Assembly: GCF_000312045.1 (NCBI RefSeq)
Contig: NZ_HE978634.1
Coordinates: 1 to 64,000 of the forward strand
Origin: Noviherbaspirillum massiliense JC206
GTDB taxonomy: Bacteria; Pseudomonadota; Gammaproteobacteria; Burkholderiales; Burkholderiaceae_D
Direction: 5' to 3'
Length of the DNA: 64,000 nt
The notes beneath the pieces are model-generated. The model was not told the DNA's origin and ran no database searches. It worked only from the letters and a program-made list of their open reading frames with translations. This document shows positions 1-64,000 of this stretch, piece after piece. A program made the translations under genes and the position numbers. Each line of letters starts with the position of its first letter. Position 1 is the stretch's first letter.

Positions 1-56
1 CTTAAGTTGAACGACGCCGCGCTGGCGCGGTGTTCGTGCCGAACGACGTGTTAGAT
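1..56 (-). other. attC recombination site of cassette 2 (partial)
   Basis: Read on the minus strand, this begins with the core ATCTAAC (56 to 50), fitting RYYYAAC, and contains an imperfect palindrome whose centre is CCGCGC-TG-GCGCGG (17-30). It is flanked by GAAC (9-12) and GTTC (32-35). The distal GTTRRRY core should lie just beyond the window edge. The stop codon of the cassette 2 ORF (TAA, 53-51) lies inside the core, as is common in cassettes. attC sites are folded as single strands and recombined by IntI. Confidence 0.75.
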
Positions 57-407
57 TGCATGACGCACCTTCGCGTGTTCATAGCCGACAATGGGGACTG
101 CCGTCAGTATGAAGGCTCCATGAGCCGCCTGCTCATGCTCAATATTGCGCACTGCCCGTTCGTTGTTTTGCCGTGCTTCATCGATTGTGCACAGTGAATT
201 GATGCCGTCCCAAATGCAATCGATGCGTGCCTCAAAACCAGGTGAGTGCCAGATGCCACCTTCCACGCGAACAATCACCAATCCGTAACTCGCAGCCTGA
301 GTGCATACAACACGTGCCGCTGCAGGGGTGAGCTTCAACCACGAGCTTCCCTCCATTTCGAAGAATAGCTCCGGTTTGTCGTGAAGTGAGGCGCGGTCGA
401 CACTCAT
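51..407 (-). CDS. Integron cassette 2 protein, unknown function (118 aa)
   Basis: This small soluble protein has no signal peptide or membrane segment. It contains a notable GGIWHSPGFEARIDCIWDG stretch at about residues 50-68, rich in Trp and acidic residues. I do not recognise the family. The ATG sits 6 bases after the attC core GTTAGAT (417-411), and the TAA stop falls within the core of the next attC, so the ORF fills its cassette almost exactly. No convincing Shine-Dalgarno sequence precedes it. Expression probably depends on an upstream cassette promoter. Toxin-immunity or phage-defence roles are common among cassette genes, but nothing here proves one. Confidence 0.75.
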   Translation of the reverse strand: MSVDRASLHDKPELFFEMEGSSWLKLTPAAARVVCTQAASYGLVIVRVEGGIWHSPGFEARIDCIWDGINSLCTIDEARQNNERAVRNIEHEQAAHGAFILTAVPIVGYEHAKVRHAI

Positions 408-410
408 GCT

Positions 411-477
411 ATCTAACGATTTAAATGACCCGCGCCGAAGGCGTCGGTGTCGAATGGCGAGTTAAGTTCGCATACAG
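411..477 (-). other. attC recombination site between cassettes 1 and 2
   Basis: Minus-strand reading starts at ACTTAAC (477 to 471, fits RYYYAAC) and ends at GTTAGAT (417 to 411, fits GTTRRRY). Between them lies an imperfect palindrome centred on CCGACGCC-TTC-GGCGCGG, with an unpaired base in one arm, like the extrahelical bases that set strand choice in attC sites. Length is about 67 bp, inside the usual 57-141 bp range. Strand exchange is expected between G417 and T416. Confidence 0.85.
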
Positions 478-865
478 GGGATACACGCACACAATCGCCT
501 TGAAAGGTACCATCATCATATTGTGATGACAAAAAAAGCTCATTGATATCGGCAGATAATCGCAGCACCTGATGGCCTTTATCGACATAGTCAAAGCAGA
601 TGTGTTTTCCGACCAATCCTGTCCAGTAGGAATGCGCACTGACATCGATGTGTTTTGTTACCCCGCCAGGCGAGAAAAATGACTCAGACCGGACCTCAAT
701 TGAGTATTGAAGCGGCTCGTTCCCCCACGAGACAAATTGTGATGTTCCATCAGCCATGTCCAGACGTACTTGCCCGTCGAGCTGATGCCATCCTGATGCC
801 TCGTCGGCAGCAAAATACAGCTCCTCGAAGGGAAGCAGCTCGTAAGTAACGTGGCTCAGTATCAT
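413..865 (-). CDS. Integron cassette 1 protein, unknown function (150 aa)
   Basis: This is the first cassette after attI. The product is probably cytosolic, acidic and aromatic-rich, with a stretch WGNEPLQYSIEV around residues 47-58 and DGTFQGDCVRVSP near 117-129. I do not recognise the family. The frame runs through the whole attC. About the last 21 residues are encoded by the attC palindrome, and the TAG stop lies in the GTTAGAT core, so its bases belong to the neighbouring cassette. In an excised circle the junction would read CGT-TAA, so a stop would be kept. No clear Shine-Dalgarno sequence is present; ATG lies 5 bases past the attI core. Confidence 0.75.
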   Translation of the reverse strand: MILSHVTYELLPFEELYFAADEASGWHQLDGQVRLDMADGTSQFVSWGNEPLQYSIEVRSESFFSPGGVTKHIDVSAHSYWTGLVGKHICFDYVDKGHQVLRLSADINELFLSSQYDDGTFQGDCVRVSPVCELNSPFDTDAFGAGHLNR

Positions 866-950
866 GCGAATTTAACTTGTTATAAATCGCAAAATGCCAA
901 TTTAACATGGCGAAGTGTCGTTTAACACGGCGATGTTGAATTAACGAAAA
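866..950 (-). other. attI-like integration site with repeated core motifs
   Basis: Read leftward on the minus strand, the spacer between intI and cassette 1 carries GTTAAAC (926-920), GTTAAAT (906-900) and GTTAAAT (876-870), all fitting the GTTRRRY core. The last sits in ATAACAAGTTAAAT, resembling the simple site of attI1 (AAAACAAAGTTAGGC, recalled). The two outer copies share a flank (TCGCCGTGTTAAA and TCGCCATGTTAAA), matching the idea of IntI-binding direct repeats such as DR1 and DR2. Insertion is expected at G876/T875. Confidence 0.75.
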
Positions 951-954
951 TGGC

Positions 955-983
955 TTGCCAGCTTGGGTTGTCATTTATATACT
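955..983 (+). promoter_or_regulatory. Predicted intI promoter (PintI)
   Basis: The -35 candidate TTGCCA (955-960) and -10 candidate TATACT (978-983) are 17 bp apart, each one mismatch from consensus. The predicted start is near base 990, coincident with the intI ATG. The LexA box overlaps the -10 and start region. Confidence 0.6.
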
Positions 984-1000
984 GTATTTATGTACAGTAT
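979..1000. promoter_or_regulatory. LexA (SOS) box over the intI promoter
   Basis: The core CTGTATTTATGTACAG (982-997) fits the proteobacterial LexA consensus CTGT-N8-ACAG. The perfect arms extend to ATACTGTA (979-986) and TACAGTAT (993-1000). Its position over the -10 and predicted transcription start predicts repression until DNA damage, as described for other integron integrases. Confidence 0.85.
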
Positions 1001-1997
1001 TAACAAAAACACGAAATACGACAAGCCACCTTTGGTCTCGTCCAAACTACTGGATCAGCTTCGCGAGCGGCTGCGCTACCTGCATTACAGCCTACAGACA
1101 GAAAAGAATTATGTGTATTGGGTGCGCTGGTTTATCCGCTGGCATGGCATCCGCCATCCGAAAGACATGGGCGGCAAGGAGGTGGAAGCTTTTCTGTCCA
1201 TGCTTGCTAATGAACGGAAGGCAGCTCCCTCTACTCACCGGCAGGCATTGAGTGCCCTGCTGTTTCTCTACAAAGAAGTGTTGGACATGGAGTTGCCTTG
1301 GATGCAGGACATCGGGCGCCCCATTCCAACCAAACGGATTCCCGTCGTCCTGACACCTGCGGAAGTCAAACAGGTTTTGGGATTGATGGATGGAGTTGCC
1401 GGTTTGCTGGCACGCTTGATTTATGGCACTGGCTTGCGCCTGCGGGAAGGCTTGTCATTGCGGGTAAAGGACATTGATTTCGATCGACGTGTAATCATTG
1501 TCCGCGAAGGGAAAGGCGGCAAGGACCGTGCGGTCATGCTGCCGGAGGTATTGAAGCCCGCTCTGAAGGAACAGCTCGCGTACGCGCGTGCAGTATGGGA
1601 AGCGGATCGGCAAGCCAACTTTCCGGGCGTGTATTTGCCGCATGCCCTGGAAGTCAAATATCCTCGGGCCGGACAGAGCTGGGCATGGCAATGGGTGTTT
1701 CCGTCGCCTACCGTGTCGCGCGATCCCCAAACCGGAATCATTCGGCGTCACTATTTGTATCCCGAACGCTTGCAGCGCGCGCTCAAGCATGCCGCTATTC
1801 ACGCAGGCATTCAAAAACAGGTCAGCGTCCATATCCTGCGGCATTCATTTGCCACGCACTTGCTGCAAAGCGGGACTGACATCCGGACAGTGCAGGAACT
1901 CCTTGGCCACAGCGACGTGAGCACCACGATGATTTATACGCATGTGCTCAAGATAGCAGCTGGAACAACGAAGAGTCCGCTCGATACCCTGTCTTGA
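990..1997 (+). CDS. intI: Integron integrase IntI (tyrosine recombinase)
   Basis: IntI catalyses site-specific recombination between attI and attC to insert, excise and shuffle cassettes. From ATG 990 the protein is 335 aa, close to IntI1 (337). Catalytic residues are all present: R150 (GTGLR), H281 and R284 ([10 protein letters not shown]), H307 ([10 protein letters not shown]) and the nucleophile Y316 (IYTHVL). Residues about 217-237 ([21 protein letters not shown]) are the integron-specific insertion absent from XerC/D. A TTG start at 963 would add 9 residues but lies upstream of the predicted promoter start. ATG 990 sits inside the LexA box, so the mRNA may be leaderless. No frameshift or lost catalytic residue is seen, so it is probably active. 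Confidence 0.95.
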
Positions 1998-2007
1998 TTC
2001 ATGGCCT

Positions 2008-2030
2008 GAACGATAGATCAGCCATCGTTC
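2008..2030. terminator. Short hairpin between convergent intI and xerD
   Basis: GAACGAT (2008-2014) pairs with ATCGTTC (2024-2030), with a 9-nt loop. It has no T-tract on either side and overlaps the xerD stop codon, so it is at best a weak terminator. Confidence 0.3.
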
Positions 2031-2934
2031 ATCCGCGCGGATGATGCTTCTCGTGCAGCTTCTTCAAACGCTCGCGCGCCACATGCGTATAAATCTGCGT
2101 GGTCGAAATGTCGGCATGGCCGAGCAGCAGTTGCACCACGCGCAGGTCGGCGCCGTGGTTCAGCAAATGCGTGGCAAAGGCATGGCGCAAGGTGTGCGGC
2201 GACATGGGCGCATTGATGCCGGCCTTGAGCGCGTATTTCTTGATCAGGGTCCAGAACATCTGGCGCGTCATAGCGCCCCCGCGGCCGGTGACGAACAGGG
2301 CATCGTCGGCCTGGCCCCTGAGGATGGCGGGGCGTGCCTGCTTGAGGTAGCGCTCGATCCAGCTGCGTGCTTCCTCGCCGAAAGGGACGAGGCGAGTCTT
2401 GCTGCCCTTGCCGGTGATGCGCAGCACGCCTTCGTTCATGCCGAGTTCGATCGACTTGAGCAGCACCAGTTCCGACACCCGCAAGCCGCTGGCATACATC
2501 AATTCCAGCATGGTGCGATCGCGCAGGCCGAGGGGGGTGTCCACATCGGGTGCGGCCAGCAGCGCTTCCACCTGCGCCTCGCTCAGGGTTTTCGGATGGC
2601 GCGGCGGCTGCTTTGCCGATTTCAGCCTGAGGCAGGGATCAGCGCTGATCTTGTTCTGGCGCAGTGCGAGCTGATAGAAGCGCTTGAAGGCGGCAAGACG
2701 ACGATTGGCCGAACTGGCCTTGGTGCTGGCGTGCTTGGCGGCGAAGTAGGCATTCAGGTCGGCCGCCTCGGCCTGGTGCAGGGTCTTGCCGCGCTCGGCT
2801 TCCAGCCATCGCGCGAACAGGGTCATGTCGCGCCGGTAGGCATCGAGCGAGTTCTTCGCCAGCCCGTCTTCCAGCCAGAGCGTGTCGCAGAATTCGTCGA
2901 TCTGGCCCTGGCTGGCAAGTACTGCTTCTGTCAT
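2029..2934 (-). CDS. xerD: Site-specific tyrosine recombinase XerD
   Basis: XerD partners XerC at dif to resolve chromosome dimers under FtsK control. At 301 aa it is normal length. An N-terminal SAM-like DNA-binding domain spans about residues 8-95 and the catalytic domain about 115-290. Catalytic residues R152, K176, H247, R250, H273 and Y282 are all in place (GLRVSEL, HTLRHAFATHLL, LLGHADISTTQIYTHV). It lacks the IntI-specific insertion, which separates it from the neighbouring integrase. Its start overlaps the ogt stop by 4 bases, so the two are co-transcribed in the order ogt-xerD. It converges on intI. Confidence 0.96.
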   Translation of the reverse strand: MTEAVLASQGQIDEFCDTLWLEDGLAKNSLDAYRRDMTLFARWLEAERGKTLHQAEAADLNAYFAAKHASTKASSANRRLAAFKRFYQLALRQNKISADPCLRLKSAKQPPRHPKTLSEAQVEALLAAPDVDTPLGLRDRTMLELMYASGLRVSELVLLKSIELGMNEGVLRITGKGSKTRLVPFGEEARSWIERYLKQARPAILRGQADDALFVTGRGGAMTRQMFWTLIKKYALKAGINAPMSPHTLRHAFATHLLNHGADLRVVQLLLGHADISTTQIYTHVARERLKKLHEKHHPRG

Positions 2935-3431
2935 CGGTATCCCTCGACGCCTTCATGGGCGAGCAGCCAGCGCTTGACGCCGAGATGAAAGCCGGTCTCA
3001 TCGTCATGGTTGGCAAAGCCGCCAAGGCCGCCGGATGCGGTGACGCGGTGGCAGGGAATCACGAGGGGGAACCAGTTGGCGCCGCAAGCTTGGCCGACGG
3101 CGCGCGGGGCGGAACGAAGCATGCGCGCGACTGCGCCGTAAGTCAGCACTTCACCACGCGGAATGGAAGAAATGACATCCCAGACCCTGCGTTGGAAGGA
3201 AGTACCCACCTCGGCCAACGGCAAGTCGAATCGGAAGTCGGGTTGCGTGAAGTACTGTTCGAGCTGCCGCGCCGCTTGTTCGGCCAGCGGGTCCGTAGGT
3301 GCCTTTTCATCAAAATGCGGCGGCAGGTACACCAGTTCGCGCAGCAGGCCGGCTTCGGTCCGGATGCCGACAGCGCCGAACGGCGCCTTGACGATGGCGG
3401 AAAACAGGTCGCTGCGGGAGGAAGTGTTCAT
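2931..3431 (-). CDS. ogt: Methylated-DNA--protein-cysteine methyltransferase
   Basis: This enzyme transfers O6-alkyl groups from guanine to its own active-site cysteine, a suicide repair reaction in the cytoplasm. The active-site PCHRV motif lies near residue 127, preceded by the helix-turn-helix region (TYGAVARML). At 166 aa from ATG 3431 it matches the Ogt family. The frame is open further upstream to 3605, but that extension does not resemble the family and crosses terminator-like hairpins. It overlaps xerD by 4 bases. A minus-strand hairpin with a T-rich tail lies only about 12 bases upstream of the start (3442-3480), which is odd. Confidence 0.9.
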   Translation of the reverse strand: MNTSSRSDLFSAIVKAPFGAVGIRTEAGLLRELVYLPPHFDEKAPTDPLAEQAARQLEQYFTQPDFRFDLPLAEVGTSFQRRVWDVISSIPRGEVLTYGAVARMLRSAPRAVGQACGANWFPLVIPCHRVTASGGLGGFANHDDETGFHLGVKRWLLAHEGVEGYR

Positions 3432-3441
3432 GGCGATAGGA

Positions 3442-3480
3442 TAAAACAAAACCTGCCGGCCATGACAGCCCGGACAGGTT
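3442..3480 (-). terminator. Terminator-like hairpin just upstream of ogt
   Basis: On the minus strand AACCTG-T-CCGG (3480-3470) pairs with CCGG-C-AGGTT (3459-3450), followed by TTTTGTTTTAT. It has the form of an intrinsic terminator but ends about 12 bases before the ogt ATG. It could be a leader attenuator or the end of upstream read-through. Confidence 0.5.
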
Positions 3481-3502
3481 CTGCGCTGCATCCGGACGCA
3501 CA

Positions 3503-3530
3503 AAATAAAAAAGCGCATCTCACGACGCGC
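3503..3530 (-). terminator. Intrinsic terminator downstream of the TRAP operon
   Basis: On the minus strand GCGCGTC (3530-3524), loop GTGA, GATGCGC (3519-3513) with one G-U pair is followed by TTTTTTATTTT. This is a good intrinsic terminator for transcripts coming from dctPQM. Confidence 0.7.
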
Positions 3531-3556
3531 CTCAAATTGCTGCATGTGTGTCCGGT

Positions 3557-3598
3557 GCCGCTTGTGTGGTTTGCAGACCGAGTCTGCAGCGGCTTTTT
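3557..3598 (+). terminator. Plus-strand hairpin with T5 tail, no gene upstream
   Basis: TGCAGAC (3572-3578), loop CGA, GTCTGCA (3582-3588) is enclosed by the outer arms GCCGCT (3557-3562) and AGCGGC (3588-3593), followed by TTTTT (3594-3598). No plus-strand gene reads into it, so its role is unclear. Confidence 0.4.
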
Positions 3599-3619
3599 GG
3601 AACACACGTCTCCATTGCG

Positions 3620-3635
3620 GACGGTATCAATACCG
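3620..3635. repeat. Inverted repeat in the ogt-dctM spacer
   Basis: ACGGTAT-CA-ATACCGT is a near-perfect 16-bp palindrome. It could be an operator or part of a structured transcript. No regulator is recognisable from the sequence. Confidence 0.4.
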
Positions 3636-3668
3636 TTTCTCGTCCCCTCCAATATCCTCCTTCAACGG

Positions 3669-3700
3669 AAGGCCGCAGCCTTTTGCAGGTCTGCGGCCTT
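3669..3700. terminator. Hairpin after dctM
   Basis: A perfect 10-bp stem, AAGGCCGCAG (3669-3678) with CTGCGGCCTT (3691-3700), lies 30 bases past the dctM stop. The T-tract is poor. A 16-bp palindrome TCATTTTATAAAATGA (3710-3725) lies between it and dctM. Probably part of the operon end or 3' mRNA protection. Confidence 0.5.
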
Positions 3701-3729
3701 AAAGTGGACTCATTTTATAAAATGAATTT

Positions 3730-5010
3730 TCACTTGTAAATCATGTTCGGCAGCCAGAGCGAAATCTGGGGCACGTAGGTGATCAGCAGCAGGAACACGA
3801 CCATCGTCAGCAGCCACGGCATGACTGCCACCGTTAGTTCGGTAATGCCCATCTTGGTGATGCCCGAAGCCACGTACAGATTCAGGCCCACCGGCGGATG
3901 GCACATGCCGACTTCCATGTTCACCACGATCAGGATACCGAAATGGATCGGATCGATGCCGAGTTTCATTGCCACCGGGAACAGAATCGGCGCCATGATC
4001 AGAACGATTGACGACGGTTCCATCACATTACCGGCGAGCAACAACAGGATATTGACCACCAGCAGGAAGCCGATCACGCCCAAGCCCCGATCCGTGATGA
4101 ATTGCGCCATCGCCTGCGGGATGTTTTCGCTAGTCATCAGGAACGAGAAAAGCACGGCATTGGTGATGATATACAGCAGCATGGCCGACATCGATGCCGA
4201 ATCCAGCAGGACTTTCGACACCTGCTTCAAGCTCATGTCCTTGTAGACGAACACGGCGATGAAGAAGGCGTAGACGGCCGACATGGCGGCGGCTTCGGTC
4301 GGCGTAAAGGCGCCGGAATAAATGCCGCCCATGACGATCACGATCAGCAGCAGGCCCCAGGCGCTCTGGCGGAAAGCGCGGAAACGCTCACCCCAGGATG
4401 CCTTCGGCAGACGCGGATAGTTGTTCTTGCGTGCCAGGAACCAGGTTGTCATTCCGAGCATGACCGCCAGCATCACGCCCGGCACGACACCAGCCATGAA
4501 CAGCTTGCCCACCGAGGTGTTGGTCGAGACCGAATACATCACCATCACGATCGATGGCGGGATCAGGATGCCGAGCGCGCCCGAAGTAGTAATCACACCC
4601 GCGCCGAAGCGATTCGGGAAGCCCTGCTTCACCATGGCGGGCAGCAGGATCGATCCGATCGCCACCACCGTTGCCGGACTGGAGCCCGAGACCGCGGCAA
4701 ACAGGGCGCAGGCCAGTACGCCTGCCAGCGCCAGACCGCCGTGCCAGTGACCGACCATCGAGGTTGCGAAGTTGATCATCCGGCGCGCTACGCCACCATG
4801 CGTCAGGAAGTTCCCGGCCAGGATGAAGAACGGAATCGCCATGATCTCGAAGTTCTCGATCCCGGTAAAGAGCTTCAAGGCGACCGATTCGATCGGTACC
4901 TGGGTCATGGTAAACAGGAAGGTCAATACCGTCAGGCCGAGCGAAATCGAGATCGGCATGCCAGTCAGCATCAGCACGATCAGCAGAATGAAGATAATGG
5001 CGGCGTTCAT
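3730..5010 (-). CDS. dctM: TRAP transporter large permease subunit DctM
   Basis: DctM is the sodium-coupled transport channel of a tripartite ATP-independent periplasmic transporter in the inner membrane, working with DctQ and the binding protein DctP. At 426 aa it shows a dozen or so hydrophobic segments and the family's Gly/Pro-rich membrane loops (for example GILIPPSIVMVMY, about residues 149-161, and MCHPPVGLNLYVASG near 374-388). Its ATG overlaps the dctQ stop by 4 bases, showing translational coupling. Hairpins follow its 3' end. Substrate is inferred to be C4-dicarboxylates because of the adjacent DctS/DctR pair. Confidence 0.93.
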   Translation of the reverse strand: MNAAIIFILLIVLMLTGMPISISLGLTVLTFLFTMTQVPIESVALKLFTGIENFEIMAIPFFILAGNFLTHGGVARRMINFATSMVGHWHGGLALAGVLACALFAAVSGSSPATVVAIGSILLPAMVKQGFPNRFGAGVITTSGALGILIPPSIVMVMYSVSTNTSVGKLFMAGVVPGVMLAVMLGMTTWFLARKNNYPRLPKASWGERFRAFRQSAWGLLLIVIVMGGIYSGAFTPTEAAAMSAVYAFFIAVFVYKDMSLKQVSKVLLDSASMSAMLLYIITNAVLFSFLMTSENIPQAMAQFITDRGLGVIGFLLVVNILLLLAGNVMEPSSIVLIMAPILFPVAMKLGIDPIHFGILIVVNMEVGMCHPPVGLNLYVASGITKMGITELTVAVMPWLLTMVVFLLLITYVPQISLWLPNMIYK

Positions 5011-5597
5011 GCGCGGTTTCCTTTGCGTTCCAGTTCTGCGATCTCTTCCTGCACTTCCTGCTCATCCAGTCCTTCCACGTGAGCGTGGTCGTGCTTGGGC
5101 AGTTCTCCGGTACGGATGAATTGCCAGGTCACTTGCAGGAAGCGGAACGACATCAGGTAAGAACCGAGAGGAATGGCCAGATAGACGATCCACATCGGCA
5201 CCTCGAGGTCGGCCGATACCTGTTCGGTGTGCGCGATGGACCAGACGAACTTTGCGCCCAGGGTGCCGACGATCGCGGTGAACACTGCGCCAGCCAGCAG
5301 GCCGAACACGATGAACTTGTTGCGCCACGGTGTATTGAGTTTGTTGATCAGCACATCGACGCCGACGTGGATACCGGTGCGCACGCCGTATGCGGCGCCG
5401 AACTTGGCCATCCAGACGAACAGGTAAATCGTCAATTCCTGCGCCCAGCTGGTGTTGAGCTGGATGAGCTCGTCCTGCAGGACAGGAATTGGCAATCCCG
5501 ATGCATAGCGATGCAGCACCGCGACAAAGGTGATGAGAGTGGCCAGTGCGATCAGCGTTGCGATCAGCCACTCCTCCAAATGATCCAGAAACTTCAC
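5007..5597 (-). CDS. dctQ: TRAP transporter small permease subunit DctQ
   Basis: DctQ is the small membrane partner of DctM, with four predicted transmembrane helices. At 196 aa it is typical. I chose GTG 5597 (VKFLDHLEEWL) because AGGGG lies at good spacing upstream and the hydrophobic N-terminal helix starts there. The longer in-frame extension adds a polar, family-unlike sequence. The C-terminal tail is highly charged (acidic and Lys/Arg-rich). A 157-bp spacer with two strong hairpins separates it from dctP, while it overlaps dctM by 4 bases. Confidence 0.9.
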   Translation of the reverse strand: MKFLDHLEEWLIATLIALATLITFVAVLHRYASGLPIPVLQDELIQLNTSWAQELTIYLFVWMAKFGAAYGVRTGIHVGVDVLINKLNTPWRNKFIVFGLLAGAVFTAIVGTLGAKFVWSIAHTEQVSADLEVPMWIVYLAIPLGSYLMSFRFLQVTWQFIRTGELPKHDHAHVEGLDEQEVQEEIAELERKGNRA

Positions 5598-5662
5598 GAA
5601 ATCCCCTCGATATATCGGAACAGGAAAGACCCCTGCCGGCTTTCTCTGCCCCTGATGGTGCA

Positions 5663-5747
5663 GCGGCTTGCGCAGCGTTCCCGCCCGCAAGCCGCGTCAT
5701 GTCAGGAAATTACAGCGCCGCATCCGCGTTGGCGTCGGATGCAGCGC
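5663..5747. promoter_or_regulatory. Two stem-loops in the dctP-dctQ spacer
   Basis: The first stem is perfect over 10 bp (GCGGCTTGCG at 5663-5672 with CGCAAGCCGC at 5686-5695). The second pairs GCGC-c-GCATCCG (5715-5726) with CGGATGC-a-GCGC (5736-5747). Neither has a T-tract. Such spacers commonly stabilise upstream mRNA or attenuate read-through, so the binding protein is made in excess over the permease; this role is inferred. Confidence 0.6.
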
Positions 5748-5754
5748 CCAGGCA

Positions 5755-6756
5755 TCAGTTCTTGAGCGATGCCGTTTCCTTGTTGATGGCGTCGATCAGA
5801 TCCTTGCCAACACGGCTTGCCATCTGCTTCTGGACAGGCAGCAGGGCCTTGCGCCATTCAGCCTGTTCCTTTTCGGTCGGCTGATAGATCTTGGTCTTGC
5901 CGCTCTTGCGCACTTCTTCCAGCGCCCAGTCATTTTCCTTCTGGGCGATGTCGTTGGCGTACGTGGTCGCTTCCTTCATCGCGCCTTCGAGCGCGGTGCG
6001 GATGTCGGCCGGCAGTCCATCCCAGAACTTCTTGTTCACGATCACCGCATAGCCGAGGTAGCCGTGGTTGGTCATGGTCAGGTTAGATTGCACTTCATGC
6101 ATCTTCTGGGTGTAGAAGTTGGAAGGCGGGTTCTCGGTGCCGTCTACCACGCCGGTCTGCAGCGCCTGGTACACCTCGGAGAAAGCCAGCACCTGCGGGT
6201 TGGCGCCCAGAGCACGCATCTGCGCATCGAGCACCTTGGACGACTGGATACGTACCTTCAAACCCTTGAGGTCGGACGGAGAATGCAGGGGCTTGTTGGC
6301 GGACATGACCTTGAAGCCGTTATCCCAGTAGGCCAGGCCAGTAATACCCTTGGATTCCAGCTTCTTGAACAGTTCCTTGCCAACCGGACCTTCCGTCACC
6401 TTGTACAGTGCCTGCTTGGTCGGGAAGATGTAGGGAATGTCGAACACTTCGAATTCCTTCACGCCGAGCGGGCCGAACTTCGCCAGCGACGGTGCCAGCA
6501 TCTGCACTGCGCCCAGTTGCAGTGCTTCCAGCTCTTCCTTGTCCTTGTACAGCTGGCTGTTCGGGTAGACATCGACCTTTACGCGGCCCTTGGTGGCCTT
6601 TTCGGCGAGTTCCTTGAATTTCTCGGCACCCTTGCCCTTGGGCGTATCGGGTGCCACCACGTGGCTGAACTTAATTACGATGGGGGCCTCGGCAAATGCA
6701 TTCGCGCTTACCAGTGCAGCAGCCGACAAAGCCAGCAAAACAGCTTTCAATTTCAT
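5755..6756 (-). CDS. dctP: TRAP transporter periplasmic solute-binding protein DctP
   Basis: DctP is the periplasmic receptor that binds the substrate carboxylate and delivers it to DctQM. At 333 aa it has a clear Sec signal peptide (MKLKAVLLALSAAALVSANAFA, cut before EAP). The conserved Arg region lies near residues 160-170 (LKGLKVRIQSS), where the family Arg salt-bridges a substrate carboxylate. Start 6756 follows GGAG at 8-base spacing. Longer in-frame starts lack the signal peptide at the N-terminus. First gene of dctPQM, divergent from dctS. Confidence 0.94.
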   Translation of the reverse strand: MKLKAVLLALSAAALVSANAFAEAPIVIKFSHVVAPDTPKGKGAEKFKELAEKATKGRVKVDVYPNSQLYKDKEELEALQLGAVQMLAPSLAKFGPLGVKEFEVFDIPYIFPTKQALYKVTEGPVGKELFKKLESKGITGLAYWDNGFKVMSANKPLHSPSDLKGLKVRIQSSKVLDAQMRALGANPQVLAFSEVYQALQTGVVDGTENPPSNFYTQKMHEVQSNLTMTNHGYLGYAVIVNKKFWDGLPADIRTALEGAMKEATTYANDIAQKENDWALEEVRKSGKTKIYQPTEKEQAEWRKALLPVQKQMASRVGKDLIDAINKETASLKN

Positions 6757-6903
6757 TATTGACTCCGGAATGGTCGTTGAAACAAGGTCTTGCAATTTCG
6801 CGGTGTATTGTCATGATCCGAACAGGCATGCAACAAGTGTGGATAACCACAATTTCCGTCAGATGCATGAAATGGTCCGGCACTCGGATACACTAGCGCC
6901 ACG
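6757..6903. promoter_or_regulatory. Divergent dctP/dctS control region
   Basis: This 147-bp spacer separates the TRAP operon from its sensor-regulator genes and should hold both promoters and any DctR sites. The visible inverted repeat is TGTGG-ATAA-CCACA (6838-6851). I cannot assign -35/-10 boxes with confidence. Confidence 0.4.
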
Positions 6904-8958
6904 ATGATGGATTCAAGACCCGACAGATCATTTCGGCCACGCTGGCGCGGCCGCCGGCAGATATGGCGCTGGCTGCTGCCAACTTCGCTGGTCCTGCTGT
7001 TCTTGTCGACGCTGCTGTGGCTCCCCTGGCAGGCGCAGCGCATGGAAGCAAATGAGCGCCAGGAGCAGCTGATTGCCGATACGCTGTGGGTGGAGCAGGC
7101 GATCCGCTTCCAGCTCGGCCGCAATGAGGAAAGCCTGCGCCTGGTCGGCGCCGAAATCACGGCGGGCAGACTGCCGCCTGCCAAGTTCCAGGAACATGTC
7201 GCGACGCTGTTGCGCAATGACCGCGAAATCGAGTGGATCACCTGGCTTGACAAGAATGGCAAGCCGGTGGCGGCAAGCCACGACTTCCCCGCTTCGCTGG
7301 CCGACTATCCGGCCCCGTCGCAGGACACTTCCGAACAAGCTCGCACGAGGAAATCGCCGCAGTACAGCCAGCCGACCGCAGCACCCAGCAAATCCGAAGC
7401 AAAGTCCATGCACTATCATCTGCCGCTGTTCGTCAGAGACAGGTACATCGGCAGTCTGGTGACGAGTTACTCCCTGTCCAGCATCCTGGATGAAATGGTG
7501 CCATGGTGGTTCGCCCAGGATAATGAAATCGCATTGACCGATGCCGAAGACAACGTCCTGCAAAAGCGCGCAGCCGGCGGCCCCGGTCGCAATATCTATA
7601 CGCACGGCAGAAGCCTGGACCTGCCCGGACTGACGCTCATCCTGCGCACCAATAGCGTAAAGAGCGCACCCAGGCTGCTGCCCAACCTGCTGGTGGGATC
7701 GGTGATCGCACTGAGCCTTGGCCTGCTGTGGAGCTTGTGGGCGCTGTGGCGGGACATCAACCGCCGCCTCGCGGCCGAAGGCGCCTTGCGCAAAGAAGTC
7801 GCCTTTCGCAGCGCGATGGAAAATTCGCTGCTGACCGGCCTGCGGGCACGCGACCTGGAAGGCCGCATCACCTATGTGAATCCCGCGTTCTCCGACATGG
7901 TCGGCATTCCCGCAGAGGATTTGGTGGGCAAGGCACCGCCCATGCCCTACTGGGCGCCAGAGGGCATGGAGGAATACCGGCTCCGCTTTTCCCAGGTCCT
8001 GTCCGGAGTAGCGACGCCGCAGTATGAAACGGTTTTCCAGCGCAGCAACGGGGAGCGCTTCCCGGTACTGATCTTCGAATCGCCGCTGGTCGATGCAAGC
8101 GGCCGGCAGACCGGGTGGATGGGTTCGATCCTGGACATCTCCGATCGCAAGCGCGTAGAAGAACTGAACCGGCAACAGCAGGAAAAACTGCAGGCGAGCG
8201 CCCGCCTGGCGACGATGGGCGAAATCGCGTCGACGCTCGCACATGAGCTGAACCAGCCGTTGGCAGCAATCTCCAGCTATACCACCGGGGCGCTGAACAT
8301 GATCCTCCACGCTTCGTCGCAATCGCGCAGCATCGATGCAAGCATGCTGCAGCCTGCGCTCGAAAAGGCCAGCGCGCAGGCGCAGCGTGCCGGGCACATC
8401 ATCCGCAGCGTGGCCGCCTTCGTGAAGAATCGCGAGCCCCTGCGCGAGGCGGTCACGATCGCCGCCGTGATCGACCGGGCGATGCCGCTGATCGAAATGC
8501 AGGCGCAGCGTTTCTTCGTGTCGGTCACCACCCACGTCGCACCCGACCTCCCCAGCGTGCGCGCTGACCGCACACTGCTGGAACAGGTATTGCTGAACCT
8601 GACGCGAAACGGCATTGAAGCCATGCAGCACGTGCCCCCTCTGCGCCGCATCCTGCGCATCACGGCGGAGCTGGAACAGGGGGACGACACGCAAAACGTG
8701 GTGGTGTCGGTGGTCGACCAGGGGCATGGCATCCCGGAGGAAGTGGCCAAGCGCCTGTTCTCGCCCTTCTTTTCGACCAAGGCGGAAGGGATGGGCATGG
8801 GATTGAACATCTGCCGCACCGCGGTCGAGTTCCACGGCGGCACGCTCGAGCACACCGAGAATCCGCAGGGCGGCACCATCTTCCGGTTCTCGCTGCCCGC
8901 GCTCCATCAGCCTCTGCCCAAGAAGAAATCGAGGCCAACAACTGCCGCAACAAGCTAG
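6904..8958 (+). CDS. dctS: Sensor histidine kinase, DctS-like
   Basis: This membrane sensor is predicted to detect external dicarboxylates and phosphorylate the adjacent response regulator. At 684 aa it has an N-terminal transmembrane helix (about 23-42), a periplasmic sensor domain to about residue 250, a second helix (about 258-280), a PAS domain (about 300-415), a phosphoacceptor His in STLAHELNQPLAAI (about residue 450) and an ATPase domain with NLTRNGIEAM, DQGHGIP and GMGMGLNIC. It runs divergently from dctPQM and 102 bp ahead of dctR, the arrangement known for DctS-DctR control of TRAP genes in Rhodobacter. Substrate specificity is inferred from context. Confidence 0.88.
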   Translation: MMDSRPDRSFRPRWRGRRQIWRWLLPTSLVLLFLSTLLWLPWQAQRMEANERQEQLIADTLWVEQAIRFQLGRNEESLRLVGAEITAGRLPPAKFQEHVATLLRNDREIEWITWLDKNGKPVAASHDFPASLADYPAPSQDTSEQARTRKSPQYSQPTAAPSKSEAKSMHYHLPLFVRDRYIGSLVTSYSLSSILDEMVPWWFAQDNEIALTDAEDNVLQKRAAGGPGRNIYTHGRSLDLPGLTLILRTNSVKSAPRLLPNLLVGSVIALSLGLLWSLWALWRDINRRLAAEGALRKEVAFRSAMENSLLTGLRARDLEGRITYVNPAFSDMVGIPAEDLVGKAPPMPYWAPEGMEEYRLRFSQVLSGVATPQYETVFQRSNGERFPVLIFESPLVDASGRQTGWMGSILDISDRKRVEELNRQQQEKLQASARLATMGEIASTLAHELNQPLAAISSYTTGALNMILHASSQSRSIDASMLQPALEKASAQAQRAGHIIRSVAAFVKNREPLREAVTIAAVIDRAMPLIEMQAQRFFVSVTTHVAPDLPSVRADRTLLEQVLLNLTRNGIEAMQHVPPLRRILRITAELEQGDDTQNVVVSVVDQGHGIPEEVAKRLFSPFFSTKAEGMGMGLNICRTAVEFHGGTLEHTENPQGGTIFRFSLPALHQPLPKKKSRPTTAATS

Positions 8959-9060
8959 CTAGCCAATGCCGGCTGCGTTCAACTGATACAATCGATTTCC
9001 TGCCAGGGTGGACAAGGCGTCTTCCGGCAGGCCTGACTGATTAGATTGGCTGGAAACTGA

Positions 9061-9651
9061 ATGTTGCACATAGTCGATGACGAAGAGGCGATCCGCGATT
9101 CCCTCGCCTGGCTGGCCGAGTCGAGAAAAATTGCCGCCACCGCTTACGAAAGCGGCGAAGCGTTCCTTGCGATGCTCGAGCACAAGGCCGCTTTCGATCC
9201 GCTGGGCGAGTGCATTCTGCTCGATGTGCGCATGCCCGACGTGAGCGGCGTCGCCCTGTTCGATCTCCTTGCGTCACGCGAACTGACCCGGCAGTTGCCC
9301 GTCATTTTTCTCACCGGCCATGGTGATGTGCCGATGGCTGTCGATACCCTGAAGCGCGGGGCTTTCGATTTCTTCGAAAAGCCATTCAACGACAACACGC
9401 TGATGGACCGGGTAGAGGAAGCCCTCGCCGCTTCGCAAAAGGCAAGCGCGAGTGCCGCGGTGCAGGCGCGCCTCGCTGCCCTGTCCGCCAGGGAGCGGGA
9501 AGTCCTCGATCTCATCCTCGAGGGCAACATGAACAAGGTCATCGCCGACAAGCTCGGCATCAGCATGCGTACCGTCGAGGTGCACCGTGCGCACATATTC
9601 GACAAGATGAATGTGAAGACGGCGGTGGAGCTGGCGCGAATGCTGAAATAA
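9061..9651 (+). CDS. dctR: FixJ/LuxR-family response regulator, DctR-like
   Basis: The receiver domain (about 1-120) has the acidic pair D6-D7, phosphoacceptor D55 (LLDVRMPD) and a conserved Lys in FFEKPF. A LuxR-type helix-turn-helix follows (about 134-195, LSAREREVLDLILEGNMNKVIADKLGIS). The length of 196 aa is typical of FixJ-type regulators. An in-frame TGA directly abuts the ATG, so the start is fixed although no strong Shine-Dalgarno sequence is present. It most likely activates dctPQM once phosphorylated by DctS. Confidence 0.88.
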   Translation: MLHIVDDEEAIRDSLAWLAESRKIAATAYESGEAFLAMLEHKAAFDPLGECILLDVRMPDVSGVALFDLLASRELTRQLPVIFLTGHGDVPMAVDTLKRGAFDFFEKPFNDNTLMDRVEEALAASQKASASAAVQARLAALSAREREVLDLILEGNMNKVIADKLGISMRTVEVHRAHIFDKMNVKTAVELARMLK

Positions 9652-9743
9652 GCCGGACGCGCGAACAATACTCCGGCAGTGCCTGCGCAGAATCAGGAAC
9701 GCCAGTAACATCTTCGGGTTTCCATTTTCTCCACTGCATCTCC

Positions 9744-10634
9744 ATGTCTCTCGCCGCCATCCTCTTCCCGGACTTCACCCTGATCCTGCTCGGTTTTCTT
9801 CTCATGAGGATCACCGACTGGGGGCAACCTTTCTGGTCCGGCCTGGAGAAGCTGGTCTATTACGTCCTGTTCCCGGTGCTGCTGTTCTACTCCACTGCTC
9901 GCACACCGTTCGACTTCGCCAGCGCGGGCAAGCTGCTGCAGGTTGCACTGTTTGCAACGGGTTGCGGCATTGCGCTCGGCTGGCTGGCCAAGCCCCTGTT
10001 CAGGAGCGGTCCCATGGTATTCGAATCCGGCGTGCAGACGGCCTTCCGCTTCAATTCCTACATCGGCCTTGCGATCGCGTCGCGCCTTGGCGGAGAACAG
10101 GGTACCGCACTGATGGCGCTGATCGTGGCTTTTGCCGTCCCGCTCTGCAATTTCGCCGCGGTACATGCGCTGGTCCACAAGAGCGGCGGCCTGTTGGCGG
10201 AACTGGTCAGGAATCCGCTGATCGTCGCAACCGCAAGCGGAGTCCTGTTCAATTTGCTGGGCCTGCATTTGCCTGAAGTGGTCGCGGCGACGATGTCGCG
10301 CATTGCAAATGCGTCGATTGCAGTGGGATTGATCGCGGTCGGCGCCGGGCTGCGCCTGTCGGGCCTGCATGAGGCAAAGGGACTGGCAGCCTATTTCATT
10401 GCAGTCAAGCTGCTGGCCTTGCCGCTGATTGCTTATGCGGCAGGCAGCTGGGTCGGATTGACAGCCTTGCAAATGCAGATCGTCATCATGTTCTGCGCCC
10501 TGCCGACTGCGTCGACTGCCTATGTGCTCGCGGCCCGGATGGGCGGGAACGGCCCCTTCGTCGCCTTCCTTATTTCGGCCGGCACTGCGTTGTCGGCCGT
10601 GACGCTGCCGCTGTGGCTCAGCCTGGTGCGCTAG
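9744..10634 (+). CDS. AEC-family (auxin efflux carrier type) transporter
   Basis: This inner-membrane secondary transporter of 296 aa has about ten hydrophobic helices in two five-helix halves, typical of the AEC family, whose bacterial members include carriers of malate, malonate and other organic acids. Recognisable family features are the N-terminal PDFTLILLGFLL and the C-terminal ALPTASTAYVLAARMGG. It follows dctR by 92 bp on the same strand, so it may be co-expressed with the dicarboxylate sensing system; its substrate cannot be read from sequence. It converges with queG with only 6 bp between stops. Confidence 0.82.
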   Translation: MSLAAILFPDFTLILLGFLLMRITDWGQPFWSGLEKLVYYVLFPVLLFYSTARTPFDFASAGKLLQVALFATGCGIALGWLAKPLFRSGPMVFESGVQTAFRFNSYIGLAIASRLGGEQGTALMALIVAFAVPLCNFAAVHALVHKSGGLLAELVRNPLIVATASGVLFNLLGLHLPEVVAATMSRIANASIAVGLIAVGAGLRLSGLHEAKGLAAYFIAVKLLALPLIAYAAGSWVGLTALQMQIVIMFCALPTASTAYVLAARMGGNGPFVAFLISAGTALSAVTLPLWLSLVR

Positions 10635-10640
10635 CGCCTG

Positions 10641-11723
10641 TCATTGTTTGTGGTGCTGGGCGAGCGCCCACGCCACATGCTCCCTGACCAGCGCGGATTC
10701 ATGATCGGCGCGTGCCCCGAGCGCTGCCACGATTGCTTCTGAATCCGGTGCCCCGTGCGCCGCATTGCCCAGTCCCACTGCGAGATTGCGCAGCCAGCGC
10801 TCATGGCCGATGCGCCGGATCGGGCTGCCTTCCAGCTTGCGGTTGAACTCATCCTCCGACCACGCGAACAGTTCCACCAGGCTGGCGCTGTCCAGGCCGT
10901 TGCGCGCATCGAAATCCGGAATTACGGCGCGCTGCGCAAACTTGTTCCAGGGGCAGATCAACTGGCAATCATCGCAGCCGTAGACCCGGTTGCCGATCAG
11001 CGGCCGCAACTCGACCGGGATGCTGCCCTTGAGTTCTATCGTCAGGTAGGAAATGCAGCGACGCGCATCGAGCCTGTAGGGCCCGACGATAGCCTGCGTC
11101 GGACAGACATCGATGCATGCGCGGCATTGGCCACAGTGCGCCGTCACCGGCTCGTCCACCGGCAAGGGCAGGTCGGTGAACAACTCGCCGAGGAAAAACA
11201 TCGAGCCGGCTTCACGGGTCAGCAGCAGGGTATGCTTGCCGCGCCAGCCGAGGCCGGATTTGCCCGCCAGCTCTTCTTCCAGCACCGGCGCCGAATCGGT
11301 GAACACGCGGTAGCCGAAATCGCCGACTTCGTTCCGAATGCGTTCGGCCAGCTGCTGCAGGCGCGCACGCAATACCTTGTGATAGTCACGCCCGCGCGCA
11401 TATACGGAAATGACGGCCGCCGACGGATCCTGTATGCGCTTCAGCTCGCGCGCGCGCCACTCGTCCCCGGCATCACGCGGCAGGTAATCCATGCGCGCCG
11501 TGATCACGCGCACCGTTCCCGGCACGAGTTCCGCCGGTCGCGCACGCTTCATTCCGTGCGCTGCCATATAATCCATCTCGCCGTGATGTCCGGCATCGAG
11601 CCATGCTTTGAGGCCGGGCTCCGCATGTGCCAAGTCCACATCGGTGATGCGAACGTCGGCAAAGCCGAGCTCGCGCCCCCATGCCTTGATCGTCACGGCA
11701 AGTGCAGATAAATTGTCATTCAT
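10641..11723 (-). CDS. queG: Epoxyqueuosine reductase QueG
   Basis: QueG performs the last step of queuosine synthesis, reducing epoxyqueuosine in tRNA with cobalamin and two 4Fe-4S clusters. Two ferredoxin-type cysteine sets are visible: CGQCRACIDVCP and CDDCQLICPWN. Start ATG 11723 gives 360 aa, normal for the family. The frame is open upstream, but that extension overlaps the divergent tsaE and is not family-like. A HEAT-like C-terminal tail ends in RADHESALVREHVAWALAQH. queA and tgt of the same pathway lie elsewhere in this window (54.2-56.3 kb). Confidence 0.94.
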   Translation of the reverse strand: MNDNLSALAVTIKAWGRELGFADVRITDVDLAHAEPGLKAWLDAGHHGEMDYMAAHGMKRARPAELVPGTVRVITARMDYLPRDAGDEWRARELKRIQDPSAAVISVYARGRDYHKVLRARLQQLAERIRNEVGDFGYRVFTDSAPVLEEELAGKSGLGWRGKHTLLLTREAGSMFFLGELFTDLPLPVDEPVTAHCGQCRACIDVCPTQAIVGPYRLDARRCISYLTIELKGSIPVELRPLIGNRVYGCDDCQLICPWNKFAQRAVIPDFDARNGLDSASLVELFAWSEDEFNRKLEGSPIRRIGHERWLRNLAVGLGNAAHGAPDSEAIVAALGARADHESALVREHVAWALAQHHKQ

Positions 11724-11792
11724 AAAAACCAAGTTCCCGCAAGGGCAGGAAGCGCGCAGGCGCATTTGCGGTACAAAGCACCATTTTACGAG

Positions 11793-12278
11793 ATGCAGCA
11801 CTTCAAGACCCACCTCCACGACGAAGCTGGCACGGCCGCCATGGGCGCAGCGCTGGCGCGCGCGCTGGTGCCGGGGCTGGTGATTTACCTGCACGGTGAA
11901 CTCGGCGCCGGCAAAACGGCACTCACGCGCGCCCTGCTGCATGCCGCCGGCCATGCGGGTGCGGTCAAGAGCCCGACCTATACGCTGGCCGAGCCCTATA
12001 CCGTGAGCCTCGCGGGCCAGCCCCTACATGTCATCCATTTCGACCTGTATCGCATGGCCAGTCCGGAAGAATTCCTTGATGCCGGATTTCGCGATCATTT
12101 CAATGAACAGAATGTATGCATCGTAGAATGGCCGGAAAAGGCCGCTCCGGTGTTGCCCTCGCCCGACGTCGATGTGTTCCTCACGGTTGCCGGTGCAGGG
12201 CGTGATATAGAATTGCAAGCGTTGTCCGAACAAGGAACTCGATGCCTCGACCGACTGAATTTCGCACCCAACCTCTGA
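11793..12278 (+). CDS. tsaE: tRNA threonylcarbamoyladenosine ATPase TsaE
   Basis: TsaE is the ATPase that supports the TsaBD complex making t6A37 in ANN-decoding tRNAs. The Walker A motif HGELGAGKT lies near residues 33-41, followed by SPTYTLAEPY and the conserved HFDLYR. ATG 11793 gives 161 aa. The open frame upstream starts at a TTG and lacks conservation. The 3' end overlaps amiC by 37 bases, an arrangement (tsaE then amidase) common in proteobacteria. Divergent from queG with a 69-bp spacer. Confidence 0.93.
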   Translation: MQHFKTHLHDEAGTAAMGAALARALVPGLVIYLHGELGAGKTALTRALLHAAGHAGAVKSPTYTLAEPYTVSLAGQPLHVIHFDLYRMASPEEFLDAGFRDHFNEQNVCIVEWPEKAAPVLPSPDVDVFLTVAGAGRDIELQALSEQGTRCLDRLNFAPNL

Positions 12279-13570
12279 CATCCCGGGCGCGCCGTACTCT
12301 CCTCAAGGCCGGCGGCACACTTCTCGTTTCCGTATTTGCATCGCTCCCGGCGCGCGCTGCGCAAATCCTTGCCGTGCGCGTGTGGCCGGCGGATGACTAT
12401 ACCCGCGTGACCCTCGAGAACGACACCGACCTGAAGGTCAATCATTTCATCATCAAGAATCCGGAGCGGCTGGTCGTCGACATCGAAGGCATCGACCTGA
12501 ATCCGACCCTGAAGGAGCTGGTTGCGAAGATCCAGCCGAATGATCCGTACATCAGACAGGTGCGAGTCGGCCAGAACCGGCCGAATGTGGTTCGCCTGGT
12601 ATTCGACCTGAAGGAAGAAGTCGATCCCCAGGTGTTTACGCTGGCGCCGATCGGTGAGTACAAGCATCGCCTGATATTCGACCTGTATCCGGTCAATGCG
12701 CTGGACCCGATCGCCGAGCTGATCAAGAAGGGCGAATGGGCGCGGGATGACGGAATGACGGTCAAGCCGCCCGCAGTGGTGGCTGAGCCGGAACCGATGC
12801 CAACCCAGCCGGATCTTCCCGCATCAAAAATCGGGCGGGCCGACAAGCCATCCACCTTGAGCCGCATGATCACGATTGCGCTCGATCCCGGCCATGGCGG
12901 CGAAGATCCGGGCGCGCTGGGACGCGGCGGCAGCCGCGAAAAGGACGTGGTACTGGCCATCGCCAAGCGACTCAAGGCGAAGATCGAGCAGCAGCCGAAC
13001 ATGCGCGTGATGCTGACTCGCGACGGCGATTATTTCGTACCGCTCAATGTGCGGGTACAGAAGGCGCGCAAGGTCCAGGCCGATCTGTTCGTCTCCATCC
13101 ATGCCGATGCCTTCGTTGAAGCCCGCGCGCGCGGCTCCTCGGTATTCGTGCTCTCGGAAAAAGGCGCCAGTTCCACCGCCGCCCGCTGGCTGGCCAACAA
13201 GGAAAACGCGGCCGACCTGATCGGCGGCATCAACATCAAGAATCATGATCGCCAGCTCGCGAGCGTGCTGCTCGATCTGTCGACCACGGCGCAAATCAAT
13301 GACAGCCTGAAGCTGGGCAAGGCTGTGCTGAACGAGATCGGCGGCATCAACCGCCTGCACCGGGGAGATGTTGAACAGGCAGGTTTTGCTGTTCTGAAGG
13401 CGCCGGACATTCCCAGCATCCTCATAGAAACCGCCTTCATCTCCAACCCGGAAGAAGAGGCGAAACTGACGGACGAGAGCTATCAGAACCAGATGGCGGA
13501 TGCGGTGCTGAATGGCATCAAGAAGTATTTCGCGAAGAATCCGCCCCTGGCAAAGAACAGGATGACCTGA
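12242..13570 (+). CDS. amiC: N-acetylmuramoyl-L-alanine amidase AmiC
   Basis: AmiC cleaves the amide bond between MurNAc and L-Ala in periplasmic peptidoglycan during daughter-cell separation. At 442 aa it has an N-terminal twin-arginine signal (RARRTLLKAGG, residues about 15-25), an AMIN domain (about 40-140) for septal targeting, and an amidase_3 zinc domain (about 210-425). The zinc ligands sit in DPGHGGEDPG, the REKD segment and IHADAF, with the catalytic Glu in LIETAFISN. Translationally coupled to tsaE by a 37-base overlap. A strong terminator follows. Confidence 0.94.
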   Translation: MPRPTEFRTQPLTSRARRTLLKAGGTLLVSVFASLPARAAQILAVRVWPADDYTRVTLENDTDLKVNHFIIKNPERLVVDIEGIDLNPTLKELVAKIQPNDPYIRQVRVGQNRPNVVRLVFDLKEEVDPQVFTLAPIGEYKHRLIFDLYPVNALDPIAELIKKGEWARDDGMTVKPPAVVAEPEPMPTQPDLPASKIGRADKPSTLSRMITIALDPGHGGEDPGALGRGGSREKDVVLAIAKRLKAKIEQQPNMRVMLTRDGDYFVPLNVRVQKARKVQADLFVSIHADAFVEARARGSSVFVLSEKGASSTAARWLANKENAADLIGGINIKNHDRQLASVLLDLSTTAQINDSLKLGKAVLNEIGGINRLHRGDVEQAGFAVLKAPDIPSILIETAFISNPEEEAKLTDESYQNQMADAVLNGIKKYFAKNPPLAKNRMT

Positions 13571-13616
13571 CGCCACTGGCGGCCAAGGGCATCACGCACG
13601 CCGGACCAACAAAAAA

Positions 13617-13641
13617 GCCCGCATTCTTGCGGGCTTTTTTT
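13617..13641. terminator. Bidirectional terminator between amiC and dedA
   Basis: GCCCGCA (13617-13623), loop TTCT, TGCGGGC (13628-13634), then seven T on the plus strand. A run of A on the left side makes it work for dedA on the minus strand too. Confidence 0.9.
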
Positions 13642-13658
13642 ATGCTCATGGTGAGGAT

Positions 13659-14312
13659 TCACCCGGCACGGCGCGGCCACATCCGCCTGCACAGCTTCCA
13701 CACCGCTCCGAGTGCGAGCGGTATCACTGCAGCGCCGACACCTACCAGCACGATGGTATTCAGATGATCGCGGATGACAGGGATATTGCCGAAGAAGTAC
13801 CCCCCTGCCACGAGGCCGACTACCCAGACCACTGCGCCGATGATGTTAAAGAACTGGAACTTGGCGAAGGTCATTGCCGATACGCCGGCAACAAACGGGG
13901 CAAAGGTACGCACGATCGGGATGAAGCGCGCAAGGATGATGGTCTTCCCGCCGTGATTTTCGTAGAACGCATGCGTTTTTTGCAATGCCGCCTTGTCCAG
14001 CCACTTGTAGTCATGGGTGAACACCCGCTGCCCGATGGCTCTGCCTATCCAGTAGTTCACGGTATTTCCGGACACAGCGGCAATGATCAGCAAGGCCATC
14101 AGCAACCACACATTCATCGCACCGGATGCACAGAATGCTCCTCCGATGAACAACAGCGTATCCCCGGGCAGAAAGGGCAGCACTACCAGGCCGGTTTCAC
14201 AGAAGACGATGGCAAACAGCACGATATACACCATCGTTCCGTACTGGGCGATCACGGTGCCGAGATATTTATCGACATGCAGGATCATGTCGAAGAATTG
14301 CATGAAGTCCAT
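13659..14312 (-). CDS. DedA-family membrane protein
   Basis: This 217-aa polytopic inner-membrane protein belongs to the DedA (SNARE-associated/VTT) family, members of which translocate lipid carriers such as undecaprenyl phosphate or support membrane potential and drug tolerance. Signature features are the E-T-G segment FCETGLVVLPFLPGDTLLF (about 39-57) and the re-entrant-loop motif RFIPIVRTFAPFVAGVSAM (about 129-147) with the conserved Arg residues. It converges with amiC on a shared terminator. The specific substrate is not deducible. Confidence 0.9.
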   Translation of the reverse strand: MDFMQFFDMILHVDKYLGTVIAQYGTMVYIVLFAIVFCETGLVVLPFLPGDTLLFIGGAFCASGAMNVWLLMALLIIAAVSGNTVNYWIGRAIGQRVFTHDYKWLDKAALQKTHAFYENHGGKTIILARFIPIVRTFAPFVAGVSAMTFAKFQFFNIIGAVVWVVGLVAGGYFFGNIPVIRDHLNTIVLVGVGAAVIPLALGAVWKLCRRMWPRRAG

Positions 14313-14532
14313 TGCCTCTCCAGTGAATTTCCGGTCGCATCATACACTAGGAACTTGGCGGAAATATGTATGGCGCGCAAACAAAGTACGAAAGCCCGCG
14401 AATCGTTCTCATGCCGTATTGCGTCGCTTACCGGTCAAGCAAGGCCACTCGCGCCACGGCTCAACGCCTTAGATGCGTGAATCATCCGCGATGTAAGCCG
14501 GAAGATGCCCAGAGCCACATGCCGACGGGCGT

Positions 14533-14538
14533 TATAAT
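14533..14538 (+). promoter_or_regulatory. mutL: Candidate -10 box of mutL
   Basis: A perfect TATAAT ends 6 bases before the mutL ATG, so transcription from it would begin at or next to the start codon. No good -35 box is seen at 16-18 bp spacing, so the promoter is only a candidate. The rest of 14313-14532 holds no gene I can support. Confidence 0.4.
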
Positions 14539-14544
14539 TTCTCG

Positions 14545-16371
14545 ATGAACGCGCGCCAGAATCCCCATCGCCCCATCCAGGCCCTGTCCGACCAGCTGAT
14601 TTCGCAGATCGCAGCGGGAGAAGTCGTCGACCGCCCGGCCGCAGTCGTGAAGGAATTGCTGGAGAACGCACTCGATGCCGGCGCCACTCAGATTACGGTA
14701 CGCATCGAGCAGGGTGGGATCAAGCGGATCGCAATCACCGACAACGGGCGCGGGATTGCACCGGAACAGTTGCCGCTTGCATTGGCGCGGCACGCCACGT
14801 CGAAAATCGCTTCCCTGTCCGACCTGGAAAACGTGGGCACGCTCGGGTTTCGCGGCGAGGCGCTTGCATCGATTGCATCGGTGGCGCAGCTTACCCTGAC
14901 GTCGCGCACCGCCGATGCGGCGCACGCCTGGGAAATCACGGGCGACCACACCAGCCAGCCAACGCCTTCGTCCGGCGCGCCCGGCACCACGGTGGATGTG
15001 CGCGACCTGTACTTCAATACTCCGGCGCGCCGCAAATTCCTGAAGTCGGAACAGACCGAGTTCGGCCATTGCGCCGAAGTCGTGCGCCGCATCGCGCTCT
15101 CCCGCCCTGACGTGGCATTTTCACTGTCGCACAATGGCAAGACGGTCGAACACTGGCAGGCCAGCCCGACCGACAAACGCAGCTCGCACATCCTCGGCAG
15201 CGAGTTTGCCAATGCGCGTCTGGCATTGGATGAAGCCGCAGGCCCGCTGCACCTGCACGGGCATATCGGTCTGCCGACCGCCTCCCGGACGCGCGCCGAT
15301 TCGCAATATTTTTATGTCAACGGCCGCTTCGTACGCGACAAGCTGCTCACGCACGCGGTGCGCGCGGCTTATCAGGATGTCTTGCACGGTGACCGCTATC
15401 CGTCGTATGTGCTGGCCCTCGATCTCGATCCGGCCCTGGTCGACGTCAATGTGCATCCCTCGAAGATCGAAGTGCGTTTCCGCGACAGCCGTGCCGTGCA
15501 TCAGTTCGTGTTCCACGCCGTCAGCCGGGTGCTGGCCCAGACGTCCGCCACAGCGCACGGCACGGCGCCGGCACCACTGCCGCCCAACCCGGGTGCGCTG
15601 CCCTGGATGCGCGAACAGAAACAGGCGTCTTTCGGCGCGCAATTCACGGCCGCCCCCGGAGTAGCGCAAACGCTCGCCGATTACGGAGCACTGTTTACCG
15701 GCACCGCGTCTGCAACGCCGGAAGCTTACCAACCGGCTTCCATGCCCCTTGTTCAGGCAGGCACCACCTCACCCTCGCCGGCAGAAGAATTCCCGCTCGG
15801 CTTCGCCCTGGCGCAATTGCACGGCATTTACATCATTGCGCAAAACACCAAGGGCCTGGTCCTGGTCGACATGCATGCCGCGCATGAACGCATTCTTTAC
15901 GAACAGCTCAAGAATGCGCTGGATGAAGGCGCAATGCAGGTCCAGCCTCTGCTCATCCCGGTCACCTTCCATGCAGATCCGGTGGAAGTCGGCACCACGG
16001 AAGAAAACCAGGCTGCACTGCAATCGCTCGGATTCGACATCAGCGCCCTGTCGCCGACCACACTTGCGGTGCGTGCCATACCGGTACTGCTGAAGAATGC
16101 GGATGCGCAGACCCTCGCGCGCGATGTTCTGCGCGACGTGCGCGAATTCGGCGGCTCGCGGGTGCTGGTCGAGCGGCGCAATGAATTGCTCGGCACCCTG
16201 GCCTGCCATACTGCCGTGCGCGCCAACCGGTCACTGACCGTGCCCGAGATGAATGCCCTGCTGCGCCAGATGGAAGCTACCGAGCGGGCTGACCAGTGCA
16301 ATCACGGCCGGCCGACCTGGGTGCAGCTGGCACTGTCGGATCTCGACAGGCTGTTCCTGCGCGGACAATAA
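14545..16371 (+). CDS. mutL: DNA mismatch repair protein MutL
   Basis: MutL links mismatch recognition by MutS to strand incision. At 608 aa it has an N-terminal GHKL ATPase ([32 protein letters not shown]) and a C-terminal dimerisation domain. That domain has the endonuclease-type pattern [12 protein letters not shown] (usually DQHA-x2-E-x4-E), ACHTAVR and CNHGRP, which fits MutL proteins with their own nicking activity. No other start codon lies between ATG 14545 and the conserved [11 protein letters not shown]. It leads a mutL-miaA pair with a 26-bp gap. Confidence 0.96.
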
Positions 16372-16397
16372 GGCGTGCTGCTGCATCAATTACCGAA

Positions 16398-17354
16398 ATG
16401 AGCGCACAGAAAAAACCCGTGGCGATCGCACTCATGGGACCGACCGCGTCCGGCAAGACCGCGGCCGCGCTGGAGATTGCCCGCCACCTGCCGGTGGAAA
16501 TCATCTCGGTCGATTCCGCCCTGGTCTACCGCGGCATGGATGTCGGCACCGCCAAGCCCTCGCTCGAGGAACGCGCCGCCGCGCCCCATCATCTGATCGA
16601 CATCCTCGATCCGACCGAAGCTTATTCGGTGATGCAATTTCGCGAAGATGCATTGCGACTGGTGAGCGAAATCAGCGCACGCGGCAAGCTGCCCTTGCTG
16701 GTGGGCGGCACCATGCTGTATTTCAAGGCCTTGCAGGAAGGCTTGGATGCGCTGCCGCCGGCGGATCCTGACATTCGCAGGCAACTGGATGAAGAAGCGG
16801 CCGCAGTGGGAATGCCAGCCATGCATGCCAAATTGGCCACCATCGACCCGGAAACGGCGGCACGGCTGAAGCCGAACGATTCCCAGCGCATCCAGCGCGC
16901 ATTGGAAATTTTTGCATTGACCGGCCAGCCGATGTCCGAGCTGCTGGCAAAAGCGCCCAAGGCCGAACTGCCCTTCGACCTGGTGTCGATCTCCCTTGAA
17001 CCTTCCGACCGCAGCGTACTGCACGCGCGCATCGCGCAGCGCTTCGATGCCATGCTCGATCCTGTCACAGGCGGGCTGCTCGACGAAGTGCAGGCATTGC
17101 GTGCCCGCGGCGACCTCCACCTCGGCCTGCCTTCCATGCGCTGCGTCGGTTATCGCCAGGCATGGGAATATCTCGATGGCGCTTACGACCGGACCGCCTT
17201 GCGCGAAAAAGGCATTGCCGCGACGCGCCAGCTGGCAAAACGGCAATTGACCTGGCTGCGCTCCATGCCGGGGCGGCTCATGGTCGACTGCACCGGCAAC
17301 GATCCGGTTCGCGACGTCATGGCCGCGCTCAACAAGGCGTCTGGCGGGCTTTGA
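16398..17354 (+). CDS. miaA: tRNA dimethylallyltransferase MiaA
   Basis: MiaA prenylates A37 of UNN-decoding tRNAs using dimethylallyl diphosphate, the substrate later methylthiolated by MiaB, also in this window. The P-loop is GPTASGKT (residues about 14-21), followed by [32 protein letters not shown] and the C-terminal CVGYRQ. ATG 16398 gives 318 aa. The upstream in-frame extension overlaps the mutL 3' end and is not conserved. mutL-miaA linkage is widespread. Confidence 0.95.
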
Positions 17355-17395
17355 GACGGCAAGCGGCCGGGGCAAAGGGTGCCATCAGTCAAATC

Positions 17396-17424
17396 TTGAC
17401 AGCGGTAACGAAAAAAAGCATAAT
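17396..17424 (+). promoter_or_regulatory. Promoter of tRNA-Met
   Basis: A perfect -35 TTGACA (17396-17401) and a -10 CATAAT (17419-17424) are spaced 17 bp apart, 13 bp before the tRNA 5' end. A GC-rich stretch (GCGG) follows the -10, as in stringently controlled tRNA promoters. Confidence 0.75.
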
Positions 17425-17437
17425 ACGCGGCTCTTTT

Positions 17438-17514
17438 GGTGATATAGCTCAGCTGGTTAGAGCACAGCACTCATAATGCTGGGGTCGGTGGTTCAAGTCC
17501 ACCTATCACCACCA
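17438..17514 (+). tRNA. tRNA-Met (CAT anticodon, elongator type)
   Basis: This 77-nt cloverleaf has acceptor arms GGTGATA and TATCACC, encoded 3' ACCA/CCA end, D-loop AGCTCAGCTGGTTAGAGC, anticodon loop CTCATAA and T-loop GTTCAAG. The anticodon stem and loop (CAGCACTCATAATGCTG) match elongator Met tRNA better than the lysidine-modified Ile2 CAT species. Confidence 0.93.
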
Positions 17515-17522
17515 AGAATTCG

Positions 17523-17560
17523 ATGGGCTACGAATGACTTCGTAGCCCATTTTGCTTTTT
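17523..17560 (+). terminator. Terminator of tRNA-Met
   Basis: A perfect 12-bp stem (17523-17534 with 17539-17550; ATGGGCTACGAA with TTCGTAGCCCAT) with loop TGAC is followed by TTTTGCTTTTT. Confidence 0.9.
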
Positions 17561-17673
17561 GACCGCGTGCCAAAGCAATTGCCCTGAGGGATCGAGTGAT
17601 TGGCAACATGCAAAACCGCTCGCTCTCATTCCTTCTCGCACGTCCGGCATGTGCCTTTTCCGCGCATGCCGGA

Positions 17674-17682
17674 TGGTATAAT
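17674..17682 (+). promoter_or_regulatory. Extended -10 promoter before the small secreted protein and miaB
   Basis: TGG-TATAAT (TATAAT at 17677-17682) is a good extended -10 element, about 180 bp before the start of the next gene. The leader between holds no gene I can support. Confidence 0.5.
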
Positions 17683-17858
17683 TTCGAGACTTTTACACCG
17701 TCCCCGGCAGCATAATCAAGGCGAAATCAGGCCGGACTTGATTCAGCGCGAGACGGAGCATGCGGCTCCTTCTTTCAGGACGGTGGACAATGCGCATGCA
17801 ACCTCTTCACTCGCGGCATTTTTTGCAATTTCCTTCCTGTTCAGAAACGGTGCTCAAG

Positions 17859-18194
17859 ATGCGGATCCAGCGTTTTCTTATTGCTATTTTGTCTGCGGCC
17901 ATCATGCTTCCGGCTTTGGCCTTCGAACGTCCGTTTCCGGCAGGCGCCAAGCGCGGCAAAATGACGCCGGCCATGTATCCGTCAATCATCATGGATGGCA
18001 AGACGCGCCGCCTGTCAGCTGGTGCGCGTATCTGGAACCAGAACAACACCATCGACATGCCGGCATCGCTGCGCGGAAATAATCTTGTTGTCAATTACAC
18101 GGAAAATGCCCAGGGCGAAATCGACCGTGTCTGGATATTGAGCCCGGAAGAGGCGCGCAAGCCGGCGCCGAAGCCGGTGAACGCTTCCCAGTAA
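17859..18194 (+). CDS. Small secreted protein of unknown function (111 aa)
   Basis: From ATG 17859 the product has a Sec-type signal peptide ([21 protein letters not shown]) with probable cleavage before FERPF. The mature part of about 90 aa is basic, with a short motif [22 protein letters not shown]. It is probably periplasmic. I do not recognise a named family, but the gene is positioned as the first member of the miaB operon with a 4-bp gap to miaB. An in-frame upstream start at 17760 would bury the signal peptide and is rejected. Confidence 0.8.
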
Positions 18195-18198
18195 AGCC

Positions 18199-19539
18199 AT
18201 GCCGAAAAAAGTATTCATCAAGACCTTCGGCTGCCAGATGAACGAGTATGACTCGGACAAGATGGCAGATGTGCTCAATGCCTCCGAAGGCCTCGTCAAG
18301 ACCGAAACACCGGAAGAAGCGGATGTGATCCTGCTGAACACCTGCTCGGTGCGAGAAAAGGCACAGGAAAAAGTTTTCTCCGACCTCGGCCGGCTGAAAG
18401 AACTGAAACAGAGCAAGCCCGATCTGGTGATCGGCGTCGGCGGCTGCGTCGCGTCGCAGGAAGGTGCCGCGATCGTCAAGCGCGCGCCTTATGTCGATGT
18501 GGTGTTCGGCCCGCAAACCCTGCACCGCCTGCCGGAACTGATCCACCAGCGTCGTGCCACCGGCCGCTCGCAGGTCGACATCAGCTTCCCGGAAATCGAA
18601 AAGTTCGACCATCTCCCGCCGGCGAAAGTCGAAGGCGCCACCGCTTTTGTATCCATCATGGAAGGCTGCAGCAAGTACTGCAGCTATTGCGTCGTGCCGT
18701 ATACGCGCGGCGAGGAAGTGTCGCGCCGTTTCGAGGATGTGCTGACCGAAGTGGCGAGCCTTGCCGATCAGGGCGTCAAGGAAATCACCCTGCTTGGCCA
18801 GAACGTGAACGCTTACCGCGGCGAAATGGCGGATGGCGAAATTGCGGACTTTGCCCTGCTGATCGAATACATCGCCGAGATCGACGGGATCGAGCGCATT
18901 CGCTTCGTCACCAGCCATCCGAAGGAGTTCACCCAGCGCCTGATCGATACCTATGCCAAGGTGCCGAAGCTGGTCAACCATCTCTACCTGCCGGCGCAGC
19001 ATGGTTCTGATCGCATCCTGATGGCAATGAAGCGCGGTTATACCGCCCTCGAATATAAATCCGTGATCCGGCGCCTGCGCGACGTGCGGCCGGATATTTC
19101 TGTCTCCAGCGATTTCATCGTCGGCTTTCCCGGCGAGACCGAGGCCGACTTCGAAGCGCTGATGAAGCTAATTAACGACATCGGCTATGACAACAGCTTC
19201 AGCTTCATCTTCAGCCCGCGCCCCGGTACGCCGGCCGCCAATTTGCCGGACGACACGCCGCATGAAGTGAAGCTGCGCCGCCTGCAACACCTGCAAGCCA
19301 CCGTGGAAGCCAATGCGCAGAAGATCAGCGAAGGCATGGTCGGCACCACGCAGCGGATCCTGGTTGAAGGTCCTTCGAAGAAGGATCCGCAGGAGTTACA
19401 GGGACGCACCGAAAACAACCGGGTTGTGAATTTTGATCCCGGTCAAGATGCGGCGCACCTGATTGGCCAACTCGTCGATGTCAAGATCGCAAAAGCATTT
19501 CATTATTCGTTGCGCGGAGAACTTGTTGGCAAACAATGA
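18199..19539 (+). CDS. miaB: tRNA-2-methylthio-N6-dimethylallyladenosine synthase MiaB
   Basis: MiaB is a radical SAM methylthiotransferase acting on i6A37 of tRNA. The first 4Fe-4S cluster ligands are C12 (FGCQMN), the Cys of NTCSVRE and the Cys of GGCVAS. The radical SAM cluster motif is CSKYCSYC near residue 156. A C-terminal TRAM domain spans about 377-443. At 446 aa it is normal. Heads the conserved miaB-phoH-ybeY-corC-lnt cluster. Confidence 0.96.
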
Positions 19540-19569
19540 ATCTCATGGCGAAACGACACTAAATCCATT

Positions 19570-20586
19570 TTGAAAACACCCTCCCAGACCTTTCATTTCA
19601 TTCCCGAGCCGGTAGACAACAAAAGGCTCGCGCACCTGTGCGGGCCGATGGATGAAAATCTCCGGCAAATTTCCGCCGCGCTCGATGTCACCATTTTCCG
19701 GCGCGGTGAGAAATTCGTGGTAAGCGGCGACAACGCCGCACGCGCGCTCGAACTGCTCGAACAGTTTTACGAAATCGCGGACGACCCGATTTCCGTCGAA
19801 GACATTCAATTGGCCCTGGTCGAGCAGAGGGCGGTTTCGGAAAGCGACGACCGGCCTGAATCGGAAGCCGAGGAAGCGCCGGAAGAACAGGCGCCCGTCC
19901 TGAAAACCCGACGCAACGATTTGCGCGGCCGCACACCGCACCAGACCCAGTACATCAAGTCCATCCTCGAACATGATGTGACTTTCGGCGTCGGCCCGGC
20001 CGGCACCGGGAAAACCTATCTCGCCGTTGCCTGCGCAGTCGACGCTCTCGAGCGCGATGCGATCAAGCGCATCGTGCTCACGCGCCCTGCCGTCGAAGCC
20101 GGCGAACGTCTCGGCTTTCTGCCGGGCGATCTGGCCCAAAAGGTCGACCCCTATCTGCGCCCCCTGTACGACGCCTTGTACGATCTGCTCGGTTTCGACC
20201 GCACGCAGAAGATGTTCGAAAAGCAGGTAATCGAGATTGCGCCACTGGCCTACATGCGCGGCCGCACCCTGAACCATGCCTTCATCATTCTTGATGAAGC
20301 ACAAAACACGACGCCGGAACAGATGAAAATGTTTCTGACGCGCATAGGCTTCGGCAGCAAGGCGGTAGTGACAGGCGACATCACGCAGATCGACTTGCAG
20401 CACAACCAGAAGAGCGGCCTGATCGACGCGCTGCAGGTGCTCGGCAATGTGCGCGGCATCGCTTTCACCCGCTTCACCAGTGCCGACGTGGTACGACATC
20501 CGCTCGTCGCCCGCATCGTCGATGCCTATGAAGCGGCCAATCCTAGCCAGCGCGCGCTAACCAGACATGCCGGCAAAAAGAAATAG
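19570..20586 (+). CDS. ybeZ: PhoH-family ATPase (YbeZ)
   Basis: This cytoplasmic PhoH-like P-loop NTPase works with YbeY in rRNA maturation and RNA handling. The Walker A motif [11 protein letters not shown] lies near residues 142-152 and Walker B is FIILDEAQN. At 338 aa it is a full-length protein. The start is TTG 19570, supported by similarity of the following N-terminus ([18 protein letters not shown]) to YbeZ; no good Shine-Dalgarno sequence is visible. It overlaps ybeY by 20 bases. Confidence 0.92.
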
Positions 20587-21028
20587 CCTGACCCTGTCTG
20601 TCCAGTATCCGGACCCGCGACTCAAGGAAATCATCCCGCGCAGCAAGTTGCGCCGCTGGGTGCAGGCGGCACTGTTCGCGCCGGCCGAGCTGGCGATCCG
20701 CTTCGTGGATGCAGAAGAAGGCCAGATGCTCAACCGCGATTACCGCGGCAAGGATTATGCGACCAATGTCCTGACCTTCGCCTACACCGAAGACGAAGAC
20801 AGCGAAGTGACGCAGGCCGACATCATCCTGTGCACCGACGTGCTGCAGCGCGAAGCGACGGAACAGGGCAAGCCGCTGGAAGCGCATGCCGCCCATCTCG
20901 TCGTGCATGGCGTACTGCATGCACAAGGCTATGATCACGAGGACGAGGACGAAGCGGCCGAGATGGAAGGGCTCGAAGTTGACATCCTGGAAAAACTCGG
21001 CTTCGCCAATCCCTATGCTGTGCATTGA
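20567..21028 (+). CDS. ybeY: Endoribonuclease YbeY
   Basis: YbeY is a zinc-dependent single-strand endoribonuclease needed for 16S rRNA 3' processing and 70S quality control. The H-x3-H-x5-H signature is [11 protein letters not shown] near residues 114-124. At 153 aa it is the usual length. It overlaps ybeZ by 20 bases, so translation is probably coupled, and is followed by corC after 94 bp. Confidence 0.95.
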
Positions 21029-21122
21029 TCCTGATGAAGGCTGCCGCTTTTTTGAGCTTCCCTGCGCATTGTTGTATCCTATTATTTGGTAGATTACTTT
21101 TCCGACAACGGCTTTTTGCCAT

Positions 21123-22007
21123 ATGCAAGATCACCCTAGTAGCGTCAAGCTAATTGACGCTAAACCCCAAAGGTCATTGTTTGAAAAACTGACCGCCCTC
21201 ATTTCCCCTGAGCCTGAAAACCGCGCCGAACTGCTCGACATCCTGCATGACGCGCATGAGCGCAAGCTGATCGATGCCGATGCGCTTTCGATGATCGAAG
21301 GCGTATTCCAGGTATCCGACCTGACCGCACGCGACATCATGGTGCCGCGCCCCCAGATGGATGTGATCGACCTGACCAAGCCGATCGAAGAATGGATGCC
21401 ATACGTGTTGAAAACCGCGCATTCGCGGTTTCCCGCCATCGAAGGCGACCGCGACACGGTGGTCGGCATCCTGCTGGCGAAGGACTTGCTGCGCTATTAC
21501 GCCGAAGAATCCTTCAATGTCCGCGACATGTTGCGCCCTGCCATCTTCATCCCGGAATCGAAGCCCCTGAACGTGCTGCTGCGCGATTTCCGTGCCAACC
21601 GCAATCACATGGCGATCGTAGTGGATGAATACGGCGCGGTTTCCGGCTTGCTCACCATCGAAGACGTGCTCGAACAAATCGTCGGCGAGATCGAGGACGA
21701 ATACGATCTGGATGAAGACAAGGACAACATTCTTCCCGTCAGGGATGGCAAACTGGGCACGCGCTGGCGCGTCAAGGCCCTGACCGAAATTGACCAATTC
21801 AACGAAACCTTCGGGACCAGTTTTTCGGACTCCGATGTCGTCACCATAGGTGGCCTGGTCGCCCACGAACTCGGCCGAGTGCCTCGCAAGGGCGACGTGT
21901 TCGAGATCGACGGCTTCCGCTTCGAGGTGGTCCGCGCCGACGCCCGGCAAGTGCATGTTCTCCTGGTAGAGAAATTGCCGGAGATGCCGGCGCAGCAAGC
22001 TTCCTGA
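21123..22007 (+). CDS. corC: CBS-domain protein CorC/HlyC family
   Basis: A cytoplasmic protein of 294 aa, with two CBS domains (about 65-190; DIMVPRPQMDVIDL and AIVVDEYGAVSGLLTIEDVLEQIVGEI as signatures) followed by a CorC_HlyC domain (about 205-285). It is linked to magnesium and cobalt efflux and to support of the neighbouring lnt in this conserved cluster. No transmembrane domain is present, unlike larger CorB-type relatives. Confidence 0.92.
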   Translation: MQDHPSSVKLIDAKPQRSLFEKLTALISPEPENRAELLDILHDAHERKLIDADALSMIEGVFQVSDLTARDIMVPRPQMDVIDLTKPIEEWMPYVLKTAHSRFPAIEGDRDTVVGILLAKDLLRYYAEESFNVRDMLRPAIFIPESKPLNVLLRDFRANRNHMAIVVDEYGAVSGLLTIEDVLEQIVGEIEDEYDLDEDKDNILPVRDGKLGTRWRVKALTEIDQFNETFGTSFSDSDVVTIGGLVAHELGRVPRKGDVFEIDGFRFEVVRADARQVHVLLVEKLPEMPAQQAS

Positions 22008-22031
22008 CCCGGGATCTATCCGACAAGAATC

Positions 22032-22054
22032 TCCAGGCGGACAAACCGCCTGGA
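22032..22054. repeat. Hairpin in the corC-lnt spacer
   Basis: TCCAGGCGG (22032-22040) pairs perfectly with CCGCCTGGA (22046-22054) around loop ACAAA. It has no T-tract. It may modulate read-through into lnt. Confidence 0.5.
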
Positions 22055-22103
22055 TTCCGGCATGCGACAATTGCTGCCGTTTCCCTGATGCCCTATTGAC
22101 TGC

Positions 22104-23663
22104 GTGAATATCCGCCCATCCGCCCCATTGCCGCTCACCTTGCTCCTTGCACTGGCTCTGGGCGCGCTGAATGTGTTCGCATTCGCTCCCTTCAATTTCT
22201 GGCCCCTGCAGATCGCAACGCTCGCACTGGTCTGCTGGATGCTGCTGCGCGCGCCGTCGCCGAGAGCGGCCGCGTGGATAGGCTGGGCTTATGGGAGCGG
22301 CTGGCTCGTCGCCGGTGTGCACTGGCTGTACATCAGCATGCACCGCTACGGCGGCATGCCGGGATGGATGGCAGTTCTGGCCGTCGTCATTCTGGGGGCC
22401 GGTTTGGCCAGCCTCTGCGGGCTGGCAACGGGTGGCACCGCATGGCTGCGGCAGCGCTGGTCGCTGTCGCCAGCCGTGACTGCCCTGCTGGTTTTTCCTT
22501 CTGCCTGGGCCCTCTCGGAATGGACGCGCGGCTGGATATTCACCGGCTTTCCCTGGGTAAGCTCGGGTTATGCCCACAATGTCGGGCCGCTCGCGGGCTT
22601 TGCGCCTGTCATCGGCGTCTATGGACTGGCCTGGATTTCCGCATTGGCCGCGGGATGCCTGGCCCTGCTGCCATATCGAAAAGCCGCCATCGGATTGCTC
22701 GCGCTCATTCTGGCCGGCGGCATCGGGCTGAAATCCGTCGCATGGACCGAGCCGAATGGCGAGCCGATTTCGGTACGCTTGCTGCAAGGCGACGTGCCGC
22801 AGGAAATGAAATTCGCGCCCGAGCAGATCGAAGCGACCCTGAAGCTGTATTACGACATGATCAGCGCGGCACCAGCCGATCTGATCGCCACGCCGGAAAC
22901 CGCAATTCCGCTGCTGTCGAGCCAGCTGCCGCCAGATTACCTGGGTGCGCTGCAAGACTTCGCGCAGAAATCGAACAGCCATCTGGTTCTCGGCCTGCCC
23001 ATGCGCGATGGACCCCAGCAATATTCGAACAGCGTCCTCGGCCTCTCGCCGCAAGCAGCCGCCGGCGCGCCCTACTATCGCTATGACAAGCACCACCTGG
23101 TGCCCTTCGGCGAATTCATTCCGCTCGGCTTTCGCTGGTTTGTCGACATGATGCATATTCCGCTGGGCGATTTCCATCGGGGCGCATTGCTGCAGCAGCC
23201 ATTTTCGGTGCGAGGCCAGTGGATCATGCCGAACATCTGCTACGAAGACTTGTTCGGCGAAGAAATCGCGGCCCAGCTGGCTGTCAGCCGCTCGCCCGGC
23301 GTGCCGCAAGCCACGATACTCTTGAACGTTTCCAACATCGCCTGGTTTGGCGATTCGATCGCCTTGCCGCAGCACTTGCAGATTTCGCAAATGCGCGCGC
23401 TCGAAACCGGCCGCCCCATGCTGCGCGCCACCAATACCGGCGTCACTGCCGTCATCAATCCCGAGGGCGAGGTGGTGAAGCAGCTGCCGCCTTTCCAGCG
23501 CGGGACGCTGAGCGCGCTGGTACAAGGCTACAAGGGCTTGACGCCCTATAGCCGCTACGGCAATGCCCCCGTCATCACATGGGCGCTCCTGATGATCGTA
23601 CTGGCGGGACTATTGCGCCGCACCAAGGACGGCAAACCGCATCAGCACGATAAAACCCGTTAA
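22104..23663 (+). CDS. lnt: Apolipoprotein N-acyltransferase Lnt
   Basis: Lnt adds the third acyl chain to the N-terminal cysteine of lipoproteins in the inner membrane. Several N-terminal membrane helices (about 10-215) are followed by a periplasmic nitrilase-like domain (about 225-485) and a last helix. The catalytic triad is visible: Glu in ATPETAIPL, Lys in DKHHLVPFGE and Cys in NICYED. At 519 aa it is normal; start is GTG 22104. Last gene of the miaB-lnt cluster. Confidence 0.95.
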   Translation: MNIRPSAPLPLTLLLALALGALNVFAFAPFNFWPLQIATLALVCWMLLRAPSPRAAAWIGWAYGSGWLVAGVHWLYISMHRYGGMPGWMAVLAVVILGAGLASLCGLATGGTAWLRQRWSLSPAVTALLVFPSAWALSEWTRGWIFTGFPWVSSGYAHNVGPLAGFAPVIGVYGLAWISALAAGCLALLPYRKAAIGLLALILAGGIGLKSVAWTEPNGEPISVRLLQGDVPQEMKFAPEQIEATLKLYYDMISAAPADLIATPETAIPLLSSQLPPDYLGALQDFAQKSNSHLVLGLPMRDGPQQYSNSVLGLSPQAAAGAPYYRYDKHHLVPFGEFIPLGFRWFVDMMHIPLGDFHRGALLQQPFSVRGQWIMPNICYEDLFGEEIAAQLAVSRSPGVPQATILLNVSNIAWFGDSIALPQHLQISQMRALETGRPMLRATNTGVTAVINPEGEVVKQLPPFQRGTLSALVQGYKGLTPYSRYGNAPVITWALLMIVLAGLLRRTKDGKPHQHDKTR

Positions 23664-23726
23664 AATCTCGGGTTTGGCGAACCACTCCAACTCCTTGCCG
23701 CCCTGGCGCCGGGACGGGAACACAAC

Positions 23727-24638
23727 ATGCTCACATTTCAACAAGTCATTCTCAAGCTGCAAGAGTATTGGGATGCGCAAGGCTGCGCCCTGCTCCAGCC
23801 CTACGACATGGAAGTCGGCGCAGGCACGTCCCACACCGCGACCTTCCTGCGCGCGATCGGCCCGGAGCCCTGGCGCGCCGCTTATGTGCAGCCCTCGCGC
23901 CGACCGAAGGACGGCCGCTACGGCGAAAACCCGAATCGCATGCAGCATTACTACCAGTACCAGGTGGTGCTGAAGCCGGCGCCGGAAAACATCCTCGACC
24001 TCTACCTTGGCTCGCTGCAAGCGCTCGGACTGGACCTGAAGCAGAACGATGTGCGTTTCGTGGAAGACGATTGGGAAAATCCGACGCTGGGCGCCTGGGG
24101 TCTTGGCTGGGAAGTCTGGCTGAACGGCATGGAAGTGACGCAGTTCACGTATTTCCAGCAGGTCGGCGGCCTCGACTGCAAGCCGGTGCTTGGCGAGATC
24201 ACCTACGGCATCGAGCGCCTGGCGATGTACTTGCAGGGCGTCGAGAATGTCTACGACCTGGTATGGACCGAATGGGAAGAACATGGCGTGACCCGACGCC
24301 TGACCTATGGCGACGTATTCCACCAGAACGAAGTCGAGCAATCGACCTACAACTTCGAGCATTCCAACACCGAATTCCTGTTCTCGCTGTTCGGCAACTA
24401 CGAAGCCGAGGCCAAGCGCCTGATGGAAGTGTCGCTCCCGCTGCCAGCCTATGAAATGATCCTGAAGGCAGCACACACCTTCAACCTGCTGGACGCGCGC
24501 GGCGCGATTTCGGTGACCGAGCGCGCCGCCTACATCGGACGCATCCGCAATCTTTCACGCGCGGTGGCGCAGGCCTACTACGAGTCGCGCGAAAAGCTGG
24601 GCTTCCCGATGTGCGGGGATGCGCGCCAGGCGGCATGA
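23727..24638 (+). CDS. glyQ: Glycyl-tRNA synthetase alpha subunit
   Basis: GlyQ is the catalytic subunit of the heterotetrameric bacterial glycyl-tRNA synthetase. The hallmark N-terminus [20 protein letters not shown] and the class II motifs (for example [23 protein letters not shown] in pieces at about 55-77, and [15 protein letters not shown] about 151-165) are present. At 303 aa it is normal. A TAAAAT box overlaps the lnt stop (23661-23666) and could drive glyQS independently. Confidence 0.97.
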
Positions 24639-24702
24639 ACGAGATCAGAACTCCAGGAATAACAACAAAGCCCGGTAAGGACGGGATAAACGCAGATTAA
24701 AC

Positions 24703-26799
24703 ATGAACCAGACACTGCTAGTCGAACTGCTTACCGAAGAACTTCCGCCCAAGGCGCTCGCGAAGCTGGGCGATGCATTTGCCTCCGCAATTTTCAATGG
24801 CCTGAAATCGCGCGACTTTGTCGAAGGCGATTCGGTGGCGACCGCCTATGCCACACCACGCCGCCTGGCAGTTTCGATTACCCGGGTGAGGCCTGTGTCG
24901 CCGGACAAGACCATCCGCGAAAAGGTCTTGCCGGTCGCAGTCGGCCTGAATGCCGAAGGCCAGCCGACTGCGCCCCTGCTGAAGAAGCTTGCCGCGCTGG
25001 CACAGGCTGCACAGCGCGCCGAAATCAAGCCGAGCGAACTCGAACGTGCCATCGACGGCAAGACGGAAAGCCTGTTCTTCACCTATACCGCGTCCGGCAT
25101 CGCCCTGCATCTCGGGCTGCAGGCCGCACTGGATGACGCGCTTGGCAAGCTGCCGATTCCGAAGCTCATGAGCTATCAGCGCCCGGACGGCAGCACGGTG
25201 CAATTCGTGCGCCCTGCGCACAAGCTGATTGCACTGCATGGCAATACCGTCGTGCCGGTCGCAGTCCTCGGCCTGAGCGCAGGCATGACGACGCTGGGGC
25301 ACCGTTTCCTGGCGCCGGGCGAGTTGTCCATTGCGCAGGCGAACGAGTATGCGCCGACGCTGGAAGCCGAGGGCAAGGTCATCGCCAGCGTGGCAGCGCG
25401 CAAGGAAAGGATACGTGCAGCCTTGCTCGACAAGGCCGGTGCCGACCAGGTATTGATGCCGGAATCCCTGCTGGACGAGGTCAGCGCGCTGGTGGAATGG
25501 CCGGTGGTGTATGAGTGCCATTTCGAGGAAGCATTCCTGTCGGTGCCGCAGGAATGCCTGATCCTGACAATGCAGACCAACCAGAAATATTTCGCACTGA
25601 CCGACGCCAATGGCCGCCTGCGTTCGCGCTTTTTGATCGTCTCCAACCTCGAGACTGCCGATCCGCAGCACATCATCGGCGGCAACGAGCGCGTGGTGCG
25701 CCCGCGCCTGTCGGATGCGAAATTCTTTTTCGAGCAGGACAAGAAAAAGAAACTGGCAGACCGCCTGCCGGGTCTGGCCAATGTCGTCTATCACAACAAG
25801 CTCGGCACCCAGGCGCAGCGCACGGCGCGCGTGCAGGCGCTGGCTGGCAAGATCGCCGCTGCACTCGGTGCCGACGTCAAGCTGGCCGAGCGTGCCGCAC
25901 TGCTGGCGAAGGCCGACCTGCTGACCGACATGGTGGGCGAGTTCCCGGAACTGCAGGGCATTATGGGCACGTACTATGCGCGCCATGACGGCGAGCCCGA
26001 AGAAGTGGCGCGTGCGATTTCCGAACATTACCAGCCGCGCTTCGCCGGCGACGCCTTGCCGGCTACTCAGAGCGGCACCGTCGTCGCGCTGGCCGACAAG
26101 CTGGAAACCCTGGTCGGCATCTGGGGAATCGGATTGCAGCCGACCGGCGAAAAGGATCCGTTCGCATTGCGCCGTCATGCGCTCGGCGTGCTGCGCATGC
26201 TGATCGAAAAGCGCCTGCCTCTGGCGCTGTCCGGCCTGCTGCGCGACACCGCCCAGCTGTTTGCCGGCAATGCCAGCTTCAAGGATCCGACTGCCGAGCT
26301 TGCCGCCTTCATGCTGGACCGCCTGCGCGGCCTGCTGCGCGAACGCGGCTTCGCGCAAAATGAAATCGAAGCCGTCGTGGCGCAAAGCCCGGACCGCCTG
26401 GACAACATCATCGAACGCCTGGATGCGGTGCAGGCCTTTGCCGCCCTGCCGGAAGCCGAGTCGCTGGCCGCGGCCAACAAGCGCATCACCAACATCCTGA
26501 AGAAGACCGAAGGCGTGGCTGGTGCGGTGCAGCCCGGCCTGTTGAAGGAATCCGCCGAGGAAAGTCTGTATGCAGCGATGCTGCAGCTGAAGCCGCAGGT
26601 GGATGCAGCGTTTGCGAAGGGCGACTTCACCAGTACGCTGAAGATGCTGGCGCACTTGCGCAATCCGGTCGACGCCTTCTTCAACGACGTGATGGTGATG
26701 GCCGAGGATGAGCAATTGCGCAACAACCGCATCGCGCTCTTGTCCGGCCTGCATGGAATGATGAACCAGGTGGCCGACATCTCGAAGCTGGCCGCCTGA
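24703..26799 (+). CDS. glyS: Glycyl-tRNA synthetase beta subunit
   Basis: GlyS is the tRNA-binding partner of GlyQ. At 698 aa it is full length. The N-terminus ([15 protein letters not shown]) is the standard GlyS start, the HD-like region and C-terminal DALR anticodon-binding domain are recognisable ([22 protein letters not shown] near the end). It is 64 bp after glyQ and 15 bp before gmhB in one transcriptional direction. Confidence 0.97.
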
Positions 26800-26814
26800 C
26801 GTCTTTGAGCTGCA

Positions 26815-27375
26815 ATGAAACTGATCATCCTCGATCGTGACGGCGTCATCAACCACGACTCGGACGCCTTCATCAAGAGCCCGGATGAATGGATTCCGAT
26901 CCCGGGCTCGCTGGAAGCCATCGCCCGCCTCAACCAGGCCGGCTACCGGGTTGTGGTGGCCACCAATCAGTCGGGCGTCGCGCGCGGCCTGTTCAGCATG
27001 CTGACCCTGAATGCCATCCATCAGAAGCTGCATGAATCCGCCAAGCTGGCGGGCGCCGACATCGATGCGATTTTCTTTTGTCCGCATGCGGCCGACGACA
27101 ACTGCGACTGCCGCAAACCCAAGTGCGGCATGCTGCATGAGATCGGCAGGCGCTTCAACGTCAGCCTGAAAGGCGTACCTAACGTCGGCGATTCCCTGCG
27201 CGACCTGCAGGCCGGCTTCGTCGTCGGCTGCGCCCCTTACCTGGTATTGACGGGCAAGGGAGAAAAGACTAGGACGAAAGGCGGCCTGCCGCCGGGCACT
27301 ATAATCTTCCCGGACCTCGCCGCCGTCGTCGATCATTTGCTGGCACGCCCTGTCGACGCGCAGGCCGTGGCCTGA
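26815..27375 (+). CDS. gmhB: D-glycero-D-manno-heptose 1,7-bisphosphate 7-phosphatase
   Basis: GmhB is a HAD-superfamily phosphatase in the ADP-heptose pathway for the LPS inner core. The HAD nucleophile motif is ILDRDGVIN (D7 and D9), motif II VATNQSG, and the GmhB zinc loop carries Cys/His ligands in CPHAADDNCDCRKPKCG (about 89-105). At 186 aa it is the usual length. Located between glyS and plsC, an order common in Burkholderiales. Confidence 0.93.
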   Translation: MKLIILDRDGVINHDSDAFIKSPDEWIPIPGSLEAIARLNQAGYRVVVATNQSGVARGLFSMLTLNAIHQKLHESAKLAGADIDAIFFCPHAADDNCDCRKPKCGMLHEIGRRFNVSLKGVPNVGDSLRDLQAGFVVGCAPYLVLTGKGEKTRTKGGLPPGTIIFPDLAAVVDHLLARPVDAQAVA

Positions 27376-27419
27376 CGCACAGGCGAAACCTTCCGCTCCT
27401 CATATATCCTGGAGATCCG

Positions 27420-28205
27420 ATGTCGCGCATCAATCTGTTCCTGCGGTCCCTGGCATTCATGATGCTCATGACCATTGCAACCCTTATCTGGGCAACCATG
27501 TGCTTTTTGTTTGCCCCGTTCCCCTACAACCAGCGCTACTATCTCACCACGCGCTGGAACGTGTTCGTGATCTGGGCAGCGAAGGCTATCTGCGGCATCC
27601 GTTATCAGATCAAGGGCTATGAAAACCTGCCGGACGCGCCGGTGATCCTGCTGTCCAAGCACCAGTCCGCATGGGAGACGATTTTCTATTGCTTCACCAT
27701 GCGCCGTCCGCTGGTGTATGTGTTCAAGAAGGAGCTCCAGTACATTCCGTTCTTCGGCTGGGGCATCGCCTTGCTGCGCATGATCCCGATCGACCGCAGC
27801 AAGACCAAGGACGCATTTGCGCAAGTGGTGGAACATGGCAGGAAACGCCTGGCCGACGGCCAGTGGATCATTATGTTCCCGGAAGGTACGCGCATCCCGG
27901 TCGGACAGAAAGGCAAATACAAGACTGGCGGCGCACGCCTCGCCGTCGAGACCAATACCACCGTCGTGCCGATCGCGATGAATTCCGGCGAATGCTGGCC
28001 GCGCAATTCCTTCATCAAGAAACCGGGCGTGGTGACTGTCTCGATCGGCCAGCCGATTTCGCCGGAAGGGCTGACTCCGGCCGAATTGATGCAGCGTGTT
28101 GAAAATTGGATAGAATCCGAGATGCGCGAAATTTCTTCGCCCGGCATTTATTCCGACGACCACCTTCCGAACACCCTTGAAGCTGCTACGCCTGACTCCG
28201 CCTGA
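27420..28205 (+). CDS. plsC: 1-acyl-sn-glycerol-3-phosphate acyltransferase
   Basis: PlsC acylates lysophosphatidate to phosphatidate at the inner membrane. At 261 aa it has one or two N-terminal hydrophobic segments (about 9-33) and the acyltransferase blocks KHQSAWET (about 80-87), IDRSKTKDA, FPEGTR (about 155-160) and VVPIAMNSG. The usual H-x4-D catalytic pair is H-x4-E here. A clear Shine-Dalgarno (CTGGAGATCCG) precedes ATG 27420. Its 3' end overlaps the next gene by 29 bases. Confidence 0.9.
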   Translation: MSRINLFLRSLAFMMLMTIATLIWATMCFLFAPFPYNQRYYLTTRWNVFVIWAAKAICGIRYQIKGYENLPDAPVILLSKHQSAWETIFYCFTMRRPLVYVFKKELQYIPFFGWGIALLRMIPIDRSKTKDAFAQVVEHGRKRLADGQWIIMFPEGTRIPVGQKGKYKTGGARLAVETNTTVVPIAMNSGECWPRNSFIKKPGVVTVSIGQPISPEGLTPAELMQRVENWIESEMREISSPGIYSDDHLPNTLEAATPDSA

Positions 28206-29091
28206 TCCCAACCAGCTCGCACTGCAGCTCGACTTCTTTGCTCCCGAAATTCCTTCGCAGCCGGCGATCGACCGTCCGGCTCCGGAACAGCGGCCCGGGC
28301 CGCGCGCCCAGTTTCCGGAAGAGGCGCTGCAGCCATCCGCAGGCCCTGCCGGAAAACAGGGCGCGCAAGGCAGGCGCCGCATCCACGTGCTTGATCATGT
28401 CCTCGAATACCAGCTGCTTCGCTCCAAGCGGCGCACAATCGGGTTTCTGATCGACGAGGAAGGCTTGCGCATCACCGCGCCGAAATGGGTGCCGCTCGCC
28501 GAAATCGAAAGTGCGATCCGCGAAAAGCAGCGCTGGATCTTTGCCAAGCTCAAGGAGCGCCGCGAGCGTTCCGCGCGCCGTCTGCGGCCGGAAATGCAGT
28601 GGCGCGACGGGGCAACGCTGCCCTATCTAGGCAGCGACATCACGCTGCGCATTCTTGCCAACCAGGCCGCCGGCATCGCCTATGACGGCGCGACGGGCGA
28701 ACTGACCGTGAGCCTTCCCCCGGATGCGGGCGAGCAGCAGTTGAAAGACCGGGTGCAGGGATGGCTGCAGGCGGAAGCGAAGCGCATCTTCGCCGAGCGC
28801 CTGCCGGCGTATGCGGACAAGCTCGGCGTGCGCTACCACTCTTTCGCCCTGTCGTCCGCCACCACGCAATGGGGCTCCTGCACCATCGATGGCAAGATAC
28901 GCCTGAACTGGCGCCTGATTCATTTCGCCCTGCCACTTATCGATTACGTGATTGCCCATGAATTGGCGCACCTGCGCGAGATGAACCACAGTCCGCGCTT
29001 CTGGGCGACGGTGCAATCAGTCTTTCCGGAATTCCAGGCAGCGAAAAAGGAATTGCGCGACCACGCGCCGGAGACCTTGCCCGTTTTCTGA
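28177..29091 (+). CDS. YgjP-like (DUF45) zinc metallopeptidase-type protein
   Basis: At 304 aa it is longer than many YgjP/DUF45 proteins because of an N-terminal Pro/Ala-rich extension of about 75 residues. The domain from about residue 76 onward has the conserved core: RRTIGFLIDEEGLRI near the start, SSATTQWGSCTIDGKIRLNWRL, and the zinc-binding HELAHLREMNHSPRFW (about 268-283). The role is not well defined for the family; a metal-dependent hydrolase is likely. It starts at TTG 28177, overlapping plsC by 29 bases, so translation is probably coupled. Confidence 0.85.
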   Translation: MKLLRLTPPDPNQLALQLDFFAPEIPSQPAIDRPAPEQRPGPRAQFPEEALQPSAGPAGKQGAQGRRRIHVLDHVLEYQLLRSKRRTIGFLIDEEGLRITAPKWVPLAEIESAIREKQRWIFAKLKERRERSARRLRPEMQWRDGATLPYLGSDITLRILANQAAGIAYDGATGELTVSLPPDAGEQQLKDRVQGWLQAEAKRIFAERLPAYADKLGVRYHSFALSSATTQWGSCTIDGKIRLNWRLIHFALPLIDYVIAHELAHLREMNHSPRFWATVQSVFPEFQAAKKELRDHAPETLPVF

Positions 29092-29130
29092 GGCGAGAGC
29101 CGAACCGGCGCACCTATTAAGTTATCGCAA

Positions 29131-29168
29131 AGAAAAAACAGTCCGGGGGAGCGGAACGTCGCCCCGGA
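29131..29168 (-). terminator. Terminator after gloA
   Basis: On the minus strand TCCGGGG (29168-29162) pairs with CCCCGGA (29148-29142), followed after CTG by TTTTTTC. It lies 91 bp past the gloA stop. The rest of the 29092-29258 spacer holds no gene. Confidence 0.6.
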
Positions 29169-29258
29169 TTCCGCCTCGCCGCAGTCGCATGGCATGTCTC
29201 CTGTCTGGCAAACGCCCTCGCCCGCTTCAATCTTCCCTGCAACAGGAAAGAGCGGAAA

Positions 29259-29669
29259 TCACAGGTTGGTTTGAGCGCCGCTCAAGAAACCTCGCTGGAT
29301 GAATTCGATCTTGTAACCATCGGGATCGGTGACGAAGGCTATCACCGTGGTGCCGCCCTTGACCGGCCCGGCTTCGCGCGTGACATTGCCGCCGGCAGCC
29401 TTGACCGCTTCGCATGCCTTGTAGGCATCTTCCACTCCGATCGCAATATGACCGTAGGCGGTGCCCATCTCGTATTTGTCGACGCCGTAGTTGTAGGTCA
29501 GTTCCAGCTCGGCATGTTCCGGATTGCTGCCGTAACCGAGAAAGGCCAGAGAGTACTTGTATTCGGGGTTGTCGCTGGTACGCAGCATTTTCATGCCCAG
29601 CACGCGAGTATAGAAATCGATGGAACGCTGCAGGTCGCCGACGCGCAGCATGGTGTGAAGAATACGCAT
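29259..29669 (-). CDS. gloA: Lactoylglutathione lyase (glyoxalase I)
   Basis: GloA converts the methylglyoxal-glutathione hemithioacetal to S-lactoylglutathione in the cytoplasm. At 136 aa it is typical of the bacterial nickel-type enzyme. The start [21 protein letters not shown] carries the first metal ligand (His5), ELELTYNYG the Glu ligand, and GHIAIGVED the second His. Lies downstream of rsmA on the same strand after an 84-bp gap. Confidence 0.95.
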
Positions 29670-29753
29670 ATCAGTGCTTTTCCTAAGACTTGATGGGAAA
29701 AGCAGATTGTATTCCTGTTCACCCTTCCCTGCCGCGCCCGCTTCCTTGATTGC

Positions 29754-30521
29754 TCACAAGCGATTTGCCAGTGCCACGAATTGTTCCAGGGGCACTTCTT
29801 CCGGCCGCGCCTGCGGATTGGCGCCGGCAGCAAACAGATCCTCTTCGTCCAGCAATCCGGCAAGGCAATTGCGCAAGACCTTGCGCCGCTGCGAGAAGGC
29901 CTTGGTCACCACCTGCTCCAGCTTCGCTCCATCGCAGGCGAGAGGCTGTGCGACCGGGATCATGCGCACGATCGCCGACTCCACCTGGGGCGGCGGATCG
30001 AATGCCTCGGGGGGCACGATGAACATCAGTTCCATGTGGTAGCGCCACTGCAGCATGACCGACAAGCGGCCATAGGCCTTGCTGCCGGGTTCCGCCACCA
30101 TGCGCTCCACCACTTCCTTCTGCAGCATGAAATGCTGGTCCTGCACCCGGTCTGCGATGTCGGCCAGGTGGAACAGCAGGGGCGTGGAAATGTTGTACGG
30201 CAGGTTGCCGACCACGCGCAGCTTCCTGCCAGGCGCAAGCGGGATCGATGCGAAATCGAATTGCAGCGCATCGCCGGCATGGATGATCAGCCGGGCAGGG
30301 TCGAAGTTCTTCTGCAGGCGCGCCACCAGATCGCGGTCCAGTTCGACCACATGCAATTGCTCCAGCGATTCGAGCAGCAGCCGGGTCATGGCGGCCAGCC
30401 CGGGGCCGATTTCGACCATGACATCCGCTGGCTTGGGGTCGATGGTGCGGATGATGTCGTGCAGGACAGATTGGTCGGTCAGGAAGTTCTGACCGAAGCG
30501 TTTGCGTGGAATATGTTTCAT
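29754..30521 (-). CDS. rsmA: 16S rRNA dimethyladenosine transferase RsmA (KsgA)
   Basis: RsmA dimethylates A1518 and A1519 of 16S rRNA as a late 30S checkpoint. The Rossmann motif [16 protein letters not shown] (about 37-52) and the catalytic NLPYNIS (about 105-111) are present, with N-terminal KRFGQNFL. At 255 aa it is normal. Lies 5 bp after pdxA in the conserved lptD-surA-pdxA-rsmA order. Confidence 0.96.
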
Positions 30522-30526
30522 GTGGT

Positions 30527-31564
30527 TCAGGCGGAACGGGATGCTGCCGCCATCTGCGCCGCTACCCGGATGGCTTCCAAGATGCTGCCATGGTCCGCGC
30601 GCCCCAGTCCCTGTGCCGCAAGATCGAGCGCAGTGCCATGGTCCACCGAGGTGCGGATGATGGGCAGGCCGAGGGTGATATTGACGCCGCGGCCGAAGCT
30701 CGCATGCTTCAATACCGGCAAGCCCTGGTCATGGTACATCGCCAGCACGCAGTCGGCCCGCTGCAGATATTTCGGCTGGAACAGGGTGTCGGCCGGATAG
30801 GGTCCGGTGACGTCGATGCCTCTGACTTGCGCGGCTTCGAGCACCGGGGTGATCACATCGATTTCTTCCCGCCCGAGATAGCCGCCTTCGCCGGCATGCG
30901 GATTGAGGCCAGTGACCAGGATACGCGGTTGCGCCAGGCCGAACTTCTTCTGCAGGTCCGTATGCACGATTTCGATGGTACGCAGCAATCCGTCGAAGGT
31001 GATGGCATCGGACACCTCCTTGAGCGGCAGGTGGGTGGTCGCAAGCGCGACCCGCAGCAGCGGATCGCCACCGGCCAGCATCATCACCACCTGCTCCGTG
31101 CCGGTCTGCTGCGCGAAATATTCGGTATGCCCGGTGAAAGGCACGCCGGCATCGTTGATCGTGCTTTTCTGGAGCGGTGCGGTGACGATCGCGTCGAAAC
31201 GCTTCTGCAGCGCGCCTTCGATCGCGACATCCAAAGTCTGCAACACCGCGCGCCCGTTTCTTGCATCCAGTTTCCCCGGCGTGACGGGAATCTCCACGGG
31301 ACAGTCGATGACCGCGATGTGATCGGCGGGAAGCGCAGGCATGCCGTCATTGCGCCATGCCTGCACCGACAATGCACTCAGACGGATTGCCGGATCGATG
31401 TCGTTGGCCAGCATGGCCAGCAGGGCGGCATCGCCTAGCAATACCGGATTGATCGAGGCGCGCATCTGCCAGGCGGCCTTGATGGAAATCTCGGGCCCTA
31501 TGCCGGCAGGTTCGCCGCAGGTGATGGCAATGGTCGGACGCTGACTCACGCTGGTCTGGGTCAA
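30527..31564 (-). CDS. pdxA: 4-hydroxythreonine-4-phosphate dehydrogenase PdxA
   Basis: PdxA oxidises 4-phosphohydroxy-L-threonine in pyridoxal phosphate synthesis. Signatures include [13 protein letters not shown] (about 14-26), the metal-binding histidines in PFTGHTEY and [11 protein letters not shown]. At 345 aa it is normal. Start is TTG 31564, 3 bp after the surA stop, so translation is probably coupled. Confidence 0.95.
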
Positions 31565-31567
31565 GGC

Positions 31568-32974
31568 TCAACTCGCATCGACATTGTCGAAGCGGTATTC
31601 GACATAGGCGCGGTCGCGCAACTGGCGCAACCAGTCCTGGGTGGCTTCCTCGAGTTTGCGCTCGCGGATGGCCTGGCGGGCAAGGAGGCGCCGGCGCTCC
31701 TGGGGCACGTCCTGGGTTTTGCGCTCCAGCACCTGGATCAGGTGGTAGCCAAAAGGCGATTCGATGGGTTCGCTGATTTCGCCAGGCTTCAGGCCATTCA
31801 TCGCACGCTCGAATTCCGGCACCGTGTCGCCAGGATAAATCCAGCCGAGGTCGCCTCCGCGCGATGCAGACAAATCGTTGGAATACAGTTTGGCCAGGTC
31901 TTCGAACTTGGCGGCCTTGTTATCCAGGCGCTCTTTCAGTTCGACCAGCTTGCGGCGCGCATCCGCGGCCGACACGATCTGGGAGGTCTTGATCAGAATA
32001 TGGCGCGCATGGGTCTGCTGCACCGCCTGGGCATTGGCCTTCATGATGCTGGCGCCACGCTTGCCGACCAGCTTCAGGATATGGAAGCCATTGGCGCTCT
32101 TGACGATGGGCGACACCTCCCCCGGCTGCAGGTTGGCGACCGCATCCATGAACAACTGCGGCAGCCTGTCCTGGTTGCGCCAGCCGAGATCGCCACCGCT
32201 CAATGCGTCGCTCGAATCGGAATAGGTCGCAGCCAGTTTCGCGAAGTCGCCACCGTCCTTCAGCTGACTCATGACTTCTTCCGCGCGCTGGCGGCGTGCC
32301 GCGATCTGTTCGGGGGAAGCATTTTCCGGTATGCGGATCAGGATCTGCGCGAGGTTGTATTCCTGCTGCGCCTGGGCGGAGCCGGCTTCCTCGGCGAGGT
32401 AATTGTCCACTTCCGATTCGGTAATCTGAATCTTGTTGTCGACTTCCCGTTCACGCAGACGCTGCATGATGATTTCCTCGCGCACCTCTTCACGGAAGCG
32501 ATTGAATGGTATGCCTTCGCGCTCGAGCTGGTTGCGCAAGTCCTGCAGCGACATCTTGTTTTGCTCGGCGATGCGGGAAACCGCGCGGTCGAGCATGATG
32601 TCATCGACGCGAATGCCGTATTCCTTGGCAAGCTGCAGCTGCGCCTTGTCGACGATCATCCTTTCCAGCAACTGCCGCTGGAATTCTCCCTGAGGCGGCA
32701 TCTGCACGCCCTGGTTGCGCAAGCGGCGCTCCACCGAGCGCATTCTGTCGATGAATTCCTGGCGTGTGATCACTTCATTGTTGACCACCGCAAGAATTGC
32801 GTCGGCCAGCACCGGCTGTTGCCGGCGCGAGCCGGCCTGGCTGGATCCGGATGAAGCATTGTCCTGGGCTCCGGCATTCGCCGCCGTCCCGAGGATCGCG
32901 CAAATCAGAAGCACTGCGAGGCTGATGCGTCGCCCGGGTTTCCCGGCATTGCGCATAGTCTGAAAAATTTCCAT
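31568..32974 (-). CDS. surA: Periplasmic chaperone and prolyl isomerase SurA
   Basis: SurA escorts unfolded outer-membrane proteins, including LptD encoded just upstream, across the periplasm to the BAM complex. At 468 aa it has a signal peptide (about 1-36, cut near AGA-QDN), an N-terminal chaperone domain and two parvulin domains (about 200-300 with ATYSDSSDALSGGDLGW, and about 310-410 with KLYSNDLSASRGGDLGW). An alternative ATG six codons downstream also keeps the signal peptide. Second gene of the lptD operon. Confidence 0.95.
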   Translation of the reverse strand: MEIFQTMRNAGKPGRRISLAVLLICAILGTAANAGAQDNASSGSSQAGSRRQQPVLADAILAVVNNEVITRQEFIDRMRSVERRLRNQGVQMPPQGEFQRQLLERMIVDKAQLQLAKEYGIRVDDIMLDRAVSRIAEQNKMSLQDLRNQLEREGIPFNRFREEVREEIIMQRLREREVDNKIQITESEVDNYLAEEAGSAQAQQEYNLAQILIRIPENASPEQIAARRQRAEEVMSQLKDGGDFAKLAATYSDSSDALSGGDLGWRNQDRLPQLFMDAVANLQPGEVSPIVKSANGFHILKLVGKRGASIMKANAQAVQQTHARHILIKTSQIVSAADARRKLVELKERLDNKAAKFEDLAKLYSNDLSASRGGDLGWIYPGDTVPEFERAMNGLKPGEISEPIESPFGYHLIQVLERKTQDVPQERRRLLARQAIRERKLEEATQDWLRQLRDRAYVEYRFDNVDAS

Positions 32975-32989
32975 GAGCTGACAAATTCC

Positions 32990-35230
32990 TTAAGGGTTGC
33001 TCGGCGTGCTGATCAGCTGGTAGCCGGGAATGCTGGTGCGCAGCACCTCCAGGGGATTCGACCCCACTCGCGCCAGTCCGGTCAGTTCGAGCTGGAAAAA
33101 CAGTGATGTGGAGGATTGCCCGGTCCCCGTCGCCGTCTGTTGGCTGACCACACGGAAAATCCAGCAATCCGCCTTGTACTCGACTCCCAGCAATCCTTCC
33201 GCGACCTTATCGTCCGGCAAGGAATAGTTGATGCGCCCTACGCCATACCAGCGTCTTGCGATCGGCCATTGGGCCGATACATCGACTTGTTCCAGATTGT
33301 TCAGCAGGTCGCGGCGGTATTGCAGGTTGAGCACTTTCTTGGGCGCGGGCTGCCAGCGTATGCTGTGGCTGGCGCGCTGAGTAGTGCTCAGGTTTTCACT
33401 GTACTGCACATTGGTGTCGATGCCAATGGCGGGTGTGATCTGCCCGGATGCCGAGAGCAGCAAGTCGGAACGGCTGTCGTTGCTTATCACCGCTTGGGTT
33501 GGCGGGAAAGGCGGCAGCGTTACGCGCTGGTCTTCGAAGTAGAAACGCTGCCCGATGGCGAAGCGCATGCGTTCCGCGCCACTCGATTCGATATAGCGCG
33601 ATACCAGTGCGCCGGTCAATTGGTTGGCATCGCTGATGCGGTCATTGCCGACGAAGCGGTTCTCGCTGAACAGCTGCGCAAAGCTCAGGTCGGCCAGGGC
33701 GCTGTCGAAGTTCGGCAGCCTGCTCTGGTCGCGGAAGGGCGTGTACACATAGAACAGCCGAGGCTCGAGCGTCTGCGACATGGCCCGGCCAAAAAATTGG
33801 GTGTCGCGCTCGAACACCAGGCCGCTGTCGATCGAAAAGGTCGGCACGACGCGCGAAGGTTCGGATGGCATGCCGGGTACGGTATCGTCCAGATAATACT
33901 TGGTGGCGTGCAGAGAGACTTTCGGCGTGATGAAAAAGCCAGGCTGAATGATGGGATAGCTGAATTTCGGATTGACCACGATCCGGTTGCCCGGCGTGAT
34001 AGGTTCGCCGGTCAAGCGGAACTGGTCCGGATGCGTGAACCGCGTCACTTCCGAATCGACTGCCCAGTCGAAGCCCATGAGGTCCTGCCGTCCGGCGTGG
34101 AAATTCACCTGCGGCATGCGATCGTATGGCCGTTCGATCGGTGCCGCCGGATCCTGCAGCACCTGGTAATTCGTGGCCCGCAGGCCGGCGCTCCAGAAGG
34201 AGCTGCTGTAGTTGAGATTCACATCACGCAACAGCAGGCGCTGGATGGTGCCGGTAGTGCTATGCGAAAAATCGGTCGGATAGTTGTTGTCGGAGGCCGT
34301 GTTGATATTCCATCCGAATGCCAGGCCAGGTGCAAGCGTCTGAGTGTGCGTCGACGAGACTGCATAGCGGGTAATGCCAGCCTGCCTGTCGTCAGGCAAG
34401 ATTTCCGCCCGTGTCTGGCCGGCATAGGTCTCGCCCAGGTAGCGGCCTTCGGCACCAAGCTGCAGGCCGCGTCGGGAAATCAAGTTGGGATACAGGGTCA
34501 GGTCCCGGTTCGGCGCGATATTGAAATAATACGGCTGCATGATTTCCAGGCCGCCCTTGCTGGTCGTGCCGATGGTCGGTGGCAGGAAGCCGGACTTGCG
34601 CGCATCGGACAAGGGAAAGGACATGGCCGGCGTACCGAGGATGGGCACGCCCTTGAAGTAGACAATGGTGGTCGAGGCCGTCCCGACATCGCGTGCGGTA
34701 TCAAGGTTGAGCCTGCTTGCCTTGAGATACCAGTCCGGATCCGGCCCTTCGCAGGTACTGTAGGTGCCCTCGGTGATGACTGCCCGTTCCTGCGATTCGA
34801 AATCGATACGTTCTCCCCTGCCCTGTGCATTATTGAGTTCCAGCTTGTAGCTTGGGTTGGTGACATAGCCCTGGCCGGCATCGATCTTCAGCCTTATCTC
34901 GTCACCGGCATAACGGTCCTTGAAGCGGCTCATGCGCACATTGCCGGTCGCGTCGACTTCATCCTGCAGGACATCGTAAGTTGCCTTGTCGGCATTGATG
35001 GTCAGCTCACCGCGCGTGATTTCAACGTTCTCTTCCAGAATGATTTCGCGGTCGGGACGGCCGCTCATGCGCTCCGCGCTGACCCTGACCGGTGCATTCT
35101 TGTCATCGGCCCCGGGGCGCTTTTCCGTGGATTGCGCATTGGCAAGCACCGGCATCCATGCAGCCGCAACCAAGGCCGGCATCAGACGAAGCATGAAACG
35201 AGGTTGAGAAGAGGCGAGAGACCGGGTCAT
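32990..35230 (-). CDS. lptD: LPS-assembly outer-membrane protein LptD
   Basis: LptD forms the outer-membrane beta-barrel translocon that, with LptE, places LPS on the cell surface. At 746 aa it has a signal peptide (to about residue 32, ANA-QST), an N-terminal OstA/beta-jellyroll domain (about 48-180; RVSAERM, NVEITRGELTINADKA) and a C-terminal barrel (about 200-746). Only two cysteines remain, in TYSTCEGPD and YKADCWIF, placed where the essential long-range disulfide of E. coli LptD forms. Leads the lptD-surA-pdxA-rsmA operon, divergent from amgK. Confidence 0.95.
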   Translation of the reverse strand: MTRSLASSQPRFMLRLMPALVAAAWMPVLANAQSTEKRPGADDKNAPVRVSAERMSGRPDREIILEENVEITRGELTINADKATYDVLQDEVDATGNVRMSRFKDRYAGDEIRLKIDAGQGYVTNPSYKLELNNAQGRGERIDFESQERAVITEGTYSTCEGPDPDWYLKASRLNLDTARDVGTASTTIVYFKGVPILGTPAMSFPLSDARKSGFLPPTIGTTSKGGLEIMQPYYFNIAPNRDLTLYPNLISRRGLQLGAEGRYLGETYAGQTRAEILPDDRQAGITRYAVSSTHTQTLAPGLAFGWNINTASDNNYPTDFSHSTTGTIQRLLLRDVNLNYSSSFWSAGLRATNYQVLQDPAAPIERPYDRMPQVNFHAGRQDLMGFDWAVDSEVTRFTHPDQFRLTGEPITPGNRIVVNPKFSYPIIQPGFFITPKVSLHATKYYLDDTVPGMPSEPSRVVPTFSIDSGLVFERDTQFFGRAMSQTLEPRLFYVYTPFRDQSRLPNFDSALADLSFAQLFSENRFVGNDRISDANQLTGALVSRYIESSGAERMRFAIGQRFYFEDQRVTLPPFPPTQAVISNDSRSDLLLSASGQITPAIGIDTNVQYSENLSTTQRASHSIRWQPAPKKVLNLQYRRDLLNNLEQVDVSAQWPIARRWYGVGRINYSLPDDKVAEGLLGVEYKADCWIFRVVSQQTATGTGQSSTSLFFQLELTGLARVGSNPLEVLRTSIPGYQLISTPSNP

Positions 35231-35315
35231 GAAAAGGTCGACAGGCGATTTTTTGACTTGAATCCCTTATTATATGGGAACTCATTGCTCCCAAACGCAT
35301 ACTCCAGGTTGCTTC

Positions 35316-36341
35316 ATGTCTTTAAACAATTCTCCTGATCTTCGCCTCACCCAGTTAAAGCAGTGGCTGGCAGATCTGCCAGCCAATCCGGTACAGACGG
35401 ATTCCATCCGCCCCGCTTCTTCCGACGCCAGCTTCCGCCGCTATTTCCGCGTCGACGGTTCTGACGGCAACACCTATATCGCGATGGACGCCCCACCGCC
35501 ACAGGAAGATGTGCGCCCCTTCATCCATGTGGCCGAGGTGTTTGGCAAGACGGGGGTTTCCGTCCCGCACATCCTTGCCCAAGATGTTGAACGCGGCTTT
35601 CTGCTGCTTACCGATCTCGGCACGACCACTTATCTGGGTCAGTTGAATCCGGACACCGCACACAAGCTGTATCTGGATGCGATCGATGCATTGATCCTGA
35701 TCCAGACCCAGAGCAAACCGGGCATGTTGCCGGAATACGACCGGGCATTGCTGCTGCGCGAACTGATGCTGTTCCCCGATTGGTATATCGGCAAGCATCT
35801 CGGCGTTACGTTGTCAGATGCGCAGACCGCCGAACTGAACAAGGTATTCGATGCCATTCTTGCCAACAACTTGGCTCAACCTCAAGTTTATGTGCATCGC
35901 GACTATCATTCGCGCAACCTGATGGTGCAGTCGAAAGGCAATCCCGGCATTCTCGATTTCCAGGATGCGGTCTATGGCCCGATCACCTATGACCTGGTGT
36001 CGCTGCTGCGCGACGCCTATATCCAGTGGGATGAAGAAATGGTGCTTGACTGGACGATTCGTTACTGGGAGCGCGCCCGACGCGCCGGCCTGCCGGTCAG
36101 CCATGATGTCGATGCCTTCTACCGCGACTTCGAATTCATGGGCATTCAGCGCCACCTGAAGGTGCTCGGAATTTTTGCTCGGCTTTATCATCGCGACGGC
36201 AAGGATGGCTATCTGAAGGATTTGCCGCTGGTCATGGAATACACCCGCAAGGCGGCGAGCCGTTACAAGGTCCTGATGCCGCTGGTAAAGCTGCTCGACC
36301 AGCTGGAAGAAAAGGCGCCGCAAGTCGGTTATACCTTCTGA
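35316..36341 (+). CDS. amgK: Cell-wall recycling sugar kinase AmgK
   Basis: Predicted anomeric kinase phosphorylating MurNAc (and GlcNAc) at C1 in peptidoglycan recycling. The aminoglycoside-phosphotransferase fold is recognised by SSDASFRRYFRV near the N-terminus, the catalytic VHRDYHSRNLMV (about 195-206) and metal-binding GILDFQDAVYGP. ATG 35316 gives 341 aa; the longer frame starts 14 codons earlier without support. Placement between divergent lptD and murU matches Pseudomonas, where AmgK and MurU were characterised. Ordinary choline or aminoglycoside kinase function is less likely given this context. Confidence 0.85.
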   Translation: MSLNNSPDLRLTQLKQWLADLPANPVQTDSIRPASSDASFRRYFRVDGSDGNTYIAMDAPPPQEDVRPFIHVAEVFGKTGVSVPHILAQDVERGFLLLTDLGTTTYLGQLNPDTAHKLYLDAIDALILIQTQSKPGMLPEYDRALLLRELMLFPDWYIGKHLGVTLSDAQTAELNKVFDAILANNLAQPQVYVHRDYHSRNLMVQSKGNPGILDFQDAVYGPITYDLVSLLRDAYIQWDEEMVLDWTIRYWERARRAGLPVSHDVDAFYRDFEFMGIQRHLKVLGIFARLYHRDGKDGYLKDLPLVMEYTRKAASRYKVLMPLVKLLDQLEEKAPQVGYTF

Positions 36342-36420
36342 TTCAACAGATCATTTGCCGCGCCGGCACGATGGAACCGCGCAAGTCGTGCCGCGCTCAA
36401 CCTCTCCAGTATCGAACCCG

Positions 36421-37116
36421 ATGAAAGCCATGATTTTTGCCGCCGGGCGCGGCGAGCGGATGCGTCCGCTGACCGACCACTGTCCGAAGCCGCTGCTGGA
36501 GGTGCGCGGCCGGCCGCTGATCGTCTGGCACATCCTGAACCTGGTGCGCGCCGGCATCAATGACATCGTGATCAACCATGCGCATCTCGGCCACATGATC
36601 GAGGAAGCGCTCGGCGACGGTTCGCAATTCGGCGCCCGCATCACCTATTCCGCCGAAGGCACGGCGCTGGAAACGGCGGGCGGCATTGCCAAGGCGCGCC
36701 ATCTGCTCGGCGACCAGCCCTTCGTGGCGATCGCGGCCGACGTGTATTGCCCCCACTTCGATTTCGAGCAAGTAAAAGAAACGCTGGAAGACTATGATAT
36801 GTGGGGCAATCCGCATGCGCATGACAAGCGCGACGTCGCCTGGCTGTACCTGGTCAAGAATCCGGCACATCATCCGAAAGGCGATTTCGCCCTGAACAGC
36901 TTTTCCATTGCCAATGAAGGCGAGCCGCGCTACACCTTTTCCGGCATCGGCGTGTACCGGCCCGAAATCTTCGATGCCATCACGCCCGGCCAATCCGCGC
37001 CGCTCGCGCCCATCCTGCGCGAATATGCATCCCGCGGCCAGGTCGGCGGGGAAATCTATCGCGGCGACTGGACCGATGTCGGCACGCCGGAACGACTGGC
37101 GCAATTGAATGGATAA
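36421..37116 (+). CDS. murU: MurNAc-1-phosphate uridylyltransferase MurU
   Basis: MurU joins MurNAc-1-P to UTP, giving UDP-MurNAc and bypassing MurA, the target of fosfomycin. The nucleotidyltransferase signature is MIFAAGRGERMRPLTDHCPKP (split as FAAGRGERMRPLT at about 5-17 and PKPLLEV). At 231 aa from ATG 36421 it is the usual length; the 22-codon upstream extension is not family-like. Its stop overlaps the pepP start. Works directly after AmgK. Confidence 0.88.
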   Translation: MKAMIFAAGRGERMRPLTDHCPKPLLEVRGRPLIVWHILNLVRAGINDIVINHAHLGHMIEEALGDGSQFGARITYSAEGTALETAGGIAKARHLLGDQPFVAIAADVYCPHFDFEQVKETLEDYDMWGNPHAHDKRDVAWLYLVKNPAHHPKGDFALNSFSIANEGEPRYTFSGIGVYRPEIFDAITPGQSAPLAPILREYASRGQVGGEIYRGDWTDVGTPERLAQLNG

Positions 37117-38464
37117 AACCATGAATGCACTGATGAAGACTTATGCAGCCCGGCGCGCCAGGCTGATCGAACAGATGCAGGCCAAGGGCGGCGGCATCGC
37201 CATCATCCCGACTGCGCCGGAAGTCATGCGCAACCGCGACGCCGACTATCCCTACCGGCATGACAGTTATTTCTACTACCTGTCCGGCTTCACCGAACCG
37301 GAAGCGGTGATCGTGCTGGTCGCCGGCAAGAACAACCAGTCCATCCTGTTTTGCCGCGACAAGAACCTGGAGCGCGAAATCTGGGATGGTTACCGTTACG
37401 GCCCGGAAGCAGCGCGCGAAGCCTTCGGTTTCGATGCCGCTTTCCCTATCGATGCCCTGCATGCCGAAATGCCCAAGCTGATGGCGGACGCGCCGGCATT
37501 GTTCTTTGCCCTGGGCAGCGACGCGAAGCTCGATGCCCAGGTACAGCAATGGCTGAACGCGGTGCGCATGCAATCGCGCGCCGGCGTCACGGCCCCGGCG
37601 GCAATGCACGACGTACATGTGCTGCTGGATGAAATGCGGCTGATCAAGGACGCGGAAGAAATCGCCGTCATGAAGCGTGCCGCCGCGATTTCCGTGGAAG
37701 CGCATCGGCGCGCCATGAAAATCTGCCGCCCCGGCTTGCGCGAATATCACCTGGAAGCGGAATTGCTGCATGAATTCCGGCGCCAGGGTTCGCAATTCCC
37801 CGCGTACGGATCGATAGTCGCCACCGGCGCCAATGCATGTGTGCTGCACTACCGCGCGAGCGATGCGGAAATCAGGGATGGCGACCTCGTGCTGATCGAC
37901 GCCGGCTGCGAGCTCGATGGCTATGCATCCGATATCACCCGCACGTTTCCGGCAAACGGCAGGTTCAGCGGCCCGCAAAAAGCCTTGTATGAAATTGTGC
38001 TGGCATCACAGGCCGCGGCCATTGCCGAAACCGCGCCCGGCAAGCGCTTCACCGACGGTCATGACGCCGCAGTGCGCGTGCTGGCGCAAGGCATGCTCGA
38101 CACCGGCCTGCTTGACCGGAAAAAAGTCGGCACGCTGGATGAGGTAATCGCCCAGGGCGCCTATCGCCAGTTCTACATGCACCGCACCGGACACTGGCTG
38201 GGCATGGATGTGCATGACGTCGGCGAATATCGCGAAGCGTCGGCAGACAGCGGAGAAAGGCCGTGGCGCAAGCTGCAGCCGGGCATGGTCCTCACGGTCG
38301 AACCCGGCATCTATGTCCGACCGGCGGAAGGCGTCCCGGAGCAGTTCTGGAACATCGGCATCCGCATCGAAGACGATGCCCTGGTGACCGCCACGGGCTG
38401 CGACATCATCACCAGCGATGCGCCGAAGACCGTGGCCGATATTGAAGCGCTGATGCGGCAATAA
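37109..38464 (+). CDS. pepP: Xaa-Pro aminopeptidase PepP
   Basis: PepP removes N-terminal residues preceding proline. At 451 aa it has an N-terminal creatinase-like domain (about 12-150) and a pita-bread metallopeptidase domain (about 185-445). The dinuclear metal ligands are visible in LIDAGCELDGYASDITRTF (two Asp), HRTGHWLGMDVHD (His), EPGIYV (Glu) and IRIEDDAL (Glu). ATG 37109 overlaps the murU stop; ATG 37121 is an alternative start. A pepP-ubiH order is also known from E. coli. Confidence 0.95.
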   Translation: MDKTMNALMKTYAARRARLIEQMQAKGGGIAIIPTAPEVMRNRDADYPYRHDSYFYYLSGFTEPEAVIVLVAGKNNQSILFCRDKNLEREIWDGYRYGPEAAREAFGFDAAFPIDALHAEMPKLMADAPALFFALGSDAKLDAQVQQWLNAVRMQSRAGVTAPAAMHDVHVLLDEMRLIKDAEEIAVMKRAAAISVEAHRRAMKICRPGLREYHLEAELLHEFRRQGSQFPAYGSIVATGANACVLHYRASDAEIRDGDLVLIDAGCELDGYASDITRTFPANGRFSGPQKALYEIVLASQAAAIAETAPGKRFTDGHDAAVRVLAQGMLDTGLLDRKKVGTLDEVIAQGAYRQFYMHRTGHWLGMDVHDVGEYREASADSGERPWRKLQPGMVLTVEPGIYVRPAEGVPEQFWNIGIRIEDDALVTATGCDIITSDAPKTVADIEALMRQ

Positions 38465-38471
38465 GAGACCG

Positions 38472-39623
38472 ATGACAACCGGGTCGATGACAACCGATTT
38501 CGACATCGCGATCTGCGGCGCCGGCCCGGTCGGGCTTGCGCTGGCGCTGCTGCTGGCCAAACGCGGCGTTCCCGCAGGACGGATCGCCCTGATCGATGCG
38601 AAGACGCGCGAGCAGGCAGCCAAGGATCCGCGCTCGATCGCGCTGTCTTACGGCAGCCGCCAGATCCTGGCAGACATCGGCGCCTGGCCGATTGCCGCCG
38701 ATCCCATTCATGAAATCCATGTCTCGCGCCGCGGCCATTTCGGCCGCACCATGATCAGCCGCGACGATTATGCACTGCCCGCGCTCGGCTATGTCACCCG
38801 CTATGGCGCATTGGTGGATGCCCTGGACTCTGTCGCACGACGTACAGGTGCCGCAGTATTCCGCCCCGCCCACCTTGAGTCGGCAATCGAACGCGAGGAA
38901 CGCGTCGATCTGACATTTTCGAACGGTAGCCAAGCCAGTGCACAAATCCTGGTGCAGGCCGAAGGTGGCGTATTCTCGGAACAGAACGCGAAAGCTCGCC
39001 GCCATGATTACCGGCAGATCGCCATCGTCGCCCATGTGAAAGCGAGCGCACCGATTGCGCATCGTGCATTCGAGCGCTTCACCGGAGAGGGCCCGCTGGC
39101 CATGCTGCCACAGGACGACGGCTATGCGCTGGTATGGTGCATGCGCCCGGAAACGGCTGCACGGCTGTCAGCGCTCGACGATACCGGATTTCTTGCGGAA
39201 CTGCAGGAAGTCTTCGGTTCACGCCTTGGGCGCTTCATCTCGGTATCGCAGCGCAACGCCTATCCCCTTGGCCTGAACGCGGGAACATCAGTTTCAGCAA
39301 GGATGGTCGCCATCGGCAATGCCGCGCAAACCCTGCATCCGGTTGCCGGCCAAGGCTTGAACCTTGGCTTGCGCGACGCTACAGTCCTGGCGCGACTGCT
39401 GGCGCAGGACCTGTCTCCGGCAGCGCTCACGCGCTTCACTCTGGACCGCAAGGCCGACCGCGGCCTGACCATCCGTCTGACCGATACCATGGCACGCGTA
39501 TTTGCCAGCGCACCGGATGGCGCGCTGTCGCAGTCGGCGCTCGGCCTGTCACTCGGCCTGATCGATGCATTTGCGCCCGCCAAGCGCGTGCTCGCCGAGC
39601 AGATGATGTTCGGCTGGCGATAA
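38472..39623 (+). CDS. ubiH: Ubiquinone biosynthesis hydroxylase UbiH
   Basis: An FAD-dependent monooxygenase that hydroxylates the quinone ring. The N-terminal dinucleotide motif is ICGAGPVGLALALLLAKRG (about 14-32), and the second FAD motif reads IGNAAQTLHPVAGQGLNLGLRD. The GNAAQTLHP form fits UbiH rather than UbiF, which has GDAAH. At 383 aa it is normal. A 15-bp near-tandem duplication (CGATGACAACC at about 38470 and 38485) creates two possible ATG starts, 38472 and 38487. Same operon as pepP, 7 bp away. Confidence 0.9.
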   Translation: MTTGSMTTDFDIAICGAGPVGLALALLLAKRGVPAGRIALIDAKTREQAAKDPRSIALSYGSRQILADIGAWPIAADPIHEIHVSRRGHFGRTMISRDDYALPALGYVTRYGALVDALDSVARRTGAAVFRPAHLESAIEREERVDLTFSNGSQASAQILVQAEGGVFSEQNAKARRHDYRQIAIVAHVKASAPIAHRAFERFTGEGPLAMLPQDDGYALVWCMRPETAARLSALDDTGFLAELQEVFGSRLGRFISVSQRNAYPLGLNAGTSVSARMVAIGNAAQTLHPVAGQGLNLGLRDATVLARLLAQDLSPAALTRFTLDRKADRGLTIRLTDTMARVFASAPDGALSQSALGLSLGLIDAFAPAKRVLAEQMMFGWR

Positions 39624-39628
39624 AAAAA

Positions 39629-39650
39629 GCCGCGCAAGCGCGGCTTTTTT
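39629..39650. terminator. Bidirectional terminator between ubiH and pntB
   Basis: GCCGCGC (39629-39635) and GCGCGGC (39638-39644) form a GC-rich stem with a T6 tail on the plus strand and A7 on the left, serving both convergent genes. Confidence 0.9.
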
Positions 39651-39669
39651 CTGTTGATGCGCAAGGTGA

Positions 39670-41091
39670 TCAGGCAGCTTTCAGCGCCGCCAGCACCTCG
39701 TCCAGCATCTTCTTCGCATCGCCGAACAGCATGCGGTTGTTTTCCTTGTAGAAGAGCGGATTGTCGACGCCGGCATAGCCGGATGCCATGCTTCGCTTCA
39801 TCACGATCGAATGCTTGGCCTTCCACACTTCCAGCACCGGCATGCCGGCGATCGGGCTGGTCGGATCTTCCGCCGCCGAAGGATTGACGATGTCATTCGC
39901 ACCGATCACCATCGCCACATCGGTATCGGGGAAATCCTCGTTGATCTCATCCATTTCCATCACGATGTCGTAAGGCACCTTGGCTTCGGCCAGCAGCACG
40001 TTCATGTGGCCGGGCATGCGACCCGCGACCGGATGGATGCCAAAGCGTACGTTCACGCCCTTCTCGCGCAGCAGCTTGGTGATCTCATACACCGTATGCT
40101 GCGCCTGCGCGACCGCCATGCCGTAGCCCGGCACGATGATCACGTTCTTGGCTTCGCGCAGCATTTCCGCTGTCTCGACGGCGGTGACCGGTACCACTTC
40201 GCCCGCGGGCTCGGCGGGACCTCCCTTGGCTGCGGGCTTGCCACTATCGGAACCGAAGCCGCCGGCGATCACGCTGATGAAATTGCGGTTCATTGCGCGG
40301 CACATGATGTAGGAAAGAATCGCGCCGCTGGATCCGACCAGTGCGCCGGTCACGATCAGCAAGTCGTTCGACAGCATGAAGCCGGTCGCCGCCGCCGCCC
40401 AGCCGGAATAGCTGTTGAGCATGGACACGACCACCGGCATGTCGGCGCCGCCGATCGCCATCACCATGTGGATGCCGAACAGAAGCGCGATCACCGTCAT
40501 CACGACAAGCGGCAGCATGCCGTCGCTGATCGATTCAGCGCGGATGAATTGCACGCCGAACCAGATCACGACCAGCAGGCCGATCAAGTTGAGCCAGTGG
40601 CGCCCCGGCAGCAGCATTGGCTTGCCGCCGATGCGCGCCGACAGCTTGCCGAATGCGATCAGGGAGCCTGAGAAGGTGACGGCGCCGATCAGGATGCCGA
40701 TATAGATTTCCAGTTCATGGATGGTCTTTTCCGCACCGCTGAAATTGGCCGATGCGGCCGGATCAATGTAGCTGGCATAGCCGACCAGTGCAGCCGCGAG
40801 GCCGACCAGGCTGTGCATCAACGCAACCAGCTCCGGCATCTGCGTCATCTGCACCACGCGGGCGGCATACAGGCCGATCGCCCCGCCGACCACCATGGCG
40901 CCGACGATCCAGGGAATGCCGGCAGAAGTGACATGCGGACCGAATACCGTGGCCAGCACGGCGATGGCCATGCCGATGATGCCGTAGAGGTTGCCGCGGC
41001 GTGAGGTCTCCGGATTGGAAAGACCGCCAAGGCTGAGGATGAACAGGATGGTCGCGCCGAGGTAAGCGACGGTTGTGAGGCTTCCGGACAT
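39670..41091 (-). CDS. pntB: NAD(P) transhydrogenase subunit beta
   Basis: PntB is the proton-channel and NADP(H)-binding subunit of the energy-linked transhydrogenase in the inner membrane. At 473 aa it has about eight or nine N-terminal membrane helices (to about 275) and the soluble dIII domain with [13 protein letters not shown] and the NADP site [14 protein letters not shown] and [10 protein letters not shown]. Lies 13 bp after pntA. Confidence 0.95.
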
Positions 41092-41104
41092 TGTTATCGC
41101 TCCC

Positions 41105-42691
41105 TTATTTGCGGAACATCGCCAGCATGCGGCGGGTCACGGCGAAACCGCCGAACATGTTGATGGTGGTCAGCACGATGCCGAGGACGGCGAGCCAGCG
41201 GATCCAGCTGTCCGGCCGCGCCAGTCCTTCGGAGATCGGCGGCGCGATCTGTACCAGCGCGCCGATGGCGATGATGCTGGAAATCGCATTGGTCACGCTC
41301 ATCAGGGGCGTATGCAAGGCCGGCGTGACATTCCACACCACCATGTAGCCGACGAAGCAGGCCAGCACGAAGACAGTGAAGTGTCCGAGGAAAGCGGCGG
41401 GCGCATACGCGCCGATGATCCAGAACAGCACCGCTGCCACGCCGAACAGGATGGCGATGCGGCTGCCGGATGCCGGGGCGCTCGGGGCTCCATGGCCATG
41501 TGCCTTGGACGGCGCAGCGACCGCCGGTTTGGCCGCGGGTGCGGCTGCCGGCGGCAGCTTGGGCGCCGGCGGCGGCCATGTGATCTCTCCGTCCTTGATG
41601 ACGGTCAGGCCGCGAATGGCATCGTCTTCCATATTGACGTCAATGATGCCGTCCTTGTTCTTGCACAGCTCCTCGGTCAGGCGCAGCAGATTGTTCGAAT
41701 ACAGCGTCGAGGACTGCTTCGACAGGCGGCTGACAAGATCGGTGTAGCCGATGATGGTCACGCCGTGCTTCACCACCGCCTGGCCGGGCTCGGTCAGTTC
41801 GCAGTTGCCACCCTGTTCGGCTGCCATGTCAACGATGACGCTGCCCGGCTTCATGCTCTTCACCATGTCGGCAGTGATCAGCTTGGGCGCCGGCTTGCCG
41901 GGGATCAGGGCGGTCGTGATGATGATGTCCACCTCCCTGGCCTGCTTGGCGTACATCTCGCGTTGGGCCTGCTGGAAGCCCTCGCTCATCACCTTGGCGT
42001 AGCCGCCACCGCCGGAACCCTCTTCCTCGTAATCGACCTTGACGAATTCGCCGCCCAGCGACACGACCTGGTCTGCCACTTCAGCACGGGTGTCATTGGC
42101 GCGCACAATGGCGCCGAGGCCGACGGCAGTGCCGATTGCGGCTAGGCCGGCGACGCCCGCGCCGGCGACGAAGACCTTGGCTGGCGGAATCTTGCCGGCT
42201 GCGGTCACCTGGCCGTTGAAGAATCGGCCGAAGGCGTTCGCAGCTTCGATGACGGCGCGATAGCCGGCAACACCGGCCATGGAAGTCAGCGCATCCATTT
42301 TCTGGGCCCGGCTCAACGTGCGCGGCAGCGAGTCAATCGCCAGCACGGTCGCCTTCTTCGCCGCCAACTGTTTCATCAGTTCGGCGTTCTGCGCCGGCCA
42401 GATGAAGCTGACCAGGGTGCCGCCTTCGCGCATCAGGCCCACTTCTTCCGGGCTGGGGCCGCGCACCTTGAAGACGATGTCGGAGCCGGCCCACAGCTTG
42501 GCCGCGCCATCGACGATCTGCGCGCCAGCCGCCCGGTAGGCATCGTCGCTGAAGTTTGCCGCATCGCCCGCGCCGGATTCGACGGCGACCGAGAATCCAA
42601 GCTTGATGAGCTTTTCGACGACCTCGGGAACGGTGGCAACCCGCTTTTCATCCGGAAAGACTTCCCGTGGTACTCCTATCGTTAGAGGCAT
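41105..42691 (-). CDS. pntA: NAD(P) transhydrogenase subunit alpha (single polypeptide)
   Basis: At 528 aa this carries both the NAD(H)-binding dI domain (about 1-370; [30 protein letters not shown]) and the membrane dII part (about 409-528; [19 protein letters not shown]). They are joined by an Ala/Pro-rich linker with HGHG (about 372-408). Many bacteria split these into two proteins; here they are fused as in E. coli. Together with pntB it makes NADPH at the expense of proton-motive force. A TA-rich stretch (TATATATAA, about 42706-42715) upstream may be its promoter. Confidence 0.94.
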
Positions 42692-42761
42692 ACGCTTTCC
42701 CTTCGCTTATATATAAATGTTGTTCTGTTTGACGGGACCCGGGCCGTGCAGCCCATCTTGC

Positions 42762-43127
42762 TTACTGCTGTTTCTTTATCCCCTTGATCCGGTTCTTTTC
42801 ATCGACGAACACGATTTTCGGCACATACGTCTCGACCTCGGATTCATTCATCGGCGCATAAGTGCAGATGATGAGCAGGTCGCCAAGATGCGCGCGGCGG
42901 GCTGCCGCACCATTGAGGGAGATCTCGCCGGTTCCACGCTTGCCCTTGATGGCATAGGTGGAAAAGCGTTCACCATTGTTGACATTGTAAAGTTCGATCT
43001 TTTCGAATTCCCTGATGTCTGCGGCTTCCAGCAGGTCCTCGTCGATGCCGCAAGAACCTTCGTAATCCAGGTCGGCCTGCGTGACTTTCGCACGGTGAAT
43101 CTTCGACCTGAGCATGATGCGTTGCAT
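42762..43127 (-). CDS. panD: Aspartate 1-decarboxylase PanD
   Basis: PanD makes beta-alanine for pantothenate and CoA. The proenzyme self-cleaves between G24 and S25 (YEGSCGID) to form the pyruvoyl cofactor, and both residues are at exactly those positions when translation starts at ATG 43127. At 121 aa it is normal. Catalytic Tyr in IKGKRG-context and Lys9 are conserved. Upstream of pntA on the same strand with a 70-bp gap. Confidence 0.95.
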
Positions 43128-43581
43128 TATTTCTCCTAAATACCCAAACTTTGCCGCAAACGGTTTTGCGGCTTCCAATTCATTGCCGGATTAGGCCATT
43201 CCCGGTCGTTCATCCGCCAGGTGCTTCCGGCGGCATCGAACCGATCGCCCTGGCCAAAGGCGACAATTCTTACTGGAATCTTACATGCAAACTGGAATTC
43301 GAAACGGCCGCTCGCAATTCGAAAGCCCGATGCTTGCCAAGATGAAAAGGCAGAAGAATAAGATGAAAACCGTGCCAAGCAAACAATTGTGATGTTTTTT
43401 TGATTAATCACCAAATGTTTCTTGCAAAATCACTATCGAATCTCAAGGCTTGAACAAGAAGCGAAGTTAAAAATGTTCAGTTCGGAAATTTTTTCCCATT
43501 GCGCGGATCCAATTGCATGTCAGCATGAACCGCACGCCCGGCAGGTGCGCGGTAAAATGGCGCCCAATTTCGAGAGATACC
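43128..43581. other. Intergenic region between divergent panD and nudJ
   Basis: In 454 bp without a supported gene, the panD-proximal part is mixed GC and the middle (about 43330-43490) is AT-rich, including T7 at 43394-43401. A TAAAAT box at 43553-43558 may serve nudJ. A 92-codon minus-strand frame (43136-43414, TTG start) is present but has no ribosome-binding site and no family resemblance. Confidence 0.5.
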
Positions 43582-44058
43582 ATGTCTGATATTTGGAAAC
43601 CTTCTGTGACGGTAGCGGCCGTGATCGAGCGCGAGGGCCGTTTTTTGCTGGTCGAAGAAGAAACCAGCGACGGCATTCGCTTCAACCAGCCAGCCGGCCA
43701 CCTCGACCCGAATGAAACCCTGGAACAGGCGGTCACGCGCGAAACGCTGGAAGAAGCAGCATATGATTTCGTGCCCACGGCACTGGTCGGCATGTATATG
43801 GCGCGCTATGTGTCCTCGCGTACTGGCCTGGAAGTCACTTATCTGCGTTTTGCATTCTGCGGCGAACTCGGCCGCGAGCATGACCGCCCGCTCGACACCG
43901 GCATCCTGCGCACAGTCTGGATGACGCGCGAGGAAATGCTGGCCTGTCAGGACAAGCACCGCAGCCCGCTGGTGCTGCGTTGTGTCGACGATTATCTGGC
44001 AGGCAAGCGTGCGCCGCTGTCCCTGCTATACACCCATCAGGATGCGGCGCATGCCTAG
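43582..44058 (+). CDS. nudJ: Nudix hydrolase NudJ-like
   Basis: This phosphatase or pyrophosphatase is related to NudJ, which acts on thiamin pyrimidine pyrophosphate and similar substrates. The Nudix box [22 protein letters not shown] (about 38-59, given in part) is intact except that the last Gly is Ala. ATG 43582 gives 158 aa. Its stop overlaps the mnmA start, the same nudJ-mnmA order as in E. coli, which supports the name. Substrate remains inferred. Confidence 0.88.
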
Positions 44059-45172
44059 TAAGAAGGTTGTCATCGGCATGTCGGGCGGCGTCGATTCCTC
44101 GGTCTCCGCCTGGCTGCTCAAGGAACAAGGTTATGAAGTCGTCGGCCTGTTCATGAAGAACTGGGAAGACGATGACGATTCGGAATACTGTTCGACCCGT
44201 CAGGACTGGATCGATGCGGCGAGCGTGGCCGACGTGGTCGGCGTCGATATCGAAGCAGTCAATTTTGCTGCCGAATACAAGGACCGGGTGTTTGCCGAAT
44301 TTCTGCGGGAATACCAGGCCGGACGCACGCCGAATCCCGACGTGCTGTGCAACGCCGAAATCAAGTTCAAGGCTTTCCTCGACCACGCGATGAAGCTGGG
44401 TGCCGACCTGATTGCGACCGGCCACTATGCCCGGGTGCGGGAAGTGGATTCGGGGCCGCATGCCGGCCGCTTCGAATTGCTGAAAGCACTGGATGCGAGC
44501 AAGGACCAGAGTTATTTCCTGCATCGTCTCAATCAGGCGCAGCTGTCGAAAACCCTGTTCCCGCTGGGCGAGATCCCCAAGACGGAAGTGCGTAAGATCG
44601 CCGAAAAGCTGAAGCTGCCGAATGCGAAGAAGAAGGACTCGACCGGCATCTGCTTCATCGGCGAACGGCCTTTCCGTGAATTCCTGAACCGCTATCTGTC
44701 GTTCAAGCCCGGCCCCATGAAAACACCGGACGGCACGACCGTCGGCAACCATGTCGGCCTGAGCTTTTACACGATAGGCCAGCGCAAGGGCATCGGCCTT
44801 GGGGGCATGAAATCGCACAAGAATGCCGATGGCAATCACGACGCCTGGTACGTCGCGAAAAAGGATGTCGAGAACAATACGCTGTATGTCGTACAAGGCC
44901 ACGACCATCCCTGGCTGTTGTCTTCGGCATTAGGCGCGAGCCAGGTCAGCTGGATCGCGGGCGTGGCGCCGGAACAGGATCAGCTCTCTGCAAAAACCCG
45001 CTACCGCCAAGCCGACGTGCAATGCATGTTTTCCGCACAGCATGACGACAGCTTTGCATTGCACTTCCGGGATCCGCAATGGGCGGTTACGCCGGGCCAA
45101 TCTGCCGTACTTTATGACGGCGACGTCTGCCTCGGCGGCGGCATTATCGATACCGCGACCCCGGCTGCCTGA
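44051..45172 (+). CDS. mnmA: tRNA-specific 2-thiouridylase MnmA
   Basis: MnmA thiolates U34 of tRNA-Lys, Glu and Gln using sulfur relayed by the Tus system. The PP-loop is [13 protein letters not shown] (about 9-21). The catalytic cysteines lie in [12 protein letters not shown] and [15 protein letters not shown] 44051 gives 373 aa and overlaps the nudJ stop; an upstream ATG at 44042 is possible. Confidence 0.95.
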
Positions 45173-45300
45173 TGCAGGTCCGGGCACAACCCCGGATCCA
45201 TCAGAGGCACTAATCTCCGGCCTTCATTGTCAAACAGAGCGCATCCTGCACCGGGCCGCACGGCCCGGTCGGTCTTTCCACATCCATTCCGGGGCATGCA

Positions 45301-45783
45301 ATGAAAGGTGACGCCAACATCATCCGGCTGCTGAATGCGCAATTGACCAACGAACTCACCGCGATCAACCAGTATTTCCTGCATGCGCGGATGTACAGGC
45401 ACTGGGGTCTGGAAAGACTCGGCAGCAAGGAATACGACGAGTCGATCGAGGAAATGAAGCATGCCGACAAGCTGATCAATCGCATCCTGATGCTGGATGG
45501 CTTGCCCAATCTGCAGGCATTGAACAAGCTGATGATCGGCGAATCGACTCCGGAAATGCTGGAATGCGATTTGAAGCTGGAACAGGCTTCGCAAATCACG
45601 CTCAAGGACGGGATTGCCGCATGCGAAGCGGCGAAGGATTATGTATCGCGCGAGATATTGCGGGAAATCCTCGACGATACTGAAGAACACATCGAGTGGG
45701 TGGAAACCCAGCTCGAGCTGATCAACAAGGTTGGCCTGGAAAATTATCTGCAATCGCAAATGGGCGACGATAGCAGCGACTGA
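45301..45783 (+). CDS. bfr: Bacterioferritin
   Basis: Bfr is a 24-mer iron-storage protein with ferroxidase centres and interface hemes. The ferroxidase ligands E18, E51 and H54 and the heme ligand M52 are at standard positions (NELTAINQYF; EEMKHAD), and the later Glu/His set is in DYVSREILREILDDTEEHIEW. At 160 aa it is normal. No adjacent bfd ferredoxin gene is seen. Flanked downstream by a bidirectional terminator. Confidence 0.96.
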   Translation: MKGDANIIRLLNAQLTNELTAINQYFLHARMYRHWGLERLGSKEYDESIEEMKHADKLINRILMLDGLPNLQALNKLMIGESTPEMLECDLKLEQASQITLKDGIAACEAAKDYVSREILREILDDTEEHIEWVETQLELINKVGLENYLQSQMGDDSSD

Positions 45784-45807
45784 AGCTTCACATCCGTTCA
45801 CAAAAAA

Positions 45808-45840
45808 GCAGGCGGACCTTGCGGCACGCCTGCTTTTTAT
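45808..45840. terminator. Bidirectional terminator between bfr and gst
   Basis: GCAGGCG (45808-45814) pairs with CGCCTGC (45827-45833), followed by TTTTTATTTAT; an A6 run precedes it for the opposite strand. Confidence 0.85.
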
Positions 45841-45855
45841 TTATCCCGGCCGTGC

Positions 45856-46470
45856 TTATGCCTGCGGGACCGTGTCCTTGAAGGAAGGTCGGTCCGACAG
45901 CCTGTCGAACAGCTTGGCGAGATTCGGATATTCCTCGCGCCAGCCGATTTCCGGGAAGCGGAAAGACAGCCAGCCAAGCGCGCAACCAACGGCAACGTCC
46001 GCCAGGGTGTAGTGAGTGCCGGCGCAGTATGGAACACCATCCTTCAATCCGGCGGACATCGCCTTCAGGCCGGCCTGCACCTTCAGCATCTGGCGCTTGA
46101 TCCAGTCTTCGCTCTGCTGCGCTTCCGGACGCTGGGTGCGCTCGAGGCGGATCAGGACGGCGGCATCGAGTACGCCATCAGCCAAGGCTTCCCAGCATTT
46201 GACTTCCGCGCGTTCGCGTCCGTTCGGTGGAATCAGCTTGCCGACCGGCGTCATGGTATCGAGATATTCGACGATGACCCGCGAGTCGAACATCGCGCCG
46301 CCATCTTCCATGATCAGGCAGGGCACTTTTCCGAGCGGGTTGGATTGCTGGATTGTGGTTTCGGGACTCCAGACGTTTTCCAGAACAAGCTCATAGTCGA
46401 GCTTCTTTTCCGCCATCACGATGCGGACTTTGCGCACATAGGGACTGGAGAGGGAGCCGATGAGTTTCAT
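45856..46470 (-). CDS. Glutathione S-transferase family protein
   Basis: At 204 aa it has an N-terminal thioredoxin-like domain (SLSSPYVRKVRIVMAEK, LGKVPCLIMEDG, DSRVIVEYLD) and an all-helical C-terminal domain (YTLADVAVGCALGWL). It resembles YibF-like GSTs. It probably binds glutathione, but its substrate is unknown. Divergent from purB. Confidence 0.9.
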   Translation of the reverse strand: MKLIGSLSSPYVRKVRIVMAEKKLDYELVLENVWSPETTIQQSNPLGKVPCLIMEDGGAMFDSRVIVEYLDTMTPVGKLIPPNGRERAEVKCWEALADGVLDAAVLIRLERTQRPEAQQSEDWIKRQMLKVQAGLKAMSAGLKDGVPYCAGTHYTLADVAVGCALGWLSFRFPEIGWREEYPNLAKLFDRLSDRPSFKDTVPQA

Positions 46471-46472
46471 AG

Positions 46473-48050
<1,578 letters not shown>

Positions 48051-48071
48051 TCTTTCCACAACACTGACACG

Positions 48072-48113
48072 TCGCGGCTGATCCGGAGCTTCCGGCGCCG
48101 CGGCTTTTTTTCT
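48072..48113 (+). terminator. purB: Terminator after purB
   Basis: A GC-rich hairpin with arms GCGGC near 48074 and GCCGC near 48099 and an inner CCGG/CCGG pair is followed by seven T. Confidence 0.65.
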
Positions 48114-48157
48114 GCTATATTAGTTCTAGTTAAAACTAATTGCTAAAAAGAACACCC

Positions 48158-48682
48158 ATGCCACGCTACACCTTGCCCGCGATCGTGCTGCACTGGCTGC
48201 TTGCCCTGCTGATCATCTCGGCGTTTGCGCTGGGCGTAACGATGGTGGATATCCCGGGCCTGACGCCGACCAAGCTCAGGTATTTCTCATGGCATAAATG
48301 GCTGGGCGTCACTGTGCTGGCACTGGCCTGCCTGCGCCTGCTCTGGCGGCTTGCGCATAGGCCACCTGCCTATCCTTCCGCCATGCCTGGCTGGCAGCAG
48401 AAATCCGCGAAACTACTGCATGGTCTGCTGTATGTGCTGATCTTCGCCGTCCCCATATCTGGCTACTTCTACAGCCTGGCTGCCGGCGTACCGGTGGTCT
48501 ATCTCGGCGTGCTGCCCCTGCCGGTATTGATGGAACCGAGCCCGGAATGGAAGCCGGTCCTCAAGCAAGTCCATTACAGCTTCAACATGGTGCTGCTCGG
48601 CGCTTTCATTCTGCATGTAGGGGCGGCGCTCAAGCACCAATTCATTGACCGGGATGGCGTGTTCAAGCGCATCCTGCCCTGA
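48158..48682 (+). CDS. Cytochrome b561-family membrane protein
   Basis: At 174 aa from ATG 48158 it has four membrane helices carrying histidines suitable for two b-type hemes (VLHWLLALL, WHKWLGVTV, LLHGLLYVL, FILHVGAALKH). It resembles CybB/YceJ, an inner-membrane ubiquinol-superoxide type oxidoreductase. It is followed directly by two YceI-type genes, matching the yceJ-yceI pairing in E. coli. A TTG six codons upstream is an alternative start. Confidence 0.9.
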   Translation: MPRYTLPAIVLHWLLALLIISAFALGVTMVDIPGLTPTKLRYFSWHKWLGVTVLALACLRLLWRLAHRPPAYPSAMPGWQQKSAKLLHGLLYVLIFAVPISGYFYSLAAGVPVVYLGVLPLPVLMEPSPEWKPVLKQVHYSFNMVLLGAFILHVGAALKHQFIDRDGVFKRILP

Positions 48683-48706
48683 ATAACATTTTCAAGAAGG
48701 CATTCC

Positions 48707-49273
48707 ATGCAGATTCACTCCATCCGGCGAAGCATCATCTTAGGAAGTGCCGCGCTCGCACTGGCCATTCCCGCCATCGCTGCCATGCTCAAGACCGATG
48801 CGGCCAAAAGCAGCGTCTCCGCCGTGTTCCAGCAAATGAACGTGCCGGTCGAAGGCAAATTCCGGAAATTCAATGCCCAGATCGATTTCGACAATGCGAA
48901 GCCTGAGGGATCGAAGGCCATGGTGGAAATCGATGTCGCCAGCTTCGATCTCGGCGATCCCGAGTACAACAAGGAAGTCCAAAAGAAGGAATGGTTCGAT
49001 GCCGCGAGGTTCCCGAAAGCGAGCTTCGTCTCCAGCATGCTGAAACCGAACGGTGCAGGCAAGTTCGACGTCGTCGGCAAGCTCACCATCAAGGGCAAGA
49101 CCGCCGATGTGCGCTTCCCCCTGACGCTGAAAAAGGAAGGCGGCAACCAGGTTTTCGAAGGCACCCTGCCGATCAAACGACTCGCCTTCAACATCGGCGA
49201 AGGCGAATGGAAAGACACTGGCATGGTCGCCGATGAAGTCCTCATCAAGTTCCGCGTCGTCACGACGCAATAA
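48707..49273 (+). CDS. YceI-family periplasmic lipid-binding protein (first copy)
   Basis: At 188 aa it has a signal peptide (to about residue 26, AIAA) and the YceI lipocalin-like barrel, whose relatives bind isoprenoid quinones. Typical motifs include [26 protein letters not shown] and [18 protein letters not shown] (in part). Compared with the next gene it is divergent, with a different N-terminal region, so the two are not a recent duplicate. Lies 24 bp after the cytochrome b561 gene. Confidence 0.9.
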
Positions 49274-49311
49274 TCCGTCGCAACCGCGTCTCTCAACCAA
49301 GGAGTCCCCTA

Positions 49312-49887
49312 ATGCAAGTCAAGCTCATCGCCGCCGCCCTTCTGGCCATCGGCACCTCGTCCGCCTTTGCCCAGACCTACAACATCGAGCCCAACCATAC
49401 TTATCCGAGCTTTGAAGCCGACCACATGGGTATCTCGGTCTGGCGCGGCAAGTTCACCAAGACCAGCGGCAAGATCACGCTTGACCGTGCCGCGAAAACC
49501 GGCACTGCGGACATCACGATCGATGCCAACTCGCTCGATTTCGGCCATGCCAAGATGAACGAGCACGCCAAGGGCAAGGACATGTTCAATGTCGCGCAAT
49601 TCCCGACCATTACCTACAAGGGCAAGTCCATGAAGTTCGAGGGCGACAAGCCGGTCGCGCTGGAAGGCGAGATGACGATGCTCGGCGTGACCAAGCCGCT
49701 TACCCTCGTGATCAACAAGTTCAAGTGCATTCCGCATCCGATGTTCAAGCGCGAAGTATGCGGCGCCGATGCCAGCGGCGAGTTCAAGCGCACCGATTAC
49801 GGCCTGAACTATGGCGTCGAAAAGTTCGGTTTCTCTCCAGACGTGAAACTTCAGATCCAGGTCGAAGCGCTCAGGGCCGACGACTGA
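49312..49887 (+). CDS. YceI-family periplasmic lipid-binding protein (second copy)
   Basis: At 191 aa it has a clear signal peptide ([20 protein letters not shown], cut before QTY) and the full YceI domain ([21 protein letters not shown]-type repeats, [20 protein letters not shown] at the end, in part). It is the closer match to canonical YceI. A Shine-Dalgarno AAGGAG precedes the ATG. Third gene of the cytochrome b561-yceI-yceI operon, ended by a strong terminator. Confidence 0.93.
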
Positions 49888-49908
49888 TCACGCATCGCAC
49901 ACTACCCG

Positions 49909-49937
49909 GGCCGGTGTTCCCATACCGGCCTTTTTTT
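49909..49937 (+). terminator. Terminator after the yceI operon
   Basis: GGCCGGT (49909-49915) pairs with ACCGGCC (49924-49930), followed by seven T. Confidence 0.9.
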
Positions 49938-49968
49938 CGTATTCGCCATCTGCAGCAATTCAGCAATC

Positions 49969-50415
49969 ATGAAAGCCCGCTACCTGCGCAGCATCCGCCT
50001 GCTTGCGGAGTGCTACCACGCCTTCGAACAATTGTCTTCCTCGCATGTCCGTACGCTTGGACTGACGCCGGCGCAATTCGATATCATTGCGACCCTGGGA
50101 AACACGTCCGGGATGTCGTTCAAGGAACTGGGAGAGAAGACCCTGATCACCAAGGGCACGCTTACAGGCGTGGTTGACCGGCTGGAAGGGAGGGGTTTGG
50201 TCAGGCGCGCCACAAAAACCGAGGACCGGCGCAGCACCATCGTGCAGCTGACGAAGGCAGGCGAGCGTGAATTCGAGCGCATCTTCATTCCGCACGTGGA
50301 CTTCTGCAAGGAAAAGTTCCTGGACTACAGCGAGGAAGAGTTCGTAGCGCTTGACAAGGAACTGGCAAAACTGAAATCCCGACTGGAGGAAGCGGTTACC
50401 CGGCTTCATGTCTGA
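49969..50415 (+). CDS. MarR-family transcriptional regulator
   Basis: At 148 aa it has the winged helix-turn-helix core (LTPAQFDIIATLGNTSGMSFKELGEKTLITKGTLTGVVDRLEGRGLV in segments, about 32-78) and the wing DRRSTIVQLTKAG. MarR proteins usually repress nearby genes and respond to small phenolic or oxidising ligands. Cys114 (HVDFCKEK) is the sort of residue that can be redox-active, but this is speculative. Its target may be the upstream yceI operon or itself. Confidence 0.9.
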   Translation: MKARYLRSIRLLAECYHAFEQLSSSHVRTLGLTPAQFDIIATLGNTSGMSFKELGEKTLITKGTLTGVVDRLEGRGLVRRATKTEDRRSTIVQLTKAGEREFERIFIPHVDFCKEKFLDYSEEEFVALDKELAKLKSRLEEAVTRLHV

Positions 50416-50457
50416 AGCAGGAGGCAGTCGGGACAAGGCGCACACCGCAACAAAAAA

Positions 50458-50480
50458 GCCGGCGCAAAGGCCGGCTTTTT
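50458..50480. terminator. Bidirectional terminator between marR and secF
   Basis: GCCGGC (50458-50463) and GCCGGC (50470-50475) form a stem, with A6 to the left and T5 to the right. Confidence 0.85.
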
Positions 50481-50511
50481 CAATTACGCCTCAGAGGCGT
50501 CGTACGTCGTT

Positions 50512-51456
50512 TCACACCACTGCGCCGCCGGCCTCATCCTTGCTCTTGGCCGGCTTGATCATGTCTTCGCGCTTGATGCCGAGCCACATGGAAACCGCAG
50601 CCGCCACGAACACCGAGGAATAGACGCCGAACAGGATGCCGATGGCGAGCGCGATCGAAAAATAATGCAGGGTTGCACCGCCGAACAGCATCATCGACAG
50701 CACCATCATGAGGGTCGAGCCGTGAGTGATGACAGTGCGTGACATGGTGCTGGTGATCGCATGGTTGAGCACCGCGGGCGTGTTCAGTTTTCCAAAGCGG
50801 CGGTCGCGGAAGGTCTCCCGCACCCGGTCGAACACCACCACTGACTCGTTCACCGAGTAACCCAGCACGGCCAGCACTGCCGCCAATACCGTCAGCGAAA
50901 ACTCCCACTGGAAGAAGGCGAAAAAGCCGAGGATGATCACCACGTCGTGCAGGTTCGCGATGATGGCGGAAACCGCGAACTTCCATTCGAAGCGGAACGC
51001 GAGGTAGATCATGATGCCGATCACCACTGCCAGCAGGGCCATCAGGCCGTCATGCGCCAGCTCCTCGCCGACCTGCGGACCGACGAATTCGACGCGCTGC
51101 AGCCGGACCGAATCATCCTGCGCCTTCAGCGCCGACATCACTTTTTCGCTTTGCTGGGCGGAGCTCACGCCTTTCTGCGACGGCAGGCGGATCATCACAT
51201 CGCGCGCCGTGCCGAAGCTCTGCACCTGGCTGTCGGTATAGCCCAGGCCTTCGACAGCACCGCGAATCTTTTCCAGTTCCGCGGGTTTCGCATAGGTGAC
51301 TTCGATCACCGTGCCGCCGGTGAACTCGATTGACAAATGCAGTCCCCGGTGCAGCAGGAAAAATACCGCGGCAACAAACGTCAGGGCCGAAATCACATTG
51401 AATACCAATGCGTGGCGCATGAAGGGAATATCTTTTTTAATCCGGAAAAACTCCAT
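50512..51456 (-). CDS. secF: Protein translocase subunit SecF
   Basis: SecF pairs with SecD to use proton-motive force for late steps of protein export. At 314 aa it has six membrane helices, a periplasmic domain, and the signatures IEFTGGTVIEV and the RND-type segment VLGYSVNESVVVFDRVRE. The start is preceded by AAGGAAGGA. A 130-bp spacer separates it from secD, longer than usual for this pair. Confidence 0.96.
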   Translation of the reverse strand: MEFFRIKKDIPFMRHALVFNVISALTFVAAVFFLLHRGLHLSIEFTGGTVIEVTYAKPAELEKIRGAVEGLGYTDSQVQSFGTARDVMIRLPSQKGVSSAQQSEKVMSALKAQDDSVRLQRVEFVGPQVGEELAHDGLMALLAVVIGIMIYLAFRFEWKFAVSAIIANLHDVVIILGFFAFFQWEFSLTVLAAVLAVLGYSVNESVVVFDRVRETFRDRRFGKLNTPAVLNHAITSTMSRTVITHGSTLMMVLSMMLFGGATLHYFSIALAIGILFGVYSSVFVAAAVSMWLGIKREDMIKPAKSKDEAGGAVV

Positions 51457-51586
51457 TGCATTCCTTCCTTTCGCGGATTCCTGACAGTGCCCGGCGGTGA
51501 ATTGCGCCAGCTTCTGCCAGGAACGCTATGTTTAATGTCCTGCGTCCCTGCAAGCAAAGACGGAATCAGGCACTTGGCACTCAGTC

Positions 51587-53446
51587 TCAGGCATTCGGCT
51601 TCCAGACCTGCCCGATCGACACACCGGCGAGCTTCTTCCTGCGGCCGTACCAGAGGTTCGCGATGCCGCGCGAAACGAAGACGGAGGAGAAGATCGAGGT
51701 CAGGATGCCGAGGCAATGCACGACCGCAAAACCGCGGATCGGGCCGGAACCGAAGATCAGCAGGCCGAGGCCGGCGATCAGCGTGGTCACGTTGGAGTCC
51801 AGGATGGTCGCCCAGGCGTGTTCGAAACCACCCGCGATGGCCGCCTGCGGCGACTTGCCGCCGCGCAGCTCTTCCCGGATCCGTTCATTGATCAGCACAT
51901 TGGCATCGATCGCCATACCGAGCGTGAATGCAATAGCGGCAATGCCCGGCAAAGTCAATGTTGCCTGTAGCGTCGACAGGACGGCGATCAGCAGCAGCAG
52001 GTTGACCGCCAGCGCGATCACGCTGAACATGCCGAACAGGTGGTAATAGATCACCATGAACACCGTGATCGCGGCAAAGCCGTACAGGGTCGACTTGAAG
52101 CCTTTTTCAATATTGTCCGCGCCAAGCTGCGGTCCGATGGTCCGCTCTTCGATGATTTCCATCGGCGCCGCCAGCGAGCCAGCGCGCAGCAGCAGGGCGA
52201 GGTCGTTGGCCGCTTCGGTCGAGCCCATGCCGGTGATCTGGAAGCGCGAACCGAGCTCGTCGCGGATGGTGGCGACCGTCAGCACTTCGCCCTTGCCCTT
52301 TTCGAACAGCACGATCGCCATCAGCTTGCCGATCTTGTCGCGCGTCGCTTCACGCATCCTGCGGCCACCGTCGCCGTTCAGGTCGATGCTCACCGACGGC
52401 TCGTGGTACTGATCGAAACTGGCGGTGGCATTGGCAATGTATTCGCCGGTGATCACCGGGTCCTTGTACAGCACGACCGGTGCGCCCTTGCCCACCTTGA
52501 ACAATTCGGAGCCGAAGGGGACGGCTGCGGTTTCTTCGGTACCGCGCATGACCGATTCATCGACCATCCGCACTTCCAGCGTTGCCGTGCGGCCGATGAT
52601 GTCCTTGGCGCGCGACACGTCCTGCACGCCCGGCAGCTGCACCACGATCCGGTCCGCGCCCTGGCGCTGGATCACCGGCTCGGCTACGCCGAGTTCATTC
52701 ACCCGCTTGGACAGGGTGGAGATGTTCTGCTGTACCGCGGCTTCCACCGTCTGTGCCAGGGTCTGAGGCCGCAGGGTGGCAACCAGCGTGAGCTCCGTGC
52801 CATCGGTTCCATCGGCCAGCGCCAATTCGGGCAGTTGGGAAGCCAGGACATCTTTTGCCTTTTCCCGCGTTTCCGGCTCGCGGAACTTGATGTCGATGGC
52901 ATCGCCATTGCGGCTGATGCCGGCGTGACGCACATTCTTGTCGCGCAGCACGCTGCGCACGCTGGCCTGCAAGCCCTGGATACGCTTGTTCATGACCGCC
53001 CTGGTATCCACCTGCATCAGGAAATGCACGCCCCCGCGCAGGTCGAGGCCGAGATACATCGGCAGGGCATGGATGTTCTGCAACCACTGCGGCGTGTTCG
53101 ACAGCAGGTTGAAGGCAACGACGTACGTCGGGTCGGAAGGATCGGTGTTCAATTCCTGCTCGAGCACCGACTTGGCCCTGAACTGGATATCGGGATTGTC
53201 AAAACGTGCCCGCACCGATCCATGGGTGGCGCCTGCATCGTAAAAAATGCCGCTGGCGCGCATATCGTGCTTTTGCAGCGCCTGCTCGACTCTTGCGAGC
53301 ATCGAGCTGTCCACCTTGACCGTGGCCTTGGCGCTGCTGATCTGGACGGCTGGCGACTCGCCATAGAAGTTCGGCAATGTGTACAGCACCCCGAACAGCA
53401 GGGCGATGACAATGATGATGTATTTCCAAACGGGATAGCGATTCAT
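51587..53446 (-). CDS. secD: Protein translocase subunit SecD
   Basis: At 619 aa it has an N-terminal helix, a large periplasmic P1 domain (about 30-440) and five further helices. Signatures include YLGLDLRGGVHFLMQVD (about 130-146), VQLPGVQDVSRAKDIIG and the C-terminal GMAIDANVLINERIREEL, whose Asp lies in the proton path. Preceded in the operon by yajC, with a strong hairpin in the spacer. Confidence 0.96.
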   Translation of the reverse strand: MNRYPVWKYIIIVIALLFGVLYTLPNFYGESPAVQISSAKATVKVDSSMLARVEQALQKHDMRASGIFYDAGATHGSVRARFDNPDIQFRAKSVLEQELNTDPSDPTYVVAFNLLSNTPQWLQNIHALPMYLGLDLRGGVHFLMQVDTRAVMNKRIQGLQASVRSVLRDKNVRHAGISRNGDAIDIKFREPETREKAKDVLASQLPELALADGTDGTELTLVATLRPQTLAQTVEAAVQQNISTLSKRVNELGVAEPVIQRQGADRIVVQLPGVQDVSRAKDIIGRTATLEVRMVDESVMRGTEETAAVPFGSELFKVGKGAPVVLYKDPVITGEYIANATASFDQYHEPSVSIDLNGDGGRRMREATRDKIGKLMAIVLFEKGKGEVLTVATIRDELGSRFQITGMGSTEAANDLALLLRAGSLAAPMEIIEERTIGPQLGADNIEKGFKSTLYGFAAITVFMVIYYHLFGMFSVIALAVNLLLLIAVLSTLQATLTLPGIAAIAFTLGMAIDANVLINERIREELRGGKSPQAAIAGGFEHAWATILDSNVTTLIAGLGLLIFGSGPIRGFAVVHCLGILTSIFSSVFVSRGIANLWYGRRKKLAGVSIGQVWKPNA

Positions 53447-53475
53447 GATTTCAGCGTTCAGTATTGGGCATCGGC

Positions 53476-53508
53476 AAGAGCCTGCGCAGCATGCGTGCGC
53501 AGGCTCTT
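53476..53508. repeat. 13-bp perfect inverted repeat between yajC and secD
   Basis: AAGAGCCTGCGCA (53476-53488) pairs perfectly with TGCGCAGGCTCTT (53496-53508) around a 7-nt loop. It lies in the 85-bp yajC-secD spacer with no real T-tract on the secD side, so it is likely a read-through or mRNA-stability element rather than a full terminator. Confidence 0.85.
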
Positions 53509-53531
53509 CCGGGTGCGGGCGTCTGATCTGC

Positions 53532-53867
53532 TCAGATCGATTTCAGTGTGCCTTTTGGCAACAGGGTCGAGACTGCGCTCTTCTGTACGGCGATTTCGGT
53601 ACCATCGGCCACTTCGAGCAGGATATAGGCATCGGCGACCTTTGACACTTTACCGAGGACGCCGCCGGCAGTGATCACTTCATCGCCCTTGGCCAGGGCA
53701 TCGATCATCGCTTTCTGTTCCTTCTGGCGCTTCATCTGCGGGCGGATCATCAGGAAGTACAGCACCACGAACATCAGGATGATCGGCAAAAAGCTCATCA
53801 GGCTACCTTCCACACCTGCGGCCTGGGTTTGTGCATATGCATTGGAAATAAACACGGGTTGCTCCAT
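53532..53867 (-). CDS. yajC: Sec translocon accessory protein YajC
   Basis: YajC is a small single-span inner-membrane protein that associates with SecDF. At 111 aa from ATG 53867 it has one helix (FLPIILMFVVLYFLMIRPQMKRQKEQ in part, about 25-42) and a basic cytosolic C-terminal domain (GDEVITAGGVLGKV). The longer in-frame start eight codons upstream is less likely because AAAAGAA lies just before 53867. Confidence 0.94.
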   Translation of the reverse strand: MEQPVFISNAYAQTQAAGVEGSLMSFLPIILMFVVLYFLMIRPQMKRQKEQKAMIDALAKGDEVITAGGVLGKVSKVADAYILLEVADGTEIAVQKSAVSTLLPKGTLKSI

Positions 53868-54197
53868 TTCTTTTGATGAATAACCCGGCATTTTAGCATC
53901 GGGATATCGGGTTTCTACGCTAAATCAGGTTGACAGAGAGTGTCATGCCCTGTTTTGCGGACCGCGTTCGCGCCAGAAGGGATTCAGCACCAGGAGCGGG
54001 ACGCACCGCAGTGCCAACACTGCAAGCGGCACGACACCGCGCGGCGCCCTTCTGGTGCGAACCCTGCGGGCAGTCCCGCACACCAATCGCCTGCGGCGTT
54101 GCGGCTTCTTGCCCCAGCACCACTACGTCGCGCCGCCGCGCCTTGCATTCGACCGGTTTGCGGGGCTGCGCGGCCGAAAAACAGAAAATGGCATTCT
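53868..54197. other. Palindrome-rich spacer between tgt and yajC
   Basis: There is no gene I can support in this 330-bp gap inside an otherwise tight operon. It holds TGACA-GAGAG-TGTCA (53931-53945), a 16-bp long-range stem (53966-53981 with 54047-54062), an inner hairpin GCAGTG-CCAA-CACTGC (54008-54023) and TGCGGG-CAGT-CCCGCA (54065-54080). Open frames crossing it are GC-driven and extend antisense or out of frame into tgt. Confidence 0.7.
53966..54062. repeat. Long imperfect palindrome with nested hairpin
   Basis: GTTCGCGCCAGAAGGG (53966-53981) pairs with CCCTTCTGGTGCGAAC (54047-54062), 16 bp with a single G-T pair if transcribed on the plus strand and one A-C mismatch on the minus strand. 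A perfect 6-bp hairpin sits in the middle (54008-54023). It could be a structured RNA, an operon-internal processing site or a remnant MITE-like element. Confidence 0.8.
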
Positions 54198-56344
<2,147 letters not shown>

Positions 56345-56432
56345 GGGACTGGTCACAGGAGTGCGCGGGGACGGCCGGTCTTGAAAAGATGGCCATAAAA
56401 GATAGCCATTCAAGCGGCTGTCCGTACAATGG

Positions 56433-56459
56433 CGGTCATGCTCAAGCATGACCGTTTTT
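56433..56459 (+). promoter_or_regulatory. Hairpin with T5 in the queA/recG divergent spacer
   Basis: CGGTCATGCT (56433-56442) pairs perfectly with AGCATGACCG (56445-56454), followed by TTTTT. No gene on the plus strand precedes it, so it may be an operator palindrome or a leader attenuator of recG. TACAAT (56425-56430) just before it could be a -10 box. Confidence 0.5.
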
Positions 56460-56543
56460 GATTAGAATCGTTTCACCAACGCCGCGCAACGAAAACAATC
56501 GAACCCGTTATTTTACCTCTTGCCGACCGATTTACGGCCTGAT

Positions 56544-58628
56544 ATGCCTGCACCGACAAAAAAGGCCGCCCCGGCCCGGAAAAAGAACAGGAGCGAAGAC
56601 AAGCTCGCGAAGCTCGGGCTGCGTTCGGACATGGACCTTGTGCTGCATCTGCCGATGCGCTACGAGGATGAAACCGAAATCGTGCCGATCCGCGAAGCCG
56701 GCTTCATGGCGGGCACACCGAGCCAGGTGGAAGGGGTGGTCGTCTCCTGCGACATCCAGTACCGGCCGCGGCGCCAGCTGGTCGTGACCATCGCCGACGA
56801 TTCCGCCCAGCTGGTAATGCGCTTCCTGAATTTCTATGGCAGCCAGGTCAAGCAGCTCGAGGCGGGCACTCGGGTGCGTGCCCGCGGTGAAGTACGGCAC
56901 GGTTTCTTCGGCGCCGAAATGGTTCACCCGACTTACAGGGTGGTGAAGGAAGGCGAGCCCTTGCCGACCGCGCTCACGCCGGTGTATCCCTCGGGCGAAG
57001 GCTTGTCACAGGCTTTCCTGCGCAAGGCGATCGCAGCGGCAATGACGCGCATCGACTGGCGCGACACCCTGCCGCCGCGACTGCTGGAAGCACTGAAGCT
57101 GCAGCCCTTCGAAGCGGCGGTCAGGCTTCTGCACAATCCGCCTTCCGACGTGGATGAGCATGCCCTGGAGGACCGCTCGCATTCGGCATGGATAAGGATG
57201 AAATTCGATGAATTGCTGGCCCAGCAGTTGTCGCTGAAGCGGGCCCAGGAGGCGCGACGTTCGCGGGAAGCCGCCTCCCTGCCGGTGGTCGGCGCCCTGT
57301 CCGAAGCCTTCCTCGCTGGTCTGCCCTTCGAACTGACCGCCGCCCAGCAACGGGTGCTGCGGGAAATCCGCGCCGACCTGCGCGAATCCTTCCCGATGCA
57401 GCGCCTGTTGCAAGGCGATGTCGGCAGCGGCAAGACGGTGGTGGCGGCGCTCGCCGCGGCGCAGGCGATCGATAGCGGCTTCCAGGCGGCCTTGATGGCG
57501 CCGACCGAGATCCTGGCCGAGCAGCATTTCCGCAAGATCGCGCAGTGGATGGAACCGCTCGGCGTGCAGGTGGCATGGCTGACCGGCAGTCTGAAAAAGA
57601 AGGAAAAGATGGAAGCGCAGGCGCGCATCGAATCGGGCGCGGCGCAGCTGGTGATCGGCACCCATGCGCTGATCCAGGAAGGCGTGCAGTTTGCCAGGCT
57701 GGGCTTGGTGATCGTCGACGAACAGCACCGTTTCGGCGTCGGCCAGCGCCTGGCCCTGCGCAACAAGGGCAAGGATGCCGGGGGCGCAGGCGATACCGCA
57801 CAGACCGTGCCGCACCAGTTGATGATGTCGGCCACGCCCATTCCGCGCACGTTGGCAATGACCTACTATGCGGACCTGGAAGTGTCGGTGATCGACGAGT
57901 TGCCGCCGGGCCGCACGCCGGTCGTCACCCGCATCATCGACCAGAACCGGCGCGACGAAGTGATCGAACGCGTGCATGCGGCGGCCCTCGACGGCCGCCA
58001 GGTGTACTGGGTCTGCCCCCTGATCGAGGAATCGGAAGCGCTGCAGTTGCAGACCGCCACCGACACTCACGCCATGCTGTCGGCGGCACTGCCCGACCTG
58101 CGCGTGGGCCTCGTGCATGGGCGCTTGAAGCCGGCGGAAAAGCAGATGGTGATGGATGCCTTCATCCGCGGCAATATCCACGTGCTGGTCGCCACCACCG
58201 TGATCGAAGTCGGTGTCGATGTGCCGAATGCATCGCTGATGGTGATCGAGCATGCCGAGCGCTTCGGCCTGTCGCAATTGCATCAGCTGCGCGGACGCGT
58301 CGGGCGTGGAGCCGCAGCCAGCGTCTGCCTGCTGCTGTACCAGAGCCCGCTCGGCCCGGTCGCCCGGCAGCGCCTCATGACAATGCGGGAAACCACCGAC
58401 GGCTTCGAAATTGCACGGCGCGACCTTGAAATCCGCGGGCCGGGCGAATTCCTTGGCGCCCGGCAATCCGGCCAGGCAATGCTGCGCTTTGCCGACCTGC
58501 AGACCGACCAGTGGCTGGTGGAACAGGCGCGGGATGTGGCACAGGCATTGCTGCGTGAGGACCCGGCAACCGTGGATGCGCATCTTGCGCGCTGGCTGGG
58601 CGGACGCGAGGATTACCTCAAGGCGTAA
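56544..58628 (+). CDS. recG: ATP-dependent DNA helicase RecG
   Basis: RecG remodels stalled forks and Holliday junctions. At 694 aa from ATG 56544 it has an N-terminal wedge/OB domain (about 55-165), helicase motif I GDVGSGKT, motif II DEQH in VIVDEQHRFGVGQR, and the C-terminal VIEVGVDVPNASLMVIEHAERFGLSQLHQLRGRVGRG block (in part). A TTG eight codons upstream is an alternative start. oxyR follows after 163 bp, a pairing also seen in Pseudomonas in the other order. Confidence 0.95.
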   Translation: MPAPTKKAAPARKKNRSEDKLAKLGLRSDMDLVLHLPMRYEDETEIVPIREAGFMAGTPSQVEGVVVSCDIQYRPRRQLVVTIADDSAQLVMRFLNFYGSQVKQLEAGTRVRARGEVRHGFFGAEMVHPTYRVVKEGEPLPTALTPVYPSGEGLSQAFLRKAIAAAMTRIDWRDTLPPRLLEALKLQPFEAAVRLLHNPPSDVDEHALEDRSHSAWIRMKFDELLAQQLSLKRAQEARRSREAASLPVVGALSEAFLAGLPFELTAAQQRVLREIRADLRESFPMQRLLQGDVGSGKTVVAALAAAQAIDSGFQAALMAPTEILAEQHFRKIAQWMEPLGVQVAWLTGSLKKKEKMEAQARIESGAAQLVIGTHALIQEGVQFARLGLVIVDEQHRFGVGQRLALRNKGKDAGGAGDTAQTVPHQLMMSATPIPRTLAMTYYADLEVSVIDELPPGRTPVVTRIIDQNRRDEVIERVHAAALDGRQVYWVCPLIEESEALQLQTATDTHAMLSAALPDLRVGLVHGRLKPAEKQMVMDAFIRGNIHVLVATTVIEVGVDVPNASLMVIEHAERFGLSQLHQLRGRVGRGAAASVCLLLYQSPLGPVARQRLMTMRETTDGFEIARRDLEIRGPGEFLGARQSGQAMLRFADLQTDQWLVEQARDVAQALLREDPATVDAHLARWLGGREDYLKA

Positions 58629-58791
58629 CGGCCCGCGGACCTGTACATGCAACGTCCGGTCTCAACCGGAACATGGCGCATTTGCATTGTCCGACGCACA
58701 AGAGAATATTGTCTTTATACTTGCAGGATGATTCCGGCAATGGACTGTTCGGCCCATGCCCGTGCCAGTCCTTCAATGCGAACCTGACCGT

Positions 58792-59739
58792 ATGACCCTT
58801 ACTGAACTGAAATACATCGTCGCCGTCGCCCGCGAAAAGCACTTCGGCCACGCCGCGGAAGCATGTTTCGTTGCGCAGCCGACATTGTCGGTCGCCATCA
58901 AGAAGCTCGAAGACGAACTCGGCGTCGTCATCTTCGAGCGCGGCGGCACCGAAATTTCCATGACCCCCCTGGGCGCGCAAATCGTGGCGCAGGCGGAACG
59001 AGTACTGGAACAAACTGCGGCCATCAAGGAAATCGCCAAGCAGAACAAGGATCCTCTCGCGGGCCCCTTGCGCCTCGGCATCATCTATACCGTCGCGCCC
59101 TACCTGCTGCCGCCCCTGGTCAAGACCATGATCGAGCACGTGCCGCAAATGCCGCTGGTGCTGCAGGAAAATCTGACGGCACGGCTGGTGGAGTTGCTGC
59201 GTCAGGGCGAACTCGATGCCGCCATCATGGCCTTGCCTCTTCCCGAGCAGGGGCTGATGATTCAGCCCCTGTATGACGAACCCTTCATCGTCGCCCTGCC
59301 CAAGCATCATCCCTGGGCCAACCGCGAAGCAATCGATGCACATGAATTGAAATCAGAAACCATGCTGCTCTTGGGCAGCGGCCACTGCTTCCGCGATCAG
59401 GTGCTGGAAGTGTGCCCGGAGATGTCGCGCTTTTCAACCACCGGGGACGGCATTGCGCGCACCTTCGAAGGCTCCTCGCTGGAAACCATCCGCCACATGG
59501 TAGCGTCCGGCATCGGCATCACCGTACTGCCGCAGGCTTCGGTACCCGACATGCATGCCAAGGATGGCATGCTGCGCTATGTGCCTTTCAAGCCGCCGGT
59601 GCCATCGCGCCGCATCGTGATCGCCTGGCGCAAGAGCTTTACCCGGCGCGCAGCGATCGAAGCAGTGCGCCAGGCCGTGCTGGCCTGCGACCTGAGTGGC
59701 GTGACCATGCTGGGCGATGCCGAAATGGCCGAAGCCTGA
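58792..59739 (+). CDS. oxyR: Hydrogen-peroxide sensor OxyR (LysR family)
   Basis: OxyR activates antioxidant genes when peroxide forms a disulfide between two cysteines. These are C199 (GSGHC) and C208 (LEVCP), the same numbering as in E. coli. The N-terminal winged helix ([19 protein letters not shown] in part, with [20 protein letters not shown]) and effector domain are complete. At 315 aa from ATG 58792 it is normal. The 163-bp upstream spacer may carry its own promoter. Confidence 0.95.
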
Positions 59740-59824
59740 TTGCCGGTTCCCGACACACTTTGCATTGCATCTAAAAGCTGTCCGCACATGTGACGGCGAA
59801 CGCACCATCCTTGTCATCAAGCCC

Positions 59825-60679
59825 ATGAATAGACTGAAACTGTATGCACGACTGGTCCGCATGGACAAGCCGATCGGTATCCTGCTCCTGCTGTGGCCAA
59901 CCCTGATCGCACTCTGGCTGGCGTCCGACGGCAAGCCGGACTGGAAGCTGGTCCTGATTTTTTCGCTCGGTACGGTGCTGATGCGCTCCGCCGGTTGCGC
60001 GATCAACGACTATGCCGACCGTGACTTCGACAAGCATGTCAAACGCACCGCGGAACGTCCGCTCACCAGCGGCAGGATCGCGCCGCGCGAAGCGCTCGCG
60101 GTGGCCGCGGTGCTGGCCTTTCTCGCCTTTGCCCTGATCCTTCCGCTCAACGCGCTGACCAAGGAACTGTCGGTCGCGGCAGTGCTGATCGCCGCCAGCT
60201 ATCCCTACTTCAAGCGCTTCTTCGCCATCCCGCAAGCCTATCTGGGAATTGCATTCGGCTTTGGCATTCCGATGGCATTTGCAGCGGTACAAAACCAGGT
60301 GCCGCCGGCGGCATGGCTGCTGCTGCTGGCCAATATCTTCTGGGCAGTGGCCTACGACACCGAGTACGCAATGGTGGACCGCGATGACGATCTGAAAATC
60401 GGGATCAAGACATCGGCCATCACCTTCGGCCAATTCGATGTGCTCGCAGTCATGTTTTGTTATGCGGTGACGTTTGCGCTGGTATTCCTGGTCGGATGGC
60501 AGTACGGCCTGCGCCTCTGGTTCATTGCCGGCCTGCTGGTCGCGGCCGCCTGTGCCGCGTATCACTACACGCTGATACGCGAGCGTGACCGCGCCGGATG
60601 CTTTACGGCCTTCCTTCACAACAACTGGCTGGGTGCGGCGATCTTCGCCGGCGTTGCTCTCGATTACCTGTTCCGCTAG
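59825..60679 (+). CDS. ubiA: 4-hydroxybenzoate octaprenyltransferase UbiA
   Basis: UbiA prenylates 4-hydroxybenzoate in the inner membrane for ubiquinone synthesis. At 284 aa from ATG 59825 it has eight to nine membrane helices and the two Asp-rich diphosphate sites NDYADRDFD (about 60-68) and [19 protein letters not shown] (about 180-198). Lies after oxyR on the same strand. ubiH of the same pathway is at 38.5 kb. Confidence 0.95.
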
Positions 60680-60736
60680 CGGCTTGCATCCATGTCCTGA
60701 GGATATAGTTTGATTCGTCGCAAGATACCGGGAAAC

Positions 60737-60763
60737 CTGTTCAATACACTCCAAGATGAACAG
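60737..60763. promoter_or_regulatory. Inverted repeat upstream of the DUF883 operon
   Basis: CTGTTCA (60737-60743) and TGAACAG (60757-60763) are perfect arms 13 bp apart, 24 bp before the next ATG. It looks like an operator; the regulator is unknown. Confidence 0.4.
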
Positions 60764-60786
60764 TTGAATAACCGGACGGAATACGC

Positions 60787-61104
60787 ATGGATAACATGGG
60801 ACAGAAATTCGAGACACGCAGCAGGCTGATGGACGACCTGAAGGCGGTGATCAAGGAGGCGGAGGAATTCCTGCGCAACACCGGCTCGCAGGCGGGCGAA
60901 GGCTACCAGACTGCCCGCGCGCGGTTCGAATCCACGCTGAGCAATGCCAAGGATGGCTTGTCTTCGCTGCAGAGCCAGGCCATGTCCTCGAGCAAGGACG
61001 CCATGGAAGCGGCCGACCAGTATGTCCATACCAATCCCTGGCAGGCAGTTGGTATCGGCGCCCTCGCCGGCCTGATCGTCGGACTGGTCCTCGGACGCAA
61101 GTAA
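60787..61104 (+). CDS. DUF883/ElaB-YqjD-family membrane-anchored protein
   Basis: At 105 aa it has an amphipathic helical N-terminal part (about 10-80) and a C-terminal glycine-rich membrane anchor (VGIGALAGLIVGLVLGRK). The family includes E. coli YqjD and ElaB, inner-membrane proteins that bind stationary-phase ribosomes. Followed by yqjE- and yqjK-like genes as in E. coli yqjDEK. Confidence 0.92.
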   Translation: MDNMGQKFETRSRLMDDLKAVIKEAEEFLRNTGSQAGEGYQTARARFESTLSNAKDGLSSLQSQAMSSSKDAMEAADQYVHTNPWQAVGIGALAGLIVGLVLGRK

Positions 61105-61108
61105 GGCC

Positions 61109-61474
61109 ATGGTGCTTGCTGATTCGCTGACGCGGCTGGCGTCCAGCCTGCTCGCGACCATTCAGACCCGCGTGCAGCTCGTTGCCGCCGAAGTGGAAGA
61201 GGAATCGCTGCGATATTTCTCTTTCCTGATGCTGTCGCTGGCGGCGATGTTCTGCCTTGGCATAGCCATCGTACTCGGGGTCCTGTTGCTGGTGGTACTG
61301 TACTGGGACACCCACCGCGTGGGACTGCTTCTCACCCTGATCGCCTTGTTCGGTCTCGCAACCCTGATCCTGCTCCTGCGGCTGCGCGCGCGCTACCATG
61401 CCAAGCCGCGGCTGCTGGGACATACCATGGCAGAACTGTCGCGCGACCGGGAATTGCTGAATCCCCCCGCATGA
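61109..61474 (+). CDS. YqjE-like inner-membrane protein (phage holin family fold)
   Basis: At 121 aa it has two central membrane helices (about 37-62 and 70-92) and the family-type N-terminus RLASSLLATIQTRVQLVAAEVEEE (in part). Although the family carries the name phage holin 3_6, the operon context (DUF883 upstream, YqjK-like downstream) shows a chromosomal stress-type gene, not a prophage gene. Its stop overlaps the next start by 4 bases. Confidence 0.88.
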   Translation: MVLADSLTRLASSLLATIQTRVQLVAAEVEEESLRYFSFLMLSLAAMFCLGIAIVLGVLLLVVLYWDTHRVGLLLTLIALFGLATLILLLRLRARYHAKPRLLGHTMAELSRDRELLNPPA

Positions 61475-61776
61475 ACGCGCACGCACGCATGCTTGCCCAG
61501 CGGCGCCAGCAACTGGTCGCGCTAAGCCGTGCCCAGCGCGCCGACCTGGCAGACCAAATCCAGTCATTGAATCACTCGGCCATCGCCATGGGAATCGGCT
61601 TGCGGATTCTCGATCGCGTTCGCAGGCATCCGGAATGGCTGCTCGGTCTCGCGTTCGCACTCGCGGCGATCAAGCCGCGTCGCCTGTCATCCGCCTTGCG
61701 CCTGGGTGCCGAAGGCTTGCGCACCTGGCGCAATGTCATGCCCATGCTGCAGAATGCCTTGCTGCGGCGGGAATAA
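61471..61776 (+). CDS. YqjK-like small protein
   Basis: At 101 aa it is basic with a central hydrophobic stretch (WLLGLAFALAAI about 52-63) and the N-terminal RMLAQRRQQLVALSRAQR pattern of YqjK-type proteins. Function unknown. Starts within the yqjE-like stop, so is translationally coupled. Confidence 0.8.
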   Translation: MNAHARMLAQRRQQLVALSRAQRADLADQIQSLNHSAIAMGIGLRILDRVRRHPEWLLGLAFALAAIKPRRLSSALRLGAEGLRTWRNVMPMLQNALLRRE

Positions 61777-61848
61777 AGCCCGCGCAAGACGGCATACGCC
61801 AATAATCTCGCCACTCCATACTTCTCGCAGCCAAGCCGCAATACAGCC

Positions 61849-62673
61849 TCACTCGCGGCCGAATTCCTCGCCCAGCTCCTTGCCGCGCGCAGCCGCTGCT
61901 TTCATGGCCTTGACGATCGCCGCCTTCACCCCGCTCTGTTCCATGCTCGTCAGTGCGGCATAAGTCGTTCCACCCTTGGAAGTCACCTTGTCGCGCAGTG
62001 CGGAGACCGGCTCGGTCGAATCGGCTGCGAGCTGGGCGGCACCGACGAAGGTGGCGATCGCGAGCTGCGTCCCCTGCTCTGGGCTCAAGCCCATTTCCTG
62101 CGCCGCCTGCTGCATGGCTTCGATGAAATAGAACACATAGGCCGGGCCGCTGCCCGACACTGCGGTCACCGGATCGATCAGCGCCTCGTCATCCAGCCAC
62201 ACTGTCGCACCGACCGCGCGCATGATTGCATCCGCCACGCTGCGCTGCTGCGGCGACACGCCCTGCAGCGCGACCATGCCGGCAATGCCCTTGCCGATCA
62301 GTGCCGGCGTATTCGGCATGGTGCGTACGATGGCCGTATGCCCGTTCAACCAGCGCGACAAGTCGGCAGCGCGGATGCCGGCGGCAATCGACAGGATCAG
62401 TTGCGATGACAATTGCGGCTGCAGCTGCGCCACCACGTCCTTCATCTGCTGCGGCTTCACTGCAAGCACGATCACGTTGGCTTGCCGCACCGCTGCATCG
62501 ATCTGCGTGGCCGTCGTGACGCCGAACTGCTGCGCAAGCTTCTGCAGGGAGTCCGGGTTGATGTCGACCACATGGATATTGGCCCCCGCCGTCAGTTTGC
62601 CGGCCAGCCCGCCGATCAGGGCCGTGGCCATGTTGCCGCCGCCGATGAAGCAGATTTTCACATCATTTTGCAT
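61849..62673 (-). CDS. proC: Pyrroline-5-carboxylate reductase ProC
   Basis: ProC makes proline from pyrroline-5-carboxylate with NADPH. The Rossmann motif ICFIGGGNMATALIGGL (about 7-23) and the P5C signature DPVTAVSGSGPAYVFYFIEAM (in part, about 158-176) are present. At 274 aa from ATG 62673 it is normal. Overlaps yggS by 11 bases, a conserved pairing. Confidence 0.95.
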   Translation of the reverse strand: MQNDVKICFIGGGNMATALIGGLAGKLTAGANIHVVDINPDSLQKLAQQFGVTTATQIDAAVRQANVIVLAVKPQQMKDVVAQLQPQLSSQLILSIAAGIRAADLSRWLNGHTAIVRTMPNTPALIGKGIAGMVALQGVSPQQRSVADAIMRAVGATVWLDDEALIDPVTAVSGSGPAYVFYFIEAMQQAAQEMGLSPEQGTQLAIATFVGAAQLAADSTEPVSALRDKVTSKGGTTYAALTSMEQSGVKAAIVKAMKAAAARGKELGEEFGRE

Positions 62674-63367
62674 AGTCTCTTTTTCCAAAAATTGCCGTAC
62701 CTATTCTGACGATGGTCGCGCCTTCCGCGATCGCCGCCGCGAGATCGGCCGACATGCCCATCGAGAGCGTATCCAGCTTCAGTCCTGACGCGCGCAAGCG
62801 TTCGGCCAGCATGCGCAATTCGCGGAACGGCGCGCGCTGTTTTTCTGGATCGGCAACCGGCTCGGGAATCGCCATCAGCCCGCGCAAATTCAGCCGCGGC
62901 ATGTCGGCAATCCTGCGCGCAAGATTTTCGGCTTCCTCGGCGCTTGCGCCGCTCTTGCTTGCCTCGCCACTGATGTTGACCTGCAAGCATACATTCAATG
63001 GCGGCAGGTGCGGCGGCCGCTGTTCCGACAGGCGCAGCGCGATTTTTTCGCGGTCGACGGAATGCACCCAGTCGAAATGCTCCGCGATCGGCCGTGTCTT
63101 GTTGCTCTGAATCGGGCCGATGAAATGCCATTCCAGCTGCAGGTCCGGATGCAGGGCGCGGACCGCTTCCATCTTGTCCAGGGCTTCCTGCAGATAGTTT
63201 TCCCCGAATGCCATCTGCCCGGATTGCGCGGCCTCGATCACTGCATCCGGCCCGAAAGTTTTCGAGACCGCCAGCAGGTGAATGTCGTGGGGATCGCGCG
63301 ACATTGCGCGCGCTTCGGCCATGATCCGGTCTCGCACAGCTTGCAAGTTGTAAGAGATTGAAGACAT
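62663..63367 (-). CDS. yggS: PLP-binding homeostasis protein YggS/PROSC
   Basis: A cytoplasmic PLP carrier affecting vitamin B6 and amino-acid balance. The PLP lysine lies in LLAVSKTFG (about 34-42), followed by FGENYLQEA, WHFIGPIQSNK and LSMGMSADLAAAI. At 234 aa from ATG 63367 it is normal. First gene of the yggS-proC pair, divergent from pilT. Confidence 0.95.
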   Translation of the reverse strand: MSSISYNLQAVRDRIMAEARAMSRDPHDIHLLAVSKTFGPDAVIEAAQSGQMAFGENYLQEALDKMEAVRALHPDLQLEWHFIGPIQSNKTRPIAEHFDWVHSVDREKIALRLSEQRPPHLPPLNVCLQVNISGEASKSGASAEEAENLARRIADMPRLNLRGLMAIPEPVADPEKQRAPFRELRMLAERLRASGLKLDTLSMGMSADLAAAIAEGATIVRIGTAIFGKRDYAK

Positions 63368-63383
63368 AATCAATTTACTTTAG

Positions 63384-63409
63384 GCAACACTCTGCCGGTG
63401 TTGCTCTTT
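63384..63409 (+). repeat. Hairpin in the yggS/pilT divergent spacer
   Basis: GCAACAC (63384-63390) pairs with GTGTTGC (63398-63404), followed by TCTTTTC. It resembles a weak terminator but lies between divergent starts, 41 bp before pilT. Confidence 0.4.
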
Positions 63410-63449
63410 TCTCATGGCATTTTGCCAGCTCAGGGATTATAGGCTCACT

Positions 63450-64000
63450 ATGGATATTTCCGAACTGCTCGCTTTCTCCGTCAAGAACAAGGCTTCCGAC
63501 TTGCATCTGTCGGCAGGCCTGCCGCCGATGATCCGCGTGCACGGCGATGTACGGCGCATCAACCTGCCGCCACTGGAACACCAGGATGTGCACGGCATGA
63601 TCTATGACATCATGAACGACGGGCAGCGCAAGATTTACGAGGAAACCCTGGAATGCGATTTCTCCTTCGCGATTCCCGGCCTCGCACGCTTCCGCGTGAA
63701 TGCCTTCAACCAGGACCGCGGCGCGGCTGCCGTGCTGCGTACCATTCCCTCCAAGGTCCTGACGCTGGAGCAGCTGAATGCCCCCAAGATCTTCGCCGAC
63801 CTGGCCCTGAAGCCACGCGGACTGGTGCTGGTGACCGGGCCGACCGGCTCCGGCAAATCGACCACGCTGGCGGCGATGATCAATCACCTGAATGAAACCG
63901 AATACGCGCACATCCTCACCGTCGAGGACCCGATTGAATTCGTGCATGAATCGAAGAAGAGCCTGATCAACCAGCGCGAAGTCGGCCCGCATACCATGTC
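63450..64000 (+). CDS. pilT: Twitching motility ATPase PilT (5' part, cut by window end)
   Basis: PilT powers type IV pilus retraction. The first 183 codons are present: the N-terminal PAS-like domain starting MDISELLAFSVKNKASDLHL (in part), then the Walker A motif GPTGSGKST near residue 129-137 and the Asp-box region TVEDPIEFVHES. The gene continues past base 64000. It is divergent from yggS, the gene order also found in Pseudomonas. Confidence 0.95.
   Translation, partial: MDISELLAFSVKNKASDLHLSAGLPPMIRVHGDVRRINLPPLEHQDVHGMIYDIMNDGQRKIYEETLECDFSFAIPGLARFRVNAFNQDRGAAAVLRTIPSKVLTLEQLNAPKIFADLALKPRGLVLVTGPTGSGKSTTLAAMINHLNETEYAHILTVEDPIEFVHESKKSLINQREVGPHTM

Follow-up and report, generated by a model that had tools for sequence, protein, structure and literature searches.

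The window analysed here is a stretch of 64,000 nucleotides whose first base is also the first of contig C1 in the 4.19 Mb, three-contig assembly of Noviherbaspirillum massiliense JC206. Its left edge codes for an integron integrase, IntI_A, accompanied by recombination sites, two cassette open reading frames (ORFs) and a neighbouring recombinase gene:

1..56, minus strand: attC2, truncated at model position 51 of 59 by the contig edge (20 bits, E 0.051)
51..407, minus strand: cassette 2 ORF, 118 aa, colicin E5 immunity-like (PF11480, 49.6 bits, cut-off 25)
411..467, minus strand: attC1, complete (covariance model 66 bits, E 2.9e-12 over 64 kb)
413..865, minus strand: cassette 1 ORF, 150 aa, without Pfam or NCBIfam match
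871..934, minus strand: attI, crossover core GTT at 876-874, assigned by recurrence beside IntI_A-type genes and by the attI model
955..983, plus strand: promoter-like site of intI_A, TTGCCA-17-TATACT, from a promoter scan and weak alone
982..997, no strand assigned: LexA-box-like site CTGT-N8-ACAG, 8/8 half-site bases matching
990..1997, plus strand: intI_A, integron integrase, 335 aa (profile match, structure alignment, tree)
1000..1023, minus strand: distal head element, 24 nt, at -147 to -124 from the crossover, within the first intI codons
2029-2934, minus strand: XerD gene next to intI_A, above the XerD cut-off

The IntI_A protein passes the cut-offs of TIGR02249 (443 bits, cut-off 265) and NF011946 (477 bits, cut-off 435), and its residues 18-333 of 335 align with the solved integrase 2a3v. 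It has the catalytic-box motifs, searched with patterns that we take to describe these boxes, in agreement with the original prediction of an intact intI with its catalytic residues. No other intact integrase of its type was found in the genome. A tree of 12 IntI and 6 Xer sequences separates the two groups with support 100/100, and in profile searches the protein lies far under the Xer family cut-offs; the grouping with XerC/D that had been named as the outcome against an integron is not what the tree gives. Class 1 integrons have the IntI family in common with the window integron. IntI_A is 64.3% identical over 322 aa to class 1 IntI1, well short of the near-identity that marks the class, so the window integron is not class 1; its place on a chromosomal contig and its different attI also set it apart. 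Beyond this 64% identity, nothing here bears on the origin of class 1 integrons, to which the original prediction had tied the locus. An integron-type integrase 67.6% identical to IntI_A, annotated as XerD, is encoded by a 5.8 kb mobilizable plasmid of Enterobacter cloacae (OW969603.1).

Translation of intI_A most likely starts at the ATG at 990 rather than at TTG 963 of the listed ORF, since the resulting MYSINK start is shared with contig C178 of genome G012. The promoter scan yields two promoter-like sites in the intI region against 1.2 expected by shuffling. The LexA-box-like site, compared with what is presumably the LexA consensus, overlaps both the promoter-like site and the initiation codon of intI. 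By analogy with known integrons, we infer that intI_A would be under SOS control. Rfam searches gave no match at E <= 1 in window positions 1-4000 and a single tRNA at gathering score over the entire window.

The attI was identified, from sequence only, by its recurrence beside IntI_A-type genes. This site recovers the attI-like region of the original prediction, and the one complete attC and part of a second are likewise found. The attC model, whose training set includes attC1 and not attC2, gives no other site in the 64-kb window. Folding of the attC1 strand is not clearly better than that of shuffles (z -1.04; 29 of 200 shuffles equally good). Cassette 1 has a single relative besides itself among 369 genomes of the class. 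It is 29% identical and lies, in a genome of another family (G559), between two same-strand attC matches (35.3 and 31.3 bits), which provides independent support for cassette 1 as a gene cassette. Both cassette ORFs had been put down as of unknown function; this stands for cassette 1, which has no family match, and not for cassette 2, whose product resembles colicin E5 immunity proteins (ImmE5), a family matched in the own genome alone in a search over 369 genomes. Among 29 ORFs that lie at attC or attI sites of the genome or close by, Pfam assigns 4 to immunity-protein families (ImmE5, Barstar at 24.4 bits with a cut-off of 23.4, CdiI_3 and SMI1_KNR4), a raw count over 2 + 10 + 10 + 7 ORFs, some without a detected attC boundary.

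With an integron-type recombinase, an attI beside intI from which the cassettes point away, and at least one attC (the R and L boxes behind attI being those of the training-set site attC1), positions 1-1997 read as part of a complete chromosomal integron, of which they hold the head and the first two cassettes. The original prediction of such an integron with little-known cassettes is thus borne out. There is hardly any doubt about the set of parts seen in the sequence, namely an intact IntI, a LexA-box-like site, an attI, attC cassettes and, beyond the view of the original prediction, six further attI matches in the genome.

As the window starts where the contig starts, the array cannot be followed leftward, where the original prediction saw room for many more new genes. 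C1 ends after the two window cassettes, inside an attC, and both ends of this 3.15 Mb contig break off within an attC just ahead of the crossover core, at model position 51 of 59. The attC of the right end lies at L018:19952-20000, where the whole-genome scan gave model positions 14-48. End and start of C1 have no exact overlap of 10 or more bases. Judging from these two ends, they may mark an assembly branch at cassette junctions, with repeated or mixed cassettes. The arrays of two separate heads run off the two ends of C1.

A blastn search of the own genome with the window attI finds five further places, four at 86-95% identity over 39-59 bases and the fifth at 88% over 34. The attI model, a sequence-only model built from 26 attI sites, gives seven matches, five at 63-69 bits and two decayed:

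C1:871 (the window): 63-69 bits, intI intact, two attC matches, one cut
C1:3151704: 63-69 bits, no intI detected, one attC match, cut
C2:272699: 63-69 bits, intI broken, three attC matches
C2:860362: 63-69 bits, intI broken, one attC match
C2:899571: 63-69 bits, no intI detected, four attC matches
C2:944983: 41 bits, decayed, no intI detected, no attC match listed
C2:895935: 25 bits, decayed, no intI detected, no attC match listed

Five of the seven sites are training sequences of the attI model, so the scores of the first five heads are high by construction; the blastn matches are the independent evidence. The attC matches behind five of the seven heads run on the cassette strand. No intI protein homology is detected within 2.5 kb on the head side at four heads, C1:3151704 and C2:899571 among them. 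At C1:3151704 the DNA profile extends weakly to -272, perhaps a remnant of intI. Five of the seven heads have a crossover core with at most one mismatch, a biased count since the core is the basis of detection. The anatomy of the window locus together with this multi-head architecture is very probable. Amid the attC sites of the C2:899571 head lies the gene of a COQ7-family protein (127 bits; C2:900960-901502, L022:10961-11503).

A second intact integrase, IntI_B (C2:288667), belongs to an IntI clade separate from that of IntI_A and is followed by an array of its own, with three attC matches. The attI model matches none of seven loci of this clade, IntI_B included, and each of the three near-intact IntI_A-type genes that were compared (window, G012 and G030) has attI of the window type next to it; the site therefore looks cognate to IntI_A. 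The IntI_B integron, a second complete one, spans C2:288601-292660 (L020:4602-8661), with a different attI, at least three attC matches and cassettes that include those for DUF6228 and RibD_C proteins.

In the family, attI matches number 45 in 19 of the 145 genomes sampled, with nine in G030, eight in G078, seven in the own genome (G000) and four in G061. No integron integrase passes the cut-off in G078 or in G061, the latter having a fragment; in G030 one does, interrupted by an internal stop, and there are fragments besides. Two of 300 genomes sampled from the order match attI at E <= 1e-4, the own genome and one of the same family. The exact attI pattern occurs in 12 stretches of genome contigs and in none of viral contigs. 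The titles of the 12 carry an Oxalobacteraceae genus or family name or 'Burkholderiales', the titled genera being, as we assume, members of Oxalobacteraceae. The attI head is recognisable across genera within Oxalobacteraceae. The G030 heads on contigs C52 and C106 share their left flank too, and that on C88 does so partly (L111, L113 and L110), which looks like duplication of longer segments, although no mechanism for it was found.

What stays of the head after intI is lost was assessed on 38 heads, comprising 32 of the 45 attI-model matches (all heads of G000, G030, G061 and G078 and four single ones) and six from the blastn and exact pattern scans. Homology to intI lies upstream of eight heads and of none of the other 30, over 1.5 to 2.5 kb searched and less at contig ends. 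In many of the intI-less heads the similarity extends as far as roughly -150 relative to the crossover, where the first intI codons used to be. Because the loci had been found through the attI core, it was the sequence outside the core that was tested, with weight matrices trained on the eight intI-bearing loci alone (one of which, G010a, gave a misplaced LexA instance) and then applied to the full set of 30 others. In 17 of the 30 the distal 24-nt element is retained (p <= 0.01), at -144 to -148, the LexA box in six, and in a control window (-330 to -260) the element appears in none. Paired by locus, the element occurs without the box 11 times and the box without the element never (p 0.001), and a perfect LexA box is found at 5/8 intI-bearing versus 1/30 other loci (p 6e-4). 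These retention figures come from all 30 integrase-less loci, not from the 27 of 38 heads chosen for having the element, and since some loci are related or duplicated, the counts are not as independent as they seem.

Since the distal element is kept more often than the LexA box, and never seen in the control window, part of the integron head seems to stay under constraint once the integrase of the locus has been lost. Reading the shared stop of homology near -160 as the boundary of a mobile unit was also considered and dropped: the LexA box would lie within such a unit but is not retained to the same degree, which agrees better with an extended head under constraint. By genome, the element is retained in 3/4 of these heads in G000, 6/8 in G030, 3/4 in G061, 0/8 in G078 and 5/6 in the others. 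G078 fits a loss of constraint without integrase, whereas G061, which likewise lacks an integrase scoring above the cut-off, is at odds with dependence on a live enzyme. Perfect cores are not clearly commoner where an integrase over the cut-off lies beside attI (9/17 in G000, G012 and G030 versus 6/19 in other G genomes).

With six further docking sites, four of them without a detected integrase beside, one enzyme might serve several docks. As in known integrons, DNA damage would lift LexA repression of intI, IntI would join the attC of a cassette to attI, and cassettes next to attI would be expressed; in addition, IntI_A might act in trans on the other heads of the genome. Such service in trans by IntI_A is conceivable but less likely than not. 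The complete scheme is a distributed integron in which one SOS-controlled integrase supplies several genomic docks, cassettes are captured and expressed at many places, the head (element and attI) is kept by selection, and the arrangement recurs across Oxalobacteraceae. It appears rather unlikely in its entirety.

The extra heads could instead be relics retained for a Pc promoter that drives the fixed cassette genes behind them, recombination there having ended. This comes close to an even chance and is at least as likely as service in trans by IntI_A. The distal element indeed lies upstream of attI, roughly at the Pc position of other integrons, it persists in G061, and behind the heads at C1:3151704 and C2:899571 the reading frame of the first cassette is uninterrupted. 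A promoter so far upstream would need no crossover core, however, yet five of the seven own cores are preserved as described above, with the same detection bias; nor is a cassette-ward promoter found at scan threshold in window positions 400-1100. It is improbable that the window simply shows the start of a long superintegron array left of base 1, the other heads being unimportant. Large integron arrays are known in Vibrio (PMC11551772) and the array here leaves the contig inside an attC, but the readable heads of this type hold one to four attC matches, with contig ends truncating two of the counts. A XerC/D-type recombinase flanked by chance palindromes, a reading encouraged by the adjoining XerD gene and the weak fold of attC1, can be dismissed with practical certainty given the tree, the Xer scores and the cassette 1 relative between attC matches in an unrelated genome.

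Taken alone, the window locus is a further complete integron; the heads of the same type across the genome, most without integrase, are the variant part, and the ingredients are known. As in the sedentary chromosomal integrons of Xanthomonas and Vibrio, intI is transcribed away from short attC cassettes with attI between. For Xanthomonas a single ancestral platform is described in which intI was inactivated repeatedly, while CALINs, clusters of attC sites lacking integrase, occupy other loci (PMC12444791). That platform is ilvD-linked and the passages concerned give no shared attI at the CALINs (PMC12444791), whereas the own genome has several heads with the same attI at separate loci, most lacking an integrase. 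CALINs also consist of attC cassettes without intI nearby, and a functional IntI can reportedly mobilise them in trans (PMC12444791). The default finder setting for a CALIN is at least two attC; C2:899571 has four and C1:3151704 one, cut. Here, unlike in a CALIN, the head remains, with attI and distal element recognisable, so that origin by intI loss can be read locus by locus. Origins proposed for CALINs are off-target insertion, intI loss and rearrangement (PMC8618304).

The delta-attI cassettes of mobile integrons likewise provide more than one attI-derived site per integrase, and such sites are reported as functional with IntI1 (PMC12901181). There the site ends a cassette within an array, whereas here whole heads occupy separate chromosomal loci. 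About a third of intI genes are given as pseudogenes, and over a fifth of the lineages with integrons as having two or more intI (PMC2426708), and 22% of genomes with IntI are stated to have more than one (PMC9024848). In a study of Treponema, attI sites are called less conserved than attC (PMC3607928). Non-class 1 attI sites are presented as poorly described and are not sought by the standard finder (PMC9024848), so that integrase-less arrays are typed by attC alone. No title or abstract reporting several attI heads of one type per genome was found in the open-access literature searched.

Should the docks be served in trans, integron evolution would have the genome, not the locus, as its unit. 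A family-wide attI profile can tell arrays that arose by intI loss, in which attI is kept, from off-target insertions, which have no attI. The own genome displays both patterns, arrays with attI kept and attC sites without one. The latter are six more attC matches, from 57 down to 23 bits with the lowest doubtful, at C1:1810498, C1:2979922, C2:931488, C1:708365 and, two of them, C1:2517252-2517773; the attI model finds nothing around them in the stretches searched. The lone attC near C1:1810498 is perhaps an off-target cassette insertion. It lies in the region C1:1810234-1811013 (L027:10235-11014) between ORFs for Barstar-like and CdiI_3 immunity proteins.
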